Shown here in pieces: positions 1-64,000 of a stretch of DNA of 64,000 bases. The stretch spans positions 1-64,000 of the forward strand of contig JAJYJM010000002.1 in the NCBI GenBank assembly GCA_021789495.1, given 5' to 3'. Both the position numbers and the translations under genes were made by a program. How positions within the stretch are numbered: the first letter of the stretch is position 1; each line of letters begins with the position of its first letter. The DNA comes from Nitrospirota bacterium. Lineage in GTDB: Bacteria > Nitrospirota > JACRHJ01. The notes under the pieces are model-generated. The model did not search any database. It saw only the letters and a program-made list of their open reading frames with translations, and was not told the DNA's origin.

Positions 1-1001
1 TTGTGCTCGTCCATCGCCATGCGGTTGAGCGCGCTCATCGGCTCGCCCTGGCTCCCGGTGGTGATGACGACGACCTCCTCGTCTTTCAGGTCTTTTAAGT
101 CTTCAAGGCGCCTCAGCATCCCGTCGGGAATCTTGAGGTATCCCAGATCCGAAGCGATGCCGGCGTTCTCGACCATGCTTCGCCCGTTCAGGATTATCTT
201 CCTGCCGAACATCGCCGCCACGTCCACCGCCTGCTGGATGCGGTGTATGTTGGAGGCGAACGAGGCGATTATTATGCGCTTCTTCGTCTTGGCGAATATG
301 TCCTCGAAGGCGCGCCGGACTTCCTTCTCGGAGAACGTGAAGCCGCCCTGCGTGGCGTTTGTCGAGTCGGACAGAAGGCACAGCACGCCGTCTCTGCCAT
401 ACTGAGAGAACAGGTTAAAATCCATCAGCTCGTTGTCAACCGGGGTCGGGTCTATCTTGAAATCCCCGGTATGGACAATCCGCCCGACGGGCGTGGTTAT
501 CCCAAGGCCGACGCCGTCTACTATGCTGTGCGTCACGCGGATAAACTCGAAGGTAAACGGTCCTATTTCCACCTTGTCGCGCGGCTTGACCGTTACGAGC
601 TCGACTGCGTCGTCAAGGCCGTGCTCTATGAGTTTTTCCTTTATCAGACCCAGGGTGAGAAGCGTCCCGTAGACCGGGACGTTCACCTCCTTCAGAAGAT
701 ACGGGAGCGCCCCGGTGTGGTCTTCGTGGCCGTGGGTTATGACGATTCCTTTTAGCTTGTGCCGGTTCTGGTAGAGATAAGAGAAGTCGGGGATTACGAT
801 GTCCACGCCGAGCATCTCGTCGTCGGGGAACATCAGTCCGCAGTCGATGAGCGCCATCTCGCCTTCGTATTCGAGGATGGTGGAGTTAAGGCCGATCTCT
901 CCCACGCCGCCAAGCGGTATCACGGACAGGGCCGGTAGACCGGCCTCAGAACGGGTTTTTGAAGCGGGGCCGGGGGCCGTATTTCGGGCAGAATCCGCCA
1001 T
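1..1001 (-). CDS. rnj: Ribonuclease J (metallo-beta-lactamase/beta-CASP family), 3' end truncated by window
   Basis: Reverse-strand translation MADSARNTAPG...LSVIPLGGVGEIGLNSTILEYEGEMALIDCGLMFPDDEMLGVDIVIPDFSYL...THGHEDHTGALPYLL...TTGSQGEPMSALNRMA: HxHxDH motif and RNase J TGSQGEPMSAL signature. Not in the ORF track because it runs off the edge. Confidence 0.93.
   Translation of the reverse strand, partial: MADSARNTAPGPASKTRSEAGLPALSVIPLGGVGEIGLNSTILEYEGEMALIDCGLMFPDDEMLGVDIVIPDFSYLYQNRHKLKGIVITHGHEDHTGALPYLLKEVNVPVYGTLLTLGLIKEKLIEHGLDDAVELVTVKPRDKVEIGPFTFEFIRVTHSIVDGVGLGITTPVGRIVHTGDFKIDPTPVDNELMDFNLFSQYGRDGVLCLLSDSTNATQGGFTFSEKEVRRAFEDIFAKTKKRIIIASFASNIHRIQQAVDVAAMFGRKIILNGRSMVENAGIASDLGYLKIPDGMLRRLEDLKDLKDEEVVVITTGSQGEPMSALNRMAMDEH
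930..945. repeat. Dispersed palindromic element copy (GGCCGGTAGACCGGCC), inside rnj
   Basis: GGCCGGT-AG-ACCGGCC inverted repeat; same core recurs across the window. Confidence 0.7.
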
Positions 1002-1066
1002 GCGGGGAACGCCTTTTCGGGTGAAAGAAGACCGGCAAAAGAAGGCCGGAAACTACTAATATAACA

Positions 1067-1876
1067 CTATAAGCCCCGGTTTTCAAACAAAATTCCGGTC
1101 ATCAGGACAAATTCGGGAAGAGAGAGCGTCTCGGCGCGCCGCGAGGGGTCTATCCCGGATGCCAGGAGCCGCTCAATCAGGAAATCGAATCTATCCGGCG
1201 GGATAACATTTGAATTTTTAAGGGAATTTTTAAGCATCTTGCGCCTCTTTGAAAACGCCGCGCTAACGACCCTTTCAAAGAAAACGGGGTCGGAAATGCC
1301 CTTCGGGGCGTCCCGTAAACCAAGACGCACCACTGCGGAATCCACCTTCGGGACGGGCGTGAACGCCTGTTTCGGCACGGTAAACAGCATCTCGGCCTCT
1401 GCATGGAACTGCACCATGACGGACATGTAGCCGTAATCCCTGCCGCCGGGGGACGCGGTCAGTCTCTCCGCCACCTCCTTCTGCAGCATAAGTATCATGG
1501 AAGATATTTTATCGTGTGCCTTCAGGAGTCTTGTGATTATCGGCGTGGAGATGTAATAGGGCAGGTTCGCCACAACCTTGACCTTGCCGGGAAGCGACTC
1601 GTAGGGGAATTTCAATGCGTCGCCCGCCACAACCTGAAGATTTGGCGGATTGCCTATGATTTCCTTCAGATGCCCGGCAAGCCGCTCGTCCAGTTCTATA
1701 GCAATTACTCTCCCGGCCTTCTCCGCCAGTTCACGTGTCAATGCGCCCCGGCCCGGGCCTATTTCGACTACGGTATCGTCCTTGGTCAGGGAGGCGGAGC
1801 GGATTATCCGGGAGGCGATGTTTTCGTCCGCGAGGAAGTTCTGGCCGAGAGATTTTTTGGGACGGACGCCTGTCAA
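1067..1876 (-). CDS. rsmA: 16S rRNA (adenine1518/1519-N6)-dimethyltransferase
   Basis: KKSLGQNFLADENIASRI, VVEIGPGRGALTREL, VVANLPYYISTPII motifs; TTG start overlapping upstream TGA. Confidence 0.95.
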   Translation of the reverse strand: MTGVRPKKSLGQNFLADENIASRIIRSASLTKDDTVVEIGPGRGALTRELAEKAGRVIAIELDERLAGHLKEIIGNPPNLQVVAGDALKFPYESLPGKVKVVANLPYYISTPIITRLLKAHDKISSMILMLQKEVAERLTASPGGRDYGYMSVMVQFHAEAEMLFTVPKQAFTPVPKVDSAVVRLGLRDAPKGISDPVFFERVVSAAFSKRRKMLKNSLKNSNVIPPDRFDFLIERLLASGIDPSRRAETLSLPEFVLMTGILFENRGL

Positions 1877-2286
1877 TGTTTTACTATGGAGAGCTTAAGG
1901 AACTTACCGAGTTCCATGTCCGATTTCTTGATATGTTTCACAAGCCAGTCTACCAGCGTCCTGCTAATTTCGGCGGCCATCATAAGGGACGACCCCTCCT
2001 TGTTGAATTTTTTCCTTAGCCGTCCGACATCCCGGATAAACCCTTCGTGTTCTTTTTTGTGCGCGTAATAATCCGGATAGGCGTAGTGCAGCTGGATATT
2101 CTCTTCCGCCGTGAAGTGCTGTAGCAGGTAATCTTCCATGAAATCCAGGGTCTCTCCGACGGCCTCCTTGCCCTTGCCCGCCTTGCAGGCCTCAAGCAGA
2201 CCGTCCACTCGCCTGAATATTTCCTTGTGCTGCTCGTCTATGGCTTTAACGCCTATAGCCAGATCAGGCGTCCATACAACCGACAT
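1873..2286 (-). CDS. Bacteriohemerythrin
   Basis: VVWTPDLAIGVKAIDEQHKEIF...HFTAEENIQLHYAYPDYYAHKKEHEGF: hemerythrin H/E/D ligand pattern. Confidence 0.92.
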   Translation of the reverse strand: MSVVWTPDLAIGVKAIDEQHKEIFRRVDGLLEACKAGKGKEAVGETLDFMEDYLLQHFTAEENIQLHYAYPDYYAHKKEHEGFIRDVGRLRKKFNKEGSSLMMAAEISRTLVDWLVKHIKKSDMELGKFLKLSIVKH

Positions 2287-2311
2287 TTCAATTCCCCCCT
2301 GCCTGCCCTCT

Positions 2312-3394
2312 TTATTTCCTCTTCCCCGCCATGCGCGCCGCGAGCTTTATGGCCTCGACAAGGCTGTTCGGGTTGGCTATCCCCTTGCCCGCTATGTCGT
2401 ATGCCGTGCCGTGGTCAACGGAAGTCCTTATAATCGGAAGCCCAAGCGTAACGTTCACGGCATTTCCGAACGCGAACATCTTGAGCGGCCCCAGGCCCTG
2501 GTCGTGGTACATCGCCACGACCGCGTCGAATTCGCCCTTGTAAGCCCTGTGGAAAAGCGTGTCGGCGGGCAGCGGGCCCGACACGTTTATGCCCGCGTCT
2601 TTGGCCTCAAGGCACGCCGGGGCGATCTCTTTTATCTCCTCGCCCCCGAAAAGCCCGCCCTCGCCCGCGTGCGGGTTCAGGCCGCAGACGGCAACCTTAG
2701 GCTCCGGTATTCCTATCATCCGGCAGGCGCGATCCGCAAGGCGTATCGTCCGGAGAACGCCCGCTTTCTTAATCAGGCCCGGCACGTCTCTCAAGGGCAC
2801 GTGTATCGTCGCCAGTACCACGCGGAGCACATCTCCGCCCGTCCCGATGCCGGTCTCTTGGGCGCTGCGGCCCTGGCCGCTGCCGGTCGACCGGCCGCAG
2901 AGCATCATTGCGAAGTCCGTCGTCCCGGTAAGCTCCGCCAGGAGCTCCGTATGTCCCGGATACGGATAGCCCGCCATCTTAAGCGTTTCTTTTGTTATGG
3001 GGGCGGTGACGACGGCGTCCACTTTTCCGGCGAGGGCAAGGCCGACGGCCTTTTTTATGCAGGCGACACTGACATGCCCGGACTGGGCCGAGGACTTACC
3101 CGGGGTTACCGCCGGAACGGACACGTCCGGCTCGATTACCTCGACCGCCCCGGAAGGCGGCTGCGCGCCGGGTTCCCGGACGACGGCCAGCGTCCTCTGG
3201 GTGCCGAACGGGAGCGGCCCGCGGGCCTGTTCCAGGACGCTCAGGCTGCCTATGACCACGGGCCGGCAGCAGTCCACTACGGCCTTCACGTTCAAGGCCT
3301 TGAGGATTATCTCCGGGCCGATTCCGGCAGGGTCTCCCATCGTAATCGCAAGCGCAGGGCGGCTGTCTTTCTCGTCAAGCGGCAGTTCCATCAT
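2312..3394 (-). CDS. pdxA: 4-hydroxythreonine-4-phosphate dehydrogenase
   Basis: PALAITMGDPAGIGPEIILKAL; TAPITKETLKMAGYPYPGHTELLAELT; AMYHDQGLGPLKMFAFG. Confidence 0.95.
   Translation of the reverse strand: MMELPLDEKDSRPALAITMGDPAGIGPEIILKALNVKAVVDCCRPVVIGSLSVLEQARGPLPFGTQRTLAVVREPGAQPPSGAVEVIEPDVSVPAVTPGKSSAQSGHVSVACIKKAVGLALAGKVDAVVTAPITKETLKMAGYPYPGHTELLAELTGTTDFAMMLCGRSTGSGQGRSAQETGIGTGGDVLRVVLATIHVPLRDVPGLIKKAGVLRTIRLADRACRMIGIPEPKVAVCGLNPHAGEGGLFGGEEIKEIAPACLEAKDAGINVSGPLPADTLFHRAYKGEFDAVVAMYHDQGLGPLKMFAFGNAVNVTLGLPIIRTSVDHGTAYDIAGKGIANPNSLVEAIKLAARMAGKRK
2882..2895. repeat. Dispersed palindromic element copy (GCCGGTCGACCGGC), inside pdxA
   Basis: Perfect palindrome in a segment (CGRSTGSGQGRSAQETGIGTGGD) absent from the pdxA sequence I recall from E. 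coli. Confidence 0.75.
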
Positions 3395-3675
3395 TAGTTA
3401 TCCTCCGAAACCGGCGTGTCCCCGATTATCCGATAAATCCCGGCGGCCTTATCCTTCGGCACATTCCCGGACGGGATTTCGACGGTTTCAATGGTCAAAT
3501 TCCTCCCCCGAAACGAAAGTGTAATAACGTCCCCGGCCTTGAGCTCCCGCCCGGCCTTTGCGGGAAGGCCGGCAATCCGGACGCCGCCCCTATCGCAAAG
3601 CTCCTTGGCGACGCTCCTGCGCTTTACCAGCCTGCTTGTCTTGAGGAAGACGTCCAGTCTCATCATAGGCTGCAC
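3394..3675 (-). CDS. S4-domain RNA-binding protein (HslR/RqcP-like)
   Basis: MRLDVFLKTSRLVKRRSVAKELCDRGGVRIAGLPAKAGRELKAGDVITL: S4 domain. Confidence 0.85.
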   Translation of the reverse strand: MQPMMRLDVFLKTSRLVKRRSVAKELCDRGGVRIAGLPAKAGRELKAGDVITLSFRGRNLTIETVEIPSGNVPKDKAAGIYRIIGDTPVSEDN

Positions 3676-3804
3676 TCATTTTACCCGCAAGTGCTTATTA
3701 AGGCAAGAATTTTCTTACTATGCAAGGCCATGTTTTCGTTGACAAGGCAATCCTGCGGGGAGTAAACTGACACATTTCCACCTGTAATCCTTCGGGGGTT
3801 ATCA

Positions 3805-4398
3805 ATGAAAGAAGATATCCTGCGGATATTCGAGGAATCGGCAAGGGTAAAACAGAAATTCGCCGCGGAGAATTTCGAGGCCATAGAGGAGGCCGTGGAG
3901 ATTGTGGCTTCGTGCTTCACGCGCGGGAACAAGGTGCTTCTCTTCGGAAACGGCGGGAGCGCGACGGACGCCTCGCACATCGCGGGGGAGTTCGTGAACC
4001 GCTTCCTCCTGGAGCGCCCCGGCCTCCCGGCAATCGCGCTGAACACGGACATAGCCGTGCTCACGAGCATATCGAACGACTACGACTACTCCGAGATATT
4101 CGTCAAGCAGCTTAAGGCCCTTGGATGCGAGGGAGACGTCGCCATAGGCATATCCACCTCCGGGAACTCCCCGAACGTCGTGAAGGCCATATCAGCCGCG
4201 AAGGACATGGGAATCAAGACGATAGCGTTCACGGGCGGGAAGAGCAAGGGCGGAAAACTTGCGACCGTCGCGGAGCTTGTCTTCCTGGTGCCGTCGGGCG
4301 ATACGCCGAGGGTGCAGGAGACGCACATCACGCTTGGACACGCAATCTGCCAGCTCGTGGACGAACGCCTCTTCGGAAGCGCCAGGGGGGCTAAGTGA
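3805..4398 (+). CDS. gmhA: Phosphoheptose isomerase (SIS domain)
   Basis: LLFGNGGSATDASHIAGEFVNRF...GISTSGNSPNVVKAI...VQETHITLGHAICQLVD. Confidence 0.9.
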   Translation: MKEDILRIFEESARVKQKFAAENFEAIEEAVEIVASCFTRGNKVLLFGNGGSATDASHIAGEFVNRFLLERPGLPAIALNTDIAVLTSISNDYDYSEIFVKQLKALGCEGDVAIGISTSGNSPNVVKAISAAKDMGIKTIAFTGGKSKGGKLATVAELVFLVPSGDTPRVQETHITLGHAICQLVDERLFGSARGAK

Positions 4399-5348
4399 AG
4401 TATCGAAAGCTCGACCTCTCCGGGATAAAGACGTACAGTCTGTCCTCACGCAAGAGCAAGGTGGACGAGGCGGCGGCGGCGGCCCCGTTTGCTCCCGGCG
4501 CAAGTTTCGGGGATTTCCTCGATAGTCTCCCGAAGATCCTCGCGGCGGACAGCCTGCGGGCCGTGGCGCGCGCAATCGCCGAGGCAAGGCGCGGCGGCAG
4601 GACGGTAATACTCGGCATGGGCGCGCACGTGATAAAGGTGGGCCTCTCGCCGATAATAATAGACCTGATGGAAAGGGGCGTCATCAGCGCGCTGGCCATG
4701 AACGGGGCCTGCGTCGTGCATGACTTCGAGATGGCGTATCAGGGCAGGACTTCCGAAGACGTTGACGCCGAGATTGGCGACGGCACGTTCGGCATGGCCC
4801 AGGAAACGGGGCGGATGATAAACGAGGCCATTGCCAAAGGCGCCGGCGAGGGATTGGGCCTTGGGGCGTCAGTCGGGAAGATGATAGGGGCGAGGGAAGA
4901 AAAATTCAAATTCCCCGAGAAGAGCCTGCTTGCGGCGGCCTTCCGGCTCGATATTCCCGCCTGTGTGCATGTCGCCATCGGGACGGACATCATCCACATG
5001 CACCCCTCCTGCGACGGCGCGGCCACGGGCGAGGCGAGTCTTAGGGACTTCAGGCAGTTCTGCTCCATCGTGGCGTCGATGGAGGGCGGGGTATACATCA
5101 ACCTCGGCTCGTCCGTCCTTCTGCCGGAGGCGTTCCTCAAGGCCGTCACGCTCGCCCGGAACCTGGGAAGCCCGCTTGCGGACATTACAACCGTGAACAT
5201 GGACTTCATACAGTCCTATCGCCCGAACATGAACGTCGTGCGACGCCCGACGATGAAAGGCGGCAGGGGCTACAGCCTGACCGGCCATCACGAGATAATG
5301 TTCCCGCTCCTCACGGCTGCGGTATTGGAGGAGCTAAGTAAAAGTTAA
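4395..5348 (+). CDS. Conserved protein, possibly deoxyhypusine-synthase-like fold; function unknown
   Basis: GGRTVILGMGAHVIKVGLSPIIIDLMERGVISALAMNGACVVHDFEMAYQG resembles DHS-type Rossmann segments (weak, from memory); overlaps gmhA stop. Confidence 0.45.
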   Translation: MKYRKLDLSGIKTYSLSSRKSKVDEAAAAAPFAPGASFGDFLDSLPKILAADSLRAVARAIAEARRGGRTVILGMGAHVIKVGLSPIIIDLMERGVISALAMNGACVVHDFEMAYQGRTSEDVDAEIGDGTFGMAQETGRMINEAIAKGAGEGLGLGASVGKMIGAREEKFKFPEKSLLAAAFRLDIPACVHVAIGTDIIHMHPSCDGAATGEASLRDFRQFCSIVASMEGGVYINLGSSVLLPEAFLKAVTLARNLGSPLADITTVNMDFIQSYRPNMNVVRRPTMKGGRGYSLTGHHEIMFPLLTAAVLEELSKS

Positions 5349-5349
5349 T

Positions 5350-5455
5350 GCACACCCTCTCCCCCCGCCCTCTCCCATGGAAGGGAGAGGGAGCAGGATT
5401 ATCCCTCGCCCCTTGTGGGAGAGGGAAGGCCGAAGGCCAGGGAGAGGGGTAATAA
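5350..5455. repeat. Intergenic palindromic C/G-rich repeat (CCCTCTCCC...GGGAGAGGG type), two imperfect hairpins
   Basis: ccctctcccatggaagggagaggg and ccctcgccccttgtgggagaggg...agggagaggggtaat. Confidence 0.65.
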
Positions 5456-5464
5456 TGAGGAACT

Positions 5465-5764
5465 ATGTGCGCTGAACTTGGCGGGCCGGGCCGTTGCCAC
5501 AGGTGCGGGGTGGAGTTCCCGGAAGGCTCCGTGCGGTATAAGGTCGAGGTGCGCGTGACCGCCGACACCGGCGGCGAGCTTGCGACTGTCGAGGACCTGG
5601 AGAAGGAGCTCGACAACCTGATAAAGGTCATAGAGGGAAAAGACGAGAAGGAGCTTGAGCAGGACGTGCACACCGAGCTTACATTCCACCTCTGCCGCGC
5701 TTGCCGCGACGAATACTTAAGCAGCCCGGATATGCCGCTTGATAGGTTCTTTTTCGGGTCATAG
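5465..5764 (+). CDS. Small zinc-ribbon-like protein (CxxC...CxxC)
   Basis: CHRCGVEFPEGSVRYKVEVRV...LCRACRDEYL. Confidence 0.6.
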   Translation: MCAELGGPGRCHRCGVEFPEGSVRYKVEVRVTADTGGELATVEDLEKELDNLIKVIEGKDEKELEQDVHTELTFHLCRACRDEYLSSPDMPLDRFFFGS

Positions 5765-5773
5765 GGAGACATT

Positions 5774-6685
5774 ATGCCAATTCCAGATTATCAAACATTT
5801 ATACTGCCGGTATTGGAACTTGCAGGCGACGGAAAAGAACATTTATTTAGTGATGCCACCAATTCCGTGGCTTCGCGATTTAATTTAACGGATGAAGAAA
5901 GAAAAACCCTATTGCCAAGTGGGAGACAATTAACGTTTGTCAATAGAACTTCATGGGCAATAGCGTATTTGACCAAGGCAAAACTATTAGAAAGAACGCG
6001 TCGAGGATATTTTAAGATAACGGAGCGAGGTCTTGATGTCCTTAAAAAAAAGCCCGAAAAGATAGGCGTCCAATTTTTAAAACAATATAAGGAATTTTTG
6101 GAATTTCAAAATTATACAAGGATTGAAGAACGGGCAAATATAAAAGAAGAATCTTCTCAGCAAACCCCGGAAGAGATACTTGAATCCGCTTTCTCTGGCA
6201 TTAAGAATAAATTGGCTCAGGATTTGTTGGAAAGAATTAAGACATGCTCTCCCAAGTATTTTGAAAGAATAGTTCTCGACCTTCTGCTTGCTTTAGGCTA
6301 TGGCGGCACGCGGAAAGATGCCGCTCAGGTCGTTGGAAAAAGCGGCGACGAAGGTATTGATGGAATTATCAAGGAAGATAAATTGGGATTGGACGTTATT
6401 TACGTGCAGGCAAAGAGATGGAACGGCAATGCAAAAATCAGCAGAGAAACTGTCCAATCTTTTGCCGGCAGCCTTGAAGGTAAACATGCGAACAAGGGAA
6501 TTTTCATCACCACTGCGGAATTCACGCCAGGCGCAAGGGAATTCGTTTCAAAAATCCAGAAGAAAATCATTCTGATCGACGGAAATGAGCTTTCGCAGTT
6601 AATGATTGATTACGATGTCGGAGTCAGCAAAGTTACCTCCTACGAAATTAAACAAATAGACTCCGATTATTTCATAGAAGAATAA
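5774..6685 (+). CDS. Mrr-family restriction endonuclease (Mrr_N + Mrr_cat)
   Basis: N-terminal [46 protein letters not shown]-terminal [45 protein letters not shown] (D-QxK catalytic pattern); AT-rich against neighbours. Confidence 0.92.
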
Positions 6686-6701
6686 GCGAGGCCGTTTATC
6701 C

Positions 6702-7187
6702 ATGATGCGAAAAGTAAAAAACCACGACGAACTCCGCGAGATTGTCCAGGACTTGAAGTCCGCCGGGCGTAAGGTCGTATTCACGAACGGCTGCTTCGAC
6801 ATACTGCACACCGGGCACTCCCGCTATTTGCAGGTGGCGAAGAGCTACGGGGACGTGCTCATCGTAGCCGTGAATTCCGACGAATCCGTAAGGAAGCTAA
6901 AAGGGCCCAAGCGCCCCATAATGCCGCAGGCGGAGCGCGCCGAGATGGTCGCGTCGCTCGCGGCGGTGGACTACGTTACGGTATTCGAGGAGGATGACCC
7001 GCACAGGGTGATTGCCGAGCTTATGCCGGACGTGCTGGTGAAGGGCGGAGACTGGGCGGTGGAGGAAATCGTAGGGCGGGACATTGTCGAGACCGGGGGC
7101 GGCAAGGTATACTCTATACCATACATCGAGGGCGCGTCCACGACGGGCATCATCGAGCGCATACTGGAAAAATACGGGAAGAATTGA
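6702..7187 (+). CDS. rfaE2: D-glycero-beta-D-manno-heptose 1-phosphate adenylyltransferase (RfaE domain II)
   Basis: [50 protein letters not shown]...DVLVKGGDW. Confidence 0.93.
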
Positions 7188-7198
7188 TTAAAAACAAA

Positions 7199-7237
7199 CC
7201 CTGGATTCCCGATTAAGTCATTCGGGAATGACGGGCG
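7199..7237. repeat. Intergenic palindromic repeat of the GGATTCCCG...CGGGAATGACGGG type
   Basis: ctggattcccgattaagtcattcgggaatgacggg. Confidence 0.5.
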
Positions 7238-7243
7238 CCATAT

Positions 7244-7795
7244 ATGGATTTTAAAGGTTATCTTACAAAGGGAATCGAACTGATAAAGCTCTCGCGCCCG
7301 GCGGCGGATGCGCTTGCGGCAGACCCGAACGCCTTCAACGCGGGGATGCTTTTCATAGCCGTCGGCGGCCTCGCGGGCGGGATTGGAACGACGATTTTTA
7401 CCTTCGGGGTGGGCTTTTTCGCCATAATTTTCTGGCCGATAGCGGCTGTCCTGATGTCGTTCGTCCATGTCTTCATACTCTTTATAATCGCAAAAATCCT
7501 TGGCGGGAAAGGCACTTACAAGAGCTACTACGGCGCTTTGGGCGTCGGGACGATGCCGGCATGGGCTGCCGTGATACCGTCCATAGGGTCGATTTTAAGC
7601 CTCTGGACCATCCCCATCGCTGTAATTGTGACCGCGAGCGTGCACAGGCTCTCCACGGCCAGGGCAATCCTCGTGGTGATAATACCTATGCTGTTGATTT
7701 TACTCGTGTTTGCCCTCTTTATCGCCATAATGGGCATGGCCGGAGTGATGAACTTCTTCCACCTGATGCACGAAAACCGCCAGATGATGGTATAA
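7244..7795 (+). CDS. YIP1-family integral membrane protein
   Basis: Multiple TM segments; YIP1-like KGTYKSYYGALGVGTMPAWAAVIPSIGSILSLW. Confidence 0.6.
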   Translation: MDFKGYLTKGIELIKLSRPAADALAADPNAFNAGMLFIAVGGLAGGIGTTIFTFGVGFFAIIFWPIAAVLMSFVHVFILFIIAKILGGKGTYKSYYGALGVGTMPAWAAVIPSIGSILSLWTIPIAVIVTASVHRLSTARAILVVIIPMLLILLVFALFIAIMGMAGVMNFFHLMHENRQMMV

Positions 7796-7799
7796 CATC

Positions 7800-10700
7800 T
7801 TGATTTTCAAAGATATTCTTGACAGCCTGGCGGCGGGAAAGACCTTCGTATCGGGGCTTTGGGGCGCATCCAGGGCCTTGCTTTTATGGGAGGTCGCATC
7901 GGGCCGGGAAAGGCCCGTGCTTGCGCTTTCGGCCACGCCGAAAGAGGCCGAAACCCTCCTCTCGGAATGCCTCTTTTTTGCGAAAAACCTGACCTCGGAG
8001 GGCGCTGCCGGACCGTTTTCGGAGCCGCTTTATTTCCCGCCGTGGGATGTCCTGCCCTACGACGTCATGGAGCCTGACCCGGAATGCATGGCGGGCAGGA
8101 TACGCGCGCTTCGGGACATCCGTTCCGGGGCGGCAAGGGTGGTAATCGCGCCCGTATCGGCAGTATTGAGGAGACTTCCTCCGCCCGAATCGCTTTTGTC
8201 CCCCGGCAATATACCGAGATTTAAAAAAGGCGCCGATTACCCGCGCGAGCCGCTCCTTGCGAAGCTTTTAGAGCTTGGCTATTCGCGGGTATCGATGGTC
8301 TATGAGCCGGGCGAGTTCTCCGTCCGGGGCGGGATACTCGACATATACCCTTCAGGCGGCGCGGCGGCGGCGCGCATGGAGTTCTTCGGGGATACCCTTG
8401 AGTCCATACGGGAGTTCGACCCGGACACACAGCGCTCCACCGGCGAGGTGGAAGAAGTCGAGATAATGCCCGCCAGGGAAGCCGGTCAACCGGCGGCGGA
8501 AGGTGCGACCGCAGCCGCAACGACTTATACTGAAGCCGGTTCGGCGGCTCAGAATACAACGGGTGCGCCAAGAGCCGGTTTGTCAGCCGTTATCACGGAT
8601 TACTTCCCTGCGCCTCCTGTCCTATTCCTGGACGAGCCTGTGCGCATATTTGCCGAGGCCGGGGAGTTCGAGAAGCGGGTCTTTTCGGCATACGAGGCGA
8701 TAGCCGGCGCGGCTCCAGCCGCTCCGTCCGAGCTGTATATGTCGGCGGACGAGCTTAAAGGTCTGTCCGATAAGCTGCCTTCAATATTTTCCGAGTCCCT
8801 GCCGCTTAGCCGGGCGACCGGCATCAAACAAGTTTTCGAGTATCATACCCGTTCGATAGAGGGCCTGCGGCTCAGGGAGGCGGTTCTGACCGCGACGGAC
8901 GGCGGCGTCCCCGAACCCCGGCAGGAGGATCTGCCGAGGACGCCGATTACCATTTTCTGCCGGAACCTGAAAAACCTTATGCGCGGCAGGGCTATAAACG
9001 TAGTTCCGGCCACGACGGGCCAGGCCGAACGCCTGGGCGAGATATTCGCGGAGCACGGCATACCCGCGGTAACGGGGAAACCGATACTCTACCCGGAATC
9101 CGGCGCAGGCTCCGTAAGGATAACACCGGGAAACCTCGAATCCGGCTTCCTCCTCGAGCCGGTAGACCGGCTTCGGACATCAGGACTCGCCTTTATTACT
9201 TCTACGGAGATATTCGGGGAAAAGGCGAAATGGGCCGGGACCGGCAGAGCAGGCAGACCGGCTTCGGACAGGCAGACCGGCAGACCTGCGGCGACAGGCA
9301 GGGCGGCGGGGTCGAAGGTCGAGAGGTTTCTCACTTCGCTCTCCGAGCTTAAGATTGGCGACTATGTCGTGCATATCGACCACGGCATAGGACGATACAC
9401 GGGCCTTAAGCGCCTGGCCCTGATGGGCGTCGAGGGGGATTTCCTCGAAGTCGTCTACGCCGGAGCGGACAGGCTTTACGTCCCGGTGGACGAGCTGCAC
9501 AAGGTTCAGAAATATATAGGTTCCGAAGGCGCGGCGCCGTCCCTTGAGAAGCTGGGCGGCATCGGCTGGGAGCGCGCCAAGGCAAGGGCGAAAACCGCCG
9601 TGCGTGAGATGGCCGGGGAGCTTCTGGAGCTATACGCCAAACGCGCCGTCGCGCCGGGGCACGCCTACGGCGAGGATGACCACCTCTACCGCGAGATGGA
9701 GGCGTCTTTCGAGTATGAGGAAACTCCCGACCAGGCGCAGGCAATCGAGGACGTAAAAAAAGACCTCATGTCCCCGCACCCGATGGACAGGCTGGTATGC
9801 GGGGACGTGGGTTACGGCAAGACGGAGGTCGCCGTCCGCGCGGCGTTCAAGGTAGTCCTGGACGGCAGGCAGGCGGCGGTGCTCGTCCCCACGACGCTGC
9901 TTGCAGACCAGCACCACGAGACATTCACGCAGAGACTGGCCGCATTCCCTGTGCAGGTGGAGGTATTGTCCCGTTTCACGCCGAAGGAAAGGGTAAAGGA
10001 GATAAAACAGGGAATCGCCGACGGCTCCGTGGATGTAGTAATCGGCACGCACAGGCTGCTTCAGAAGGACATAGCGTTCAAGGAACTGGGGCTTCTCGTC
10101 GTGGACGAGGAGCACCGCTTCGGCGTGGCGCACAAGGAAAAGCTGAAGGCTCTTAAGAAATCCGTGGATGTCCTTACCCTTACCGCGACGCCGATACCCA
10201 GGACGCTGAACCTCTCGATTACCGGGATACGGGACCTCTCCATCATAGAGACCCCGCCTCCTGAGCGCCAGCCGATAAAGACAGTCGTGTCGCGCTTCGA
10301 CAATTCCATAATCCGTGAGGCGATACGCCGGGAGCTCTCGCGCGGCGGTCAGGTATTCTTCGTGCATAACCGCATAGACAGCATCTTCGCAATCGGGAAC
10401 GTGCTGAGGCAGATTGTCCCGGAGGCGAGAGTCGGCGTGGCGCACGGGCGGATGAAAGAGGACGCGCTCGAGGACGTGATGAGCAGGTTCGTCAAGGGAG
10501 AATACGACATCCTCCTTACGACTTCGATTGTGGAGTCCGGACTGGACATACCCAGGGCCAATACCATAATCATAGACAGAGCGGACCGCTTCGGCCTTGC
10601 CGACCTCTACCAGCTCCGGGGCAGGGTGGGCCGCAGCAGCCGCCGGGCGTATGCATACCTGCTGGTGCCGAGCGACGAGGACACCCTGAACGAGACAGCC

Positions 10701-11336
10701 GTAAAACGCCTCAGGGTGCTCTCGGAGCTCTCCGAACTCGGCGCGGGCTTCAAGCTCGCCCTGCACGACCTTGAGATACGCGGCGCGGGCAATATCCTGG
10801 GCGCGGAGCAGTCGGGGCATATCTCCGCCATCGGCTTCGAGCTTTACACCCATATGCTCGAACAGGCGGTGCGCGAGCTTAAGGGTGAGGATACGACCGA
10901 GGAGACCGACCCGGCGCTCGACCTGAATGTGTCCGCCTTTATACCGGAAGCCTACGTTCCGGACACAGCCCACAGGCTGGGGATATACAAGAGGCTCTCA
11001 GGCGCGAAGACCACGGAAGAGCTTGCAGACTTGAGAGACGAGCTTGAAGACCGCTACGGGGAACCGCCTGGGCAGGTAAAGAGGCTCCTCGAGGTAATGG
11101 AGATAAAAGTCCTGGCCAAGGGACTGAAGGCGGCTGGGATAAGGCTTCTGCCGAAGGAGATAAAGATTACCTTTACCGGCGCGACAAACGTATCCCCGGA
11201 TAAGCTGATAGCTTTTCTTGACAAAAACCGGGGAAAGGCGAGATATGTGCCGGAATATACTATATTTATCCGCAAGCCGGGGGATTGGGATGCTCAGTTC
11301 CGCGAGATAAAAAACAGCTTGAAAGCGCTTGCATAA
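7800..11336 (+). CDS. mfd: Transcription-repair coupling factor
   Basis: GDYVVHIDHGIGRYTGLKRL; DRLVCGDVGYGKTEVAVRAAFKV; VVDEEHRFGVAHKEKLK; ILLTTSIVESGLDIPRANTIII; RGRVGRSSRRAYAYLL. Confidence 0.97.
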   Translation: MIFKDILDSLAAGKTFVSGLWGASRALLLWEVASGRERPVLALSATPKEAETLLSECLFFAKNLTSEGAAGPFSEPLYFPPWDVLPYDVMEPDPECMAGRIRALRDIRSGAARVVIAPVSAVLRRLPPPESLLSPGNIPRFKKGADYPREPLLAKLLELGYSRVSMVYEPGEFSVRGGILDIYPSGGAAAARMEFFGDTLESIREFDPDTQRSTGEVEEVEIMPAREAGQPAAEGATAAATTYTEAGSAAQNTTGAPRAGLSAVITDYFPAPPVLFLDEPVRIFAEAGEFEKRVFSAYEAIAGAAPAAPSELYMSADELKGLSDKLPSIFSESLPLSRATGIKQVFEYHTRSIEGLRLREAVLTATDGGVPEPRQEDLPRTPITIFCRNLKNLMRGRAINVVPATTGQAERLGEIFAEHGIPAVTGKPILYPESGAGSVRITPGNLESGFLLEPVDRLRTSGLAFITSTEIFGEKAKWAGTGRAGRPASDRQTGRPAATGRAAGSKVERFLTSLSELKIGDYVVHIDHGIGRYTGLKRLALMGVEGDFLEVVYAGADRLYVPVDELHKVQKYIGSEGAAPSLEKLGGIGWERAKARAKTAVREMAGELLELYAKRAVAPGHAYGEDDHLYREMEASFEYEETPDQAQAIEDVKKDLMSPHPMDRLVCGDVGYGKTEVAVRAAFKVVLDGRQAAVLVPTTLLADQHHETFTQRLAAFPVQVEVLSRFTPKERVKEIKQGIADGSVDVVIGTHRLLQKDIAFKELGLLVVDEEHRFGVAHKEKLKALKKSVDVLTLTATPIPRTLNLSITGIRDLSIIETPPPERQPIKTVVSRFDNSIIREAIRRELSRGGQVFFVHNRIDSIFAIGNVLRQIVPEARVGVAHGRMKEDALEDVMSRFVKGEYDILLTTSIVESGLDIPRANTIIIDRADRFGLADLYQLRGRVGRSSRRAYAYLLVPSDEDTLNETAVKRLRVLSELSELGAGFKLALHDLEIRGAGNILGAEQSGHISAIGFELYTHMLEQAVRELKGEDTTEETDPALDLNVSAFIPEAYVPDTAHRLGIYKRLSGAKTTEELADLRDELEDRYGEPPGQVKRLLEVMEIKVLAKGLKAAGIRLLPKEIKITFTGATNVSPDKLIAFLDKNRGKARYVPEYTIFIRKPGDWDAQFREIKNSLKALA
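8481..8494. repeat. Dispersed palindromic element copy (GCCGGTCAACCGGC), inside mfd
   Basis: Perfect arms; encodes the start of a low-complexity insertion REAGQPAAEGATAAATTYTEAGSAAQ. Confidence 0.75.
8709..8722. repeat. Second palindrome type (GCGGCTCCAGCCGC), inside mfd
   Basis: Same 14-mer recurs at 29276 and 45963 (variant at 28756). Confidence 0.6.
9158..9176. repeat. Dispersed palindromic element copy (GCCGGTAGACCGGCTTCGG), inside mfd
   Basis: Core palindrome plus TTCGGAC tail. Confidence 0.75.
9252..9286. repeat. Tandem double copy of palindromic element (GGCAGACCGGCTTCGGACAGGCAGACCGGCAGACC), inside mfd
   Basis: Two head-to-tail GGCAGACCGGC units encoding insertion GRAGRPASDRQTGRPAATGRAAG. 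Confidence 0.75.
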
Positions 11337-11370
11337 CATGTTATAAATATGAGATGTTTTTTGAAATGCG

Positions 11371-11402
11371 GCAGGGTTCCTTTGGGTGAGTCCTGCTTTA
11401 TT
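11371..11402 (+). terminator. Probable rho-independent terminator after mfd
   Basis: GCAGG-loop-CCTGC followed by TTTATTT. Confidence 0.4.
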
Positions 11403-11438
11403 TAATTAACGGGAAAACCTGACAAGGAGAGAAGTTAA

Positions 11439-12497
11439 ATGAAGAAGTTCGCACTGGCTTTGACGCTTGCGGGCATGATGACGTTCGTTTGCCAGGCCGC
11501 CCTCGCGGGCAACTCCGCCGCCAATGCCGCCCAGGAACCTGCATCGACCGCCAAGGCCGTTGGGACAGGCAAGGCTGCTTCGGCGTCCAAGGAAGGCGCC
11601 GCCATGACGGACAAGGCCGCGAAGAAGCCGCATACCGTCGCCACCGTAAACGGCGAGAAGATCACCAGCGACACGATAGACTTGATCATGCGACAGGGCG
11701 CAGCGCAGGGGATGGTTCAGCAGACTAACCCGGCGTTAAAGAAAGTGATTCTCGGCAAACTGATAGACATGAGCCTCTTCGCGCAGGCGGGGGAAAAGGC
11801 CGGGCTTGAGAATGACGCGGACTACAAGAAAGCCGTCGAGATGATGAAGAAGCAGGAGGTGCTCTTCAAGAAACAGGTGCTCTCCACACTCTACCTTCGC
11901 AAGGAGGCCCTGGATTCTATAAAAGTGTCCCCCGAAGAGGTAAAAAATTACTACGACAAGAACAAGGATCAGTTCAAGGTCGGCGAGCAGGTGAAGGCGA
12001 GCCATATACTTGTTGCGACCGAGGCGGAGGCCAAAGCCGTAAAGGCGAAGCTCGACAAGGGCGAGTCTTTCAAGAAGCTCGCAAAGGAGAAATCCACCGA
12101 TCCAAGCGCCTCGCGCGGCGGGAACCTCGGCTGGTTCGGCAAGGGCATGATGGACCCGGACTTCGAGAAGGCCGTTTTCGCGCTGAAGAAGGTGGGCGAC
12201 GTCTCCGAGCCTGTAAAGACGAAATTCGGCTGGCACATAATAAAGCTCACGGGCAGGAAGGCCGCATCCATCAGGCCGCTGGACAAGGTGAAGGCTCTCA
12301 TAGAGCAGAAGCTCATGCAGGACAAGCAGAAGAAGGCTTACGACGACATACTTGCGAAGCTTAAAAAGGCGGCGGATATAAAGATAAACGATACCGCGCT
12401 GTCAGGCGCCGCGGATAAGTCTGCGCCCGCAACGTCCGACGCGGCCCCGGAAACCGGCTCCTCCGCCGCAAAGGATAAAGAATCGTCCAAGAAATAA
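11439..12497 (+). CDS. Periplasmic parvulin-type peptidyl-prolyl isomerase (PpiC/SurA-like) with signal peptide
   Basis: MKKFALALTLAGMMTFVCQAALA signal; VKASHILVATEAEAKAVKAKL...STDPSASRGGNLGWFGKGMMDPDFEKAVF...FGWHIIKL. Confidence 0.92.
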   Translation: MKKFALALTLAGMMTFVCQAALAGNSAANAAQEPASTAKAVGTGKAASASKEGAAMTDKAAKKPHTVATVNGEKITSDTIDLIMRQGAAQGMVQQTNPALKKVILGKLIDMSLFAQAGEKAGLENDADYKKAVEMMKKQEVLFKKQVLSTLYLRKEALDSIKVSPEEVKNYYDKNKDQFKVGEQVKASHILVATEAEAKAVKAKLDKGESFKKLAKEKSTDPSASRGGNLGWFGKGMMDPDFEKAVFALKKVGDVSEPVKTKFGWHIIKLTGRKAASIRPLDKVKALIEQKLMQDKQKKAYDDILAKLKKAADIKINDTALSGAADKSAPATSDAAPETGSSAAKDKESSKK

Positions 12498-12498
12498 T

Positions 12499-12540
12499 CG
12501 GGCGGGCACGGGGCCTTCGTGCGCCCGCCGCCGTTTTTGA
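12499..12540 (+). terminator. Probable terminator between first and second ppiC genes
   Basis: GGGCGGGCACG..CGTGCGCCCGCC hairpin followed by GTTTTTGA. Confidence 0.5.
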
Positions 12541-12590
12541 TTCGGGATATATTGCCCGTTAAGGGCAGAACATCAACTATGGGAGAGAAG

Positions 12591-13487
12591 ATGTCGAAAA
12601 AACTGAAGGTAGCTCTCGCGGTATGCGCGGCTGTCTTTGCGCTGGCCGCATGTGCGAAAAAGGGAGGGCAGACGACGGCGCCAGGCGGCAACTCGCCTGT
12701 GCTCGCCGTGGTAAACGGGACGAACATTACAGCCGACGACTTCAAGGCGGAGGCGGCGGCGCTGAACCCCTATGCGGTCAGCGCGCTGAAAGACCCGAAG
12801 AACAGGCAGAAGTTCCTTGAAAATATCGAGGATAAGCAGCTTATCGTCCAGAAGGCGCTCGACATGGGCATGGACAAGGACGCGAGGATCGTCTCGGAGC
12901 TGCAAAGGCTCAAGGATACGCTCCTCTTGGGCGAATTCGTAAAAAAGGAAGTCCTCGACAAGGTAAACATAACCGACCAGGACGCGAAGACCTACTTCGA
13001 GCAGAACAAGGCAAACTTAGGCTCGGTCAGGATAAGCCATATACTTGTCCCGACGGAGCAGGAGGCCGGCGACATCCTGGCCAAACTCAAGGCGGGCCAG
13101 AAATTTTCCGCCCTCGCAAAACAATACTCCCTCGACGACAAGACGAAGAACAAGGGCGGAGACCTGGGCTGGGTAACCTGGGCGCAGTTTGGCTCGGCCT
13201 CCCTTAAAGACGCGGCCTTCAAGCTCAAGCCCGGCGAGCTGAGCGGAATAGTCCAGAGCCAGTTCGGCTACCACATAATGAAGGTTACGGACAAAAAACC
13301 CGCCCAGGAGAGCGATTTCGCCGCGATAAAGGACGCGCTCAAGGAGCAGATTGCGGAGCAGAAGAAGGAAGACCTTTTCAAAAGTTATATCAAGGAGTTG
13401 CGGGCAAAAGCGAAGATTACGCAGAACCTCCAGAACCTGGGAAGCGTAAGCCTTGCGCCCGCGCCGACGGAGGCGCCGGCGCAGTAA
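12591..13487 (+). CDS. Parvulin-type PPIase lipoprotein
   Basis: Lipobox LAACAKK; VRISHILVPTEQEAGDIL...KNKGGDLGWVTWAQFGSASLKDAAF...FGYHIMKV. Confidence 0.92.
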   Translation: MSKKLKVALAVCAAVFALAACAKKGGQTTAPGGNSPVLAVVNGTNITADDFKAEAAALNPYAVSALKDPKNRQKFLENIEDKQLIVQKALDMGMDKDARIVSELQRLKDTLLLGEFVKKEVLDKVNITDQDAKTYFEQNKANLGSVRISHILVPTEQEAGDILAKLKAGQKFSALAKQYSLDDKTKNKGGDLGWVTWAQFGSASLKDAAFKLKPGELSGIVQSQFGYHIMKVTDKKPAQESDFAAIKDALKEQIAEQKKEDLFKSYIKELRAKAKITQNLQNLGSVSLAPAPTEAPAQ

Positions 13488-13520
13488 GGCAGGATTGAAG
13501 CCTGGCCGGAGCAGAAGAAA

Positions 13521-14456
13521 TTGGCTGCCGGAAGCATTAAAAGAGTTGCCATAACCGCCCTGGTCGTGCTCGCAGTCGGGTGCGCCAGGGCGGAAAAGAC
13601 CTCCCCGCAAGCGCTCGCAACAGTAGACGGCGTTCCGATTACCCTGCCGCAGTTCAAAAAGAAAATCGCCTCGCTCAGGCCGGATTTTGTAACCCTCTCC
13701 GGCGATAATGCTTCGGAAGCGGCCAAGATAGACCTGCTCTCGCGCATGATTCAGGAAGAGATGTACTTGCACGAGGCCGGAAGGCTCCATATTTCCGCCA
13801 CGCCCGCCGAGGTGGACGAACGCGTCCGGAAGGAAAGCGCGGGCTACGGCAAGTCATTTGCCGACATGCTGAAACAGCAGGGCATGACTATCGCGGATTA
13901 TCGAAAAGAGGCAAAAAGGGACATTATAATCGACAAGCTCCTGGCCTCCCGGGTATACTCGCAGGTAAGGGTTACTCGGGAGCAGGTGGAGAAATATCTT
14001 CGGGAAAACGAGGAAAAGCTCCGCAAGGAGGGGCGTTTGCGCGTCAGACAGATAGTCGTGGAGTCGCCCAGGGAGGCCGGGGAAATACTTTCGGAGCTTA
14101 AACGCGGCGCGGATTTTGCCTTCCTTGCGAGGAAATGGTCGCTCTCCCCTGATGCGGCAGAGGGCGGAGACCTGGGCTGGATTGAGCGGGGCGAGATGCC
14201 GCCGGAGTTTGAATCCGCGATATGGAGGCTGAAAAAGGGTTCGACAAGTGGTATAATAAAAACTCCTTACGGCTACCATATCTTCAAGGTGGAGGGCGTC
14301 AGGAGCGCCGGGCCGCCCTCGCCGCATGAGGCTGAGGCGGAAGCCGTGAAGGCCCTCTCAAGGGCGATGAGTGAAGAGCTGTTTAAGAAATGGAATGCCG
14401 GACTTCAGGCGAGGACGAAGGTCTATATAAATTACACGCTGCTTGGCCGGACATGA
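13521..14456 (+). CDS. Parvulin-type PPIase lipoprotein (SurA-like N-domain)
   Basis: Lipobox VGCARAEK; LRVRQIVVESPREAGEIL...EGGDLGWIERGEMPPEFESAIW...YGYHIFKV. Confidence 0.9.
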   Translation: MAAGSIKRVAITALVVLAVGCARAEKTSPQALATVDGVPITLPQFKKKIASLRPDFVTLSGDNASEAAKIDLLSRMIQEEMYLHEAGRLHISATPAEVDERVRKESAGYGKSFADMLKQQGMTIADYRKEAKRDIIIDKLLASRVYSQVRVTREQVEKYLRENEEKLRKEGRLRVRQIVVESPREAGEILSELKRGADFAFLARKWSLSPDAAEGGDLGWIERGEMPPEFESAIWRLKKGSTSGIIKTPYGYHIFKVEGVRSAGPPSPHEAEAEAVKALSRAMSEELFKKWNAGLQARTKVYINYTLLGRT

Positions 14457-14493
14457 TTGTAATCCCGTTTTAAGACTTGAGGTGTAAAGGGCC

Positions 14494-15609
14494 ATGAGAC
14501 TAAGGCTTCCGGTCTCGCTCAGGGTAATATCCTTCCTGCTCCTTGCGGCGGTTTTCGTGTTCGGGGTGCATGTCGCGCTTTTCCTCATGCGTCCTGCCTC
14601 GCCCGTGAAGGTTTACAAAGAGGTGCTCGTGCCGGAGGGCGCGAGCTTCAAGAGCGTCGCGGCGGAGCTTAAGAAGGAAGGAATCATTTCCGACCGGCGG
14701 ACGTTCATTATCCTGGGCAAGCTCCTGGGCGCAACGAGGAAGATACGCGCCGGGTTCTACTCCTTCGATACCGGGATGAAGCCGCTGAACGTCCTGCTCA
14801 TGCTCAGGATGGGCAAGATAATCGAATACCAGGTGGTAATCCCGGAAGGCTACGAGATGGGCCAGATAGCCGGGGCCGTCGCGGCTACGGGGCTGACTAC
14901 AAAGGCCGAGTTCCTGAAAAAAGCGACAGACCCGCAGTTCGTCCACAGCCTGGGGCTTCCGGGGGACAGCCTGGAAGGTTTCCTGTTTCCCGCCACGTAT
15001 TACTTCCCGAAGGGCATAACCGTGGACGGCATCCTCAGGCAGATGGTCTCGAAATACCACGAGGTGTTCAATTCCGACCTGAAGGCGAGAGCAGCCGAGC
15101 TTGGGATGACGGAGCTTCAGGCGATAACCCTCGCCTCGCTTATAGAGCGGGAAGCGAACCTCGACTCCGAGCGGCTCCTCATCTCCGCCGTGTTTCATAA
15201 TCGCCTCAAGCTGAACATGCCGCTTCAGTGCGACCCGTGCGTCATCTACGCCCTTGAGCGGCACGGCAAATGGGACGGGAACTTAACGCGCAGCGACCTG
15301 CGCTTCAAGGATCCGTACAACACCTACGTATACAAGGGCCTTCCCCCCGGCCCAATTGCAAACCCCGGCAAGCCGTCCATAATCGCCGCGCTCTATCCGG
15401 CGAAGGTGAACTACCTCTTCTTCGTCTCGAAAAACGACGGCACGCACTATTTCTCCAGCGATCTTGCCCAGCATAACGCCGCCGTCCTGAAATACCAGAT
15501 ATTGCCGCACCTGGATAACTATTCCTCCGCCCCTCCGCCCTGGAAGAAGAACGTCGTGCCGGGGAAAAGGGCGTTTATAATAAAGAACCTGCGGCAGGCG
15601 AAGAAGTAA
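14494..15609 (+). CDS. mltG: Endolytic murein transglycosylase
   Basis: VIPEGYEMGQIAGAVA...LEGFLFPATYYFPKG...ITLASLIEREANLDSERLLISAVFHNRLKLNMPLQCDPCVIYAL...PYNTYVYKGLPPGPIANPG. Confidence 0.95.
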   Translation: MRLRLPVSLRVISFLLLAAVFVFGVHVALFLMRPASPVKVYKEVLVPEGASFKSVAAELKKEGIISDRRTFIILGKLLGATRKIRAGFYSFDTGMKPLNVLLMLRMGKIIEYQVVIPEGYEMGQIAGAVAATGLTTKAEFLKKATDPQFVHSLGLPGDSLEGFLFPATYYFPKGITVDGILRQMVSKYHEVFNSDLKARAAELGMTELQAITLASLIEREANLDSERLLISAVFHNRLKLNMPLQCDPCVIYALERHGKWDGNLTRSDLRFKDPYNTYVYKGLPPGPIANPGKPSIIAALYPAKVNYLFFVSKNDGTHYFSSDLAQHNAAVLKYQILPHLDNYSSAPPPWKKNVVPGKRAFIIKNLRQAKK

Positions 15610-15713
15610 GGGTCGTCTCATTAAATCTCATTAATCATAAACATTGCCGATTGACTTCCGCGCCGCTTCGTGCGAAATTGGGCCGTGGGCTTATTTTCAA
15701 AGGAGCGGTTCGT

Positions 15714-16238
15714 ATGAAGAAGTTTTACGCGCTTCTCGCCTGTTTAATCGCCGTGTCTTTTGCGGCGCCGGCCTTCGCGGCAATCAACTCTACCATCCCC
15801 GCCTCAATCCCCGGCAAGGCGGACGCCGCCGACCGCTACATGGACAAGGGAGTTACCCTCACGGGGAAAAAGGATTACGTGGAGGCTCTGGCCGAGTTCG
15901 ACAGGGCAATAGAGCTTTACCCGGATTTCGCGCCGGCGCACTACGACAAGGGCATCGCGCTCTCCGCGCTCGGCAGGGATGCGGACGCCGTAAAGGAATA
16001 CGACAAGGCAATAGAACTCGACCCGAACGACCCGAAACCGTACAACAACAAAGGCTCCGCACTGGGAAGGTTGGGCAGGCTAAGGGAGGCGCTTGTCTCC
16101 TTCGAGCGCGCGATACAGCTTAAGCCGGATTACGCCAACGCTTACTACAACAAGTACGTCGCCCTGAAGAGCCTTGGAAGAAGGCGCGAGGCCCGGGCTG
16201 CGCTTGAAATGGCCCGGAAACTGGGCGAGGGGAAATAA
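15714..16238 (+). CDS. Secreted tetratricopeptide-repeat protein
   Basis: Signal MKKFYALLACLIAVSFAAPAFA; three TPRs (EALAEFDRAIELYPDFAPAHYDKGIALSALGR, etc.). Confidence 0.88.
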   Translation: MKKFYALLACLIAVSFAAPAFAAINSTIPASIPGKADAADRYMDKGVTLTGKKDYVEALAEFDRAIELYPDFAPAHYDKGIALSALGRDADAVKEYDKAIELDPNDPKPYNNKGSALGRLGRLREALVSFERAIQLKPDYANAYYNKYVALKSLGRRREARAALEMARKLGEGK

Positions 16239-16246
16239 GCTAATAG

Positions 16247-17776
16247 TTACCTGACCACCCCGATACGCCCGTCCTCGGCAAGCCCGTCAACTGTCCCGCC
16301 CATCGCCGATACGCGAGAGAGATAATCCACGACGTCTTTCGTAATCACCTCTCCGGGGACGAGCATCGGTATTCCCGGCGGATAAACCGTAACAATCTCG
16401 GAGGAGAGTCTGCCCGCACACTTATCGAGCAGGACAAGCTCGTGCGCCGCAAAGAACGCTTCCCTGGGAGATCTGTCGCCCGGCTGCGGCCCGTCGATGG
16501 GTTTCGGGCCGTCCGCTATAGGAAATCCCTGCGGCGTTCCCATCGGCGGCTTGACCTGCTCCCAATCGAATTTTTTCGATGCGGGCGGTTGACCGCCCGC
16601 AGACGGTCTACCATCCGCAATCTTGTGGAGCGCATCGACGAGCCGCGACACGTCCTCCTTCCTGTCGCCTATCGAGACGATTACCAGGACGTGGAACGGG
16701 TCCGCCATCTCCACCTGTATGTCGTGCTCCATGTTCAGGGCCTGCGATACCTGGTACCCCGTCATCCCCAGCCCGCTTACGTTTATCGCAAGCTTTGTCT
16801 CGTCTAAGTCTCCCATGCCGCGCAGCAGGACGTCTTTTTTCTCCAGGCACCGGAATCCCTCTGTCCCGTTAATCTCCCCCCGCGCCCATCTGGCAAGCGT
16901 GAGCGCCTTGGAAAGCAGTTTCTCTCCCTCGGTGGCCATTTGCATTCTTGCCAAATCGAGCGAGGCCATGAGGATGTACGACGGGCTTGTTGTCTGCAGG
17001 ACCTTCAGCACGCCCGCGAGCGTCATAACGTCCACGCGCCCGGCCCTCGCGTGCATCATGGACGCCTGCGTCATGCCGCCGATTATCTTGTGCGTGGACT
17101 GCACGACCATGTCCGCGCCGCACGAAAGCGCGGACTTCGGAAGCTCCGGGTGGAAGCCCAGGTGCGGCCCGTGCGCCTCGTCCACGAGCACAGTCATGCC
17201 GCGCCCGTGCGCGAAAGGGATGATTCTCTCTAAGTCTGCGCAGATGCCGTAGTAGTTCGGCGATGTAATGACCAGCACCTTTATCTCCGGCGCCGCGCTC
17301 TCCACCGCCTGCCGGACGGAATCGAACGTGACGTTCATGGACATCATGAGTGCGGCGTCCATCACGGGGTAGATGAACTGCGTCCGTGCGCCTGCGAGTA
17401 TCGCGCCCGCCAGGACGGACTTGTGGCAGTTCCGGGCCGCGAGGATGCCGTCGCCCGGGTTGCACACGGTCATAATCATCGCGTGGTTGCCTACCGTCGT
17501 GCCGTTTAAGAGGAAGAAGGAGCGGTCGGCCCCGTATGCCTTGGCGGCGAGTTCCTGAGCCTCCTTTATTACGCCGGTCGGCTTCTGGAGGCTGTCAACT
17601 TCGTCGAGCGTCGTTAAGTCGATGGAGAATATGTTCGGCCCGACGTATTTCACAAAACGCGTGGCGATTCCCTTGCCGGACTTGTGCCCCGGCGTATGGA
17701 AGGAAATCTTCCGCGATTCGGCCAAGGAAACCATCGCGTCGAAGAGAGGGGTCTTATACTGGGAGGGGTCGGGCAT
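16247..17776 (-). CDS. Orn/Lys/Arg decarboxylase (group III PLP, biosynthetic arginine decarboxylase type)
   Basis: FHTPGHKSGKGI; FFLLNGTTVGNHAMIM; VLVDEAHGPHLGFHPELPKSALSCGADMVVQSTHKIIGGMTQASMMH; C-terminal domain YPPGIPMLVPGE. Confidence 0.93.
   Translation of the reverse strand: MPDPSQYKTPLFDAMVSLAESRKISFHTPGHKSGKGIATRFVKYVGPNIFSIDLTTLDEVDSLQKPTGVIKEAQELAAKAYGADRSFFLLNGTTVGNHAMIMTVCNPGDGILAARNCHKSVLAGAILAGARTQFIYPVMDAALMMSMNVTFDSVRQAVESAAPEIKVLVITSPNYYGICADLERIIPFAHGRGMTVLVDEAHGPHLGFHPELPKSALSCGADMVVQSTHKIIGGMTQASMMHARAGRVDVMTLAGVLKVLQTTSPSYILMASLDLARMQMATEGEKLLSKALTLARWARGEINGTEGFRCLEKKDVLLRGMGDLDETKLAINVSGLGMTGYQVSQALNMEHDIQVEMADPFHVLVIVSIGDRKEDVSRLVDALHKIADGRPSAGGQPPASKKFDWEQVKPPMGTPQGFPIADGPKPIDGPQPGDRSPREAFFAAHELVLLDKCAGRLSSEIVTVYPPGIPMLVPGEVITKDVVDYLSRVSAMGGTVDGLAEDGRIGVVR
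16581..16600. repeat. Palindromic element variant (GCGGGCGGTTGACCGCCCGC), inside the decarboxylase
   Basis: 9-bp arms around TG, followed by AGACGGTCTACC. Confidence 0.6.
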
Positions 17777-17777
17777 G

Positions 17778-18188
17778 TTAGCTTTCGTAACGCCCCCCCT
17801 GCCCCCCTCTTAACCCAAGAGGGGGGTTAAGGAAGACATTAATTTTTTCAAAAATATCCTCGGCGTCTTCAAGAACTTCATTGTTGGAAAACCGCAGTAC
17901 TTCAATTTTGAGTTCTTTTAAGTATTCCGTACGCTCCGCATCATATATTTTATTGTCGGTGTCGTTGTGATGACCGCCGTCTAATTCTATGGCAAGTTGT
18001 ATCGATGGACAGTAAAAATCCAGGATATACGGACCAACGCTGTATTGACGATAAAATTTTAAATTTTGAAATTGCTTTTCTCTCACGTAAGACCAAAAAA
18101 TCCTTTCCGCCTCCGTTTCTTTGTGGCGTAATTCTTTTCTGCGCTGTTTCAGGATTGGGTCGTTTCTAAGGGGTTTCATATTTTTCAT
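17778..18188 (-). CDS. DUF559 (Vsr-like endonuclease fold) protein
   Basis: LRHKETEAERIFWSYVREKQFQNLKFYRQYSVGPYILDFYCPSIQLAIELDGGHHND: DUF559 signature. Confidence 0.9.
   Translation of the reverse strand: MKNMKPLRNDPILKQRRKELRHKETEAERIFWSYVREKQFQNLKFYRQYSVGPYILDFYCPSIQLAIELDGGHHNDTDNKIYDAERTEYLKELKIEVLRFSNNEVLEDAEDIFEKINVFLNPPLGLRGGQGGRYES
17783..17832. repeat. C-rich palindromic repeat, left copy flanking DUF559 gene
   Basis: TTTCGTAACGCCCCCCCTGCCCCCCTCTTAACCCAAGAGGGGGGTTAAGGA. Confidence 0.85.
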
Positions 18189-18231
18189 AACGCCCCCCTT
18201 CCCCCCTCTTACCTTAAGAGGGGGGTATAGG
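18181..18231. repeat. C-rich palindromic repeat, middle copy (supplies DUF559 start region)
   Basis: TTTTTCATAACGCCCCCCTTCCCCCCTCTTACCTTAAGAGGGGGGTATAGGAAG, direct orientation to left copy. Confidence 0.85.
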
Positions 18232-18271
18232 AAGTTGGAATTTATATATATGTTAATTCAATTTTTTTTCC

Positions 18272-18322
18272 CTAATCCCCCTCTTGGGTTAAGAGGGGGA
18301 CAGAGGGGGCGTTACGAAAAAT
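18272..18322. repeat. C-rich palindromic repeat, right copy in inverted orientation
   Basis: CTAATCCCCCTCTTGGGTTAAGAGGGGGACAGAGGGGGCGTTACGAAAAAT: reverse complement matches left copy. Confidence 0.85.
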
Positions 18323-18335
18323 CTCAGCCGCATCA

Positions 18336-18364
18336 GTAGGGGCCGACCCATGTGTCGGCCCTAA
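18336..18364. repeat. Short intergenic palindrome
   Basis: AGGGGCCGACCCATGTGTCGGCCCTA hairpin. Confidence 0.6.
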
Positions 18365-18367
18365 TGT

Positions 18368-18736
18368 TTAAGGCAACAAGGGTCTTTTATCTATATTTAA
18401 ATCCGCCCTCATAGCAGCTGATAGCTCATTTCCTGCTTCATGTCTTTCGGGTGTATTTGGTTCAGTATTAGCGAATCTTTGCGCAGAGCGTATTACCATA
18501 GGAGAGCCAACCATCTCTACTCTTCCTTCCCAATATCCATATGCCATTGCAGTTTCATCATTATGAACTACGGCCGCATTAAAAATAGCTTGTTGCAAGC
18601 CTACGTATGCTTCGCGTTTCTCAATGAACGCACGGTATTCCAATGCACTTTTTTTATTTAAAAGAGATTGAACAAATGTGGTTAATAAACTACCTAAGCC
18701 TAAACCTCCAAAAAGAGGGAAAACCCACTGTGTCAT
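18368..18736 (-). CDS. Hypothetical protein with N-terminal TM segment
   Basis: MTQWVFPLFGGLGLGSLLTTFVQSLLNKKSALEYRAFIEKREAYVGLQQAIF; AT-rich. Confidence 0.5.
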   Translation of the reverse strand: MTQWVFPLFGGLGLGSLLTTFVQSLLNKKSALEYRAFIEKREAYVGLQQAIFNAAVVHNDETAMAYGYWEGRVEMVGSPMVIRSAQRFANTEPNTPERHEAGNELSAAMRADLNIDKRPLLP

Positions 18737-18760
18737 AAGTCACCTTACTTATTTTTAAAT

Positions 18761-18791
18761 CAAAAACGGCCCTCGGTTTCCCTTGGGCCGT
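18761..18791 (-). terminator. Rho-independent terminator for speH-speE
   Basis: Minus strand ACGGCCC-AAGGGAAACCGA-GGGCCGT-TTTTG. Confidence 0.75.
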
Positions 18792-18823
18792 CTCCTTTAT
18801 AATCTTATCGGAAGCCGCGCCCG

Positions 18824-19744
18824 CTAATTATACGTAAATATCGGCGCGTTGTCCTCGATGATGATGGTCTGCTCTTCGATGGCCTTGCGGACGTATTTCG
18901 GCAGGTGCATGAGGTGCCGGTGGGCCTCGCCGTCGTAATACTTAAGCTCGCCCGCGACGCGCTGGGCAATCATCTTGTCGATGGCCTCCGCCGTGAGCTT
19001 CTTCGGGTCGTTCTTTTTGGATGCGAGCGCGAAGCCCCAGGGAAGCCCGAAGGAGGGTATCGCCGCGGGCATGGAGACGACGTGCGGAAACACCTGCTGA
19101 AGGGTCTTGTGGACGGCGGTAAGGTTCAGGAGCTTGCCGTTGGCGGTAGTCCCGGCCTGTAGGGCTATCGTCCCCTCGTCCGTCAGGCGGTCCCAGACGA
19201 GCTTGTAGAACTCACGGGTATACAGGAGATACGCCGGGCCTTCCTCGACCGGCTCGGATATGTCTATGATTATTACGTCGTATTTTTTGTCGTTCTCTTC
19301 AAGCCACCTGCGGGCGTCGGTGAAGGCCAATTCCGTGCGCTTATCGTGAAACGCCCCGGCGTGGTATTCCGGCAGGAGCTCCTCGGACATCCGCACGACC
19401 TCTTCGTCGATGTCCACCATCAGGCAGTGGTTTACGGTCTTGTGCCGCAGGACTTCCCGAAGCGTCGCGCCCTCGCCGCCGCCGACGATGAAGACGTCCT
19501 TAGGCGCCGGATGCAGGAGCATTGCGGGGTGAACGAGCACCTCGTGGTAGATGAACTCGTCCACCTCGGAGGACTGCATCTTCCCGTCCAGGACGAGACA
19601 GTGTCCGTACGACCCCGTCTCCATTATTTCCATCGCCTGGAACTTCGTCTGCCCGCTGTAGAGCGTCTTTTTGATACCGTGTATATGACCCTCTTCCGGG
19701 GTCAGGTAATCAATGAACCACTTGGAGTTTTTGGCCTGCGTCAT
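18824..19744 (-). CDS. speE: Spermidine (polyamine aminopropyltransferase) synthase
   Basis: TLYSGQTKFQAMEIMETGSYGHCLVLDGKMQSSEVDEFIYHEVLVHPAML...VFIVGGGEGATLREVLRH. Confidence 0.95.
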   Translation of the reverse strand: MTQAKNSKWFIDYLTPEEGHIHGIKKTLYSGQTKFQAMEIMETGSYGHCLVLDGKMQSSEVDEFIYHEVLVHPAMLLHPAPKDVFIVGGGEGATLREVLRHKTVNHCLMVDIDEEVVRMSEELLPEYHAGAFHDKRTELAFTDARRWLEENDKKYDVIIIDISEPVEEGPAYLLYTREFYKLVWDRLTDEGTIALQAGTTANGKLLNLTAVHKTLQQVFPHVVSMPAAIPSFGLPWGFALASKKNDPKKLTAEAIDKMIAQRVAGELKYYDGEAHRHLMHLPKYVRKAIEEQTIIIEDNAPIFTYN

Positions 19745-20135
19745 ATTCCTCTGTTTCCACTTTGTGCGGGAGTTTTGTCCCGTCGAAAGAAAGCATCCCG
19801 CGCTTCATCTCCACCATCGACGGGCTTTTCGCCCCGAACTCGCGGATGAGGTAGTGCGCGGCCTCCTGCGGAATTATAAGGTCTCCGCAGGTGAAGATGT
19901 CCACCGCGGCGTAGTTGTATTCCGGCCACGTGTGGATGGAGAGATGGGATTCGGCGATGATGACCATCCCGCTTATCCCGAACGGGTTGAACTCATGGAA
20001 CGCGACCTCGACGACGGTCGCCTTTGCCTCGCGGGCGGCTTTGACCATTATCTCCCGGACGCGGTCCAAGTCCTGGAGTATTCCGTCTGAGCAATCCCGC
20101 AACTCGAGCAGCAAATGTGTTCCCAAAGCCTGCAA
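19710..20135 (-). CDS. speH: S-adenosylmethionine decarboxylase proenzyme (SpeH type)
   Basis: QALGTHLLLELRDCSDGIL...ESHLSIHTWPEYNYAAVDIFTCGD (processing-site ESHLSIHTWPE); TTG start behind AGGAGGG. Confidence 0.92.
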   Translation of the reverse strand: MQALGTHLLLELRDCSDGILQDLDRVREIMVKAAREAKATVVEVAFHEFNPFGISGMVIIAESHLSIHTWPEYNYAAVDIFTCGDLIIPQEAAHYLIREFGAKSPSMVEMKRGMLSFDGTKLPHKVETEEYDAGQKLQVVH

Positions 20136-20225
20136 CCTATTTACCCTCCTTTTTCTGCCGGCATACACCGGCTCTTTAAATGAACTTCGGCTGGAGCAAT
20201 TACGTGTCCGGCTGACCACGCTAAC

Positions 20226-20247
20226 TCCCCGGATTCGCGGGGTTTTT
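20226..20247 (+). terminator. Terminator-like hairpin oriented on + strand within the speH leader region
   Basis: CCCCGGATTCGCGGGGTTTTT. Confidence 0.45.
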
Positions 20248-20249
20248 CA

Positions 20250-20460
20250 AGTTTAACATAAAAAAGGCGCTTGAGTGCCCATGATAAAGGCAGTCTCGTC
20301 GCGCCTCGGTTCGACCGATATGTTTTGTTCGCCGTACCCCTACCTGAAAGGCAGGCCGAGGAGCGCTGACTTGATATGTAAGCTCGTACTCATACGGCCC
20401 TCCCCTTTAAGGTTCACGGATAACAGCGGGCCGGAAATGGCCCCGTCCTCATAATCCTTT
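20250..20460 (-). ncRNA. Candidate structured leader RNA/sRNA upstream of speH, identity unknown
   Basis: Minus strand: TTGCAA-16-TATATT promoter-like sequence, GGGCC..GGCCC hairpin, GCG-CCTCGG/CCGAGG-CGC stem, CGGT-CGA-ACCG hairpin, ends in GCGCCTTTTTT; no family recognised. Confidence 0.3.
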
Positions 20461-20629
20461 TTCAGGTTGATAAATATATACCAATTTCGGCAAATTGCAA
20501 GAAAAAAATAACGTCCGCAAGCCTTGGCCGGAGTGCGCGCCGAGCTTTTTTGGTTGCCTTGAATGCCCGCGTTGTGATAAAGTTTAAAATGTAACGGTTA
20601 TTTCTTAAAGAAGGAGGTGTTTGGGAAGA

Positions 20630-20799
20630 TGCCAAGGGTTATCGGCGATGACTGCATAATGTGCGGGTCCTGCGAGGCGGAATGCCCCGAGAGCGCGATA
20701 AGCGAGGGAGACCCGAAGTATGTTATTGATCCCGCAAAGTGCACGGACTGCGGCACCTGCGAGGAAGCCTGTCCGAACGAGGCTATAAAGCCGGAGTAA
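20630..20799 (+). CDS. 2[4Fe-4S] ferredoxin
   Basis: CIMCGSCEAECPESAI...CTDCGTCEEACPNEAI. Confidence 0.95.
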
Positions 20800-20917
20800 T
20801 GCCGGTTTAAAGTTCCGGAAAACAGACGGGCGTTCCCTTGTGGGGGCGCCCTTTCTGTCTGAAAGGCGGGGACGACCGTAATCCCGGCCACTCGATTTTA
20901 TCATTCAGGAGGTGTAA

Positions 20918-21355
20918 ATGTCTGAGCCGGCGAAGGCTACTGTAAAGTTTGTTGACGGGATGCAGTTCGTGGGGCAGTCCGGGACGGGACATGCCTTCGT
21001 GATGGACGCCGCGCCGGGTGTCGGCGGGGAGAACACGGGCCCGAGGCCGATGGAGCTTCTCCTTGTCGGCGTCGGCGGCTGCACGGCTATGGACGTTGTC
21101 TCTATCCTAAGAAAAAAGAAGATGGACGTGCGCGGCCTCGCGGTGAACGTCAAGGGGCACTGGGTCGAGGGCGAGAATACCTACCCGAAGTATTTCAAGG
21201 ACATCGAGTTGGAGTACGTCGTTACCGGGAAGGGCATTACGGAGGACGCGGTAAGGAGGGCTATCTCGCTTTCCGAGGAGAAATACTGCTCCGTCATGGC
21301 GAACCTCCGGGGCGTCTCCAAGATTACGACGAGCTATAAAATCGTAACCGAATGA
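20918..21355 (+). CDS. OsmC-family protein
   Basis: GPRPMELLLVGVGGCTAMDVVSILRKKKMDVRGLAVNVKG...SLSEEKYCSVMANL. Confidence 0.9.
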   Translation: MSEPAKATVKFVDGMQFVGQSGTGHAFVMDAAPGVGGENTGPRPMELLLVGVGGCTAMDVVSILRKKKMDVRGLAVNVKGHWVEGENTYPKYFKDIELEYVVTGKGITEDAVRRAISLSEEKYCSVMANLRGVSKITTSYKIVTE

Positions 21356-22218
21356 AGCTTTTAATCGTCTCCAACGACAAATACAGGCCCGGTCCGCGAG
21401 AGCCGTTCTCCGTAATCATGGAGGACATATTCTCCGAGCGCGTGATAAATCACCTGAAGAACGACTACGCCGACCTTTGCAACGGATGCGGGAACGACTG
21501 CGACCACTGCCGCGACAAGTTCCCCGTGCTGTTTCCGGTGGATTTCAAGGAGGACATTGCGGGCGTTATCCTCCTGCCCGCGGAACTGCCGTATTACGTG
21601 GACGACCCCGGCGCGTATCTGCCGGAGGAGATGCCTGTGCACGACGTGATGCTGGCTATACATGTCCATGAGGACCTGCTCATGTCCCTGCCGGGACGGG
21701 CGCATAGCGCAGGCGCGAAGGCATTCATCGCGCCCTCGGAAGACCCGGCATGGCTGAGCCAGTGGACGCGCGGCAGGCTCAGGAAAATATGCGACCAGTT
21801 CGGTATGGAGAGCGCATTCCCGAAGCCCTTCTGCTCGTTTTTACCCACGCCCGACCAGCCGGTGCTCTCCGAGTTCGGGCGTCATTTCCGCATCGGGAAG
21901 CCCAAGATAAAGCTCCGCGTGCAGGACGGCAGAATAATCGACGCGCAGGTTGTCGCATCCGCACCGTGCGGCTGCACGTATTTCGTCGCGAGGAACCTGC
22001 TTGGCAAGGAAATCGACGAGAATCTAAACGTGAACGTTACGGCGAAATACTGGCACAGCTACCCCTGCGTCGCAAGCATGGACATAGACAGAGAGCTTGC
22101 CGACGCGCCGCTTCACAAGGGCGGCTACCTGCACTACGAGGCCGTGGCCGACGCCGTGAAGGACGAAATGCCCGAGATGGACGTCAAAAAGGACAAGGTG
22201 CGGATTACCGGGAAATAG
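21352..22218 (+). CDS. DUF166-family protein
   Basis: Cys-rich NGCGNDCDHCRDKFPVLFPVDF...ILLPAELPYYVDDPGAYLPEE...VVASAPCGCTYFVARNLLGK. Confidence 0.75.
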   Translation: MKLLIVSNDKYRPGPREPFSVIMEDIFSERVINHLKNDYADLCNGCGNDCDHCRDKFPVLFPVDFKEDIAGVILLPAELPYYVDDPGAYLPEEMPVHDVMLAIHVHEDLLMSLPGRAHSAGAKAFIAPSEDPAWLSQWTRGRLRKICDQFGMESAFPKPFCSFLPTPDQPVLSEFGRHFRIGKPKIKLRVQDGRIIDAQVVASAPCGCTYFVARNLLGKEIDENLNVNVTAKYWHSYPCVASMDIDRELADAPLHKGGYLHYEAVADAVKDEMPEMDVKKDKVRITGK

Positions 22219-22230
22219 CCGGAGGTCTGC

Positions 22231-23211
22231 TTACCGCCCCAGCACCTTAACCGCGGTAGCCATCTTGGCTTCGGTATTCCCGAAGATACCGCCCGCTTCC
22301 CTTGTCTCATAGTTTATCTGCACGCGACTGCCCTTGGAAATCGAATCGGCGGTTATTGTATTTCCTTTTGCATCCTGGACTGTGGCGCCCGGCTTCAGAT
22401 AGAAAACGGTCAGGGAGCCGCCGTCGGGCGTTGCGAAGATCTTTGCAGTGAAGGCTTTCGACGGCCAGCTTCTGACGACGTAGATAGAGGCCGTAACGGT
22501 CTGCCCGGAAGCCGCAGGTGCCGTCTGAGTTGGGGCGGCGGCCTGCGTCCGTGGCGGAACCGGCTGAGCGGGGACGGGGGCGGCGGCCACAGACCCCTGA
22601 AGGAGCGCGTTTTTGAAATCGCTCTGGGCAATGTCCGAATGGAAGGCGTCCATGACTTTGCCGAGCGCGCCGTTAAGAGAATCCTCAAAGAGTCCGGGCG
22701 TCCAGCCCACGGCGCTACTCTCCACATTACCTTTTCCTATGACCTTTTTCCAGGCCGTCCTGCCGGTCTGGTCGTCGAGTTCGAACGTGAGCTTGGCGTT
22801 GGCGTTTGCGTCCACCGTCCAGAATCCGGACACTGGCGTAGTCCATAAATCGTCTATCGAGGTATTCAGCACCTTGATGTTCGTGACATTCATCGCTGGC
22901 GTGCCGGGGGCGGGCGGATTCTCCACCTTATATCCTTCGCTCTCAAGACACGCGATAACGGAACTTGTAACTATATGCGAGAGGTTCAGTTCCTTCTCCA
23001 GCGCCACGTATCCGGCTGTCTTCTGGCCCACGTATTGAGGCTCGGAGCGGTTGTCCTGGGCCTTTGCGACATAGACCACAATCCCGCTGCCGGAGTTGCC
23101 GGAGCCCTTGGGCACGTAGTTGTTTATGTGAACATAATCGGTGCCGAAGGCGCATCCCATCGCGGGCAGAATTAGCAGGCAGACGAGCGCAAAAAACCTG
23201 ACGTGCTTCAT
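22231..23211 (-). CDS. Predicted lipoprotein (YajG-like N-terminal region)
   Basis: Lipobox ILPAMGCAFG; YVGQKTAGYVALEKELNLSHIVTSSVIACLESEGY. Confidence 0.55.
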   Translation of the reverse strand: MKHVRFFALVCLLILPAMGCAFGTDYVHINNYVPKGSGNSGSGIVVYVAKAQDNRSEPQYVGQKTAGYVALEKELNLSHIVTSSVIACLESEGYKVENPPAPGTPAMNVTNIKVLNTSIDDLWTTPVSGFWTVDANANAKLTFELDDQTGRTAWKKVIGKGNVESSAVGWTPGLFEDSLNGALGKVMDAFHSDIAQSDFKNALLQGSVAAAPVPAQPVPPRTQAAAPTQTAPAASGQTVTASIYVVRSWPSKAFTAKIFATPDGGSLTVFYLKPGATVQDAKGNTITADSISKGSRVQINYETREAGGIFGNTEAKMATAVKVLGR

Positions 23212-23323
23212 AATTCCATACCCCCTTTATTTATAAACTCTATTGAATTTCTTTGCCGAACAGGCTTAATTTATAGGCAATAAGGTTCTTTGTCAACGGA
23301 AAAATAAGGGATGAAAAGGCGGA

Positions 23324-24220
23324 TTATACAGCCGCGGCCAGCCCGGCCTCGGAGAGCATGGGTTCGCCCTCAAGGACAATCCAGGAGTCTTTCTCTGAGA
23401 GGAGTTTTCGCACAAGGAGCTGATTCAGCCTGTGCCCCGGCTTGTCTGCCACCGCATGGGCAATGATGGGCATGCCGGCAAGGGAGAGGTCTCCGATTAA
23501 ATCGAGCGCCTTGTGCCGGACGAACTCGTCCGGATACCGCAGGCCGCCGGGGTTTAAGATATGCTCCTCGCCCACGACGACGGCGTTATCGAGCGATGCG
23601 CCTTTTGCAAGCCCGGCCTTCTCAAGCATCTCTATATCCCGCAGGAAACCGAACGTCCTTGCGTCGGCCAGTTCCCGGTCGAAAGACGCGGTGTCGAGGT
23701 CAATGGATATTTCCTGGTCCATGATGAGCGGGTGACTGAAGTCTATCCGGCATGTTATCCTTGGAACAGGCGAGGGCAGGAGCAAAGCCGACTTGTCCCC
23801 CTCGCGCACCTCCACGGGCCTGACGATTTTTATATATTTTTTGCGGGCCGAGAGCGTCTGCAAACCGGCGCCCCGCAGGGCATCGACAAACGGACGGGCG
23901 CTTCCGTCCATTATCGGCGCTTCCGCTCCGGTAAGCTCGACATATGCGTTGTCCACCCCAAGCCCGGCAAACGCGGCAAGGACGTGCTCGACCGTCTGAA
24001 TCTTTGTTCCTCCCCCGACAAGCGTCGTCGCATAGGCCGTTTCCCCGACGTTCTCAGAAACGGCTCTTATCTCTTCGCGCCGCTCGCCTGGTCTGCCCAC
24101 CCGGAATATTATGCCGGTTCCGGCAGGGGCGGGAAGGAACGTTATCCAGACGTCCTCGCCCGAATGCAGGCCGATTCCCCCAAGCGTAACTGGCCCCCTT
24201 ATTGTGCGCTGGAATAGCAT
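23324..24220 (-). CDS. lpxC: UDP-3-O-acyl-N-acetylglucosamine deacetylase
   Basis: TIRGPVTLGGIGLHSGEDVWITFLPA; TVEHVLAAFAGLGVDNAYVELTGAEAPIMDGSA; RHKALDLIGDLSLAG. Confidence 0.97.
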   Translation of the reverse strand: MLFQRTIRGPVTLGGIGLHSGEDVWITFLPAPAGTGIIFRVGRPGERREEIRAVSENVGETAYATTLVGGGTKIQTVEHVLAAFAGLGVDNAYVELTGAEAPIMDGSARPFVDALRGAGLQTLSARKKYIKIVRPVEVREGDKSALLLPSPVPRITCRIDFSHPLIMDQEISIDLDTASFDRELADARTFGFLRDIEMLEKAGLAKGASLDNAVVVGEEHILNPGGLRYPDEFVRHKALDLIGDLSLAGMPIIAHAVADKPGHRLNQLLVRKLLSEKDSWIVLEGEPMLSEAGLAAAV

Positions 24221-24359
24221 ACCCAGTTATAATGCAAATAGGATGCCAGGGGAAAATATATTGAAATTACAGGATGTTAGAATAAGCTGGAAGACGGTTT
24301 GAAGCATGATGTGTTGCAGAAATGACACAGGTATTCAGTGCCCGATGTGGCTTTTTTGC

Positions 24360-25034
24360 CTATTTTCCCTTCACGAAAAGCAGGTTCAGCTCCTTTTCAG
24401 CCAGACGGAGCGCCTTTTCCTTCGGCCCAGCCCGGAACGCCTTCATCAGCCGCGCCGCGAGGCCGTCCAGGGCCGCCGCGCGGTCTCTCTCCCGCGGCAT
24501 GGTCTCCTTCAGCCGCGTCCTCGCCCGCTCAAGGAAATCCAGAAGCGCCGGGTATCCGGACGTGAAGTTGTCCAGCTCGCGGCGGACGAGCTTTGCGAGC
24601 GCCGGACACTTCCCCGCCGTGGAGACGGCCATCGACAGGCCGCCGCGTTCGCTTGCCGAGGGGACGATGAAATTACCGGCTTCAGGAGGGTTCACGCAGT
24701 TAACCAGGATGCCAAGTTTTTCCGCGTCCCGGCATATCTTGAGGTTCACGCCCGCATCGTCCGTCGCGGCGACGGCTATGAACGCCGAGCGCAAATCGCC
24801 CTTTCCATACTTGCGCGCGACATGCTTGATTTTGCCTGTATCGGAGGCGGACGGCGCGTCTGCGGGATAGGCCAGTTTTTCCATACGCGCGCATATCTCC
24901 GGCGCGATTACGACGACCTCCGCGCCGGCTTCAAGGAGCGTCTTTGCCTTCCTCGCCGCGACCTCGCCCCCGCCGACCACGACGCACTTCCTTCCGGAGA
25001 TTTTTATGAATGCGGGATAGAACATGGACATCAC
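24360..25034 (-). CDS. Precorrin-2 dehydrogenase/sirohydrochlorin ferrochelatase (Met8/CysG-N)
   Basis: FIKISGRKCVVVGGGEVAARKAKTLLEAGAEVVVIAPE; VNCVNPPEAGNFIVPS. Confidence 0.92.
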   Translation of the reverse strand: MMSMFYPAFIKISGRKCVVVGGGEVAARKAKTLLEAGAEVVVIAPEICARMEKLAYPADAPSASDTGKIKHVARKYGKGDLRSAFIAVAATDDAGVNLKICRDAEKLGILVNCVNPPEAGNFIVPSASERGGLSMAVSTAGKCPALAKLVRRELDNFTSGYPALLDFLERARTRLKETMPRERDRAAALDGLAARLMKAFRAGPKEKALRLAEKELNLLFVKGK

Positions 25035-25666
25035 TCCATGTTCAGGCGGTTTATTTCTTCTTTTATTTCTTCAATAATCTCTACGTTCAGGATTTTTTTC
25101 TTATTCCCGTCTTTGACAGAAAAAATATAGAAAACCTTTCCTCCGTGTTTTTCAGTAAACGACTTGTGAGTTTTCTCTTGTAATGCGCGTTCTTTGTAAA
25201 TCTGGGTTATCTGGGCCGTGCCGTTGACCGGTTTTACCTGCAAGCCAATATAGCTGTCTTTGATTCGGATAAAGAAATCGACATTAAATAACCTGTCCCA
25301 CCTATCGGGCGCCGGTTCAATTTTGACGTTTAAGATTTGCTGGAGTTGACCATAGATGGTTTCAATCTCTGTCATGTAGCCGTCGAAGGTGCGGTCGATA
25401 ACAAGCTGAAACATGTAATCAATGCAGTCTTTCTCCGTTATTGCCTCAATCTCTGCGGGGATAACCTCGGTAATTTTTATATAGAGTTTTTTACCCAGAT
25501 TCTCTATATGAACTTCGTTTTTTACATTGGCAAAGTAAAATTTTTTCCATTCTTCCTTGTTTCTTGGGGCACATCTTCTAATGGATTCGGATGTCGGGCC
25601 GACGTTCCTTTTAAAATTCAATTGAAAGCGATTCATTACACTGTTCAGTATCCATTCCTTCGCCAT
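25031..25666 (-). CDS. MjaI-family type II restriction endonuclease (predicted)
   Basis: AKEWILNSVMNRFQLNFKRNVGPTSESIRRCAPRNKEEWKKFYF...adjacent to MTase; AT-rich. Confidence 0.8.
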   Translation of the reverse strand: MAKEWILNSVMNRFQLNFKRNVGPTSESIRRCAPRNKEEWKKFYFANVKNEVHIENLGKKLYIKITEVIPAEIEAITEKDCIDYMFQLVIDRTFDGYMTEIETIYGQLQQILNVKIEPAPDRWDRLFNVDFFIRIKDSYIGLQVKPVNGTAQITQIYKERALQEKTHKSFTEKHGGKVFYIFSVKDGNKKKILNVEIIEEIKEEINRLNME

Positions 25667-25678
25667 TTGCCCTCCTTG

Positions 25679-26974
25679 TCAGACGCTCGCTTCCTGCAAT
25701 TCCCGGAACTTGTTTTTGTATTTAAAATTTTCTCTTTCATTTACAAGCGCAAAGCCCTTTTTAATCAGATGGGCGTTAATGAAAGTCTTGTTTTTCAGGA
25801 AAACATAAGCCTTTAAATTTCCTTCCGAATCATATTTTTCATTATCAAACTTTAGAAAAATCTGCTGTCCTGAAGTCTTGATTTTTAAAAATTCCAGGGC
25901 CTTTTCCCGCTCTCTTGTTTTTTCTTTAATCCCTATTAAGTGAACTTGCAGATTGTTCTCCAGAATAATAATTTCAGGCGAAACAATTTCCTTAACCCTG
26001 AAATATTCTGCCCTGTCCTTTTTTTCTCCCAAGGATATTCTTGAACCAAACGAGATTGCCTTCGGGTCTATTTTTTTATTGAACTTAATCGGGTCAGCAA
26101 AAATATATGGAAGCTTCTCTATTTCTTTTTTCCAATTGGTTTGCCTTGGTTCGGGATTTAAAAATTTAATCTCGTCCCGCATAAATAGACCCCGTTCGGA
26201 ATATCCGATTTTTTCTTTTATCAGGTCGATGAGATCTTTGTTTGCTTCATACCCTATGGAATTCCGCTTCAGATTCTTCGCGGCAAGAGACGTAGTCCCG
26301 CTTCCAAGAAACGGGTCGAGAACCGTCTCGCCCGGAAACGTAAACATCCTCAAGAGTCTCCTCGGCAGCTCTTCCGGAAACATAGCTATATGTTTTTCCT
26401 GTCTTGCCCCGTTAAAATACCAATGGCCGGAAAAATATTCCTTCCATTCCTCTTTTGTGAGCCTGGCCTGCTCCTTAAGGTTCTTGGGAACGCTGGGGGC
26501 TTCGCCGAGTTTTTTGAAGAGCAGAATAAATTCATAATCAAGTTCGACTATTCCATTTCTCGGATATGGAAAGGACCCCATGATGCTGGCGCCGCCCGTA
26601 GTGTTCATTGTTGTTTTCTTCTGCCAGATTACGGCACCCATATAATCGAATCCAACGGTTTCACAAAATTTTATGATTTCCGTTCTAATTGGAATTATCT
26701 TATAACGTCCATAATAAACAGAGCGGGCAAACTGGTCTCCGATATTTATTGCCATCCTGCAACCAGGATGCAGGACACGATAACACTCATTCCAGACGAG
26801 ATTCAGATTGTTTATGTAGGCTTCGTAAGTGTCGTCGAAACCAATCTGCCCTTTGAATCCGTAATCCTTTAACTGCCAATAGGGCGGAGATGTGACTACC
26901 AGGTGGACGGAGTCGTTCCCGACCTCCTTCATGCATCTTGAATCGCCTGTTATTATTTTGTGTTCAGTCATCAT
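25679..26974 (-). CDS. DNA methyltransferase (N4-cytosine/N6-adenine, beta-class) with C-terminal SNase-like domain
   Basis: DSVHLVVTSPPYWQLKDY (TSPPY), TVLDPFLGSGTTSLAAKNLKRNSIGYE (FxGxG); C-terminal LQVHLIGIKEKTREREKALEFLKIK...KFDNEKYDSEGNLKAYVFLKNKTFINAHLIKKGFALVN. Confidence 0.92.
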   Translation of the reverse strand: MMTEHKIITGDSRCMKEVGNDSVHLVVTSPPYWQLKDYGFKGQIGFDDTYEAYINNLNLVWNECYRVLHPGCRMAINIGDQFARSVYYGRYKIIPIRTEIIKFCETVGFDYMGAVIWQKKTTMNTTGGASIMGSFPYPRNGIVELDYEFILLFKKLGEAPSVPKNLKEQARLTKEEWKEYFSGHWYFNGARQEKHIAMFPEELPRRLLRMFTFPGETVLDPFLGSGTTSLAAKNLKRNSIGYEANKDLIDLIKEKIGYSERGLFMRDEIKFLNPEPRQTNWKKEIEKLPYIFADPIKFNKKIDPKAISFGSRISLGEKKDRAEYFRVKEIVSPEIIILENNLQVHLIGIKEKTREREKALEFLKIKTSGQQIFLKFDNEKYDSEGNLKAYVFLKNKTFINAHLIKKGFALVNERENFKYKNKFRELQEASV

Positions 26975-27057
26975 TAAAACCTATTTCCGCATAAATAAAA
27001 CGCGCAGTCAATAAATTTCTAACGGCGGGTGATGGCGCGTCCGGGTTGTTACCTGGA

Positions 27058-27071
27058 GCCGGTCGACTGGC
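27058..27071. repeat. Palindromic element, degenerate copy (GCCGGTCGACTGGC), intergenic
   Basis: One mismatch in arm. Confidence 0.5.
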
Positions 27072-27089
27072 TGAAAACGAAAATCAATG

Positions 27090-27117
27090 AAAAAATAGGT
27101 ATGTGTCCCTATTTTTT
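27090..27117. terminator. Bidirectional terminator between RM system and purE
   Basis: AAAAAATAGG-TATGTGT-CCTATTTTTT. Confidence 0.65.
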
Positions 27118-27213
27118 ATTTCGGGTCGGGCGCGGCGTTCTTTCCGGTCGTTTTGCGGGGCGAAGCGGGCGGTTTCCGGGCGCATACGGGGGGCCGGGGA
27201 AGCTGTTTTTTCA

Positions 27214-27720
27214 TCAGAACAGGTTCATAAGTTCCTCGACCGCCTTGGCCTTCCTCTGGACTTCCTCCGCCATATTCTTCTTATAATCCGATAACTTGCG
27301 CGCGATTTCCTCGTCGAACGCGCCGATAATCTCTGCCGCGAACAGGCCGGCGTTTTTCGCCCCCGCCTTGCCGATTGCCATAGCCGCGACAGGCACTCCG
27401 CCCGGCATCTGCACTGTAGAAAGCAACGAATCCAAGCCGTTAAGCGTCGATTCGATAGGAACACCTATTACCGGTAAGGTCGTGTGAGCCGCGATGACGC
27501 CCGCCAAATGGGCCGCGCCGCCCGCCCCTGCGATTATGACTTTCAGGCCCTTTTCTCTTGCTTCCTCCGCGAATTTATTGGCTTTTTCGGGCGTCCTGTG
27601 CGCCGAGGCCACCGTCGTAACTGACGGTATTTTCAGCTCGTCCAGCACCTTCTTCGCCTCCTGCATGACTGATAAATCCGAGTCCGAACCCATCACAATC
27701 CCGACCATCGGCTGCGCCAT
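27214..27720 (-). CDS. purE: N5-carboxyaminoimidazole ribonucleotide mutase
   Basis: PMVGIVMGSDSDLSVMQEAKKVLDELKIPSVTTVASAHRTPE; VIIAGAGGAAHLAGVIAAHTTLPVIGVP. Confidence 0.97.
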   Translation of the reverse strand: MAQPMVGIVMGSDSDLSVMQEAKKVLDELKIPSVTTVASAHRTPEKANKFAEEAREKGLKVIIAGAGGAAHLAGVIAAHTTLPVIGVPIESTLNGLDSLLSTVQMPGGVPVAAMAIGKAGAKNAGLFAAEIIGAFDEEIARKLSDYKKNMAEEVQRKAKAVEELMNLF

Positions 27721-28045
27721 ATTCCCTCCTGTTTTCAGTGAATTAGGGCACTATATCAAATGCGGCGGATTTAATAAAGTCTTTTCTGAGGGGCGCGGAA
27801 AACGGCTAAATTTCCCCCCTTTAAAATGCCCGGAAACCGCCCCCCCCGCGCCCAAAACCGCATGAATCCGATACCGGATAAAATCTGTTGATTTTTCCGT
27901 TTATATATGAGTTAATTTGAATAATTGACGGCTTGGCGGATTAAACAGGAAGAGTTATTAAGAGCATAAGTTGAAACTTTGAGATTCCAAAATGAAATCT
28001 TAAACACATTTGGCGCCGCCAATATTAATATCATTGGGAGTAACA

Positions 28046-28483
28046 ATGAGCGACAAAAAGGCTTTGATTGCAGCTTGCGGGCTGGACTGCTTTAATTGCG
28101 CTTTACATGAAAGCAACCTTTCCGAAAAGCTTGCCGAAGAAATCCATTCCAAATTCGGAGTCCCTAAAGAGGAAGCTGCCTGCAAGGGGTGCCGGCAGCA
28201 GGATGGGAAACATTTCCATCTGCCGAACGGGTGCGCCACGCTCGATTGCGTTAAAGAAAGAGGAGTGGAATTTTGCTGCGATTGCAGCGACTTCCCGTGC
28301 CCGTATCTTGCGCCGGTTGCGGACGGAGCCGCCCAATATCCACATAACATGAAGATGTACAACCTCTGCCGGATAAAAAGAATCGGTACCGAGCGGTGGA
28401 TGGGAGAGGCTGGCCGGATAAGAGAAGAATATTTTACCGGCAAGAGACGGCGGCATCCCTGGAACAAATATTTCAAGCCGTGA
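28046..28483 (+). CDS. DUF3795-family cysteine-rich protein
   Basis: LIAACGLDCFNCALHESN...CKGCRQQDG...CATLDCVKERGVEFCCDCSDFPCPYLAP. Confidence 0.85.
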   Translation: MSDKKALIAACGLDCFNCALHESNLSEKLAEEIHSKFGVPKEEAACKGCRQQDGKHFHLPNGCATLDCVKERGVEFCCDCSDFPCPYLAPVADGAAQYPHNMKMYNLCRIKRIGTERWMGEAGRIREEYFTGKRRRHPWNKYFKP

Positions 28484-31400
28484 ATACCTCCAACCTTCAT
28501 ATACTGCCCTTCGGGCCGCAGGCGTGGGAGCGGCGCAGGGAGATATTCGCCGGTATGATCGCAGACCGGGCGACTTGCGGCAAGATGCCTGTTGGTCGCC
28601 CGGATGTCGGCCCCGAAGCCGGTCTGCCGGACTTCCGCGATATTCTCATCCTCGTGCCGAACGAGCGCAAGGCGAAGCCGTTGCTCGCGCTCTTCCTCGA
28701 CGCTCTTGAAAAGGCCAGAGTTGGCAGACAAAGCGCCGAAGCAGGGCAGTCCGATGCGGCTCAAGCCGCTGGTCTACCGGCTCGACCGGTCGCCTGCATA
28801 CCGCCCGCGGTAATGGCGCTTAACCGCTTTGTGGAGTCCCGCATCCGGGGCGTGAAGATAATCCATCCAGCCGCAAGAAAGCTCCTGCTGGAGGATATTT
28901 GCCGTGGGCTGAAAGGGAGCCGCTCAAACGGTCTCGACTTGCCGTGGCTTGAGGACGAGGAACTTGCAAGGTCGCTCTCCGGGCCAATCTCCGAGGCGCT
29001 GGAGAGGATATACCTCAATAACGCCGGGGTGTTGCCTGATGACGGCAATACCCTGCTCCCGGCACCTGCTTATGTAAAAAAAGAATACGAGAAGCGCCTG
29101 CGTAAACTGGGGCTTTCCGACCGGGCGGCTGTCCTGGCAGGTTGGGAGCCGAAGGCGGAGGATTTCGCAGAATACCACGTGGTAATTCTGGACGGATTTT
29201 ATGACGCCCTGCCGCACGAACTCAGGCTGATGAAGGCGGCGACCGGTAGACCGGCTTCGACCGTGCTGGGCAGATGCGGCTCCAGCCGCTTTTATTTTAT
29301 ACTCGAAGCGCAGGGGCTTATGCTTCCCGAGCTTTCCGCCGAAGGAATGCCGTATGCCGGGACACAGAGGCTTATAAACGAGCTTTTTCCGGGCGAAACG
29401 GCCTCGTTCTGCGACCAGCGTTCGGAGCAGGACGCCCGGATATTTGCCGGGGCCATATTCCTTGGCAGGCCGATAAGCGAGACGGTGAGACTTCTGAGGG
29501 AGGGAACGGCGGGATGCCGTCTGAAAATAATCTCCACGCTAACGCCGGAGGACGAGGTCGTTTTTATCGCACGCACGATAAAGGAGCGCGCGCTTGAGGG
29601 GCGAATCCGGCTGGACAGGACGCTTATCCTCTTCCCGGAGCCGGAAGCATACGCGCACGCCCTGAAGGAGATCTTCACGGACTACGGCATCCCGTACAAT
29701 TTCGGGGAAGAAAAGCCGCTTATCTCAAGCCCCCCGGCGCAGGCGTTCCTGTCGCTTCTTTCCATACCCGCGGAGGGCTATCCGTTCCGCTTGGTGAGGC
29801 GGGCATTCTATCCGCCTGTAGGGAGCGCGTCTGGCGCGGCGGCGGACTTCGAGTTGTGCGTCCGCGACAGGAGCCGGGCAACCGGTGCGCCGTCCGCCGG
29901 GCGAAGCTTTTGGGAGGCGCTTGCCAGGGAGAAGCGATCCTTTTCGGGAGAGCTTTCGAGGATTCTGGACTGGCTTGGGCCGCTCGACAAAAGGGACGAT
30001 TATCCGGCTGGATGGGCGGAGCTTGCGCTTGGGCTTCTGGACAATACCGGCATGAAAGACTCCCTTGAGCCTCTTGAGAAAACCCTTCCGGAGCTTCGGG
30101 AGGCCCTGAAAAACCTTAACCTGAAGATAGCTCCGGGGCGGTTTATCTCCATGCTGAAAGACGCGATGAACAGGGGCGGGGCCAGGCATACAAGCGAGTT
30201 CCGGGGCGTCCGGGCGCTCGGCAGGCTGGAGGCATTCTCCGAGGGGTTCGAGACAGTCTTTATCGCGGGCATGAATTCAGACATCATGCCGCCCGGCACG
30301 CGCCAGGATTTATTTTTCGGGACGGCTCCCTGGACGCTGGAAGGCAGGACGCGGGATTCCCGCCTCTTCATGGGACTTCTGCTTGGAGCGAAAGAGGCGT
30401 ATCTCTCATACCCGAAAGAAAAAGGCGGGAGGGCCGCGTCGCCTTCGCCCTGGATAATGGCGTTAAGGCCGTTTGTAATCGCGGGGCAGGCGGAAGAAAT
30501 CAACGACTATTCCAGGCCGTCCGAGCCTGAGGCCGCTATGGGCGAGGGCGAGCTTCAGCGGGCCATGGCGATAGGCGGCTGTCAACCTGAGAACGAAGAG
30601 ACGCCGCCGGAGGTCTGCTATCCGCCGCAGAAGAGGCGCAGGTTTTCGGCAACCGAGCTGGAGGCTTATATCCGGTGCGGATACAGGTATTGGCACCGTT
30701 ATATATTGCGCGACATGCCGCCGGAGGAGCCGGGAGAGGACGAATCTTCGGACATGGCCGGCAGGGTCGTTCACGACATACTGGCGAAATTTTATGCCGG
30801 GCGCAAAGGCCGCTCCGTGAGGCCGGACGAGATGGAGACAGCGCACGCGGAGCTTTCAAGGCTTGCCGGGCGCGAATTTGCCAGGCTGCCGGAAAGTCTC
30901 GCCAACCGGGAGGCGAAACGGAAATTCCTTGAGAAATATGTCCCGCGCGTCCTGGCGGCGGACTCGGAACTCCCCGTCGGAGTCGTTATAGCGGATGTCG
31001 AGAAGAAGGTCGATGCGGAGATCCCCGTAAACGACACGGAGACGGCGGTAATAACCGGGAGGATAGACCGGCTTGAATTAAACGAAAACGGCTCATACGC
31101 GCTGGTGGACTACAAGACCGGACACTACCCGAACGGAAAGGATATTCCGCTTTCAAAGGAATTCCAGCTCCCGCTCTATGCATATCTCCTCAGGAACTGC
31201 CTGCCGGACAGAAGGCCGTCGTCGTTTGTTTACTACAACCTCGGCAGGGCGGGCGAGACCAGAGACGTCGTATGCTGCGACAGCACAAGATATACCGGGA
31301 AGGCGACAAAAAACAAGAAGAGGAAACGCGAAGACGGTGCGCAGATGGACGAATATGTCAACGGCATAGCCGCGAAAGCAGCCTCCGCCGCGCTGGGGAT

Positions 31401-31512
31401 AATCGAAGGCCGGTTCCCCAAGGCGGACAGCGAAGAGGAGTGCAGGTACTGCGAACTGGCCGACGCCTGCCCCGGCGCGGACGAGAAGGAGCCGGAAGGG
31501 AGCGAGCAATGA
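28480..31512 (+). CDS. AddB-like PD-(D/E)XK exonuclease/inactivated helicase subunit
   Basis: RRRFSATELEAYIRCGYRYWHRYIL; TGRIDRLELNENGSYALVDYKTG; C-terminal CRYCELADAC (Fe-S-type cysteines); adjacent to AddA-like helicase. Confidence 0.85.
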   Translation: MNTSNLHILPFGPQAWERRREIFAGMIADRATCGKMPVGRPDVGPEAGLPDFRDILILVPNERKAKPLLALFLDALEKARVGRQSAEAGQSDAAQAAGLPARPVACIPPAVMALNRFVESRIRGVKIIHPAARKLLLEDICRGLKGSRSNGLDLPWLEDEELARSLSGPISEALERIYLNNAGVLPDDGNTLLPAPAYVKKEYEKRLRKLGLSDRAAVLAGWEPKAEDFAEYHVVILDGFYDALPHELRLMKAATGRPASTVLGRCGSSRFYFILEAQGLMLPELSAEGMPYAGTQRLINELFPGETASFCDQRSEQDARIFAGAIFLGRPISETVRLLREGTAGCRLKIISTLTPEDEVVFIARTIKERALEGRIRLDRTLILFPEPEAYAHALKEIFTDYGIPYNFGEEKPLISSPPAQAFLSLLSIPAEGYPFRLVRRAFYPPVGSASGAAADFELCVRDRSRATGAPSAGRSFWEALAREKRSFSGELSRILDWLGPLDKRDDYPAGWAELALGLLDNTGMKDSLEPLEKTLPELREALKNLNLKIAPGRFISMLKDAMNRGGARHTSEFRGVRALGRLEAFSEGFETVFIAGMNSDIMPPGTRQDLFFGTAPWTLEGRTRDSRLFMGLLLGAKEAYLSYPKEKGGRAASPSPWIMALRPFVIAGQAEEINDYSRPSEPEAAMGEGELQRAMAIGGCQPENEETPPEVCYPPQKRRRFSATELEAYIRCGYRYWHRYILRDMPPEEPGEDESSDMAGRVVHDILAKFYAGRKGRSVRPDEMETAHAELSRLAGREFARLPESLANREAKRKFLEKYVPRVLAADSELPVGVVIADVEKKVDAEIPVNDTETAVITGRIDRLELNENGSYALVDYKTGHYPNGKDIPLSKEFQLPLYAYLLRNCLPDRRPSSFVYYNLGRAGETRDVVCCDSTRYTGKATKNKKRKREDGAQMDEYVNGIAAKAASAALGIIEGRFPKADSEEECRYCELADACPGADEKEPEGSEQ
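28618..28630. repeat. Palindromic element copy (GAA-GCCGGTCTGCCGG-ACTTCCG), inside addB-like gene
   Basis: Core plus GAAGxxx flank. Confidence 0.7.
28756..28781. repeat. Compound copy: GCGGCTCAAGCCGC followed by GCTGGTCTACCGGC, inside addB-like gene
   Basis: Both palindrome types adjacent. Confidence 0.7.
29242..29289. repeat. Compound copy: ACCGGTAGACCGGCTTCGAC and GCGGCTCCAGCCGC, inside addB-like gene
   Basis: Both palindrome types within 48 bp. Confidence 0.7.
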
Positions 31513-34500
31513 GGGTCGAGGGACAGGCGAGGGCGGGAAGACCGAACATATCGGCGCTCCTTACGGCCCCGGCAGGCTCCGGAAAGACGCGCTCTCTCGT
31601 TGGCCGCATAGTGACGCTTTTGTCTTTTGGCGCCCGGCCTTCCGACATTGCCGCCATAACGTTTACGGAAAAGGCCGCAGCCGAGATGAAGGAGCGGCTT
31701 TTCAGAACCTTGAGCGACCCCGCGCTCTGCAAATCCACGGCGAAAGAGGTATTCGAGCTTTCCCCCGAAGACCTGGCCGGACAACCGGCGGCCGGCCCGG
31801 CCCTTACGCTGGAAGAGATTTTCGGGAGTCTTGTCCGGGAGCCGGGCTCGCTCAAGATAGGCACCATCCATTCCTTCCTGCTCGACCTGCTGCGCTCCTA
31901 TCCTCTTGAGGCCGGTCTGCCTGCGGACTTTGAAATCCTGCCGGAGACGGGCCTCCTGCTTCGGCGCGACGAGGCGGTGGAGGAGGTCTTGAGGCTCCTT
32001 GAGGGAGGCGCGCGTTCAGACGAGTGCGATATGCTCTACAGGGCCGGGTATGACATAAGAAAGCTCCGTGCCCTTATAGCGCTTTCCCTTGAGAAACGCG
32101 GCCTTATCGCCCATGCACGCAAAGGCTTTGGAGGACTGGGGCAAAATGCGGAAAAGGTCGCCTCTATGCTGCGGGAGGCGATAAATTCCGGGAGCGCGCA
32201 GGCCCTGGCCCGGCAGGCCCTTCGGCTTATTCCGGAGATGCTCGACGGTGAAATCAAGGAATCCCTGAGCGCCCTGTCGAAGCTCCGGGAGCCGGACGAC
32301 CTGCCGGAGATATTCGAGGCCGTAAAGGGATTTTTTTACACGGACAAAGGCTCGCCGCTTGTCAATATTCCGCCCGCGAAGAAGGGGTTCAAGGAAGTTT
32401 ACGGCAAAACGGAATGGACGGCAAGGCGGGCAAAGTGGGTGGAAACCTATACCGCGCTTCGGGAATCATTCTCAGAGCCGGCGCGTCTCTATGACTCCAC
32501 CGTCTCGGCTGGGGCGGTGTCCGCATTTCTCTCGCTTGCGCGGCTCTCCGGCGAGGTCTACAGGAAGATGTGCCTGCGGGACGGCTTTATAGACTTCGAG
32601 GACATAGAGATATACGCGCTGAAGCTCCTTGACTCCCGCCCGGACATCCGGCTGCCCCGGCATCTGCTCGTTGACGAGTTCCAGGACACCTCCCGGATGC
32701 AGTGGGGACTGCTGACAAAAATTGCCGGAGAACAATTTTCCGGCGAAGGGGCCGAGGGCTTGAATTCCCCGACTTTTTTCGCCGTCGGGGACGTAAACCA
32801 GTCGATATACCGCTTTAGAAAGGCGGAGACGCGGCTGACGAAAGACCTGCGCGCCCTGATGGAAGAACGGATTGCCCCGCAGAAACGGGATTTCCCGGAG
32901 CTTGATATTAATTTCAGGAGCGCGCCTGAGATAATAGAATTTACGGACCAGACATTTATGCCGCTTCTGGGCGGGGACTACAGGGGAGGCCGGGCGGCAA
33001 GGGACTTTGGGGGCAGCGTGAGGCTGAGACTTGCCGAAGATGAGCCGCGCGCCCTTGCGGAGGAGGTTATAAAGGCCCTTCGGCTCGACGTCGAGGTTGA
33101 CGGGAAAGTCCGGAAGGCGCGCCTCGGCGACATGGCCGTCCTGGTACAGTCCCGGAGCAGGCTGAAGGATTACGAGCGCGCGCTGAGGCGGTGCGGCATA
33201 CCGTTCCGGGTCCTGGGCGGCACTGGCTTCTTTCGGCAGGACGAGGTTCGGGCGGTCCTTGCCGTCCTGAAGTATCTTGAAAACCCTTCCGACACCTTCT
33301 CGCTCCGCAGGGCCCTTGCGTCCCCCTTTTTCGGTATTCCGGAGGGGAGCATACCGCCGTTTGCGGGTAAAGACCCCATTGCCTGGCTTGCAGAGTCGGG
33401 CCAGGCCGATGCTGCGGGGCTTTTCGTGAATTGGCGCGAGGCGGCAGGGAACGTGCCGTTTCCTGAGCTGGTGGACTGCATAACAAACTTCGCTCGAAGC
33501 CGGTCTGCCGGCCAGGCGGTTTTCAACATCGAGAGACTCTCAAGGCTCGCGCGCGATTTCGGCCAGTATACAGGTTCGGCAGGCGGCGGCCTGCACGACT
33601 TCATGGAGTGGGTGCGGGATTATCGAAAGGGCGGGGATTTGCCTTCCGAGGACATGCGCAAGGGCGGGGACGAAGGCGCCAACTACCTGACAATACTCAC
33701 AATTCATTCGGCGAAGGGACTTGAGTTCCCGGTGGTCTTTCTGCCGGGGATGGGCGCGTATACCAGGAGCGATAACGGAAGTGTCTTGTTCGGCCAGCCT
33801 GGAGACGACATACCGCTCGCCATGCGGACGGAATCGCTCTTTGAGGAGAACGGGGATTACCAGGCGCTAAAAGAACTGGAGGCCGTCGAGAGGGCCAAAG
33901 AGAAGGCACGACTCTTTTACGTCGCGGTCACGAGGGCGCGGGACCACCTTATAATGCTCTCCGGCAGCCGGGCGACCAGCTTCGGACAAGGCCGGTCTTT
34001 TCGTCCTGAAAGTTTCGCCGGAATGCTCCTTTACGCTTCGCCCGAATGCCTGTTCGGGCAGGGATTTTCTGCGGACGTTACTGAATACGACTATCCGGAA
34101 GCGCGTTTTTCCGGCACTTCCCCCGACTACCTCGACTCTTTCACCCCGGCTGTAGAAGGCGGGGAGACCCGGCATAAAATGCCGCCGCCGGAGCGTGTTG
34201 CCCCCCTGCCGGATTGTCCGGGCGTCGGCAGCCTGGCGACCGGACGATTCATATCGCCCAGCTCCCTTGCCGACAGCGCACTTTTAAAAGATGCCGGGCG
34301 CTCCGAAGGCTCGGCGGCTGTCGGAAGTCTTGTGCACGAGGCCCTGGAATCCTACGGGAAAACAGGCGGTTATAATATCAGGACATTGCCGTCGTTTGGC
34401 CGGTCGTCCGGAGATGAGGCCGCCGAGGCGGATAAAATACTGGCTAATTTGCTGTCCCTGCCGCATGTAAAAGAGATATTCTCCGCCCCCGGCTACTACG

Positions 34501-34751
34501 AGCTTCCACTGCTTCTCCGGGACGGGGACGACATAATATACGGTTTTGCCGATCTTGTCATCGTCGAAAACGGCATGGCGAGGGTAATCGACTTCAAGAC
34601 CGGCATGGCGGACGTCCCGGAAGATATATGCGTGCGGGCATACAGGCCGCAGCTTGAGGCCTATGCAAAGGCCGTCCGGGCGGTCTTCGGCGTGGGGGAG
34701 CCGGAGAAATACCTCCTGATTGCCGAAACGGGTAAATTACTGCCTGTATAG
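31509..34751 (+). CDS. AddA-like UvrD-family helicase/nuclease
   Basis: ALLTAPAGSGKTRSLVGRIVTLL; AAITFTEKAAAEMKERL; LVDEFQDTSRMQWGLL; LTIHSAKGLEFPVVFLPG; LFYVAVTRARDHLIML; C-terminal VIDFKTGMADVPED. Confidence 0.92.
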   Translation: MRVEGQARAGRPNISALLTAPAGSGKTRSLVGRIVTLLSFGARPSDIAAITFTEKAAAEMKERLFRTLSDPALCKSTAKEVFELSPEDLAGQPAAGPALTLEEIFGSLVREPGSLKIGTIHSFLLDLLRSYPLEAGLPADFEILPETGLLLRRDEAVEEVLRLLEGGARSDECDMLYRAGYDIRKLRALIALSLEKRGLIAHARKGFGGLGQNAEKVASMLREAINSGSAQALARQALRLIPEMLDGEIKESLSALSKLREPDDLPEIFEAVKGFFYTDKGSPLVNIPPAKKGFKEVYGKTEWTARRAKWVETYTALRESFSEPARLYDSTVSAGAVSAFLSLARLSGEVYRKMCLRDGFIDFEDIEIYALKLLDSRPDIRLPRHLLVDEFQDTSRMQWGLLTKIAGEQFSGEGAEGLNSPTFFAVGDVNQSIYRFRKAETRLTKDLRALMEERIAPQKRDFPELDINFRSAPEIIEFTDQTFMPLLGGDYRGGRAARDFGGSVRLRLAEDEPRALAEEVIKALRLDVEVDGKVRKARLGDMAVLVQSRSRLKDYERALRRCGIPFRVLGGTGFFRQDEVRAVLAVLKYLENPSDTFSLRRALASPFFGIPEGSIPPFAGKDPIAWLAESGQADAAGLFVNWREAAGNVPFPELVDCITNFARSRSAGQAVFNIERLSRLARDFGQYTGSAGGGLHDFMEWVRDYRKGGDLPSEDMRKGGDEGANYLTILTIHSAKGLEFPVVFLPGMGAYTRSDNGSVLFGQPGDDIPLAMRTESLFEENGDYQALKELEAVERAKEKARLFYVAVTRARDHLIMLSGSRATSFGQGRSFRPESFAGMLLYASPECLFGQGFSADVTEYDYPEARFSGTSPDYLDSFTPAVEGGETRHKMPPPERVAPLPDCPGVGSLATGRFISPSSLADSALLKDAGRSEGSAAVGSLVHEALESYGKTGGYNIRTLPSFGRSSGDEAAEADKILANLLSLPHVKEIFSAPGYYELPLLLRDGDDIIYGFADLVIVENGMARVIDFKTGMADVPEDICVRAYRPQLEAYAKAVRAVFGVGEPEKYLLIAETGKLLPV
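33499..33512. repeat. Palindromic element copy (GCCGGTCTGCCGGC), inside addA-like gene
   Basis: Perfect core with GAA 5' flank (encodes RSRSAGQ). Confidence 0.75.
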
Positions 34752-34876
34752 CTTTTTCCCCTTTACCAAATCGCGTTTTTCTGGCATATAGATATAAAGT
34801 TTTGACTTTCTTGTCCCGTTTTTGTATATTTCGGGTTTGTCCGTTTTCTTTTGTCTGCAAACAAATTGAAGTATAA

Positions 34877-35926
<1,050 letters not shown>

Positions 35927-35946
35927 AAAATTCCCGGAGGCGTCCC

Positions 35947-37152
<1,206 letters not shown>

Positions 37153-37164
37153 AAGAGGAGGGTA

Positions 37165-37761
37165 ATGGCCAACTCCTTAAAAGACGTTACCGGGCGCAAC
37201 TCGAAGACACGGCCGGACCCGGTTGCCGTCATAGAAAAATACTACGCCCCCGGCACTAAATCTTACGAATATATAATCCGCCACGGGCGTATGGTGGCGG
37301 ATAAAGCGCTCTCCATAGCCAGGGCGGTTCATTGGCTTCCCCCGGAGACGATATTCATCGAAGAAGCGGCGCTCCTTCACGACATAGGCATTTTCATGTG
37401 CGATTCTCCGCACTTGGGCTGCGCCGGAAGCTACCCGTACGTCGCCCACGGATACCTGGGAAGGCAGATACTGGAAGACGAGGGTTATCCACTGCATGCG
37501 CTGGTCTGCGAGAGGCACGTCGGCTGCGGGTTGAAACTATCCGAGATACGGGAGGCCAAGCTGCCGGTGCCGGAGAGAGATATGATGCCCATTACGACGG
37601 AGGAAGAAATAATCTGCTTCGCGGACAAGTTCTTCCCCGTGACGCCGGAGAGGATGCTCACGGAGCAGAGCCTTGATGACGCGCGGGAGATGGTCGCGGC
37701 ATATGGCGAGAGGCCGCTCAAGACATTCGACAGATGGGCGGCGAAGTTCGGGATGTCATAG
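37165..37761 (+). CDS. HD-domain phosphohydrolase
   Basis: EEAALLHDIGIFM with conserved HD and downstream HxxxG; KFFPVTP. Confidence 0.85.
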   Translation: MANSLKDVTGRNSKTRPDPVAVIEKYYAPGTKSYEYIIRHGRMVADKALSIARAVHWLPPETIFIEEAALLHDIGIFMCDSPHLGCAGSYPYVAHGYLGRQILEDEGYPLHALVCERHVGCGLKLSEIREAKLPVPERDMMPITTEEEIICFADKFFPVTPERMLTEQSLDDAREMVAAYGERPLKTFDRWAAKFGMS

Positions 37762-37773
37762 GAGGAATGGGTT

Positions 37774-38604
37774 ATGAGAAAGATTTTTATCATTTCTTTC
37801 TCTCTAATTTTTTTTAGCGGTTCGTCGAATGCAGCATTCAACGATCCTATTTGGGTTAAATCCGAGATAGGAAGTTTTAAAAATTACGAAGTACAGGTTT
37901 TTAATAATTACGACACTGGCGAAGGCTATTTTGAGATATTTAAAAATGGCAAGAGCATTTATAGGGAAGATGGGTTTGCGTTCAAAATAGGGCTGATTCA
38001 TGATAACAAAACAATAGCTATGGGGATGGACATTACCGGCGATGGCATACCTGACCTGGTAGTGAGTGAATGGACGGGAGGCGCCCATTGCTGTTTTAAA
38101 TTTCATATATTTGAAATAGGCCGAACTTTTAAAAAAATTGCAGTGCTTGATGGCGGTGATGAGCTCGGGTCACATTTTGAAGATATTAATAATGATAAAA
38201 AGTTAGAATTTATAACCAGAGACTGGACATTTCAATACTGGAAAACAGATTTTGCTGCTTCTCCCGCCCCTCGAGTTATTCTTCGTTATTCTAAAGGAAA
38301 ATACTCAATAGCGGAAGATTTAATGTTTAAGCCGGGGCCGGAACGGGCAGAATTTAGAAAAAAAGCCAAGGAGATTAAATCAGAAAAATCCTGGAGAAAG
38401 GGAAATCCTCCTCCTGTACTTTGGGGTTATATGCTGGATTTAATTTATACCGGACATGAAGATTTAGCCTTAAAATTTATAAAATTGGCATGGCCTGTAG
38501 ATGTAACGGGGCAGGATGAATTTTTAAAAGAATTTCGAGAGCAATTAGCTACAAGTCCTTATTGGCCCCAAATTCAGGAGATGAATAAAAGATATTCTAA
38601 ATAG
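37774..38604 (+). CDS. Secreted hypothetical protein (XAC2610/FG-GAP-like region GDGIPDLVVSEWTGGAHCC)
   Basis: Signal peptide MRKIFIISFSLIFFSGSSNA; DITGDGIPDLVVSEW; AT-rich island. Confidence 0.6.
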   Translation: MRKIFIISFSLIFFSGSSNAAFNDPIWVKSEIGSFKNYEVQVFNNYDTGEGYFEIFKNGKSIYREDGFAFKIGLIHDNKTIAMGMDITGDGIPDLVVSEWTGGAHCCFKFHIFEIGRTFKKIAVLDGGDELGSHFEDINNDKKLEFITRDWTFQYWKTDFAASPAPRVILRYSKGKYSIAEDLMFKPGPERAEFRKKAKEIKSEKSWRKGNPPPVLWGYMLDLIYTGHEDLALKFIKLAWPVDVTGQDEFLKEFREQLATSPYWPQIQEMNKRYSK

Positions 38605-38617
38605 CTATTACATAGTC

Positions 38618-39253
38618 ATGCTCCCCTTAACCGAATACATAAAAATATTTGTCGCGCTCGTCTCCATCGTTGACCCCGTCGGGGCCATACCGATACTCGT
38701 GGGCCTGACCGAGGGCATGAGCGAGGCGGAGAGAAGGAACATCGCCCGCGTGACTGGTCTTTCCGTCGCGGCGATACTTGTCGGTTCGGCGCTGTTCGGC
38801 AGGATAATTCTGGGCGTCTTCGGCATAAGCATCGGCTCGTTCAAGATAGGCGGCGGGATAATAATCCTCCTCATGGCCGTATCCATGATGCAGGCGCGCA
38901 ATACCAGCGCGCGGCAGACGGCGGAAGAATACCAGGAGGCGGAGGAGAAAAAGAGCATCGCCGTCGTGCCAATAGCCATGCCGCTTCTGGCCGGCCCCGC
39001 CGCAATCTCGACCGTCATGGTCTATGCGCAGTCACCCTACGGACCACTGCATATCGCCGTTATCGTATTCATCTGCATACTGGTCGCATTCCTTACCTGG
39101 GTATTGCTCCGGGCGGCGGGCAGGGTAAGCCGCGTCATGTCGAGAACGGCCATAAACGTCGTTACGCGCCTTATGGGGCTTCTGCTCGCGGCAATCTCCG
39201 TGGAGCTTATCACCGGCGGCCTGTCCCAGATTTTTCCAGCCCTGACAAAATAA
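38618..39253 (+). CDS. MarC-family integral membrane protein
   Basis: FVALVSIVDPVGAIPILVGLTEGMSEAERR...PIAMPLLAGPAAISTVMVY. Confidence 0.93.
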   Translation: MLPLTEYIKIFVALVSIVDPVGAIPILVGLTEGMSEAERRNIARVTGLSVAAILVGSALFGRIILGVFGISIGSFKIGGGIIILLMAVSMMQARNTSARQTAEEYQEAEEKKSIAVVPIAMPLLAGPAAISTVMVYAQSPYGPLHIAVIVFICILVAFLTWVLLRAAGRVSRVMSRTAINVVTRLMGLLLAAISVELITGGLSQIFPALTK

Positions 39254-39274
39254 TTCACGCGAAAAAGATTCCTT

Positions 39275-40135
39275 TTGCTATACTTTAATTTTATGAAACC
39301 CACAGTATTTTGCACTGTTATATTCATAGCCGCCCTTTGCGCCCTTTTGCCGGCGCTTGCGCGGGCCCACGGGGTATTCGAGACACAGGCCGAGCAGAAC
39401 GAGATACTCAAATATTCGAAGGTTGACGAGAAGCTTGGGGCAACCGTCCCCAAAGGGCTGGTATTCAGAGACGAGATGGGCAGGCCTTTTAATCTCGACG
39501 ATTATCTTAAGGACAAACCCGTTCTCCTGACGCTCAACTACTACGAATGCCCCATGCTCTGTCCCATAATCCTGAATAACCTTGCCCATACAATGGACCA
39601 TATTGGCGGCATCACGCCGGGCAGGGACTTCAAATTATTGACCGTGAGCATCAATTCCGAGGGCACGCTCCCCGACGCGCGCGACAGGGCCGAGGAGACA
39701 TACAGGATGGTCTCAAAGTACAAAGACCCGCGTCGCTGGTGGCCGTTCCTGCTGGGAGACGAGCAGAACATACGGGCGCTTACGGACTCCGTGGGCTTCC
39801 ACTATAAAAAACTCGGCCCGGACAATTTCGCCCATCCCTCTGTGCTTGTCGTGCTCGCGCCGGGCGGCAAAATATCGAGGTATCTGTACGGGGTAACCTA
39901 TTCACCGAGGGACCTGCGGCTCGCGCTCATCGAGGCGTCCAGTGGCAAAATAGGCGCGTCGGAAACCTTAAACAGGCTGTTCCTCTTCTGCTATCACTAC
40001 GACCCGGTCGGCAAGAAATATCAGCTGCTCGCGTTAAACGTCGCCAAGCTCATCGGCGGATTTACGATACTCAGCCTGTTGGTCATGTTCGGCATCCTCC
40101 GGCTTACGGGGCGCAGGAGAAAGCCGGATGAGTAG
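39275..40135 (+). CDS. SCO1/SenC-family copper chaperone
   Basis: LTLNYYECPMLCPIILNNLAHTM (CPxLCP variant of CxxxC) ; thioredoxin-like, adjacent to cox genes. Confidence 0.88.
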   Translation: MLYFNFMKPTVFCTVIFIAALCALLPALARAHGVFETQAEQNEILKYSKVDEKLGATVPKGLVFRDEMGRPFNLDDYLKDKPVLLTLNYYECPMLCPIILNNLAHTMDHIGGITPGRDFKLLTVSINSEGTLPDARDRAEETYRMVSKYKDPRRWWPFLLGDEQNIRALTDSVGFHYKKLGPDNFAHPSVLVVLAPGGKISRYLYGVTYSPRDLRLALIEASSGKIGASETLNRLFLFCYHYDPVGKKYQLLALNVAKLIGGFTILSLLVMFGILRLTGRRRKPDE

Positions 40136-41072
40136 CGCCCCGACAGCGTTCGGGGCAGCGTCGCACGTGGCCTCGGAAGTGGACAACGTATTCATCTTCA
40201 TCCTTGTCATCACCGCGTTTTTCTTCGTCGCCACGCAGGGGACGCTGATATATTTCGTCATAAGATACCGGCACAGGAAGGGCCGGCCGGACGTCGCCAC
40301 ATCCTCCGTCATAACGAACCGCATCCTGGAAGGTATATGGATAGGCGTTCCAAGCATCGCGGTCGCGGCCATTTTCTTCTATGGATATACCGTATGGGAG
40401 GATATACGCACGGTGCCGAAGGGCGCCGAGGAGATTAACGTAACGGCAAGACAGTGGCTCTACCAGTTCCAGTATCCCGACGGGCGGAAGTCCATAAACG
40501 AAGTCCGCGTGCCGGTGGGCCAAGCGGTGGAGTTCAACCTGACATCGGCGGACGTCCTGCATGGGTTTTATCTCCCCGCCTTCCGCATAAAGCAGGACGC
40601 CGTCCCGGGCAGGTATACGTATGTATGGCTCCGGGCGTCAGACCCCGGGAGCTACGACATATTCTGCACGCAGTACTGCGGCGTGGGCCACTCTCAGATG
40701 CGGGCAAAGCTTATAGTCATGCCCCCGGCCCGGTATCGGCAGTGGTACCGGCAGGAGACGGCGAAGGCCGAGAAGGTCCTGCCGCTTGCGGACAAGGGGA
40801 AGGCGGTGGTTCAGAGGCTCGGATGCCTCGCCTGCCACTCCACCGACGGCACGGTAAAGGTCGGGCCGACATGGAAGAACCTGTACGAAAGCCGCGTGCT
40901 GCTTGAGAACGGAAAGACGGTCATAGCCGACGACAATTACATCAGGACGAAAATATTGAATCCCGCGGCGACGACCGTCAAGGGATTCCCGAAGGTTATG
41001 CCGACGTTCAAGGGCATCATAAAAGACGACGAGATAACCGCCGTTATAGCGTATATAAAGACATTGAAATAA
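40128..41072 (+). CDS. coxB: Cytochrome c oxidase subunit II with C-terminal cytochrome c domain (caa3 type)
   Basis: CuA motif [20 protein letters not shown]; heme c motif CLACHS. Confidence 0.95.
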
Positions 41073-41100
41073 TGACAGCTATATGATCAATGGTCTGATT

Positions 41101-42693
41101 ATGAACGAAACCTCTGAGCCTAATTACTTAACCGAGACCCGCGGCCTGTCCTCCTGGATATTCACGCTCGACCACAAGAGGATAGGGATTATGTACCTGT
41201 GCATTATCCTGTTCTTTTTCCTGGTCGGCGGCGTGTTCGGTCTGCTTGTGCGGCTGGAGCTTTTGAAGCCTAACAACTGGCTGATGTCCAACCAGACCTA
41301 CAACGAGATGTTCACCCTGCACGGGGTGATAATGATATTCCTGTTCGTCATCCCCGTAATACCGTCCGCGCTGGGGAATTTCTTCATACCGCTTTTGATT
41401 GGCGCGCGCGATGTTGCGTTCCCACGGCTCAATCTCTTCAGTGTCTGGTTGTTCGGGGCCGGCGTCCTTGTCGTAATAGCCTCCTTTTCTCATCCCATAG
41501 ACACCGGCTGGACCTTTTATACCCCCTATTCTGCGAGGACCGCCGCCGCCGTGACGATACTGGTCGGCGGGATATTCCTGATGGGCATGTCCACGATACT
41601 CACCGCGCTGAACTTTATCGTCACAATACACAGGCTCCGCGCGCCGGGCATGACGTGGCACAGGCTCCCGCTATTTATCTGGAGCATGTACGCGACCAGC
41701 ATAATAAATGTCATCGCGACGCCGGTCGTCGGCATGACGTTCATGCTCCTTATGGCGGAGAGGCTTTTCGGAATCGGTTTCTTCGACCCCGCCAAGGGCG
41801 GAGACCCGCTTCTCTTCCAGCACTTCTTCTGGTTCTACTCCCATCCTGCGGTATATGTTATGATACTCCCCGCAATGGGCATTATAAGCGAGATTATACC
41901 GGTATTCTCCAGGAAGCCCATATTCGGATACAGGGCCATAGCCTATTCCTCGATGGCCATCGCGTTCTCCGGGTTCCTTGTATGGGGTCACCACATGTTC
42001 GTCGCCGGGATGTCCAACGCTGCGGACATATTCTTCTCGTTCTTCACGTTCTCCGTCGCCGTCCCGACGGGCATAAAGGTCTTCAACTGGATAGCGACTA
42101 TGTATAAGGGATCGATTCATCTTGACACGCCCATGATATACGCGCTGACGTTCATATTCTCTTTCGTCATAGGAGGGCTTACCGGCCCGTTCCTCGGCGC
42201 GCTGGCCACGGACGTCCCTCTGCACGACACGTATTTTGTCGTCGCGCACTTTCATTACACCATGATGGGCGGGACGGTCATGGGACTCTTCGCCGGGCTT
42301 CACTACTGGTATCCGAAGATGACGGGCAGGATGCTTAACGAAAAGGTGGCGAAACTCGCCTGGGCGCTGATATTCGTGGGCTTCTTCGTAACGTTTTTCA
42401 ACATGTTTATCCTGGGCTTCCGAGGGATGCCGAGGCGATGGGCGACCTACCCGCCCCGGTTCCAGACCCAGCACATAATATCCACGGTAGGCTCATGGAT
42501 ACTTGCGGCGGGCATCGTGATAATGTTCTATAACTTTATCCGGTGCCTCAAAAAAGGAGAGAAGGCCCCGCCCAATCCCTGGGGAGCGAAAACGCTCGAA
42601 TGGCAGGTGCCGTCTCCGCCGCCGACCGGGAACTTCACGGAGATACCCGTGATAACCGACTGGCCGTACAGTTATCCGAAAAGGGATGAGTGA
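41101..42693 (+). CDS. coxA: Cytochrome c oxidase subunit I
   Basis: [72 protein letters not shown]-type motif. Confidence 0.97.
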
Positions 42694-43286
42694 TGAGCGA
42701 ACGGGAAAAAGGGGGCCACGAAAACCCGGTTTTCGTGCTGGAGACCTCGAAGCTCGGCATATGGACATTCCTTGCGACGGAACTCCTGCTTTTCGGCGCG
42801 CTCTTTACGGTCTACACGGTATTCAGGATAAAATATCCGGAGCTTTTCTATGCCCAGCACTTGAAACTTAACCGCGTAATGGGTTTTGCGAACACGGTAG
42901 TCCTGATATGCAGCAGCTTGAGCGTCGCCGTCGGCATCGCGGGGATAAGAAGGGGAAACGTGAAGGCGCTGAAAATCGCCCTCGTCGTCACACTCATTCT
43001 CGGCGCGGCGTTCCTGGTGATAAAGGGTTTCGAGTACAGGGAGCACTTCGAGCGCGGGGAGTTTCCGGGCACGAACATATTCTTCTCGCTATACTACGTG
43101 ATGACCGCCATACATGCCCTGCACGTCGTGGCCGGGATGTCTGCGCTTGCCTACTGCCTCATCAGGACAATGCGTGGGGACTTTTCGGCGGATTACGCCG
43201 TGCCGGTCGAGGTCTCAGGGATATACTGGCACTTTGTCGATCTCGTATGGATATACCTCTTTCCCATGCTGTATCTTATGGGATAA
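42690..43286 (+). CDS. coxC: Cytochrome c oxidase subunit III
   Basis: [78 protein letters not shown]. Confidence 0.95.
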
Positions 43287-43299
43287 GGATGTGAGAGAC

Positions 43300-43596
43300 A
43301 TGAACGAACAGACGCGGGTTAAAGAGCGCGGGATGGCGGCGTACAGGACATATATTTTCGTCTGGGGAGCGCTTCTTTGTCTCACGGTCATCACGTGGGG
43401 AGTTTCCTATCTCCGGCTTGGGCTTTTCAATGCGGTTGTGGCGCTTACGATAGCCTCGGTCAAGGCGTCTCTCGTGGCGCTCTTCTTCATGCACTTGAAG
43501 TCAGAGAAGGAGCTGGTCTGGACATTCGCCCTGCTCCCGATTGGGTTCCTTGCGCTTCTTATCCTGGGCACGCTCACCGACTCTCTGTTCCGGTGA
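43300..43596 (+). CDS. Cytochrome c oxidase subunit IV-type small membrane protein
   Basis: VALTIASVKASLVALFFMHLKSEKELVW. Confidence 0.88.
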   Translation: MNEQTRVKERGMAAYRTYIFVWGALLCLTVITWGVSYLRLGLFNAVVALTIASVKASLVALFFMHLKSEKELVWTFALLPIGFLALLILGTLTDSLFR

Positions 43597-43613
43597 AAAA
43601 GGAGGTTTATTAA

Positions 43614-44486
43614 ATGCTCGGTAAAATTACCCTCGGAGCTTTCTTTACACTGCTTATCTGGGGCAACCTTGTCGCCGGCATGAAGGCGGGGCTCGGTTGC
43701 CCGGACTGGCCGCTATGCCACGGGAGTCTTCTGCCGCCCTTTAATCTGGACACCTACATGGAATACGGCCACAGGGTAATAGCGTCAATCGCGACAGTCC
43801 TGCTTATTTGGCTCTCCTCAAGGCGGCTTAAGAGTTACCGCGGGGCCGCGAAGGCAATCCCTCTGGCTGCGATAGGGCTTATAGCGCTGGAGATACTCCT
43901 TGGCGGGTTCGTGGTGCTATTCGGCCTGCCGGTTCAGCTTACCACCATTCACTTCATGGTCGGGCTTTGCATGTTTACGATGGTCTTTTACATGGCCGTT
44001 TTCGACGGGCGCAGGCTTGAGCCGGCATTTTCGGCCTCCGGCGCGGCGGGATTTCTCCTGGGCCTTGGGGCGCTCGTATTTTGCCAGGCGTCCCTGGGCG
44101 CGTATGTCAGGCATTCCGGTTCCGGGCTTGCATGTCCGGACTTCCCGCTATGCGAAGGAAGGGTGCTTCCGTCGCTTTCCGACCCGAAGATCCTCGCACA
44201 GTATTCGCACAGGCTCTCGGCCTATCTTATCCTTGCCACCGCCCTGGTTTTTTATATATACGCCCTTGTCGGCATAGGCGGCGAGAGGTTCAGGAAACGG
44301 GCGCTTTTGATACTCGGCCTTATAGCGGTTCAGATAATCGCGGGAGCGGTGGTGGTGTTTTCCAGGCTTTATTTTGCGGCGACGGCAGTTCACCTGGCGA
44401 TAGCGCTCCTGCTTATCATGGTCATAGGCCGCCTGTGGGCGGACGAAGCCGTTACAAGCTCTGGGGCGAGGGAATCCCTGCCCTAA
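43614..44486 (+). CDS. ctaA: Heme A synthase (COX15/CtaA)
   Basis: GNLVAGMKAGLGCPDWPLCHGSLLPPF...YGHRVIASI...VRHSGSGLACPDFPLCEGRVLPSL...QYSHRLSAYL. Confidence 0.93.
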   Translation: MLGKITLGAFFTLLIWGNLVAGMKAGLGCPDWPLCHGSLLPPFNLDTYMEYGHRVIASIATVLLIWLSSRRLKSYRGAAKAIPLAAIGLIALEILLGGFVVLFGLPVQLTTIHFMVGLCMFTMVFYMAVFDGRRLEPAFSASGAAGFLLGLGALVFCQASLGAYVRHSGSGLACPDFPLCEGRVLPSLSDPKILAQYSHRLSAYLILATALVFYIYALVGIGGERFRKRALLILGLIAVQIIAGAVVVFSRLYFAATAVHLAIALLLIMVIGRLWADEAVTSSGARESLP

Positions 44487-44498
44487 GAGAACTCTCGC

Positions 44499-45401
44499 AT
44501 GACAATGAAATTTTCGAGACATATGTTCAGCATCATGAAGCCCGGCATTGCTTCGGCCTCCGCCTTGGCGTCCCTCGCCGGGATGTCTATCGCCGACAGG
44601 GGCCTGCCGTCAGCAAGACTGATTGTATTGACGCTTTCCTGCATTATTGCCGCAGCATGCGGCTCCGGGCTGTTAAATGTGCTGCTGGAGCGGGAAACGG
44701 ACGCGCTGATGCCCAGGGTTGCCTCCAGGGGCCGGGCGCTCGATGCCTTGGGCGTCCGGACAGCCTGGGTTCTGGCCGCCCTGCTTACGGCATCGTCTTT
44801 TATGGCTTCCTGGCTGTTTATCAACCCTGCCGCCTCGTTAATTATCGCGTCCGCCGTATTACTTTATGTTGTTTTTTATACCCTTTGCCTGAAAAAAAAC
44901 TCCCCTTTCGGAACCGTGCTGGGAGCGGTGCCCGGCGCCCTTCCCGTGCTTGCGGGCTATGCGGCGGTTGACCCGAAAATCGGCCCTGGAGGCTGGATAC
45001 TTTTCGCGGTGCTTCTTGTATGGCAGCAGCCGCACTTCCTCGCCCTCGCGCTTGAATACCGGGAGGAATACGCCTCCGCCGGTTTTCCGGTGATGCCTGT
45101 TCGCATGGGAGAGGAATATACCAGGGCATCGCTTCTTATGTACGCCTCCGCCATGTTGCCTCTTACGCTTTCGCTTGCATGGCTCGGCTTTTGCACGGCA
45201 ATGTTCGGTATTGCGGCCTTTGCCGCCGGGACGTTGTTCCTTGCCTTCACATGGTCTTCCGTTATAAAAAACAGGGGGTTCGGGAGGGTTTTCACGGTCT
45301 CGATCATATATCTCGCCGCCCTGCTTCTTGCCATTGTGCTCGACCAGAAATTCGGCCTTGAAAACCGTAATTTGACAGGGCCGCTTTTTTTGCTAAACTG
45401 A
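44499..45401 (+). CDS. ctaB: Protoheme IX farnesyltransferase
   Basis: NVLLERETDALMPRVASRG; GAVPGALPVLAGYAAV; WQQPHFLALALEYREEYASAGFPVMP. Confidence 0.93.
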   Translation: MTMKFSRHMFSIMKPGIASASALASLAGMSIADRGLPSARLIVLTLSCIIAAACGSGLLNVLLERETDALMPRVASRGRALDALGVRTAWVLAALLTASSFMASWLFINPAASLIIASAVLLYVVFYTLCLKKNSPFGTVLGAVPGALPVLAGYAAVDPKIGPGGWILFAVLLVWQQPHFLALALEYREEYASAGFPVMPVRMGEEYTRASLLMYASAMLPLTLSLAWLGFCTAMFGIAAFAAGTLFLAFTWSSVIKNRGFGRVFTVSIIYLAALLLAIVLDQKFGLENRNLTGPLFLLN

Positions 45402-45600
45402 TTATAATAATAAGATGTCCGTTGTTCTTTGCGGCTGTCGATTTCTTTGTAGCACAAGCTTTGAGAGACCTTACCCAGATAGCCACCTGATTTCCTGCAG
45501 AAATCCGCTTCAAAACCTTCCGGCAACCGCAACCAAACCTTACGGGAATAACCGCGCTCTATCGCTTTGTCATGGTTGGCGATGCGGCGGGAAACGGCTT

Positions 45601-46770
45601 ATGATGGATGGCGGCATGGATATAGCCTTCTTCGGGCCTGGCCCGCTCTCAGTCTGCCGGAATGGCGCCTCGGCCTATTACCGCGGAATAATCTGTGCGC
45701 TGCACGAGCGCGGGCACAGTATTACGTTTTACGAGCCGGGCACGACGGCAGGCCAAGGACACCTGGCTCGAAACCGGATTGGCAGCCGGTCGAACGGCCA
45801 GGAATGGGCCTCCGTGCTCGTATATCCGCCGAATGAGGAGGGCGCGCGCCGCGCGATTAAGATGGCGCAGGAGGCGGATATACTGATAAAAATCTCCTGC
45901 GGCGGAGACCGGCCAATCGGTCCGACCGACAGCCCGCATATGGAAGGTATGCGAGCGCCGAAGCGGCTCCAGCCGCTTGACCGGCTGGACACCTGGCTCG
46001 AAGAGGCCGTATTGACCGCAAGAAAGGACGGAGCAAGGGCCGTATTCTGGGACGTGGACGCCCCGGCGACGCTTGAACGCCTGCGTCAAAACGGCAAAGA
46101 CCCCTTCATGCGTCTTGTGCCGGGATACGATTATATATTCACATACGGAGGCGGGACGCCCGTAATCAAGGGATACAGGGAATTGGGCGCAAAATCCTGC
46201 GTGCCCATATACAACGCGCTTGACCCTTTGGTACATTACCCTGCGCCCTGCGATAAAAGGTTCCATGCGGATATGTCTTTTTTGGGAAACCGCATACCGT
46301 CCAGGGAGGCGCGGATGGAGGAGTTTTATCTCCGCCCGGCGCGTATGTTGAAACATAAATCCTTTGTGCTGGGCGGAACCGGATGGGAAGGGAAGGCAAA
46401 ACCGCCGAACGTGCGTTACGTGGGGGACGTTCGTCCATGCGATCAAAACGCCTTTAACTGCTCAGCGAAAACGGCGCTGGACGTTTGTTGGGGGAGAGCG
46501 GCGCTCGCGGGCTGCATGCCGTCGGCGCGCATATTCGAGGCCGCGGGCGCGGGCGCGTGTATAATAACCGACCCCCTGGATGGAATAGAACTGTTCTTTG
46601 AGCCGGGCAGAGAGATACTTACGGCAAAAGACGGGGAAGAGGTGGCGGAGATACTTGCATCGCTGAGTCCGGACGACGCCAGGGAGATAGGCCAGGCCGC
46701 GCTCTCGAAGGTTCTGGCCCAGCATACCTATGCGCACCGCGCGGCGCAGTTCGAGATGGTCTTCGGCTGA
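45601..46770 (+). CDS. CgeB-family glycosyltransferase-like protein
   Basis: MDIAFFGPGPLSVCRNGASAYYRGIICALHERGHSITFYEP; PSARIFEAAGAGACIITDPLDGIELFFEPGREILTAKDGEEV. Confidence 0.8.
   Translation: MMDGGMDIAFFGPGPLSVCRNGASAYYRGIICALHERGHSITFYEPGTTAGQGHLARNRIGSRSNGQEWASVLVYPPNEEGARRAIKMAQEADILIKISCGGDRPIGPTDSPHMEGMRAPKRLQPLDRLDTWLEEAVLTARKDGARAVFWDVDAPATLERLRQNGKDPFMRLVPGYDYIFTYGGGTPVIKGYRELGAKSCVPIYNALDPLVHYPAPCDKRFHADMSFLGNRIPSREARMEEFYLRPARMLKHKSFVLGGTGWEGKAKPPNVRYVGDVRPCDQNAFNCSAKTALDVCWGRAALAGCMPSARIFEAAGAGACIITDPLDGIELFFEPGREILTAKDGEEVAEILASLSPDDAREIGQAALSKVLAQHTYAHRAAQFEMVFG
45963..45990. repeat. Second palindrome type plus half element (GCGGCTCCAGCCGCTTGACCGGCTGGAC), inside cgeB-like gene
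   Basis: Same GCGGCTCCAGCCGC as in mfd and addB-like gene. Confidence 0.65.
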
Positions 46771-46792
46771 AGGTTGGCAAGGGGGTAGTGAA

Positions 46793-47884
46793 ATGCGTAT
46801 CGTCATCCTTGGACATTCCATAACGTCTTCCTGGGGCAACGGCCATGCCGTCGCCTATAGATGCCTGGCGCGTGAGCTTTCGGGACTGGGGCACGAAGTC
46901 CTGTTTCTCGAGCGAGACCTGCCGCAGCATGCAAAAAACCGGGACATGCCCAGGCCGCCTTACTGCCGCACATGTCTTTACGGCGACGTAGCTGAACTAA
47001 GAAAAAAATTCATCGAAGACATAATGACCGCCGACTGCGTCATCGTCGGCTCGTATGTGCCGGAAGGCGCAAAGGTGGGCGAACTAGTAACATCCGGCGC
47101 CAGGGGCGTGACCGTCTTTTACGACCTGGACGCCCCGCTCACGCTCGCAGGCCTCAAGGAGGGACGGTGCGGCTATCTTACACGAAAGCTCGTAAGAAAC
47201 TACTCCATTTATCTCTCCTCCACCTCGGGGCCGATACTTGAGAAAATCGAGCGGGAGTTCGGCTCTCCCATGGCCAGGCCGCTTTACTGTCCCGCCGACC
47301 CGGAGACCTGCTACCCTGAGGTTGTAACCGACCGCCGCATCTGGGACATGGGGTATATGGGGACTTACAGCCCGGACCGGCAGCAATCGCTCGAAGAGAT
47401 GATGCTCAAGGCCGCGAAGAAACTTAAAACCAAGACATTCGTTGTGGCGGGCCCGCAGTATCCGGAAGATATAACGTGGCCGCTTAACATTCAGAGACTG
47501 GAATACCTGCCGCAGGCCATGCACAGGAGGTTTTACAATTCTCAAAAATTTACGCTGAACATCACCCGCGCCGACATGAAAAGGGCCGGATACTCCCCGC
47601 CGGGGCGTCTGTTCGAGGCGGCGGCATGCGGCACGCCGATTATAAGCGACCTGTGGGAGGGCCTAAGCGAGATATTCGAGCCGGGAAGGGAAATACTTAT
47701 CTCGCGCTCCGCCGAGGAGACGATGGACTACCTGCTTTATACGCCGGAGCGGGAAAGGGTAAAACTCGGCATAAGGGCGAGGGAGCGGGTTCTCGGTTCC
47801 CATACCGCCGCGCACAGGGCAACAGAGCTTGAAGATTACATCCGCGAGGCCTCAGGCGCTGCGAGGCTTAGGAAGGCGGGGTAA
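46793..47884 (+). CDS. CgeB-family glycosyltransferase-like protein (paralog)
   Basis: MRIVILGHSITSSWGNGHAVAYRCLARELSGLGHEVLFLERD; PPGRLFEAAACGTPIISDLWEGLSEIFEPGREILI. Confidence 0.82.
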   Translation: MRIVILGHSITSSWGNGHAVAYRCLARELSGLGHEVLFLERDLPQHAKNRDMPRPPYCRTCLYGDVAELRKKFIEDIMTADCVIVGSYVPEGAKVGELVTSGARGVTVFYDLDAPLTLAGLKEGRCGYLTRKLVRNYSIYLSSTSGPILEKIEREFGSPMARPLYCPADPETCYPEVVTDRRIWDMGYMGTYSPDRQQSLEEMMLKAAKKLKTKTFVVAGPQYPEDITWPLNIQRLEYLPQAMHRRFYNSQKFTLNITRADMKRAGYSPPGRLFEAAACGTPIISDLWEGLSEIFEPGREILISRSAEETMDYLLYTPERERVKLGIRARERVLGSHTAAHRATELEDYIREASGAARLRKAG

Positions 47885-47896
47885 TATTTAATATTA

Positions 47897-48005
47897 GGGG
47901 GCGGGAGTATTCTTGAAGAAAAATTATCTTGAACGTAAAAAAGAACGATAGCCGTTAAAGCGCAATTGTGAATAATAATTTTTCGGAAAGAATGCCCCCG
48001 CCCCC
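47897..48005. repeat. Long imperfect inverted repeat (about 110 nt hairpin, MITE-like)
   Basis: GGGGGCGGGAGTATTCTT...AAAAATTAT / ATAATTTTT...AAGAATGCCCCCGCCCCC. Confidence 0.65.
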
Positions 48006-48170
48006 GGCACACGGCATATCCGCTAAAGAGTCGGCAACTGCGACTCGGCCTTTTCCTTGAGATCTGCGAGCATCCCGACGGTTATATTCCGGAGCTTTGC
48101 CTCCGGCAGGAACATCAGAAAGGTTTTGGGTCAGACGAATTTTCCCCTGCTCGCGACAAACGCCGCTATA

Positions 48171-50138
48171 TCACACCCTGACCGGCATCAGCATGATTGG
48201 TATGCCCTGGTTGTAGAAATAGCGCTGGACGGCGAAGATGGTGTAATTGTGGAGCATCCCCGTGAAGACGCCGGGGTTCGGGAAAACAAGCTGGCCGCCG
48301 AAGAACGTGGAATTCGGGAAGCGATCTATAATCTTCGGGGAGAGCTTCGATATTTCTTCTACGACATCGGTCCCGAACGAGGAGAAGCCTTCGGCGTACA
48401 GGCCGTGGGTGCGGGCAAGCTTCATGTATTTTTCCAGGTCCTCGCCTACCCGCTTCTTCAGGGCGTCCAGTTCCTGGGTGCCCTTGAACGTGCCCGCGTC
48501 TACCACGCCTATCTCAATAAAAGCGAAGTTCTTGTATACTCCCCCGAACTGGCGGATTACGTTCAGAAAAGTGTGCAGGCCAAGGCCGTTGTAGCCGCTC
48601 ACGAGCAGGATTGCCGTCTTCCCCGTCGGATCGAGTCCGGGCGCAGTTCCAGCCGCCCCGGCAGGGGCCTCGTCCAGGCCGTATCCAGCCGCCTCGACCA
48701 GGGAGTCCAGCCTCTTGAGGAGTTTGGCGGTATTTTGATAATGCTTTCTTATGAGGAACGCAAGTCCGATCAATACGCACGTTATGACTATCGTTATCCA
48801 GCCGCCCTCGGCGAATTTCAGCACTACGACAGTGACGAGTATGAATGAGGTCAGGGAAAACCCGAGCCCATTTATAAACAGCTTCTTACGCCAGTGCTCC
48901 GCCCTGCCCCGTTCAAGCCACCAGTGCCGCACCATGCCGAGCTGTGAGAGCGAGAACGTTATGAAGACGTTAATGGAGTAGAGCACTACGAGGAAATCAA
49001 CCGAGCCACTGGCAATCGCCATCATCAAAAAGGCGGCGATTCCCATTATCAGGATGCCCTTTTGTGTTACGAGCCTGTCGGAAAAAGTCGCGAATTTTGT
49101 CGGGAACCACCTGTCGAGAGCCATGTTCGCCAGCACCCTGGGGCCGTCCAGGAAGCCCGTCTGGGCCGCGACAAGGAGCAGGATTGCCTCGGAGATCAGT
49201 GTTACAATCATCAGAACGTACCCACCGGTTCCCCAGCCCTTTGTAATGGATTCGTATAGCACGGCGTTCAACGTCTTGCCGGGCACGTGTTTTACATTAT
49301 AGAGGAGATAGGCGACCATAAGGCCCAGGACCATGAACGAAAGCGAGAAGGCCATGTACCTCATGGTGTGCTTGCCAGTTTTTACCTTCGGCTCCCGGAG
49401 TATGGGCAGGCCGTTTGATACGGCCTCGATGCCGGTATATGTGCCTGCGCCCATGCTGTATGCCCTGAGGATGAGGAATATCATTCCGAATGTCCCCAGG
49501 GCTGTCTGCGTATTGTGTATGTCGGACTTTGTCGCGGCAAACATTGCAGGGAAATCGCCTGCGTTATGCGCGAACGCATAGACTATGAAAAAGACGTGAG
49601 TGACGATGAATACCATGAACAGCGGCACAAGCGGCAGGACGGATTCCTTGACGCCGCGCATATTCATTACGGTCATGAAGAGAAGCGCCGCGAAGGCGAA
49701 GTATAGCTTGTACTGAAGCCAGGCCGCCGGAAGGAAGCTGAAGATATAATCCGCGCCGGAGGCTATGGAAAGCGTAATGGTAAGGACGTAGTCTATCAGG
49801 AGAGCGGAACCGGACAGCATTCCCGCCGTGGGGGACAGGAGTTTTGTCGCCACGAGGTATCCGCCGCCGCCCGTAGGGAAAAGTTCTATTATCTGGGAGT
49901 AGCTGGTGCTGATTATGAATACGGTAATGACGGAGGCGACGGCCACGAATACGGTAAGGTGGACATTGCTCTGGAGGGCGCGAAATGCCTCCTCCGGACC
50001 GTAGGAGGATGACGAAAGCCCGTCTGCACCCAAACCCACCCAGGCGAAGAAGGCTATAAGGGAGACATTGTGGAAGATGCGCGGGTCGTAAATGTCTCTC
50101 GCGCCGCCGATGACGACTTTCTTGAGCCAGCCGAACAT
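48171..50138 (-). CDS. APC-superfamily permease, KimA-like (predicted K+ importer)
   Basis: FFAWVGLGADGLSSSSYGPEEAFRAL...YSQIIELFPTGGGGYLVATKLLSPTAGMLSGSALLIDYVLTITLSIASG; C-terminal soluble domain; c-di-AMP riboswitch upstream. Confidence 0.8.
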   Translation of the reverse strand: MFGWLKKVVIGGARDIYDPRIFHNVSLIAFFAWVGLGADGLSSSSYGPEEAFRALQSNVHLTVFVAVASVITVFIISTSYSQIIELFPTGGGGYLVATKLLSPTAGMLSGSALLIDYVLTITLSIASGADYIFSFLPAAWLQYKLYFAFAALLFMTVMNMRGVKESVLPLVPLFMVFIVTHVFFIVYAFAHNAGDFPAMFAATKSDIHNTQTALGTFGMIFLILRAYSMGAGTYTGIEAVSNGLPILREPKVKTGKHTMRYMAFSLSFMVLGLMVAYLLYNVKHVPGKTLNAVLYESITKGWGTGGYVLMIVTLISEAILLLVAAQTGFLDGPRVLANMALDRWFPTKFATFSDRLVTQKGILIMGIAAFLMMAIASGSVDFLVVLYSINVFITFSLSQLGMVRHWWLERGRAEHWRKKLFINGLGFSLTSFILVTVVVLKFAEGGWITIVITCVLIGLAFLIRKHYQNTAKLLKRLDSLVEAAGYGLDEAPAGAAGTAPGLDPTGKTAILLVSGYNGLGLHTFLNVIRQFGGVYKNFAFIEIGVVDAGTFKGTQELDALKKRVGEDLEKYMKLARTHGLYAEGFSSFGTDVVEEISKLSPKIIDRFPNSTFFGGQLVFPNPGVFTGMLHNYTIFAVQRYFYNQGIPIMLMPVRV

Positions 50139-50155
50139 GGGACTATTTATACCTC

Positions 50156-50188
50156 CAAAAAAAAAGCCGCCGGGCGAACCGGAGGCTC
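50156..50188 (-). terminator. Intrinsic terminator, expression platform of the riboswitch
   Basis: Minus strand AGCCTCCGG-TTCG-CCCGGCGGCTTTTTTTTT directly after aptamer and before permease RBS. Confidence 0.8.
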
Positions 50189-50227
50189 TTCAAGGACGCG
50201 GACGTGCGCGCCCCATTCTGCCCTGGT

Positions 50228-50375
50228 TGCTCTCCAAATGCCTGCGAGGTTAGCTGCCGGGCTCAGGCTTGGCAGTGCCTTATCCCCTGAGGCGCCCGAT
50301 AAATCAGGCGTCGCAAGAAGAATTCGCCCCGTGAATCCCTGGTTCCCCCGCACCCATTGGCAGGCTTAAGTCACC
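50228..50375 (-). promoter_or_regulatory. c-di-AMP riboswitch aptamer (ydaO/yuaA class)
   Basis: Minus strand CCTGCCAATGGGTGCGGGGGAACCAGGGATTCACGGGGCGAATTC...GAGCCCGGCAGCTAACCTCGCAGGCATTTGGAGAGCA: matches the recalled ydaO consensus (GGGGAACC, GGGGTGAAT, CCCGACAGCTAACTCCG-AGGCAT). Confidence 0.9.
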
Positions 50376-50396
50376 GAAGGCAAAGTATGACTCGCC

Positions 50397-50410
50397 GCCG
50401 GTCTACCGGC
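50397..50410. repeat. Palindromic element copy (GCCGGTCTACCGGC), intergenic, upstream of riboswitch
   Basis: Perfect core. Confidence 0.75.
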
Positions 50411-50486
50411 CCCGCCCGGGTTTAGGCCGCAATCTTGTTTAGCGGAAAGTAAAATAATCCCGTTTTATTTTGTTGTCAAGAAAATT

Positions 50487-50849
50487 TTAAAACGTCATAA
50501 CCTCCCTATCCATAGCGAGGTCTACAAGCGTCTGGGCGCCGGCCATCTCGGCATTTGGGAGCAGGTCCTCCGGCTTGACGCCGAACTGCGCCGCGCAGGG
50601 CGTGCAGACATAAAACTTCTGCCCTGCCTCTACCAGGGAAGCCATGAGGTCCTTAATCGGCGGGAACGCCTTCTGCTCCTTGATAGTCTCCGCAAAGCCC
50701 TTCTTGACCAGGAGCGCCCCCTCGTTTATGGTAAATACTATCACGTCGATGCCGTTCGCGACGGCGGTGTTCGCGATTGAGAGCGCGGCTCCGGCGCGCT
50801 CAGGCGCGTCGAAAGAGTGCGTGGCGACCAAAAGCAGTTTCTTGTCCAT
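50487..50849 (-). CDS. DsrE/DsrF-family protein
   Basis: KKLLLVATHSFDAPERAGAALSIANTAVANGIDVIVFTINEGALLVKKG...FYVCTPCAAQFGV. Confidence 0.88.
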   Translation of the reverse strand: MDKKLLLVATHSFDAPERAGAALSIANTAVANGIDVIVFTINEGALLVKKGFAETIKEQKAFPPIKDLMASLVEAGQKFYVCTPCAAQFGVKPEDLLPNAEMAGAQTLVDLAMDREVMTF

Positions 50850-50966
50850 TTTTACACCTCCCGTTGTTCTGGTATCTATAATTTTAGCTTTTTATACATT
50901 ATTATTGGAGATTCTGTCAATAGAAATGGTTGACTATCGCCGATATTAAAAATAGAATGAGAGGAT

Positions 50967-52283
50967 ATGCCTGAGAAATTTCTGACTGTAATCGGCGGAG
51001 GGCTTGCAGGGTCGGAGGCGGCCTGGGCGGCGGCAAGGCGCGGGATAAGGGTGCGGCTCTTCGAGATGCGGCCCAATAAAATGACTCCGGCGCACAAGAC
51101 TGGGCTCCTGGCCGAGTTGGTATGCTCGAACTCTCTGCGCTCCTCCGACCTGCATAACGCCGTAGGTCTCCTAAAGGAGGAGATGCGGCGGATGGGATCG
51201 CTCGTGATGGAGGCGGCGGACAAGACCGCAGTCCCCGCCGGGAGCGCCCTGGCCGTTGACAGGGAGGCCTTCGCCGCATATATCACCGGCGCGATTGAGG
51301 CTCACCCGAATATAGAAGTAATCCGCGAAGAGATAATCGCGGTTCCGGAGCCTGTGGCGGTAATCGCTACCGGGCCGCTCACATCGGACAAAATGGCAGG
51401 CGCAATCGGCGCCATGACCGGGGCGGAGCACCTGCATTTCTACGACGCCATCGCGCCCATAATCGACGCGGACTCCGTGGACATGAGCATTGCCTTCCGC
51501 GCCTCGCGCTACGGAAAGGGCGGAGACGATTACGTCAACTGCCCGATGACGAAGGAAGAATACGACGCTTTCTACGACGCCCTGACGGGCGCGGAAAAGG
51601 CCCCGGTGCGCCAGTTCGAGAGCATGCGGTGCTTCGAGGGATGCATGCCCATAGAGACAATGGCGGAGCGCGGACGCGAGACGCTCACGCACGGCCCCAT
51701 GAAGCCCGTGGGGATAACAGACCCAAAAACAGGCGCGAGACCTTACGCCGTGGTTCAGCTGAGGCGGGAAGACGCCGAGGGGACGGCGTATAATATAGTC
51801 GGGTTCCAGACGAGGCTCAAATGGCCGGAGCAGGGGCGGGTCTTCCGCATGATTCCGGGGCTTGGGGACGTGAAATTTTTAAGGTACGGGAGTCTGCACC
51901 GGAACACTTTCATAAACGGGCCGATGTTCCTTGAGCCGACTCTTGAGATTAAGGGTCGCCTCGGCCTTTTCATGGCAGGCCAGGCGTCGGGCGTGGAAGG
52001 CTATGTCGAGTCGTCTGCAACGGGGATACTGGTAGGGATTAATGCAGCGCGTATTATCAAGGGCTTGCCGCCGCTTGCGCCGCCGGATACGACTGCGCAC
52101 GGCGCGCTCGTTACCCACCTAACGAAGACCGATCCGGCCCGCTTCCAGCCGACGAACGTGATATTCTCCCTGTTCCCGCCGCTTGGCAGAAAGGTGCGGA
52201 AAAAGGATGAGCGGCGCGAGTTTCTGGCCGCGAGGGCGCTTGAGGACATTGAGTCCTGGAAATCGAGGCTGGAGAATGGCTGA
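50967..52283 (+). CDS. trmFO: tRNA (m5U54) methyltransferase, folate/FAD-dependent
   Basis: [71 protein letters not shown]-like [19 protein letters not shown]. Confidence 0.97.
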
Positions 52284-53196
52284 TTATCTTTCGGAATTTC
52301 TTGACTATATGCGCTACGAGAAAGGCGCCTCCGGGAATACGCTCGTCGGCTACGGGAACGATATCAGGCAGTTCGCGGAATATCTGAAAGGGCCGGGCGA
52401 GCCGGTTGACCGGCGTCGGGCCGAGCCGGACTTGCTGAAGGCGGATAACCTCGACATCCGGGGGTTCCTGGCGCACCTGGTGAAGCGCGGAATAAAAAAA
52501 TCTTCCGCGCAGAGAAAGGTTGCATCGATAAGAAGCCTGTATCGCTACCTGTTCAGGGAAGGTCTTGTCGAGAAGAATCCGGCGAAACTTGTCGCTACGC
52601 CGAAGAGAGAAAAATCCCAGCCGATTGCCCTCTCGGTGGACGACGCGGTGATGCTGGTGGAGGCGCCGGGCGGCGACAAACTGGAAGGCCTGCGGGACAG
52701 GGCAATACTTGAAGTCTTTTACTCGGCGGGCATCCGCATATCGGAGCTTGCGGGCCTTGACCGCGAGCAGGCAGACCTGACTCAGGGGCTGGCAAAGGTA
52801 ACGGGAAAGGGGAACAAGGAGCGGTTCGTGCCGCTTGGCAGGAAGGCGGTGGAGGCCATATTGGATTATATCGCTGCGGCGAATTCGGCGAAAAAGACCC
52901 CGGCGCATTCCCCATGTCCGATGTTCCTGAACAACAGGGGTGAAAGGTTAAGCGTCCGGAGTATTCGCCGCGTGGTTATGAAATACGTGCGCGAGAAACG
53001 TATTCCTGGAAACGTGTCCCCGCATACGCTAAGGCATACCTTCGCCACGCACCTTTTGGGAGCGGGCGCGGACCTGCGGTCGATACAGGAGATGCTCGGA
53101 CACGTCTCGCTCTCCACGACGCAGAAGTATACGCACCTGGACATGGAAAGGCTCATGGAGGTCTACGACAAGGCCCATCCCAGGGCGAAAGGATAG
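52276..53196 (+). CDS. xerC: Tyrosine recombinase XerC/XerD type
   Basis: R..H-R..Y catalytic pattern: [62 protein letters not shown]; upstream of hslVU. Confidence 0.92.
52401..52414. repeat. Palindromic element copy (GCCGGTTGACCGGC), inside xer gene
   Basis: Perfect core, encodes [11 protein letters not shown] in the inter-helix loop of the SAM-like N-domain. Confidence 0.75.
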
Positions 53197-53198
53197 AA

Positions 53199-53732
53199 AT
53201 GGAAAACATTCACGGAACCACAATCCTCTGTGTCCGCAAGGACGGCCATGTTTCCATAGGGGGAGACGGGCAGGTCACTATGGGCGCAACGGTTATGAAA
53301 CACAACGCGAAGAAGATTCGTAAGCTGTATAATAATACGATACTGGCCGGGTTCGCGGGCGCGACCGCGGACGCCTTCACGCTTATCGAGAAGTTCGAGG
53401 GCAAGATAGAAGAATACCACGGCAACATTGCGCGCGCGGCGGTAGAGCTTGCGAAGGAGTGGAGGACGAACAAGATGCTCCGGCAGTTGGAGGCGCTTTT
53501 GATTGTCGCGGACAAGGAGCATACCTTCATCATCTCCGGGACGGGCGACGTCATAGAGCCGGAGGACGGCATCGCCGCGATAGGTTCCGGAGGGGCGTAC
53601 GCCCAGGCCGCGGCCCAGGCGCTGATTAAGCATTCGTCCCTCGATGCGAAGGCGGTAGTGAAGGAGTCCATGGAGATTGCGTCGGGGATTTGCATATACA
53701 CGAACTCGAACATTATGATAGAGGAGTTATAG
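53199..53732 (+). CDS. hslV: ATP-dependent protease proteolytic subunit HslV
   Basis: [41 protein letters not shown]. Confidence 0.98.
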
Positions 53733-53734
53733 AA

Positions 53735-55120
53735 ATGCGGGAGCTTACACCCAGGGAAGTAGTCGCCGAGCTGGATAAATATATAATCGGCCAGAATAAC
53801 GCTAAACGCGCCGTGGCCGTCGCGCTTCGGACGAGATGGCGCAGGCAGCGCCTGCCGGAGGAACTGAGAGACGAGGTGGTGCCGAAAAATATTATAATGA
53901 TAGGCTCCACGGGGGTCGGAAAGACCGAGATTGCCAGGCGACTGGCGAAGCTTGTGGACGCGCCTTTTGTAAAGGTGGAGGCCTCGAAGTTCACGGAGGT
54001 CGGCTATGTCGGGCGGGATGTCGAATCCATCGTCCGGGACATCACGGAGCAGTCCGTCGCGATGGTGCGCTCCGAGCATTCGGAGGCAGTCATGGAGCGT
54101 GCGCGCGCCGCGGCTGAGGAGCGGGTGCTTGACGCGCTCCTGCCGAGACGCAGGGGACCGGTAGACCGGATACAGGCACATGAGCAACCGGAGGAAGAGC
54201 CTGTGGACTGGATGCACGAGAGCTACGAGGCCGAAAGTCCGACCAGGGAGAAATTCCGGAAGATGTTAAGAGGCGGCAAGCTCGATGACCGCACCGTCGA
54301 ACTTGAGGTCAGGGAGAAAGGCGGGATGCCGCTCGGAGTCATCTCCAACATCGGAATGGAGGAACTGGAGATAAGCCTTAAGGAGATGATGGGGAACATG
54401 TTCCCTGAGAAGACAAAGAGAAGAAGCCTTAAGGTCCCGGAGGCGATGAAGGTCCTGACGCAGGAGGAGGCGTCCAAGCTCATAGACATGGACAAGGTGG
54501 CGAGAGAGGCCATATCGCGCGTGGAGCAGTCGGGCATCGTTTTCGTGGACGAGATAGACAAGGTGGCCGGCAGAGAATCGGGAGGAGGAGGCGGGCCGGA
54601 CGTATCGCGTGAAGGCGTGCAGAGAGACCTGCTCCCGATAATCGAAGGCTCGACGGTCAACACGAAGCATGGGCCGGTGCATACGGACCATATCCTGTTC
54701 ATCGCAGCCGGAGCGTTCCATGTGGCGAAGCCCTCGGACCTCATCCCGGAGCTCCAGGGCCGTTTCCCCATACGCGTGGAGCTGGACAACCTGACGGAAG
54801 GCGATTTCGTGAGGATACTCACCGAGCCGAAAAACGCCCTGATACGCCAGTATGTCGGGCTTCTCGGCACGGAGGGGCTGGACGTGGAGTTCATGGACGA
54901 CGCCATACGCGAGATTGCGAGGATTGCGGCGTCCGTCAACAGCCGCACCGAGAATATCGGGGCGAGACGTTTGTATACCGTGATGGAGAGGCTCCTCGAA
55001 GAGGTGAGCTTCCACGCCCCCGACGCGGTGCAGAAGAATATCAGGGTGAACGCGGAATATGTGCGGAAGCAGTTAATCGACATTACCAAAGACGAGGACT
55101 TGAGCAGGTTCATCTTATAA
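53735..55120 (+). CDS. hslU: ATP-dependent protease ATPase subunit HslU
   Basis: [75 protein letters not shown]. Confidence 0.98.
54158..54169. repeat. Palindromic element copy (CCGGTAGACCGG), inside hslU
   Basis: Core palindrome in the variable I-domain region ([14 protein letters not shown]). Confidence 0.65.
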
Positions 55121-55134
55121 TTCGCGAGGGCGTT

Positions 55135-56031
55135 ATGAAAGAGTTTATCAGAGAAGCAGGAGTTAAAGCAGGAATTCTGATGGAAGCTCTACCTTACATT
55201 GAAGAATTCAAAGGCAAAAGATTCGTTATTAAATATGGCGGCAATGCGATGATAGACGATAAACTGAAAGAATCGTTTGCCAGGGATATAGTTTTGATGA
55301 ATCATATTGGGATAAAAATTATAATCGTTCACGGTGGCGGGCCGGAAATATCTTCCACCATGAAGAAGATGGGGCTTAAGCCGAAGTTTGTGGAAGGTTA
55401 CCGGGTAACGGACGCTGAAACCATGGACATAGTCGAGATGGTTTTAGGTTTTATTAACAAGGGAATCGTTACCCTTATTAACTCATCTTCAAAAGAATGG
55501 CAGGCAGTCGGTCTAACCGGCAAGGATGGCGGGCTTATAATAGCTAAGAAAAAATTAATTTCCAAAACATCCTCAGGCAAGGGTCCATCAGAAAAAATAG
55601 ATATCGGATTGGTTGGCGAGGTTGCTTCGGTAAATACGCGTGTGCTTACCACGCTCGACGAAAAAGGCTTTATACCCGTCATCGCCCCAGTTGGCATGGG
55701 TGAGAATGGCGAGACATACAACATAAACGCAGATCTTGTCGCGGGTGCGGTGGCGGCTGAAGTCTCTGCGGCAAAACTCGTTATGCTAACGGATACAGAA
55801 GGGATTAAAGACGCCGACGGACAGTTGCTGCCGGCGCTCACAAAGGCTCAAGCAAAAAATATGATAAAGAAGAACGTAATCTCCGGCGGAATGCTCCCGA
55901 AGGTGGCGGCCTGTTTCGACGCCCTCGGCGGCAAGGTCGGCAAGGTGCATGTCGTGGACGGACGCGTCCCGCACGCGCTCCTCTTGGAGATATTTACGGA
56001 CAAGGGCATCGGGACGGAAATATCTATGTAG
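55135..56031 (+). CDS. argB: Acetylglutamate kinase
   Basis: KRFVIKYGGNAMIDDKLKESFARDIVLMNHIGIKIIIVHGGGPEISSTMKKMG; MLPKVAACFDALGGKVGKVHVVDGRVPHALLLEIFTDKGIGTEI. Confidence 0.97.
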   Translation: MKEFIREAGVKAGILMEALPYIEEFKGKRFVIKYGGNAMIDDKLKESFARDIVLMNHIGIKIIIVHGGGPEISSTMKKMGLKPKFVEGYRVTDAETMDIVEMVLGFINKGIVTLINSSSKEWQAVGLTGKDGGLIIAKKKLISKTSSGKGPSEKIDIGLVGEVASVNTRVLTTLDEKGFIPVIAPVGMGENGETYNINADLVAGAVAAEVSAAKLVMLTDTEGIKDADGQLLPALTKAQAKNMIKKNVISGGMLPKVAACFDALGGKVGKVHVVDGRVPHALLLEIFTDKGIGTEISM

Positions 56032-56055
56032 CAAGCACCGTCATTTGGAGGGTCA

Positions 56056-56817
56056 ATGAAAAAGCCTGCCAAGATAGTGTTAGGTATTTTGAGCTTCATG
56101 CCTATATTTCTTTTTGCCCTCTTTTTCCTCTCTTTCTTTTACATGATGATTAACGCGCCACAGATGCATCCGGCGTTTGGTCCGTGCAATGCGCACAGGC
56201 CGGGGCCGCCTCCCGAATTCTTCCTCATTTTTGTCTTTGAAATACTTATGTTCCTGTTCAACTTCGGCATGATCATCTTTTACGTCATCCATCTTTTAAG
56301 CAGCTCGGTCGCGTCAACTTCGGAGAAAATAGCCTGGACCCTGCTCCTTCTTTTCCTGAACTTCCTGGCGTTTCCCGTTTACTGGTATCTTTATATATGG
56401 AAGGAGCCGAAACCGGCGGCCCCGCCGGAGAAGTTCGAGAGCGGGAAAATCTACTGCCAAAAGTGCGGCATGCAGCAGGATTACAACAACTACGCCTGTT
56501 CGGCGTGCGGATTCATACTCCATCATGCGCCCGAGGCCGGCTCGAGATATGAGCCCATAGGCGCCATAATCCCATATAAGAATAAAAGCGCGCTCATCGG
56601 TTATTATCTCGGGGTGTTCTCTTTGATACCGTTCGTGGGCATAGTGCTCGGAGCCTTGGCCTTTATTTTCGGCCTGAAGGGGAGGCGCCTTGCGATAGAA
56701 CATCCCGAGGTCAGGGGGAGCGTCCATGCCTGGATAGGAATAATACTGGGCGGTCTTTGCTTCCTGGGCTATTCCCTGTTGTCGGTTTATGTATGGTCGC
56801 GTTTTCAAGGGCTTTAA
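56056..56817 (+). CDS. Membrane protein with zinc ribbon and DUF4190-like C-terminal TM domain
   Basis: CQKCGMQQDYNNYACSACGF; ALIGYYLGVFSLIPFVGIVLGALAFIFGLKGRRLAIEHPEVRGSVHAWIGIILG. Confidence 0.7.
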   Translation: MKKPAKIVLGILSFMPIFLFALFFLSFFYMMINAPQMHPAFGPCNAHRPGPPPEFFLIFVFEILMFLFNFGMIIFYVIHLLSSSVASTSEKIAWTLLLLFLNFLAFPVYWYLYIWKEPKPAAPPEKFESGKIYCQKCGMQQDYNNYACSACGFILHHAPEAGSRYEPIGAIIPYKNKSALIGYYLGVFSLIPFVGIVLGALAFIFGLKGRRLAIEHPEVRGSVHAWIGIILGGLCFLGYSLLSVYVWSRFQGL

Positions 56818-56940
56818 AAAATTCCCCTCTTTCCTTGACAGATTGCCCCCGCCCGGTTATACTTCAACCCCAAACTCGTAATGCCATGCCACCCCGTAAG
56901 GCTGTTTTCCGTGAATATTCAAGACCATCGCGAGGCTAAA

Positions 56941-57387
56941 ATGACCCTGAAAGAGAGATTGAACTCGGATATGAAGGAGGCGCTCAAGGCCCACGACGCA
57001 GCCCGGCTCTCCGCAATAAGGATGATTATCTCCGCCTACAGGAACAAGGAGATAGATTCGCGCAAAGACTTAGACGACGAAGGGATGCTCTCTGTGCTCT
57101 CCACGGCGGCGAAGCAGCGCCGGGAGTCCATAGAGCAGTACGGGAAGGCCGGGCGGAAGGACCTGGTGGACAAGGAGACAGCGGAGCTAGAGGTCATCCA
57201 GTCCTACATGCCAAAACAAATGAGCAAGGAGGAGATAGAGGCGCTGGTAAAGGAAGCGGTTGCCGAGTCCGGGGCGAAGGGGCCTTCCGATATGGGCAAG
57301 GCAATGAAGATACTTATGCCGAAGGTCAAGGGCCGCGCGGACGGAAAGCTTGTTAATGAGCTTGTGAAGGTGGCCTTGGGCGGCTGA
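56941..57387 (+). CDS. GatB/YqeY domain protein
   Basis: MTLKERLNSDMKEALKAHDAARLSAIRMIISAYRNKEID...YMPKQMSKEEIEALV...MGKAMKILMPKVKGRADGKLVNELVK. Confidence 0.95.
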   Translation: MTLKERLNSDMKEALKAHDAARLSAIRMIISAYRNKEIDSRKDLDDEGMLSVLSTAAKQRRESIEQYGKAGRKDLVDKETAELEVIQSYMPKQMSKEEIEALVKEAVAESGAKGPSDMGKAMKILMPKVKGRADGKLVNELVKVALGG

Positions 57388-59759
57388 TGGACGAACACGC
57401 ATTAAAGGTCCTTGAATTTTACAAAGTGATCGAGGCCGTATCCGCCCGCGCGGCATCGGAACCCGGGCAGGCCGAAGCGCTCACAATCGCTCCTTTAACC
57501 GATATAAAAGAGGTGACCCTTCGGCTCCGGGAAGCCGACGAGCTTAAAAGATACCTCTCCTCCCGCCATGAATTCCCGATACGCGGCCTTCAGGACATTT
57601 CCCCGCAGCTTAAAAAGGCGGCTGTCGAAGGGGCGGCGCTAAGCCCGCAGGAACTCCTGTGCGTGCTCTCCGTGGCGAAGGCTTCCCGGCTTATGAAATC
57701 GGCCCTGGCGAAGGTTAAGCAGGAGTATCCTGTTTTAGTCAGAAGAGGCTCGAGCCTCTCGGTTTTTGAAAACATTGAGAACGAAATTACCCGCGCGATA
57801 GGCGAGGACGGCGAAGTTCTCGACTCTGCATCCCCGGAGCTCAAAAGGATACGGGTCTCGGCTGCGCAGGCCCGTTTCCGGATTAACCGGGAGCTTGAAG
57901 GTATAATCCAGGACTCGTCGCTCTCGAAGGCCGTGCAGGAGCCTGTGATAACCATGCGCGGCGAGAGATACGTGCTTCCGCTAAAAACCAACTTCCGCAC
58001 ATACCTCCAGGGAATCGTCCACGACCACTCACAAAGCGGCTCTACCGTTTTCGTGGAGCCTGAGAAGACTGTAGAGCTTAACAACCGCCTTGTGAGCCTT
58101 AAAAGAGACGAGAGCCGCGAGATAGAAAGGATACTGTGGCGTCTCACGGGAACCGTCCGGGAAAACGGCGGCGGACTGGAGGCGTCATATCTTGCCCTTG
58201 TAAAGCTCGACGCGCTTTATGCAATCGCGTCGTTTGCCATTGAAACCGGCGGGAATCTGCCGTCCGTCAACGACAAGGGATACATGGATCTCAAGGACGC
58301 CAGACACCCACTGCTTATAATGTCCAAGGGCATGGAGAATACCGTGCCGCTGGATATGCGGCTTGGGCGCGATTTCGACACGCTCGTCATCACCGGCCCG
58401 AATACCGGCGGGAAAACGGTCGTCTTAAAGACCGTGGGCCTGCTTGTCCTCATGGCGCAGGCCGGGCTTCTCATTCCCGCCGCGCCGGACTCCTCTATTT
58501 CCGTGTTCGACGGAGTATACTCGGATATCGGAGACGAGCAGAGCGTCGAGCAGAACTTAAGCACGTTCTCCTCGCACATGAATCAAATCGTTCATATGCT
58601 GAAAGAGGCGGCCAGGAATTCGTTGCTCCTGCTCGACGAGCTCGGCGCGGGAACGGACCCGTCCGAGGGTTCCGCGCTCGGCGTCGCCGTCATCGAGGAT
58701 CTGCACAGGCGCGGCGCTAAAACAGTCGTCACGACGCACCACGGCGCGCTCAAAGTCTTCGCATCCAATACCCCCGGCGTGATGAACGCCTCGGTAGAGT
58801 TCGACCCTGTCACGCTCATGCCGACATACCGCCTTGCAATTGGCCGTCCCGGCAGGAGCAGCGCGATACTTGTCGCCTCGCGGCTCGGTATGCCGAAAGG
58901 CGTCCTTGAGCGGGCAAAGGAGAGCCGGGCGGCGGGCGAGGCGGAGCTTGACACGCTCATCGAGAAGCTTGAGAAAGAGGCCCAGGCCGCGCGCGAGGAC
59001 AGGCGCAAGGCCGCGCAGGAGGCCCTTGAGGCCAGGGCCGAGAAGGAGCGGCTCCAGGGGCTTGTAAGGCGGGCGGAGGACGAGCGCAGGGAGGCCGTCA
59101 GGAAGGCCAAGGAGAAGGCACAGAATGTAATTAATCAACTGAAGTTCAAGCTCCGGGATTTGGACGAACTGACAAAGAAAGCCTCGAAGGGGCCTGAACG
59201 CGCAGAAGTAAAAAAACGGGCCGAAGAGGTTCAGACCCTTGAGGCGCAGTTGAATGACGCCGAGGCCGCCGCGCCGATTAGAAAGCTGGAGATCGAATCC
59301 CTCTCCGTCGGGGACTCGGTGAAGGTCTACAAATACAATAGACTGGGTCAGGTAATCGAGATAAAGCGCGACAGGCAAAAGGTGGTCGTTCAGCTTGGGA
59401 CGATGCGCGTTACGCTGTCCCCGGACGAGCTTGAGCTTTCCACTCGCGCGGCTCCGGGCAGGGCGAAGACGCAGGCCTTCACGGTAACGAGGGCCGAAGA
59501 AGAGGAAGAGGAATCTCCCGGCATGGAGATAAACATCATCGGCCTTCGCGTGGAGGAGGCGCTCCCGAAGGTGCAGAAGTTCCTGGACAAGACCATGCTA
59601 TCCGGCATGGGCAGCGTAAGGATTATCCACGGGCGCGGCACGGGGGCACTAAGGAAGGCCGTCCGCGAGGAGCTTATCGTCACCCCCGGCGTGAAGGACT
59701 TCCATGACGAGACCTCCGAGCATGGCGGCGACGCGGTAACGGTGGTGGGGTTTAAGTAA
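57387..59759 (+). CDS. mutS2: Endonuclease MutS2
   Basis: VITGPNTGGKTVVLKTVGLLVLMAQAGL; LLLLDELGAGTDPSEGSALGVAVIE; C-terminal Smr domain INIIGLRVEEALPKVQKFLDKTMLSGMGSVRIIHGRGTGALRKAVRE. Confidence 0.97.
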   Translation: MDEHALKVLEFYKVIEAVSARAASEPGQAEALTIAPLTDIKEVTLRLREADELKRYLSSRHEFPIRGLQDISPQLKKAAVEGAALSPQELLCVLSVAKASRLMKSALAKVKQEYPVLVRRGSSLSVFENIENEITRAIGEDGEVLDSASPELKRIRVSAAQARFRINRELEGIIQDSSLSKAVQEPVITMRGERYVLPLKTNFRTYLQGIVHDHSQSGSTVFVEPEKTVELNNRLVSLKRDESREIERILWRLTGTVRENGGGLEASYLALVKLDALYAIASFAIETGGNLPSVNDKGYMDLKDARHPLLIMSKGMENTVPLDMRLGRDFDTLVITGPNTGGKTVVLKTVGLLVLMAQAGLLIPAAPDSSISVFDGVYSDIGDEQSVEQNLSTFSSHMNQIVHMLKEAARNSLLLLDELGAGTDPSEGSALGVAVIEDLHRRGAKTVVTTHHGALKVFASNTPGVMNASVEFDPVTLMPTYRLAIGRPGRSSAILVASRLGMPKGVLERAKESRAAGEAELDTLIEKLEKEAQAAREDRRKAAQEALEARAEKERLQGLVRRAEDERREAVRKAKEKAQNVINQLKFKLRDLDELTKKASKGPERAEVKKRAEEVQTLEAQLNDAEAAAPIRKLEIESLSVGDSVKVYKYNRLGQVIEIKRDRQKVVVQLGTMRVTLSPDELELSTRAAPGRAKTQAFTVTRAEEEEEESPGMEINIIGLRVEEALPKVQKFLDKTMLSGMGSVRIIHGRGTGALRKAVREELIVTPGVKDFHDETSEHGGDAVTVVGFK

Positions 59760-59796
59760 TAGATTCGGTCACTATAATTTTAACCCGGAGAGTATT

Positions 59797-60792
59797 ATGG
59801 ACGAGAGAAGTATGCCCATCGTAAGCGTTGTAATACCTGTATACAACTGCGAAGCCTTCATCCGAGAGACAGTCGAGAGCGCCCTGGCGCAGACGTATCC
59901 GAACATCGAGATAATGGTGGTGGACGACGGCTCGACCGACGGCACTAAAAAACAAATTGAAGACCTGATAAAAGACCGCCGGATAAAATATATATTCCAG
60001 GAAAACGCCGGCCCGGGGGTCGCGCGCAATACCGGCATAAAGAATACGTTGGGAGAGCTTATAGCCCTCCTCGACCACGATGATTTATGGATGCCGGAAA
60101 AGATCGAGAAGCAGGTTCAATTCATACGTGAGAATCCGTGGGCGGATATTGTCTTCTGCGAAGGCTATGGTTTCGATGAAAAGGGGAATGATAAAAGGAG
60201 GATGGCAAGGGCTGAAAAGCGCATAAAAATGATACACAAGGTTTTGATTAAGAAAAAGAAAGAAGAGAACGGCGTTCTCCGGCCAGATTTTACAGATATG
60301 ATTTGCGAGGGGATAATCCGTTCGCCAACTTCAGTCATGTTTAAACGGCGCGCATTTGAATTAACCGGGGATTTTGCAAAAAATAAAGTGGATGATTGGA
60401 TAGATGACGATTGGGACATGTGGCTTCGCATGGCTGCAAAGGGCCTGAAGTTTGCCTATGTTTGCGAGGTGCTGTTTAAAAAAAGGGCGCACTCTGCGAA
60501 TCTGACAAAGTTATTAATGGCTAAAACTGAACCAAGCAGGAAAACTCCCAACTCTTTTGAGTCATTTATGGAAGGTTCGTCCGAGAAGAATACGCCGATT
60601 GCAAAAGTGTGGTCTGCAACCAATGCGTTTTCTTGGTCGCGCAATTCGATGTCCCAGGGCAACTTACGCGACGGCGTGGGTTTCGGCTTAAGAGCCGCCA
60701 GATTTAATAAAAAATACTATCTTAAACTGCCGGGACTCCTTGTGCGATATTTCAGATTCATGCTCAGACGAAAATTGGGGATTAATCAATAA
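59797..60792 (+). CDS. Glycosyltransferase family 2
   Basis: PIVSVVIPVYNCEAFIRETVESALAQTYPNIEIMVVDDGSTDGTKK; GPGVARNTGI; LLDHDDLWMPEKIEKQV. Confidence 0.93.
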   Translation: MDERSMPIVSVVIPVYNCEAFIRETVESALAQTYPNIEIMVVDDGSTDGTKKQIEDLIKDRRIKYIFQENAGPGVARNTGIKNTLGELIALLDHDDLWMPEKIEKQVQFIRENPWADIVFCEGYGFDEKGNDKRRMARAEKRIKMIHKVLIKKKKEENGVLRPDFTDMICEGIIRSPTSVMFKRRAFELTGDFAKNKVDDWIDDDWDMWLRMAAKGLKFAYVCEVLFKKRAHSANLTKLLMAKTEPSRKTPNSFESFMEGSSEKNTPIAKVWSATNAFSWSRNSMSQGNLRDGVGFGLRAARFNKKYYLKLPGLLVRYFRFMLRRKLGINQ

Positions 60793-60829
60793 TCCCTCTC
60801 GCAAGCCCTTTAATTTTCATTGATTTTGT

Positions 60830-60845
60830 TATACTATATAGTATA
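60830..60845. promoter_or_regulatory. 16-bp perfect palindrome TATACTATATAGTATA overlapping a candidate promoter of dnaG-rpoD
   Basis: TTGATT (60820-60825), 16-nt spacer, TATAAA (60842-60847); palindrome covers the spacer/-10. Confidence 0.45.
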
Positions 60846-60879
60846 AAATAGTTAGTTCACGCTTTTATAAGGCAGTGAT

Positions 60880-62745
60880 TTGAACGGCTTAATAACGGAT
60901 GAGGCGTTAGAGCGGGTGCGTTCCGCGACGGACATCGTCGAGCTTGTCTCCCAGCACGTCTCGCTGAAGAAGAGCGGCGCGAACTACCTGGGCCTGTGCC
61001 CGTTCCACCAGGAGAAGACGCCGTCGTTCACCGTAAGCCCGTCCAAGCAGATATTCCACTGCTTCGGATGCGGGGCGGGCGGGGACGCCGTCGGCTTCGT
61101 TATGCGCCAGGGAAACTACTCCTTCCCGGACGCGGTGCAATTCCTGGCCGACAGAGCGGGTATAGAGCTTCCTGAGCGGACAGCCGGAAGCCGGTCTGCC
61201 GGCGAGGATTGGGATAAATTAATCGCCGCGAACGAGGCGGCGGCGAAATTCTACCAGGAGCGGCTCTGGAATTCGCCGGACGGGGAAAAGGCGGTAAAAT
61301 ACCTCGAAGGACGCAGCATGCCGGAAGACGCGGCAAAGGGCTTTGAGCTGGGTTACTCCTCGGTCTCGTGGGACGCGCTTCTGACCCATTTAAAGGCCGG
61401 GGGACACGATTCCCGCATAATCGAAAAAGCGGGTCTTGCGATAAAAAAGACTGATGGGACGGGCAGTTACGACCGATTCCGCGACAGACTGATGTTCCCC
61501 ATAAGAGACGTCAAGGGAAGGTGCATCGGTTTCGGCGGAAGGGCTTTAAAAAACGAGGAGTTACCAAAATATCTAAACTCTCCGGAGACGCCGCTGTTCA
61601 AAAAGGGCGAAACGCTCTATGGTATTGATTTTGCAAAGGAAGAAATACGCAAGAAGGACTACGCGGTAATCGTCGAAGGCTACATGGACGCCATCGCCTG
61701 CCACAGGGCGGGAATAACGAATGCGACGGCGACCTTGGGAACGGCGCTAACCACTGGACATTTAAGGCTTTTATCGCGCTTCAGCAGGAACGTATTATTG
61801 GTCTTCGACGCCGACGAAGCGGGCCGGAAGGCGGCAGCGCGCTCCCTGGAAGTTTTCCTGTCCTTTGGCCCCAAAATGGCCGCGAAAGTCGCGCTCTTGC
61901 CCCAGGGAGACGACCCGGACAGCCTCCTTGCGCGAGAAGGCCCCGATGCCCTCAAGGAAGCATTTAAAGGGCGCGAAAAGCTTCTCGAATTTGTAATCAA
62001 ACGGGAGGCATCCGCCGTCTCCGATATAGACGGGAAAATCAAGGCCGCAGGGACAATTACCGGTATACTCGCGCGTCTGGACGATGCGGTCGAGAGAAGC
62101 CATTACCTGAAGATGGCCGCATCCGAGCTTGGAGTCGAGGAGTCGGCATTAAAAGAAGAACTGGAGAAAAAGATTAACGGCGGCGCAAAGACCGGGGTTT
62201 ATCGTTCCGGGGTCGCCAATAAAAAACTGGCCCCTATGGATAAAATCGAAGCGGGGCTTATCCAGGCAGCGCTTAAAGACCCTGAGGCGGCACTGTACGC
62301 GGCGGATAATTTGGTGCCGGATGATTTTTCGGACGAGAGGCTGAAAAAAATAGCCGAAGCTCTTTTCCGAATGGCCCTCGGAGGGGACTCGGTTTTAGTC
62401 CCGAAGCTCTTGGACGCGCTCCCGGACGAGGACATGAAGCGGACGGCGTTGGAGCTGTCATTAAAAGAGTTCGAGAAAGCCCACTATGGCAAGATGGAAG
62501 ATCCTGAGAGCTTCGTGAAGGGGGCAGTCGGCACGTTAACGGAGTCCCGTTATAAGAGGGTAGTTGAGGAGGTGAATGCCCTCCTTGAGAAGGCAAACGC
62601 CTTAGGCGAGCCGGTGGCGGTAAAGGAGTTGTCCGACTTCCGGATGAAGATGATGAAGGCTTTATCAGGCAAGGACTTTGAGCTTTTAAATAAACTGCAG
62701 AAGGAGTTAACCGAATGGCAAAAGAAGAGAAGCTGGACGAAGTAA
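60880..62745 (+). CDS. dnaG: DNA primase
   Basis: Zinc finger [80 protein letters not shown] start. Confidence 0.97.
61190..61203. repeat. Palindromic element copy (GCCGGTCTGCCGGC), inside dnaG
   Basis: Perfect core in linker after zinc-binding domain ([15 protein letters not shown]). Confidence 0.75.
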
Positions 62746-64000
62746 AACAGTTAATCAGCGTCGGGAAGGAAAAGGGCTACCTGACCTACGACGATTTGAA
62801 TAACGTTCTGCCGCCCGAAATTTCGTCCTCCGAGCAGATAGAGAATATAATGAACATCTTCGGGGACATGGACATCGAGGTTATCGATTCCGGGCAGGAG
62901 GAGCGCTACGCCCGGATAATCGAGGCGGAAGAGGAGGAAGAAACTGCAAAAACCCGCACCTACGCCGACCTCGATTTCGAGGAAGAGGGCGAGGAGGAAG
63001 AGGAGGAAGAAGCCCTCGACTTAACCCCCGGCGCCATAGGCAAGACGGACGACCCGGTGCGTATGTATCTCCGGGAGATGGGGACGGTATCCCTTCTTTC
63101 CCGCGAGGGCGAGATAGTCATCGCAAAGCGCATCGAGGACGGCCAGAGGGAAATTGCCAAGGTCATGTACAGCATGCCCGCCGCGCTCAAAGAGCTTGTC
63201 TTGCTTGGCGACAAGCTCAAGAGAGGCCGCCTGGGCGTCCGGGACATCGTGCATACATACGAGGAGGAGTTCGAGGAGATAGAGGAGATAAACGAGGAAG
63301 AGTTAAAGGAGAAGACGATAACCCTTCTTGACGATGCGACCGCCCTCTACGAAAGGCTTATCCCTCAGCTCATCGAGCTTAAAAAGCCGAACCTCTCCGA
63401 ATCGAAGCAGAAGAGGCTTAAAGGCTCTGTCCGCCAGATAAAGAAGGAGCTTTCCGAGAAGCTCGATATGGTAAACCTGCACCCCAGGCAGGTGGAGCTT
63501 GTCGCGCAGAAGCTAAGAGATTATGCCTGGACGGTTATGGAGGCCGAGAAGGACATAAGGGCGTGCGCAAGGCGCGCCGGCGTAACCATCGATGAACTGC
63601 ACAATATATTTCTGAAGCCCCGCCCGGAAAAGGGGAAGGTTAAAGTCCCGAAGAAGGTGAGGCTGACCCCCGACCAGTTCCTTGAACTGGAGAAGTCCTA
63701 TGAGAACGCGAAGAAAAAACTGGAGCGCGTGCAGACGGAGACGCTTGTTGCTCCGGACGAGCTTCGGGCCGCGGTATCGTCGCTCGACAAGGGCGAGTTC
63801 AACATGAAGACAGCGAAGACGGAGCTTGTAGAGGCGAACCTCCGGCTTGTGGTTTCGATAGCGAAAAAATACACGAACAGGGGCCTTCAGTTCCTTGACT
63901 TAATCCAGGAAGGCAATATCGGCCTGATGAAGGCGGTGGACAAGTTCGAGTATAAACGCGGCTACAAGTTCTCGACGTATGCGACGTGGTGGATACGCCA
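62715..64000 (+). CDS. rpoD: RNA polymerase sigma-70 factor (primary), 3' end truncated by window
   Basis: [24 protein letters not shown] (region 1.1); [22 protein letters not shown] (1.2); [62 protein letters not shown] (2.x). Confidence 0.97.

Follow-up and report, generated by a model that had tools for sequence, protein, structure and literature searches.

A DUF559 gene bracketed by REP-like hairpin repeats: a candidate family of mini mobile elements

Related repeat and nuclease systems and the window locus

Rickettsia palindromic elements (RPEs) are palindromic elements inserted in frame in protein-coding genes. Some RPEs have been equated with the CGTC-tagged REPs, a set of palindromic families for which no dedicated transposase is known (PMC3733652). 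The DUF559 locus described here shares with the REP/RAYT systems (REPtrons, REPINs) short dispersed palindromes, a single gene flanked by element copies, what appear to be autonomous and non-autonomous copies, and intergenic sites that are often interchangeable with those of REPs. It differs from them in its enzyme, which is predicted to be EDxHD/Vsr-like and not an HUH Y1 transposase, in its consensus CCTTCATC-hairpin-GACAGAGGGGGCGTTATGAA, which bears neither a GTAG nor a CGTC tag at the base of the hairpin, and in the G-tract tail that follows the hairpin. The system works like REP/RAYT but, having no HUH enzyme and neither of the two tags, is not a member of it. The CGTC REPs also differ from the DUF559-associated element in sequence and stem, having stems of 8–9 bp with AT at the base and a CGTC end. 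As with RPEs, in-frame palindromic inserts are found in HrpA, ValRS and MetH (in genomes other than that of the window), but the DUF559 insert additionally contains a putative nuclease ORF, and its repeats are unrelated in sequence to the GTAG and CGTC types.

On the side of the enzyme, the EDxHD homing endonucleases, whose exemplar is I-Bth0305I with its catalytic domain solved as 3R3P (PMC3943268), offer the nearest comparison, and a DUF559 gene has been placed in this family (PMC9403480). A profile search with DUF559 matched 3HRL, an endonuclease-like protein of N. gonorrhoeae (4e-39), and 3R3P (1.3e-5). The same two structures were matched by an AlphaFold2 model of the window's DUF559 protein (pLDDT 85.7), for which Foldseek gave E = 3.4e-4 and a TM of 0.75 by target against 3R3P, and a weak match (E = 0.14) to E. 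coli Vsr. Residues E68, D70, H74 and D83 are invariant in DUF559 alignments of 13 and 27 sequences and would represent the EDxHD catalytic residues, an assignment made by pattern and not by a superposed active site. I-Bth0305I is alike in sequence, catalytic-domain fold and E-D-H-D residues, but it has a long DNA-binding extension (PMC3943268) that the window protein lacks. In contrast to known EDxHD homing genes, the window's DUF559 gene was seen in no intron or intein and goes with a multicopy palindrome, not with one homing site. Filled and unfilled sites of the DUF559 cassette both exist. With regard to the terminal inverted repeats of a classical insertion sequence, the window has a 52-nt outer inverted pair, but the orientation of the nearest copies varies between loci.

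The first-pass annotation had regarded the function of DUF559 as not established; besides the EDxHD-type assignment (PMC9403480), Caulobacter VsrA, a protein with a DUF559 domain, is implicated in VSP-type repair (PMC12907096), so that the domain is not wholly uncharacterised. Vsr and VsrA resemble the window protein in having a related nuclease fold, whereas VsrA differs in its repair role, and the passage describing this role mentions no repeats (PMC12907096). Legionella segments with DUF559 have been described as recombination hotspots (PMC12308824).

The locus lies in the window, the whole stretch of 64,000 nt that was analysed (Table 1). Three repeat copies had been described in it from the letters alone, the outer two inverted and the third direct to the left one, with the DUF559 ORF beginning in the middle copy and ending through the left copy, and all of this was confirmed. 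The outer pair (17783-17834 and 18268-18319) forms a 52-nt inverted repeat that is 92% complementary, copy 2 is in direct orientation to copy 1 (86% identity over 42 nt), and copy 3 is inverted with respect to both. The tail of copy 2 points into the gene and contains its start codon, while copy 1, whose own tail points away from the gene, codes for the C-terminal tail NPPLGLRGGQGGRYES of the ORF, the stop lying just past the repeat. The core palindrome CCCCTCTT-N5-AAGAGGGG occurs at 17804, 18203 and 18278, compared with 0 occurrences in shuffled 64-kb windows. When folded as single-stranded DNA, the copies tested give strong hairpins, at -12.1 to -13.3 kcal/mol and with z of -2.8 to -4.1. What Rfam matched at the repeats were sub-threshold microRNA hairpins, taken as chance. 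A small ORF at 18368-18736 on the minus strand (122 aa) has no match in Pfam or NCBIfam; as part of the segment missing from the sister genomes, it may have come in along with the DUF559 cassette.

Table 1. Features of the DUF559 locus, with positions counted along the window
Feature	Position	Strand	Remarks
DUF559 gene (136 aa), predicted small EDxHD/Vsr-like nuclease	17778..18188	-	Pfam PF04480 match (E = 1.3e-31); invariant residues D57, E68, D70, H74, D83, R99
Repeat copy 1	17783..17834	-	hairpin (core 17804-17824) + G-tract + tail CGTTACGAAA
Repeat copy 2	18180..18234	-	hairpin (core 18203-18223) + G-tract + tail CGTTATGAAA
Repeat copy 3	18268..18322	+	hairpin (core 18278-18298) + G-tract + tail CGTTACGAAA
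Left neighbour, Orn/Lys/Arg decarboxylase	16247..17776	-	conserved in sister genomes; site anchor
Right neighbour, spermidine synthase	18824..19744	-	conserved in sister genomes; site anchor
Segment missing at the orthologous site of sister genomes G002 and G003	17780..18756	.	holds cassette and small ORF 18368-18736

The repeat unit and its association with DUF559

The host genome (2.08 Mb in 53 contigs) holds 28 copies of the repeat core, against 0 of a reversed control pattern, and only one DUF559 gene. Alignment of the host copies delimits a sharp-edged unit, CCTTCATC-CCCCTCTTAAGATAAGAGGGG-GACAGAGGGGGCGTTATGAA, which is about 50 nt long, conservation dropping to near zero outside positions -9 to +40. 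The general plan of the element is a pyrimidine arm, a loop, a purine arm, a spacer of 2–5 nt, a second G-tract and a short tail such as GTTATGAA. One tail is present in 19 of the 26 host copies analysed and a tail on both sides in the other 7; in the two-tailed copies (e.g. L002 and L004) the palindrome is thereby extended to about 60 nt. All congeners examined contain many copies each, and when the repeats of G000 were compared with 1.96 Mb of the sister genome G002, several were shared and several missing at the orthologous place, with element boundaries blurred by 10–15% divergence. The earlier proposal of a minimal element bounded by its own repeats is supported, with two corrections. The repeat is a dispersed element of about 50 nt, the DUF559 locus being a special case among its copies, and the window's outer pair with outward tails does not represent the commonest layout, in which the tails point toward the DUF559 gene.

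In the window's phylum an element was found within 220 nt of DUF559 in 23/23 loci, on both sides in 20, whereas GIY-YIG control loci from the same genome set had one in 0/22 (p = 2.4e-13); the elements bracketing the DUF559 loci examined there share their architecture and differ in sequence. A broader sample, obtained by a scan of named genomes, comprised 80 DUF559 loci, 71 of them analysable, from about a dozen phylum-level groups as labelled by record titles; the 80 are the loci nearest to the query among at least 539, and the sample thus covers the nearer DUF559 branches. Here an element lies within 220 nt of DUF559 in 66/71 loci and on both sides in 45, elements being 38-fold denser close to DUF559 (4.96 per kb) than in the remainder of these loci (0.13 per kb). 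The tail of the nearest copy is turned toward the gene rather than away from it at a ratio of 50:7 upstream and 37:17 downstream (71-locus sample). The element finder was built after examples had been inspected, and the controls were run with identical code. Independently of this finder, an inverted-match score across the gene of at least 30 was reached by 70% of DUF559 genes versus 1.4% of 509 neighbouring genes (p = 1e-31).

At the genome level, hits of a degenerate palindrome pattern were compared with those of a composition-matched reversed control in 41 genomes scored for DUF559, with G015, which has two short matches at the cut-off, treated as DUF559-negative. Among genomes at least 90% complete, an excess of repeats over the control was seen in 15/15 DUF559-positive versus 2/18 negative genomes (p = 1.5e-7), and DUF559 copy number followed repeat excess with a rho of 0.85, presence/absence being blurred by MAG incompleteness. 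Another 43 genomes with DUF559, drawn from many phyla, gave 1116 pattern hits versus 134 for the control. Some DUF559 genomes, for instance several of Pseudomonas, contain few pattern copies, and in G012 repeats are present and a DUF559 match is absent. The first-pass annotation had left it to be seen whether DUF559 genes elsewhere carry such repeats and whether the link goes beyond chance, and both turned out in its favour, at individual loci and in the repeat load of whole genomes. Two genomes of the window's phylum carry expansions of both partners, G028 with 13 DUF559 matches (truncated ones included) and 224 pattern hits and G005 with 3 matches and 305 pattern hits, and offer a natural series for studies of turnover.

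Distinct repeat classes (CCCCTCTTA.., CCCTCTCCC.., CCCCCTTT.. and CCCCTCCTT..) each turn up in different phyla, and for locus pairs from different phyla the similarity of DUF559 predicts the similarity of the repeats (r = 0.384, n = 66 loci, p < 0.001), a value that exceeds all 2000 permutations (sd 0.046, maximum 0.151). Either specific recognition or a cassette that is transferred whole would account for this covariation, and both imply that gene and repeat travel together. It also bears on the idea that DUF559 is a passenger, the repeats being moved in trans by an unrelated transposase of the RAYT or IS200/IS605 type and flanking DUF559 by chance. The movement of REP elements in trans by RAYTs is a precedent for such an arrangement (PMC3733652), and one Y1_Tnp gene is present in the host genome; however, no repeat copy lies around this single match, and a host RAYT was rejected as driver of the repeats. 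Given in addition that DUF559 covaries with both the type and the number of repeats, and that a passenger would not be expected to come from a single gene family across about a dozen phyla, we think it quite unlikely that DUF559 merely rides along.

Occupied and unoccupied sites

The decarboxylase/spermidine synthase site is without DUF559 in the sister genomes G002 and G003, whose DUF559 genes lie elsewhere. Other sequence takes up about 430–450 nt of it in the one and 42 nt in the other; the spacer differs, and neither an exact insertion boundary nor a duplication was found there. At one Pseudomonas site, the cassette is missing in 11 aligned species, flanking repeats without DUF559 are present in four (G052, G102, G119 and G130), and repeats together with DUF559 are present in four (G059, G116, G132 and G136). 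In several cassette-free Pseudomonas species the sequence at this place resembles the classical Pseudomonas REP, and in three of the four genomes with repeats only, long matches to the cassette occur at other places. Judged from the aligned sequences, the three states correspond to the autonomous/non-autonomous pattern that would be expected of a mobile unit. Of the empty sites and target duplications envisaged in the first-pass annotation, the former do exist as orthologous sites without the cassette, but no clear target-site duplication was found at the window site, the G000/G002 copies or the Pseudomonas site, and no exact insertion boundary was established at the sites compared.

In E. coli, the DUF559 gene ycjD (L139, L149) lies between sapF and fabI, with related elements adjoining, and at least 80% of the ycjD query locus is present in 3365 of 5426 genomes. 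The inspected strains without ycjD carry an MFS-transporter gene beside sapF and were set aside as uninformative with regard to a clean empty site. The 'Box C' repeats of E. coli were first noted near envM (fabI). The pepA-holC and zntA-tusA sites of E. coli are polymorphic. At pepA-holC (L277 versus L279-L281), a DUF559-type repeat is found in some strains and a different palindromic repeat in others, this alternative allele leaving no clean insertion boundary, and the same alternation is seen between species at the Pseudomonas site (L083 versus L321-L333). The alternation gives the impression that different palindromic elements contend for sites of a single class. That one site in each of these groups holds either type of repeat would also suit an explanation by chance or by common insertion hot spots, in which DUF559 genes and palindromes favour the same intergenic positions. 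This reading is already disfavoured by the GIY-YIG genes of the same genomes (0/22) and the neighbouring genes (1.4%), and by the lack of a repeat excess in most DUF559-negative near-complete genomes (excess in 2/18). Cassettes within genes, moreover, keep their repeats, and we give the explanation hardly any credence.

Such intragenic cassettes were found in genomes other than that of the window. E. coli HrpA has a 148-aa in-frame cassette insert at residue 245, where a possible 2-residue AP overlap might reflect a target-site duplication, and further in-frame inserts occur in ValRS, MetH, a GHMP kinase, HsdM and HsdR, two HsdM inserts, of Mariprofundus and Methylomonas, being at the same position. 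The repeats brought along by these inserts translate stop-free (SPLPxGEGxG, PSPxGRGxGxR). Because several of the genes concerned are restriction-modification genes, and because PADLOC returned weak matches of DUF559 to mREase_II and DpdF (E about 1e-6), DUF559 might be seen as a restriction-like defence nuclease, with the repeats as recombination handles that move the gene among sites. We regard this as very improbable, since DUF559 is equally found inside ValRS, MetH, HrpA and a GHMP kinase, lies between polyamine genes in the window, and is far outnumbered by repeats spread genome-wide beyond its loci. The in-frame copies inside unrelated host genes, and a gene that comes and goes with the repeats at one Pseudomonas site, are likewise not expected if DUF559 serves Vsr-like genome maintenance as a nuclease that repairs DNA or resolves hairpins and the repeats are its recognition or processing sites, gene and sites being kept together functionally and the repeats spreading by other means; nor need a repair enzyme lie inside its own sites. 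Such a role would suit the Vsr-like fold neighbourhood of DUF559 and the VSP-type role ascribed to Caulobacter VsrA (PMC12907096), and the tight co-occurrence of DUF559 and repeats would follow from it as well, so that we consider it unlikely but worth keeping in mind.

Proposed mechanism and further occurrences

In our view DUF559 is probably a small EDxHD/Vsr-like nuclease of the homing type, one that accompanies a family of REP-like palindromic elements of about 50 nt and most likely drives their spread. The candidate nuclease-driven or homing-type element of the first-pass annotation gains support, and the homology to I-Bth0305I fits the homing type. The DUF559 gene flanked by element copies would be the autonomous form, and solo or paired elements elsewhere would be non-autonomous derivatives acted on in trans. 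The nuclease would recognise its element, either in duplex form or extruded as a hairpin, and would cut or nick the DNA there, close by or at a target. Repair by recombination or replication would then place a copy of the element, or of the entire cassette, in the break, with the outcome that the element would spread in trans and the DUF559 gene in cis. The structure and dispersal of the element, its association and covariation with DUF559, the presence/absence polymorphism and the in-frame insertions can be read directly from the genomes, and we infer recognition, cutting, copying and movement by DUF559. The variable orientation of the copies around the gene counts against a DUF559-driven process, as do the failure to find a clear target-site duplication, the low-copy DUF559 genomes together with the repeat-bearing, DUF559-free G012, and the VSP-type repair role of the Caulobacter protein (PMC12907096); the sampling of loci nearest to the query counts against its generality.

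More tentatively, and with less than even confidence, we hypothesize that these repeats are mobile palindromic elements of a previously unrecognised class, present in some dozen bacterial phyla or more, which would be propagated by DUF559 (EDxHD) and not by HUH transposases and would insert in frame even into essential genes. The pairing of DUF559 with hairpins has the look of a family of mini mobile elements that is widespread and, it seems, undescribed, and no description of it was found among the open-access papers covered (subscription papers and preprints being outside the scope of the search). Many bacterial genomes contain scattered short C/G-rich palindromes, and the link of one large set of them to one nuclease family makes the origin of such repeats testable. 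It also provides a likely substrate for DUF559, a widespread domain of unknown function that includes E. coli YcjD. The unit can bring a nuclease domain into essential enzymes in frame, leaving the reading frame intact, and with three alternative alleles at a single Pseudomonas site and ycjD in E. coli, the system is testable in laboratory strains.

The second G-tract mirrors the purine arm of the hairpin, with T at A positions (AAGAGGGG/GGGGAGTT, GGGAGAGGG/GGGTGAGGG, AAAGGGGG/GGGGGATTT and AAGGAGGGG/GGGGTGGTT), and tails fit their own purine arm better than permuted tails do (7.25/8 versus 6.32, sd 0.06), a score that is inflated by the kinship of elements within a class and is only suggestive. 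Mirroring by the G-tract and covariation with the purine arm are what a fold-back purine-motif triplex would require, and it is conceivable, if rather doubtful, that the element is recognised through such a DNA structure, with the G-tract folded back on the purine arm.

A search of phage records with DUF559 gave 2 matches only, and an E. coli search with the Erwinia DUF559 gene gave no match. On a Klebsiella pneumoniae plasmid (L141), a decayed DUF559 frame lies beside an intact-looking CCCTCTCCCC..GGGGAGAGGGTTAGGGTGAGGGG element. Two related Picosynechococcus plasmids (L143 and L144) carry a DUF559 gene between clusters of CCCCCGATTCGGGGG repeats, with differing sequence beside the gene.
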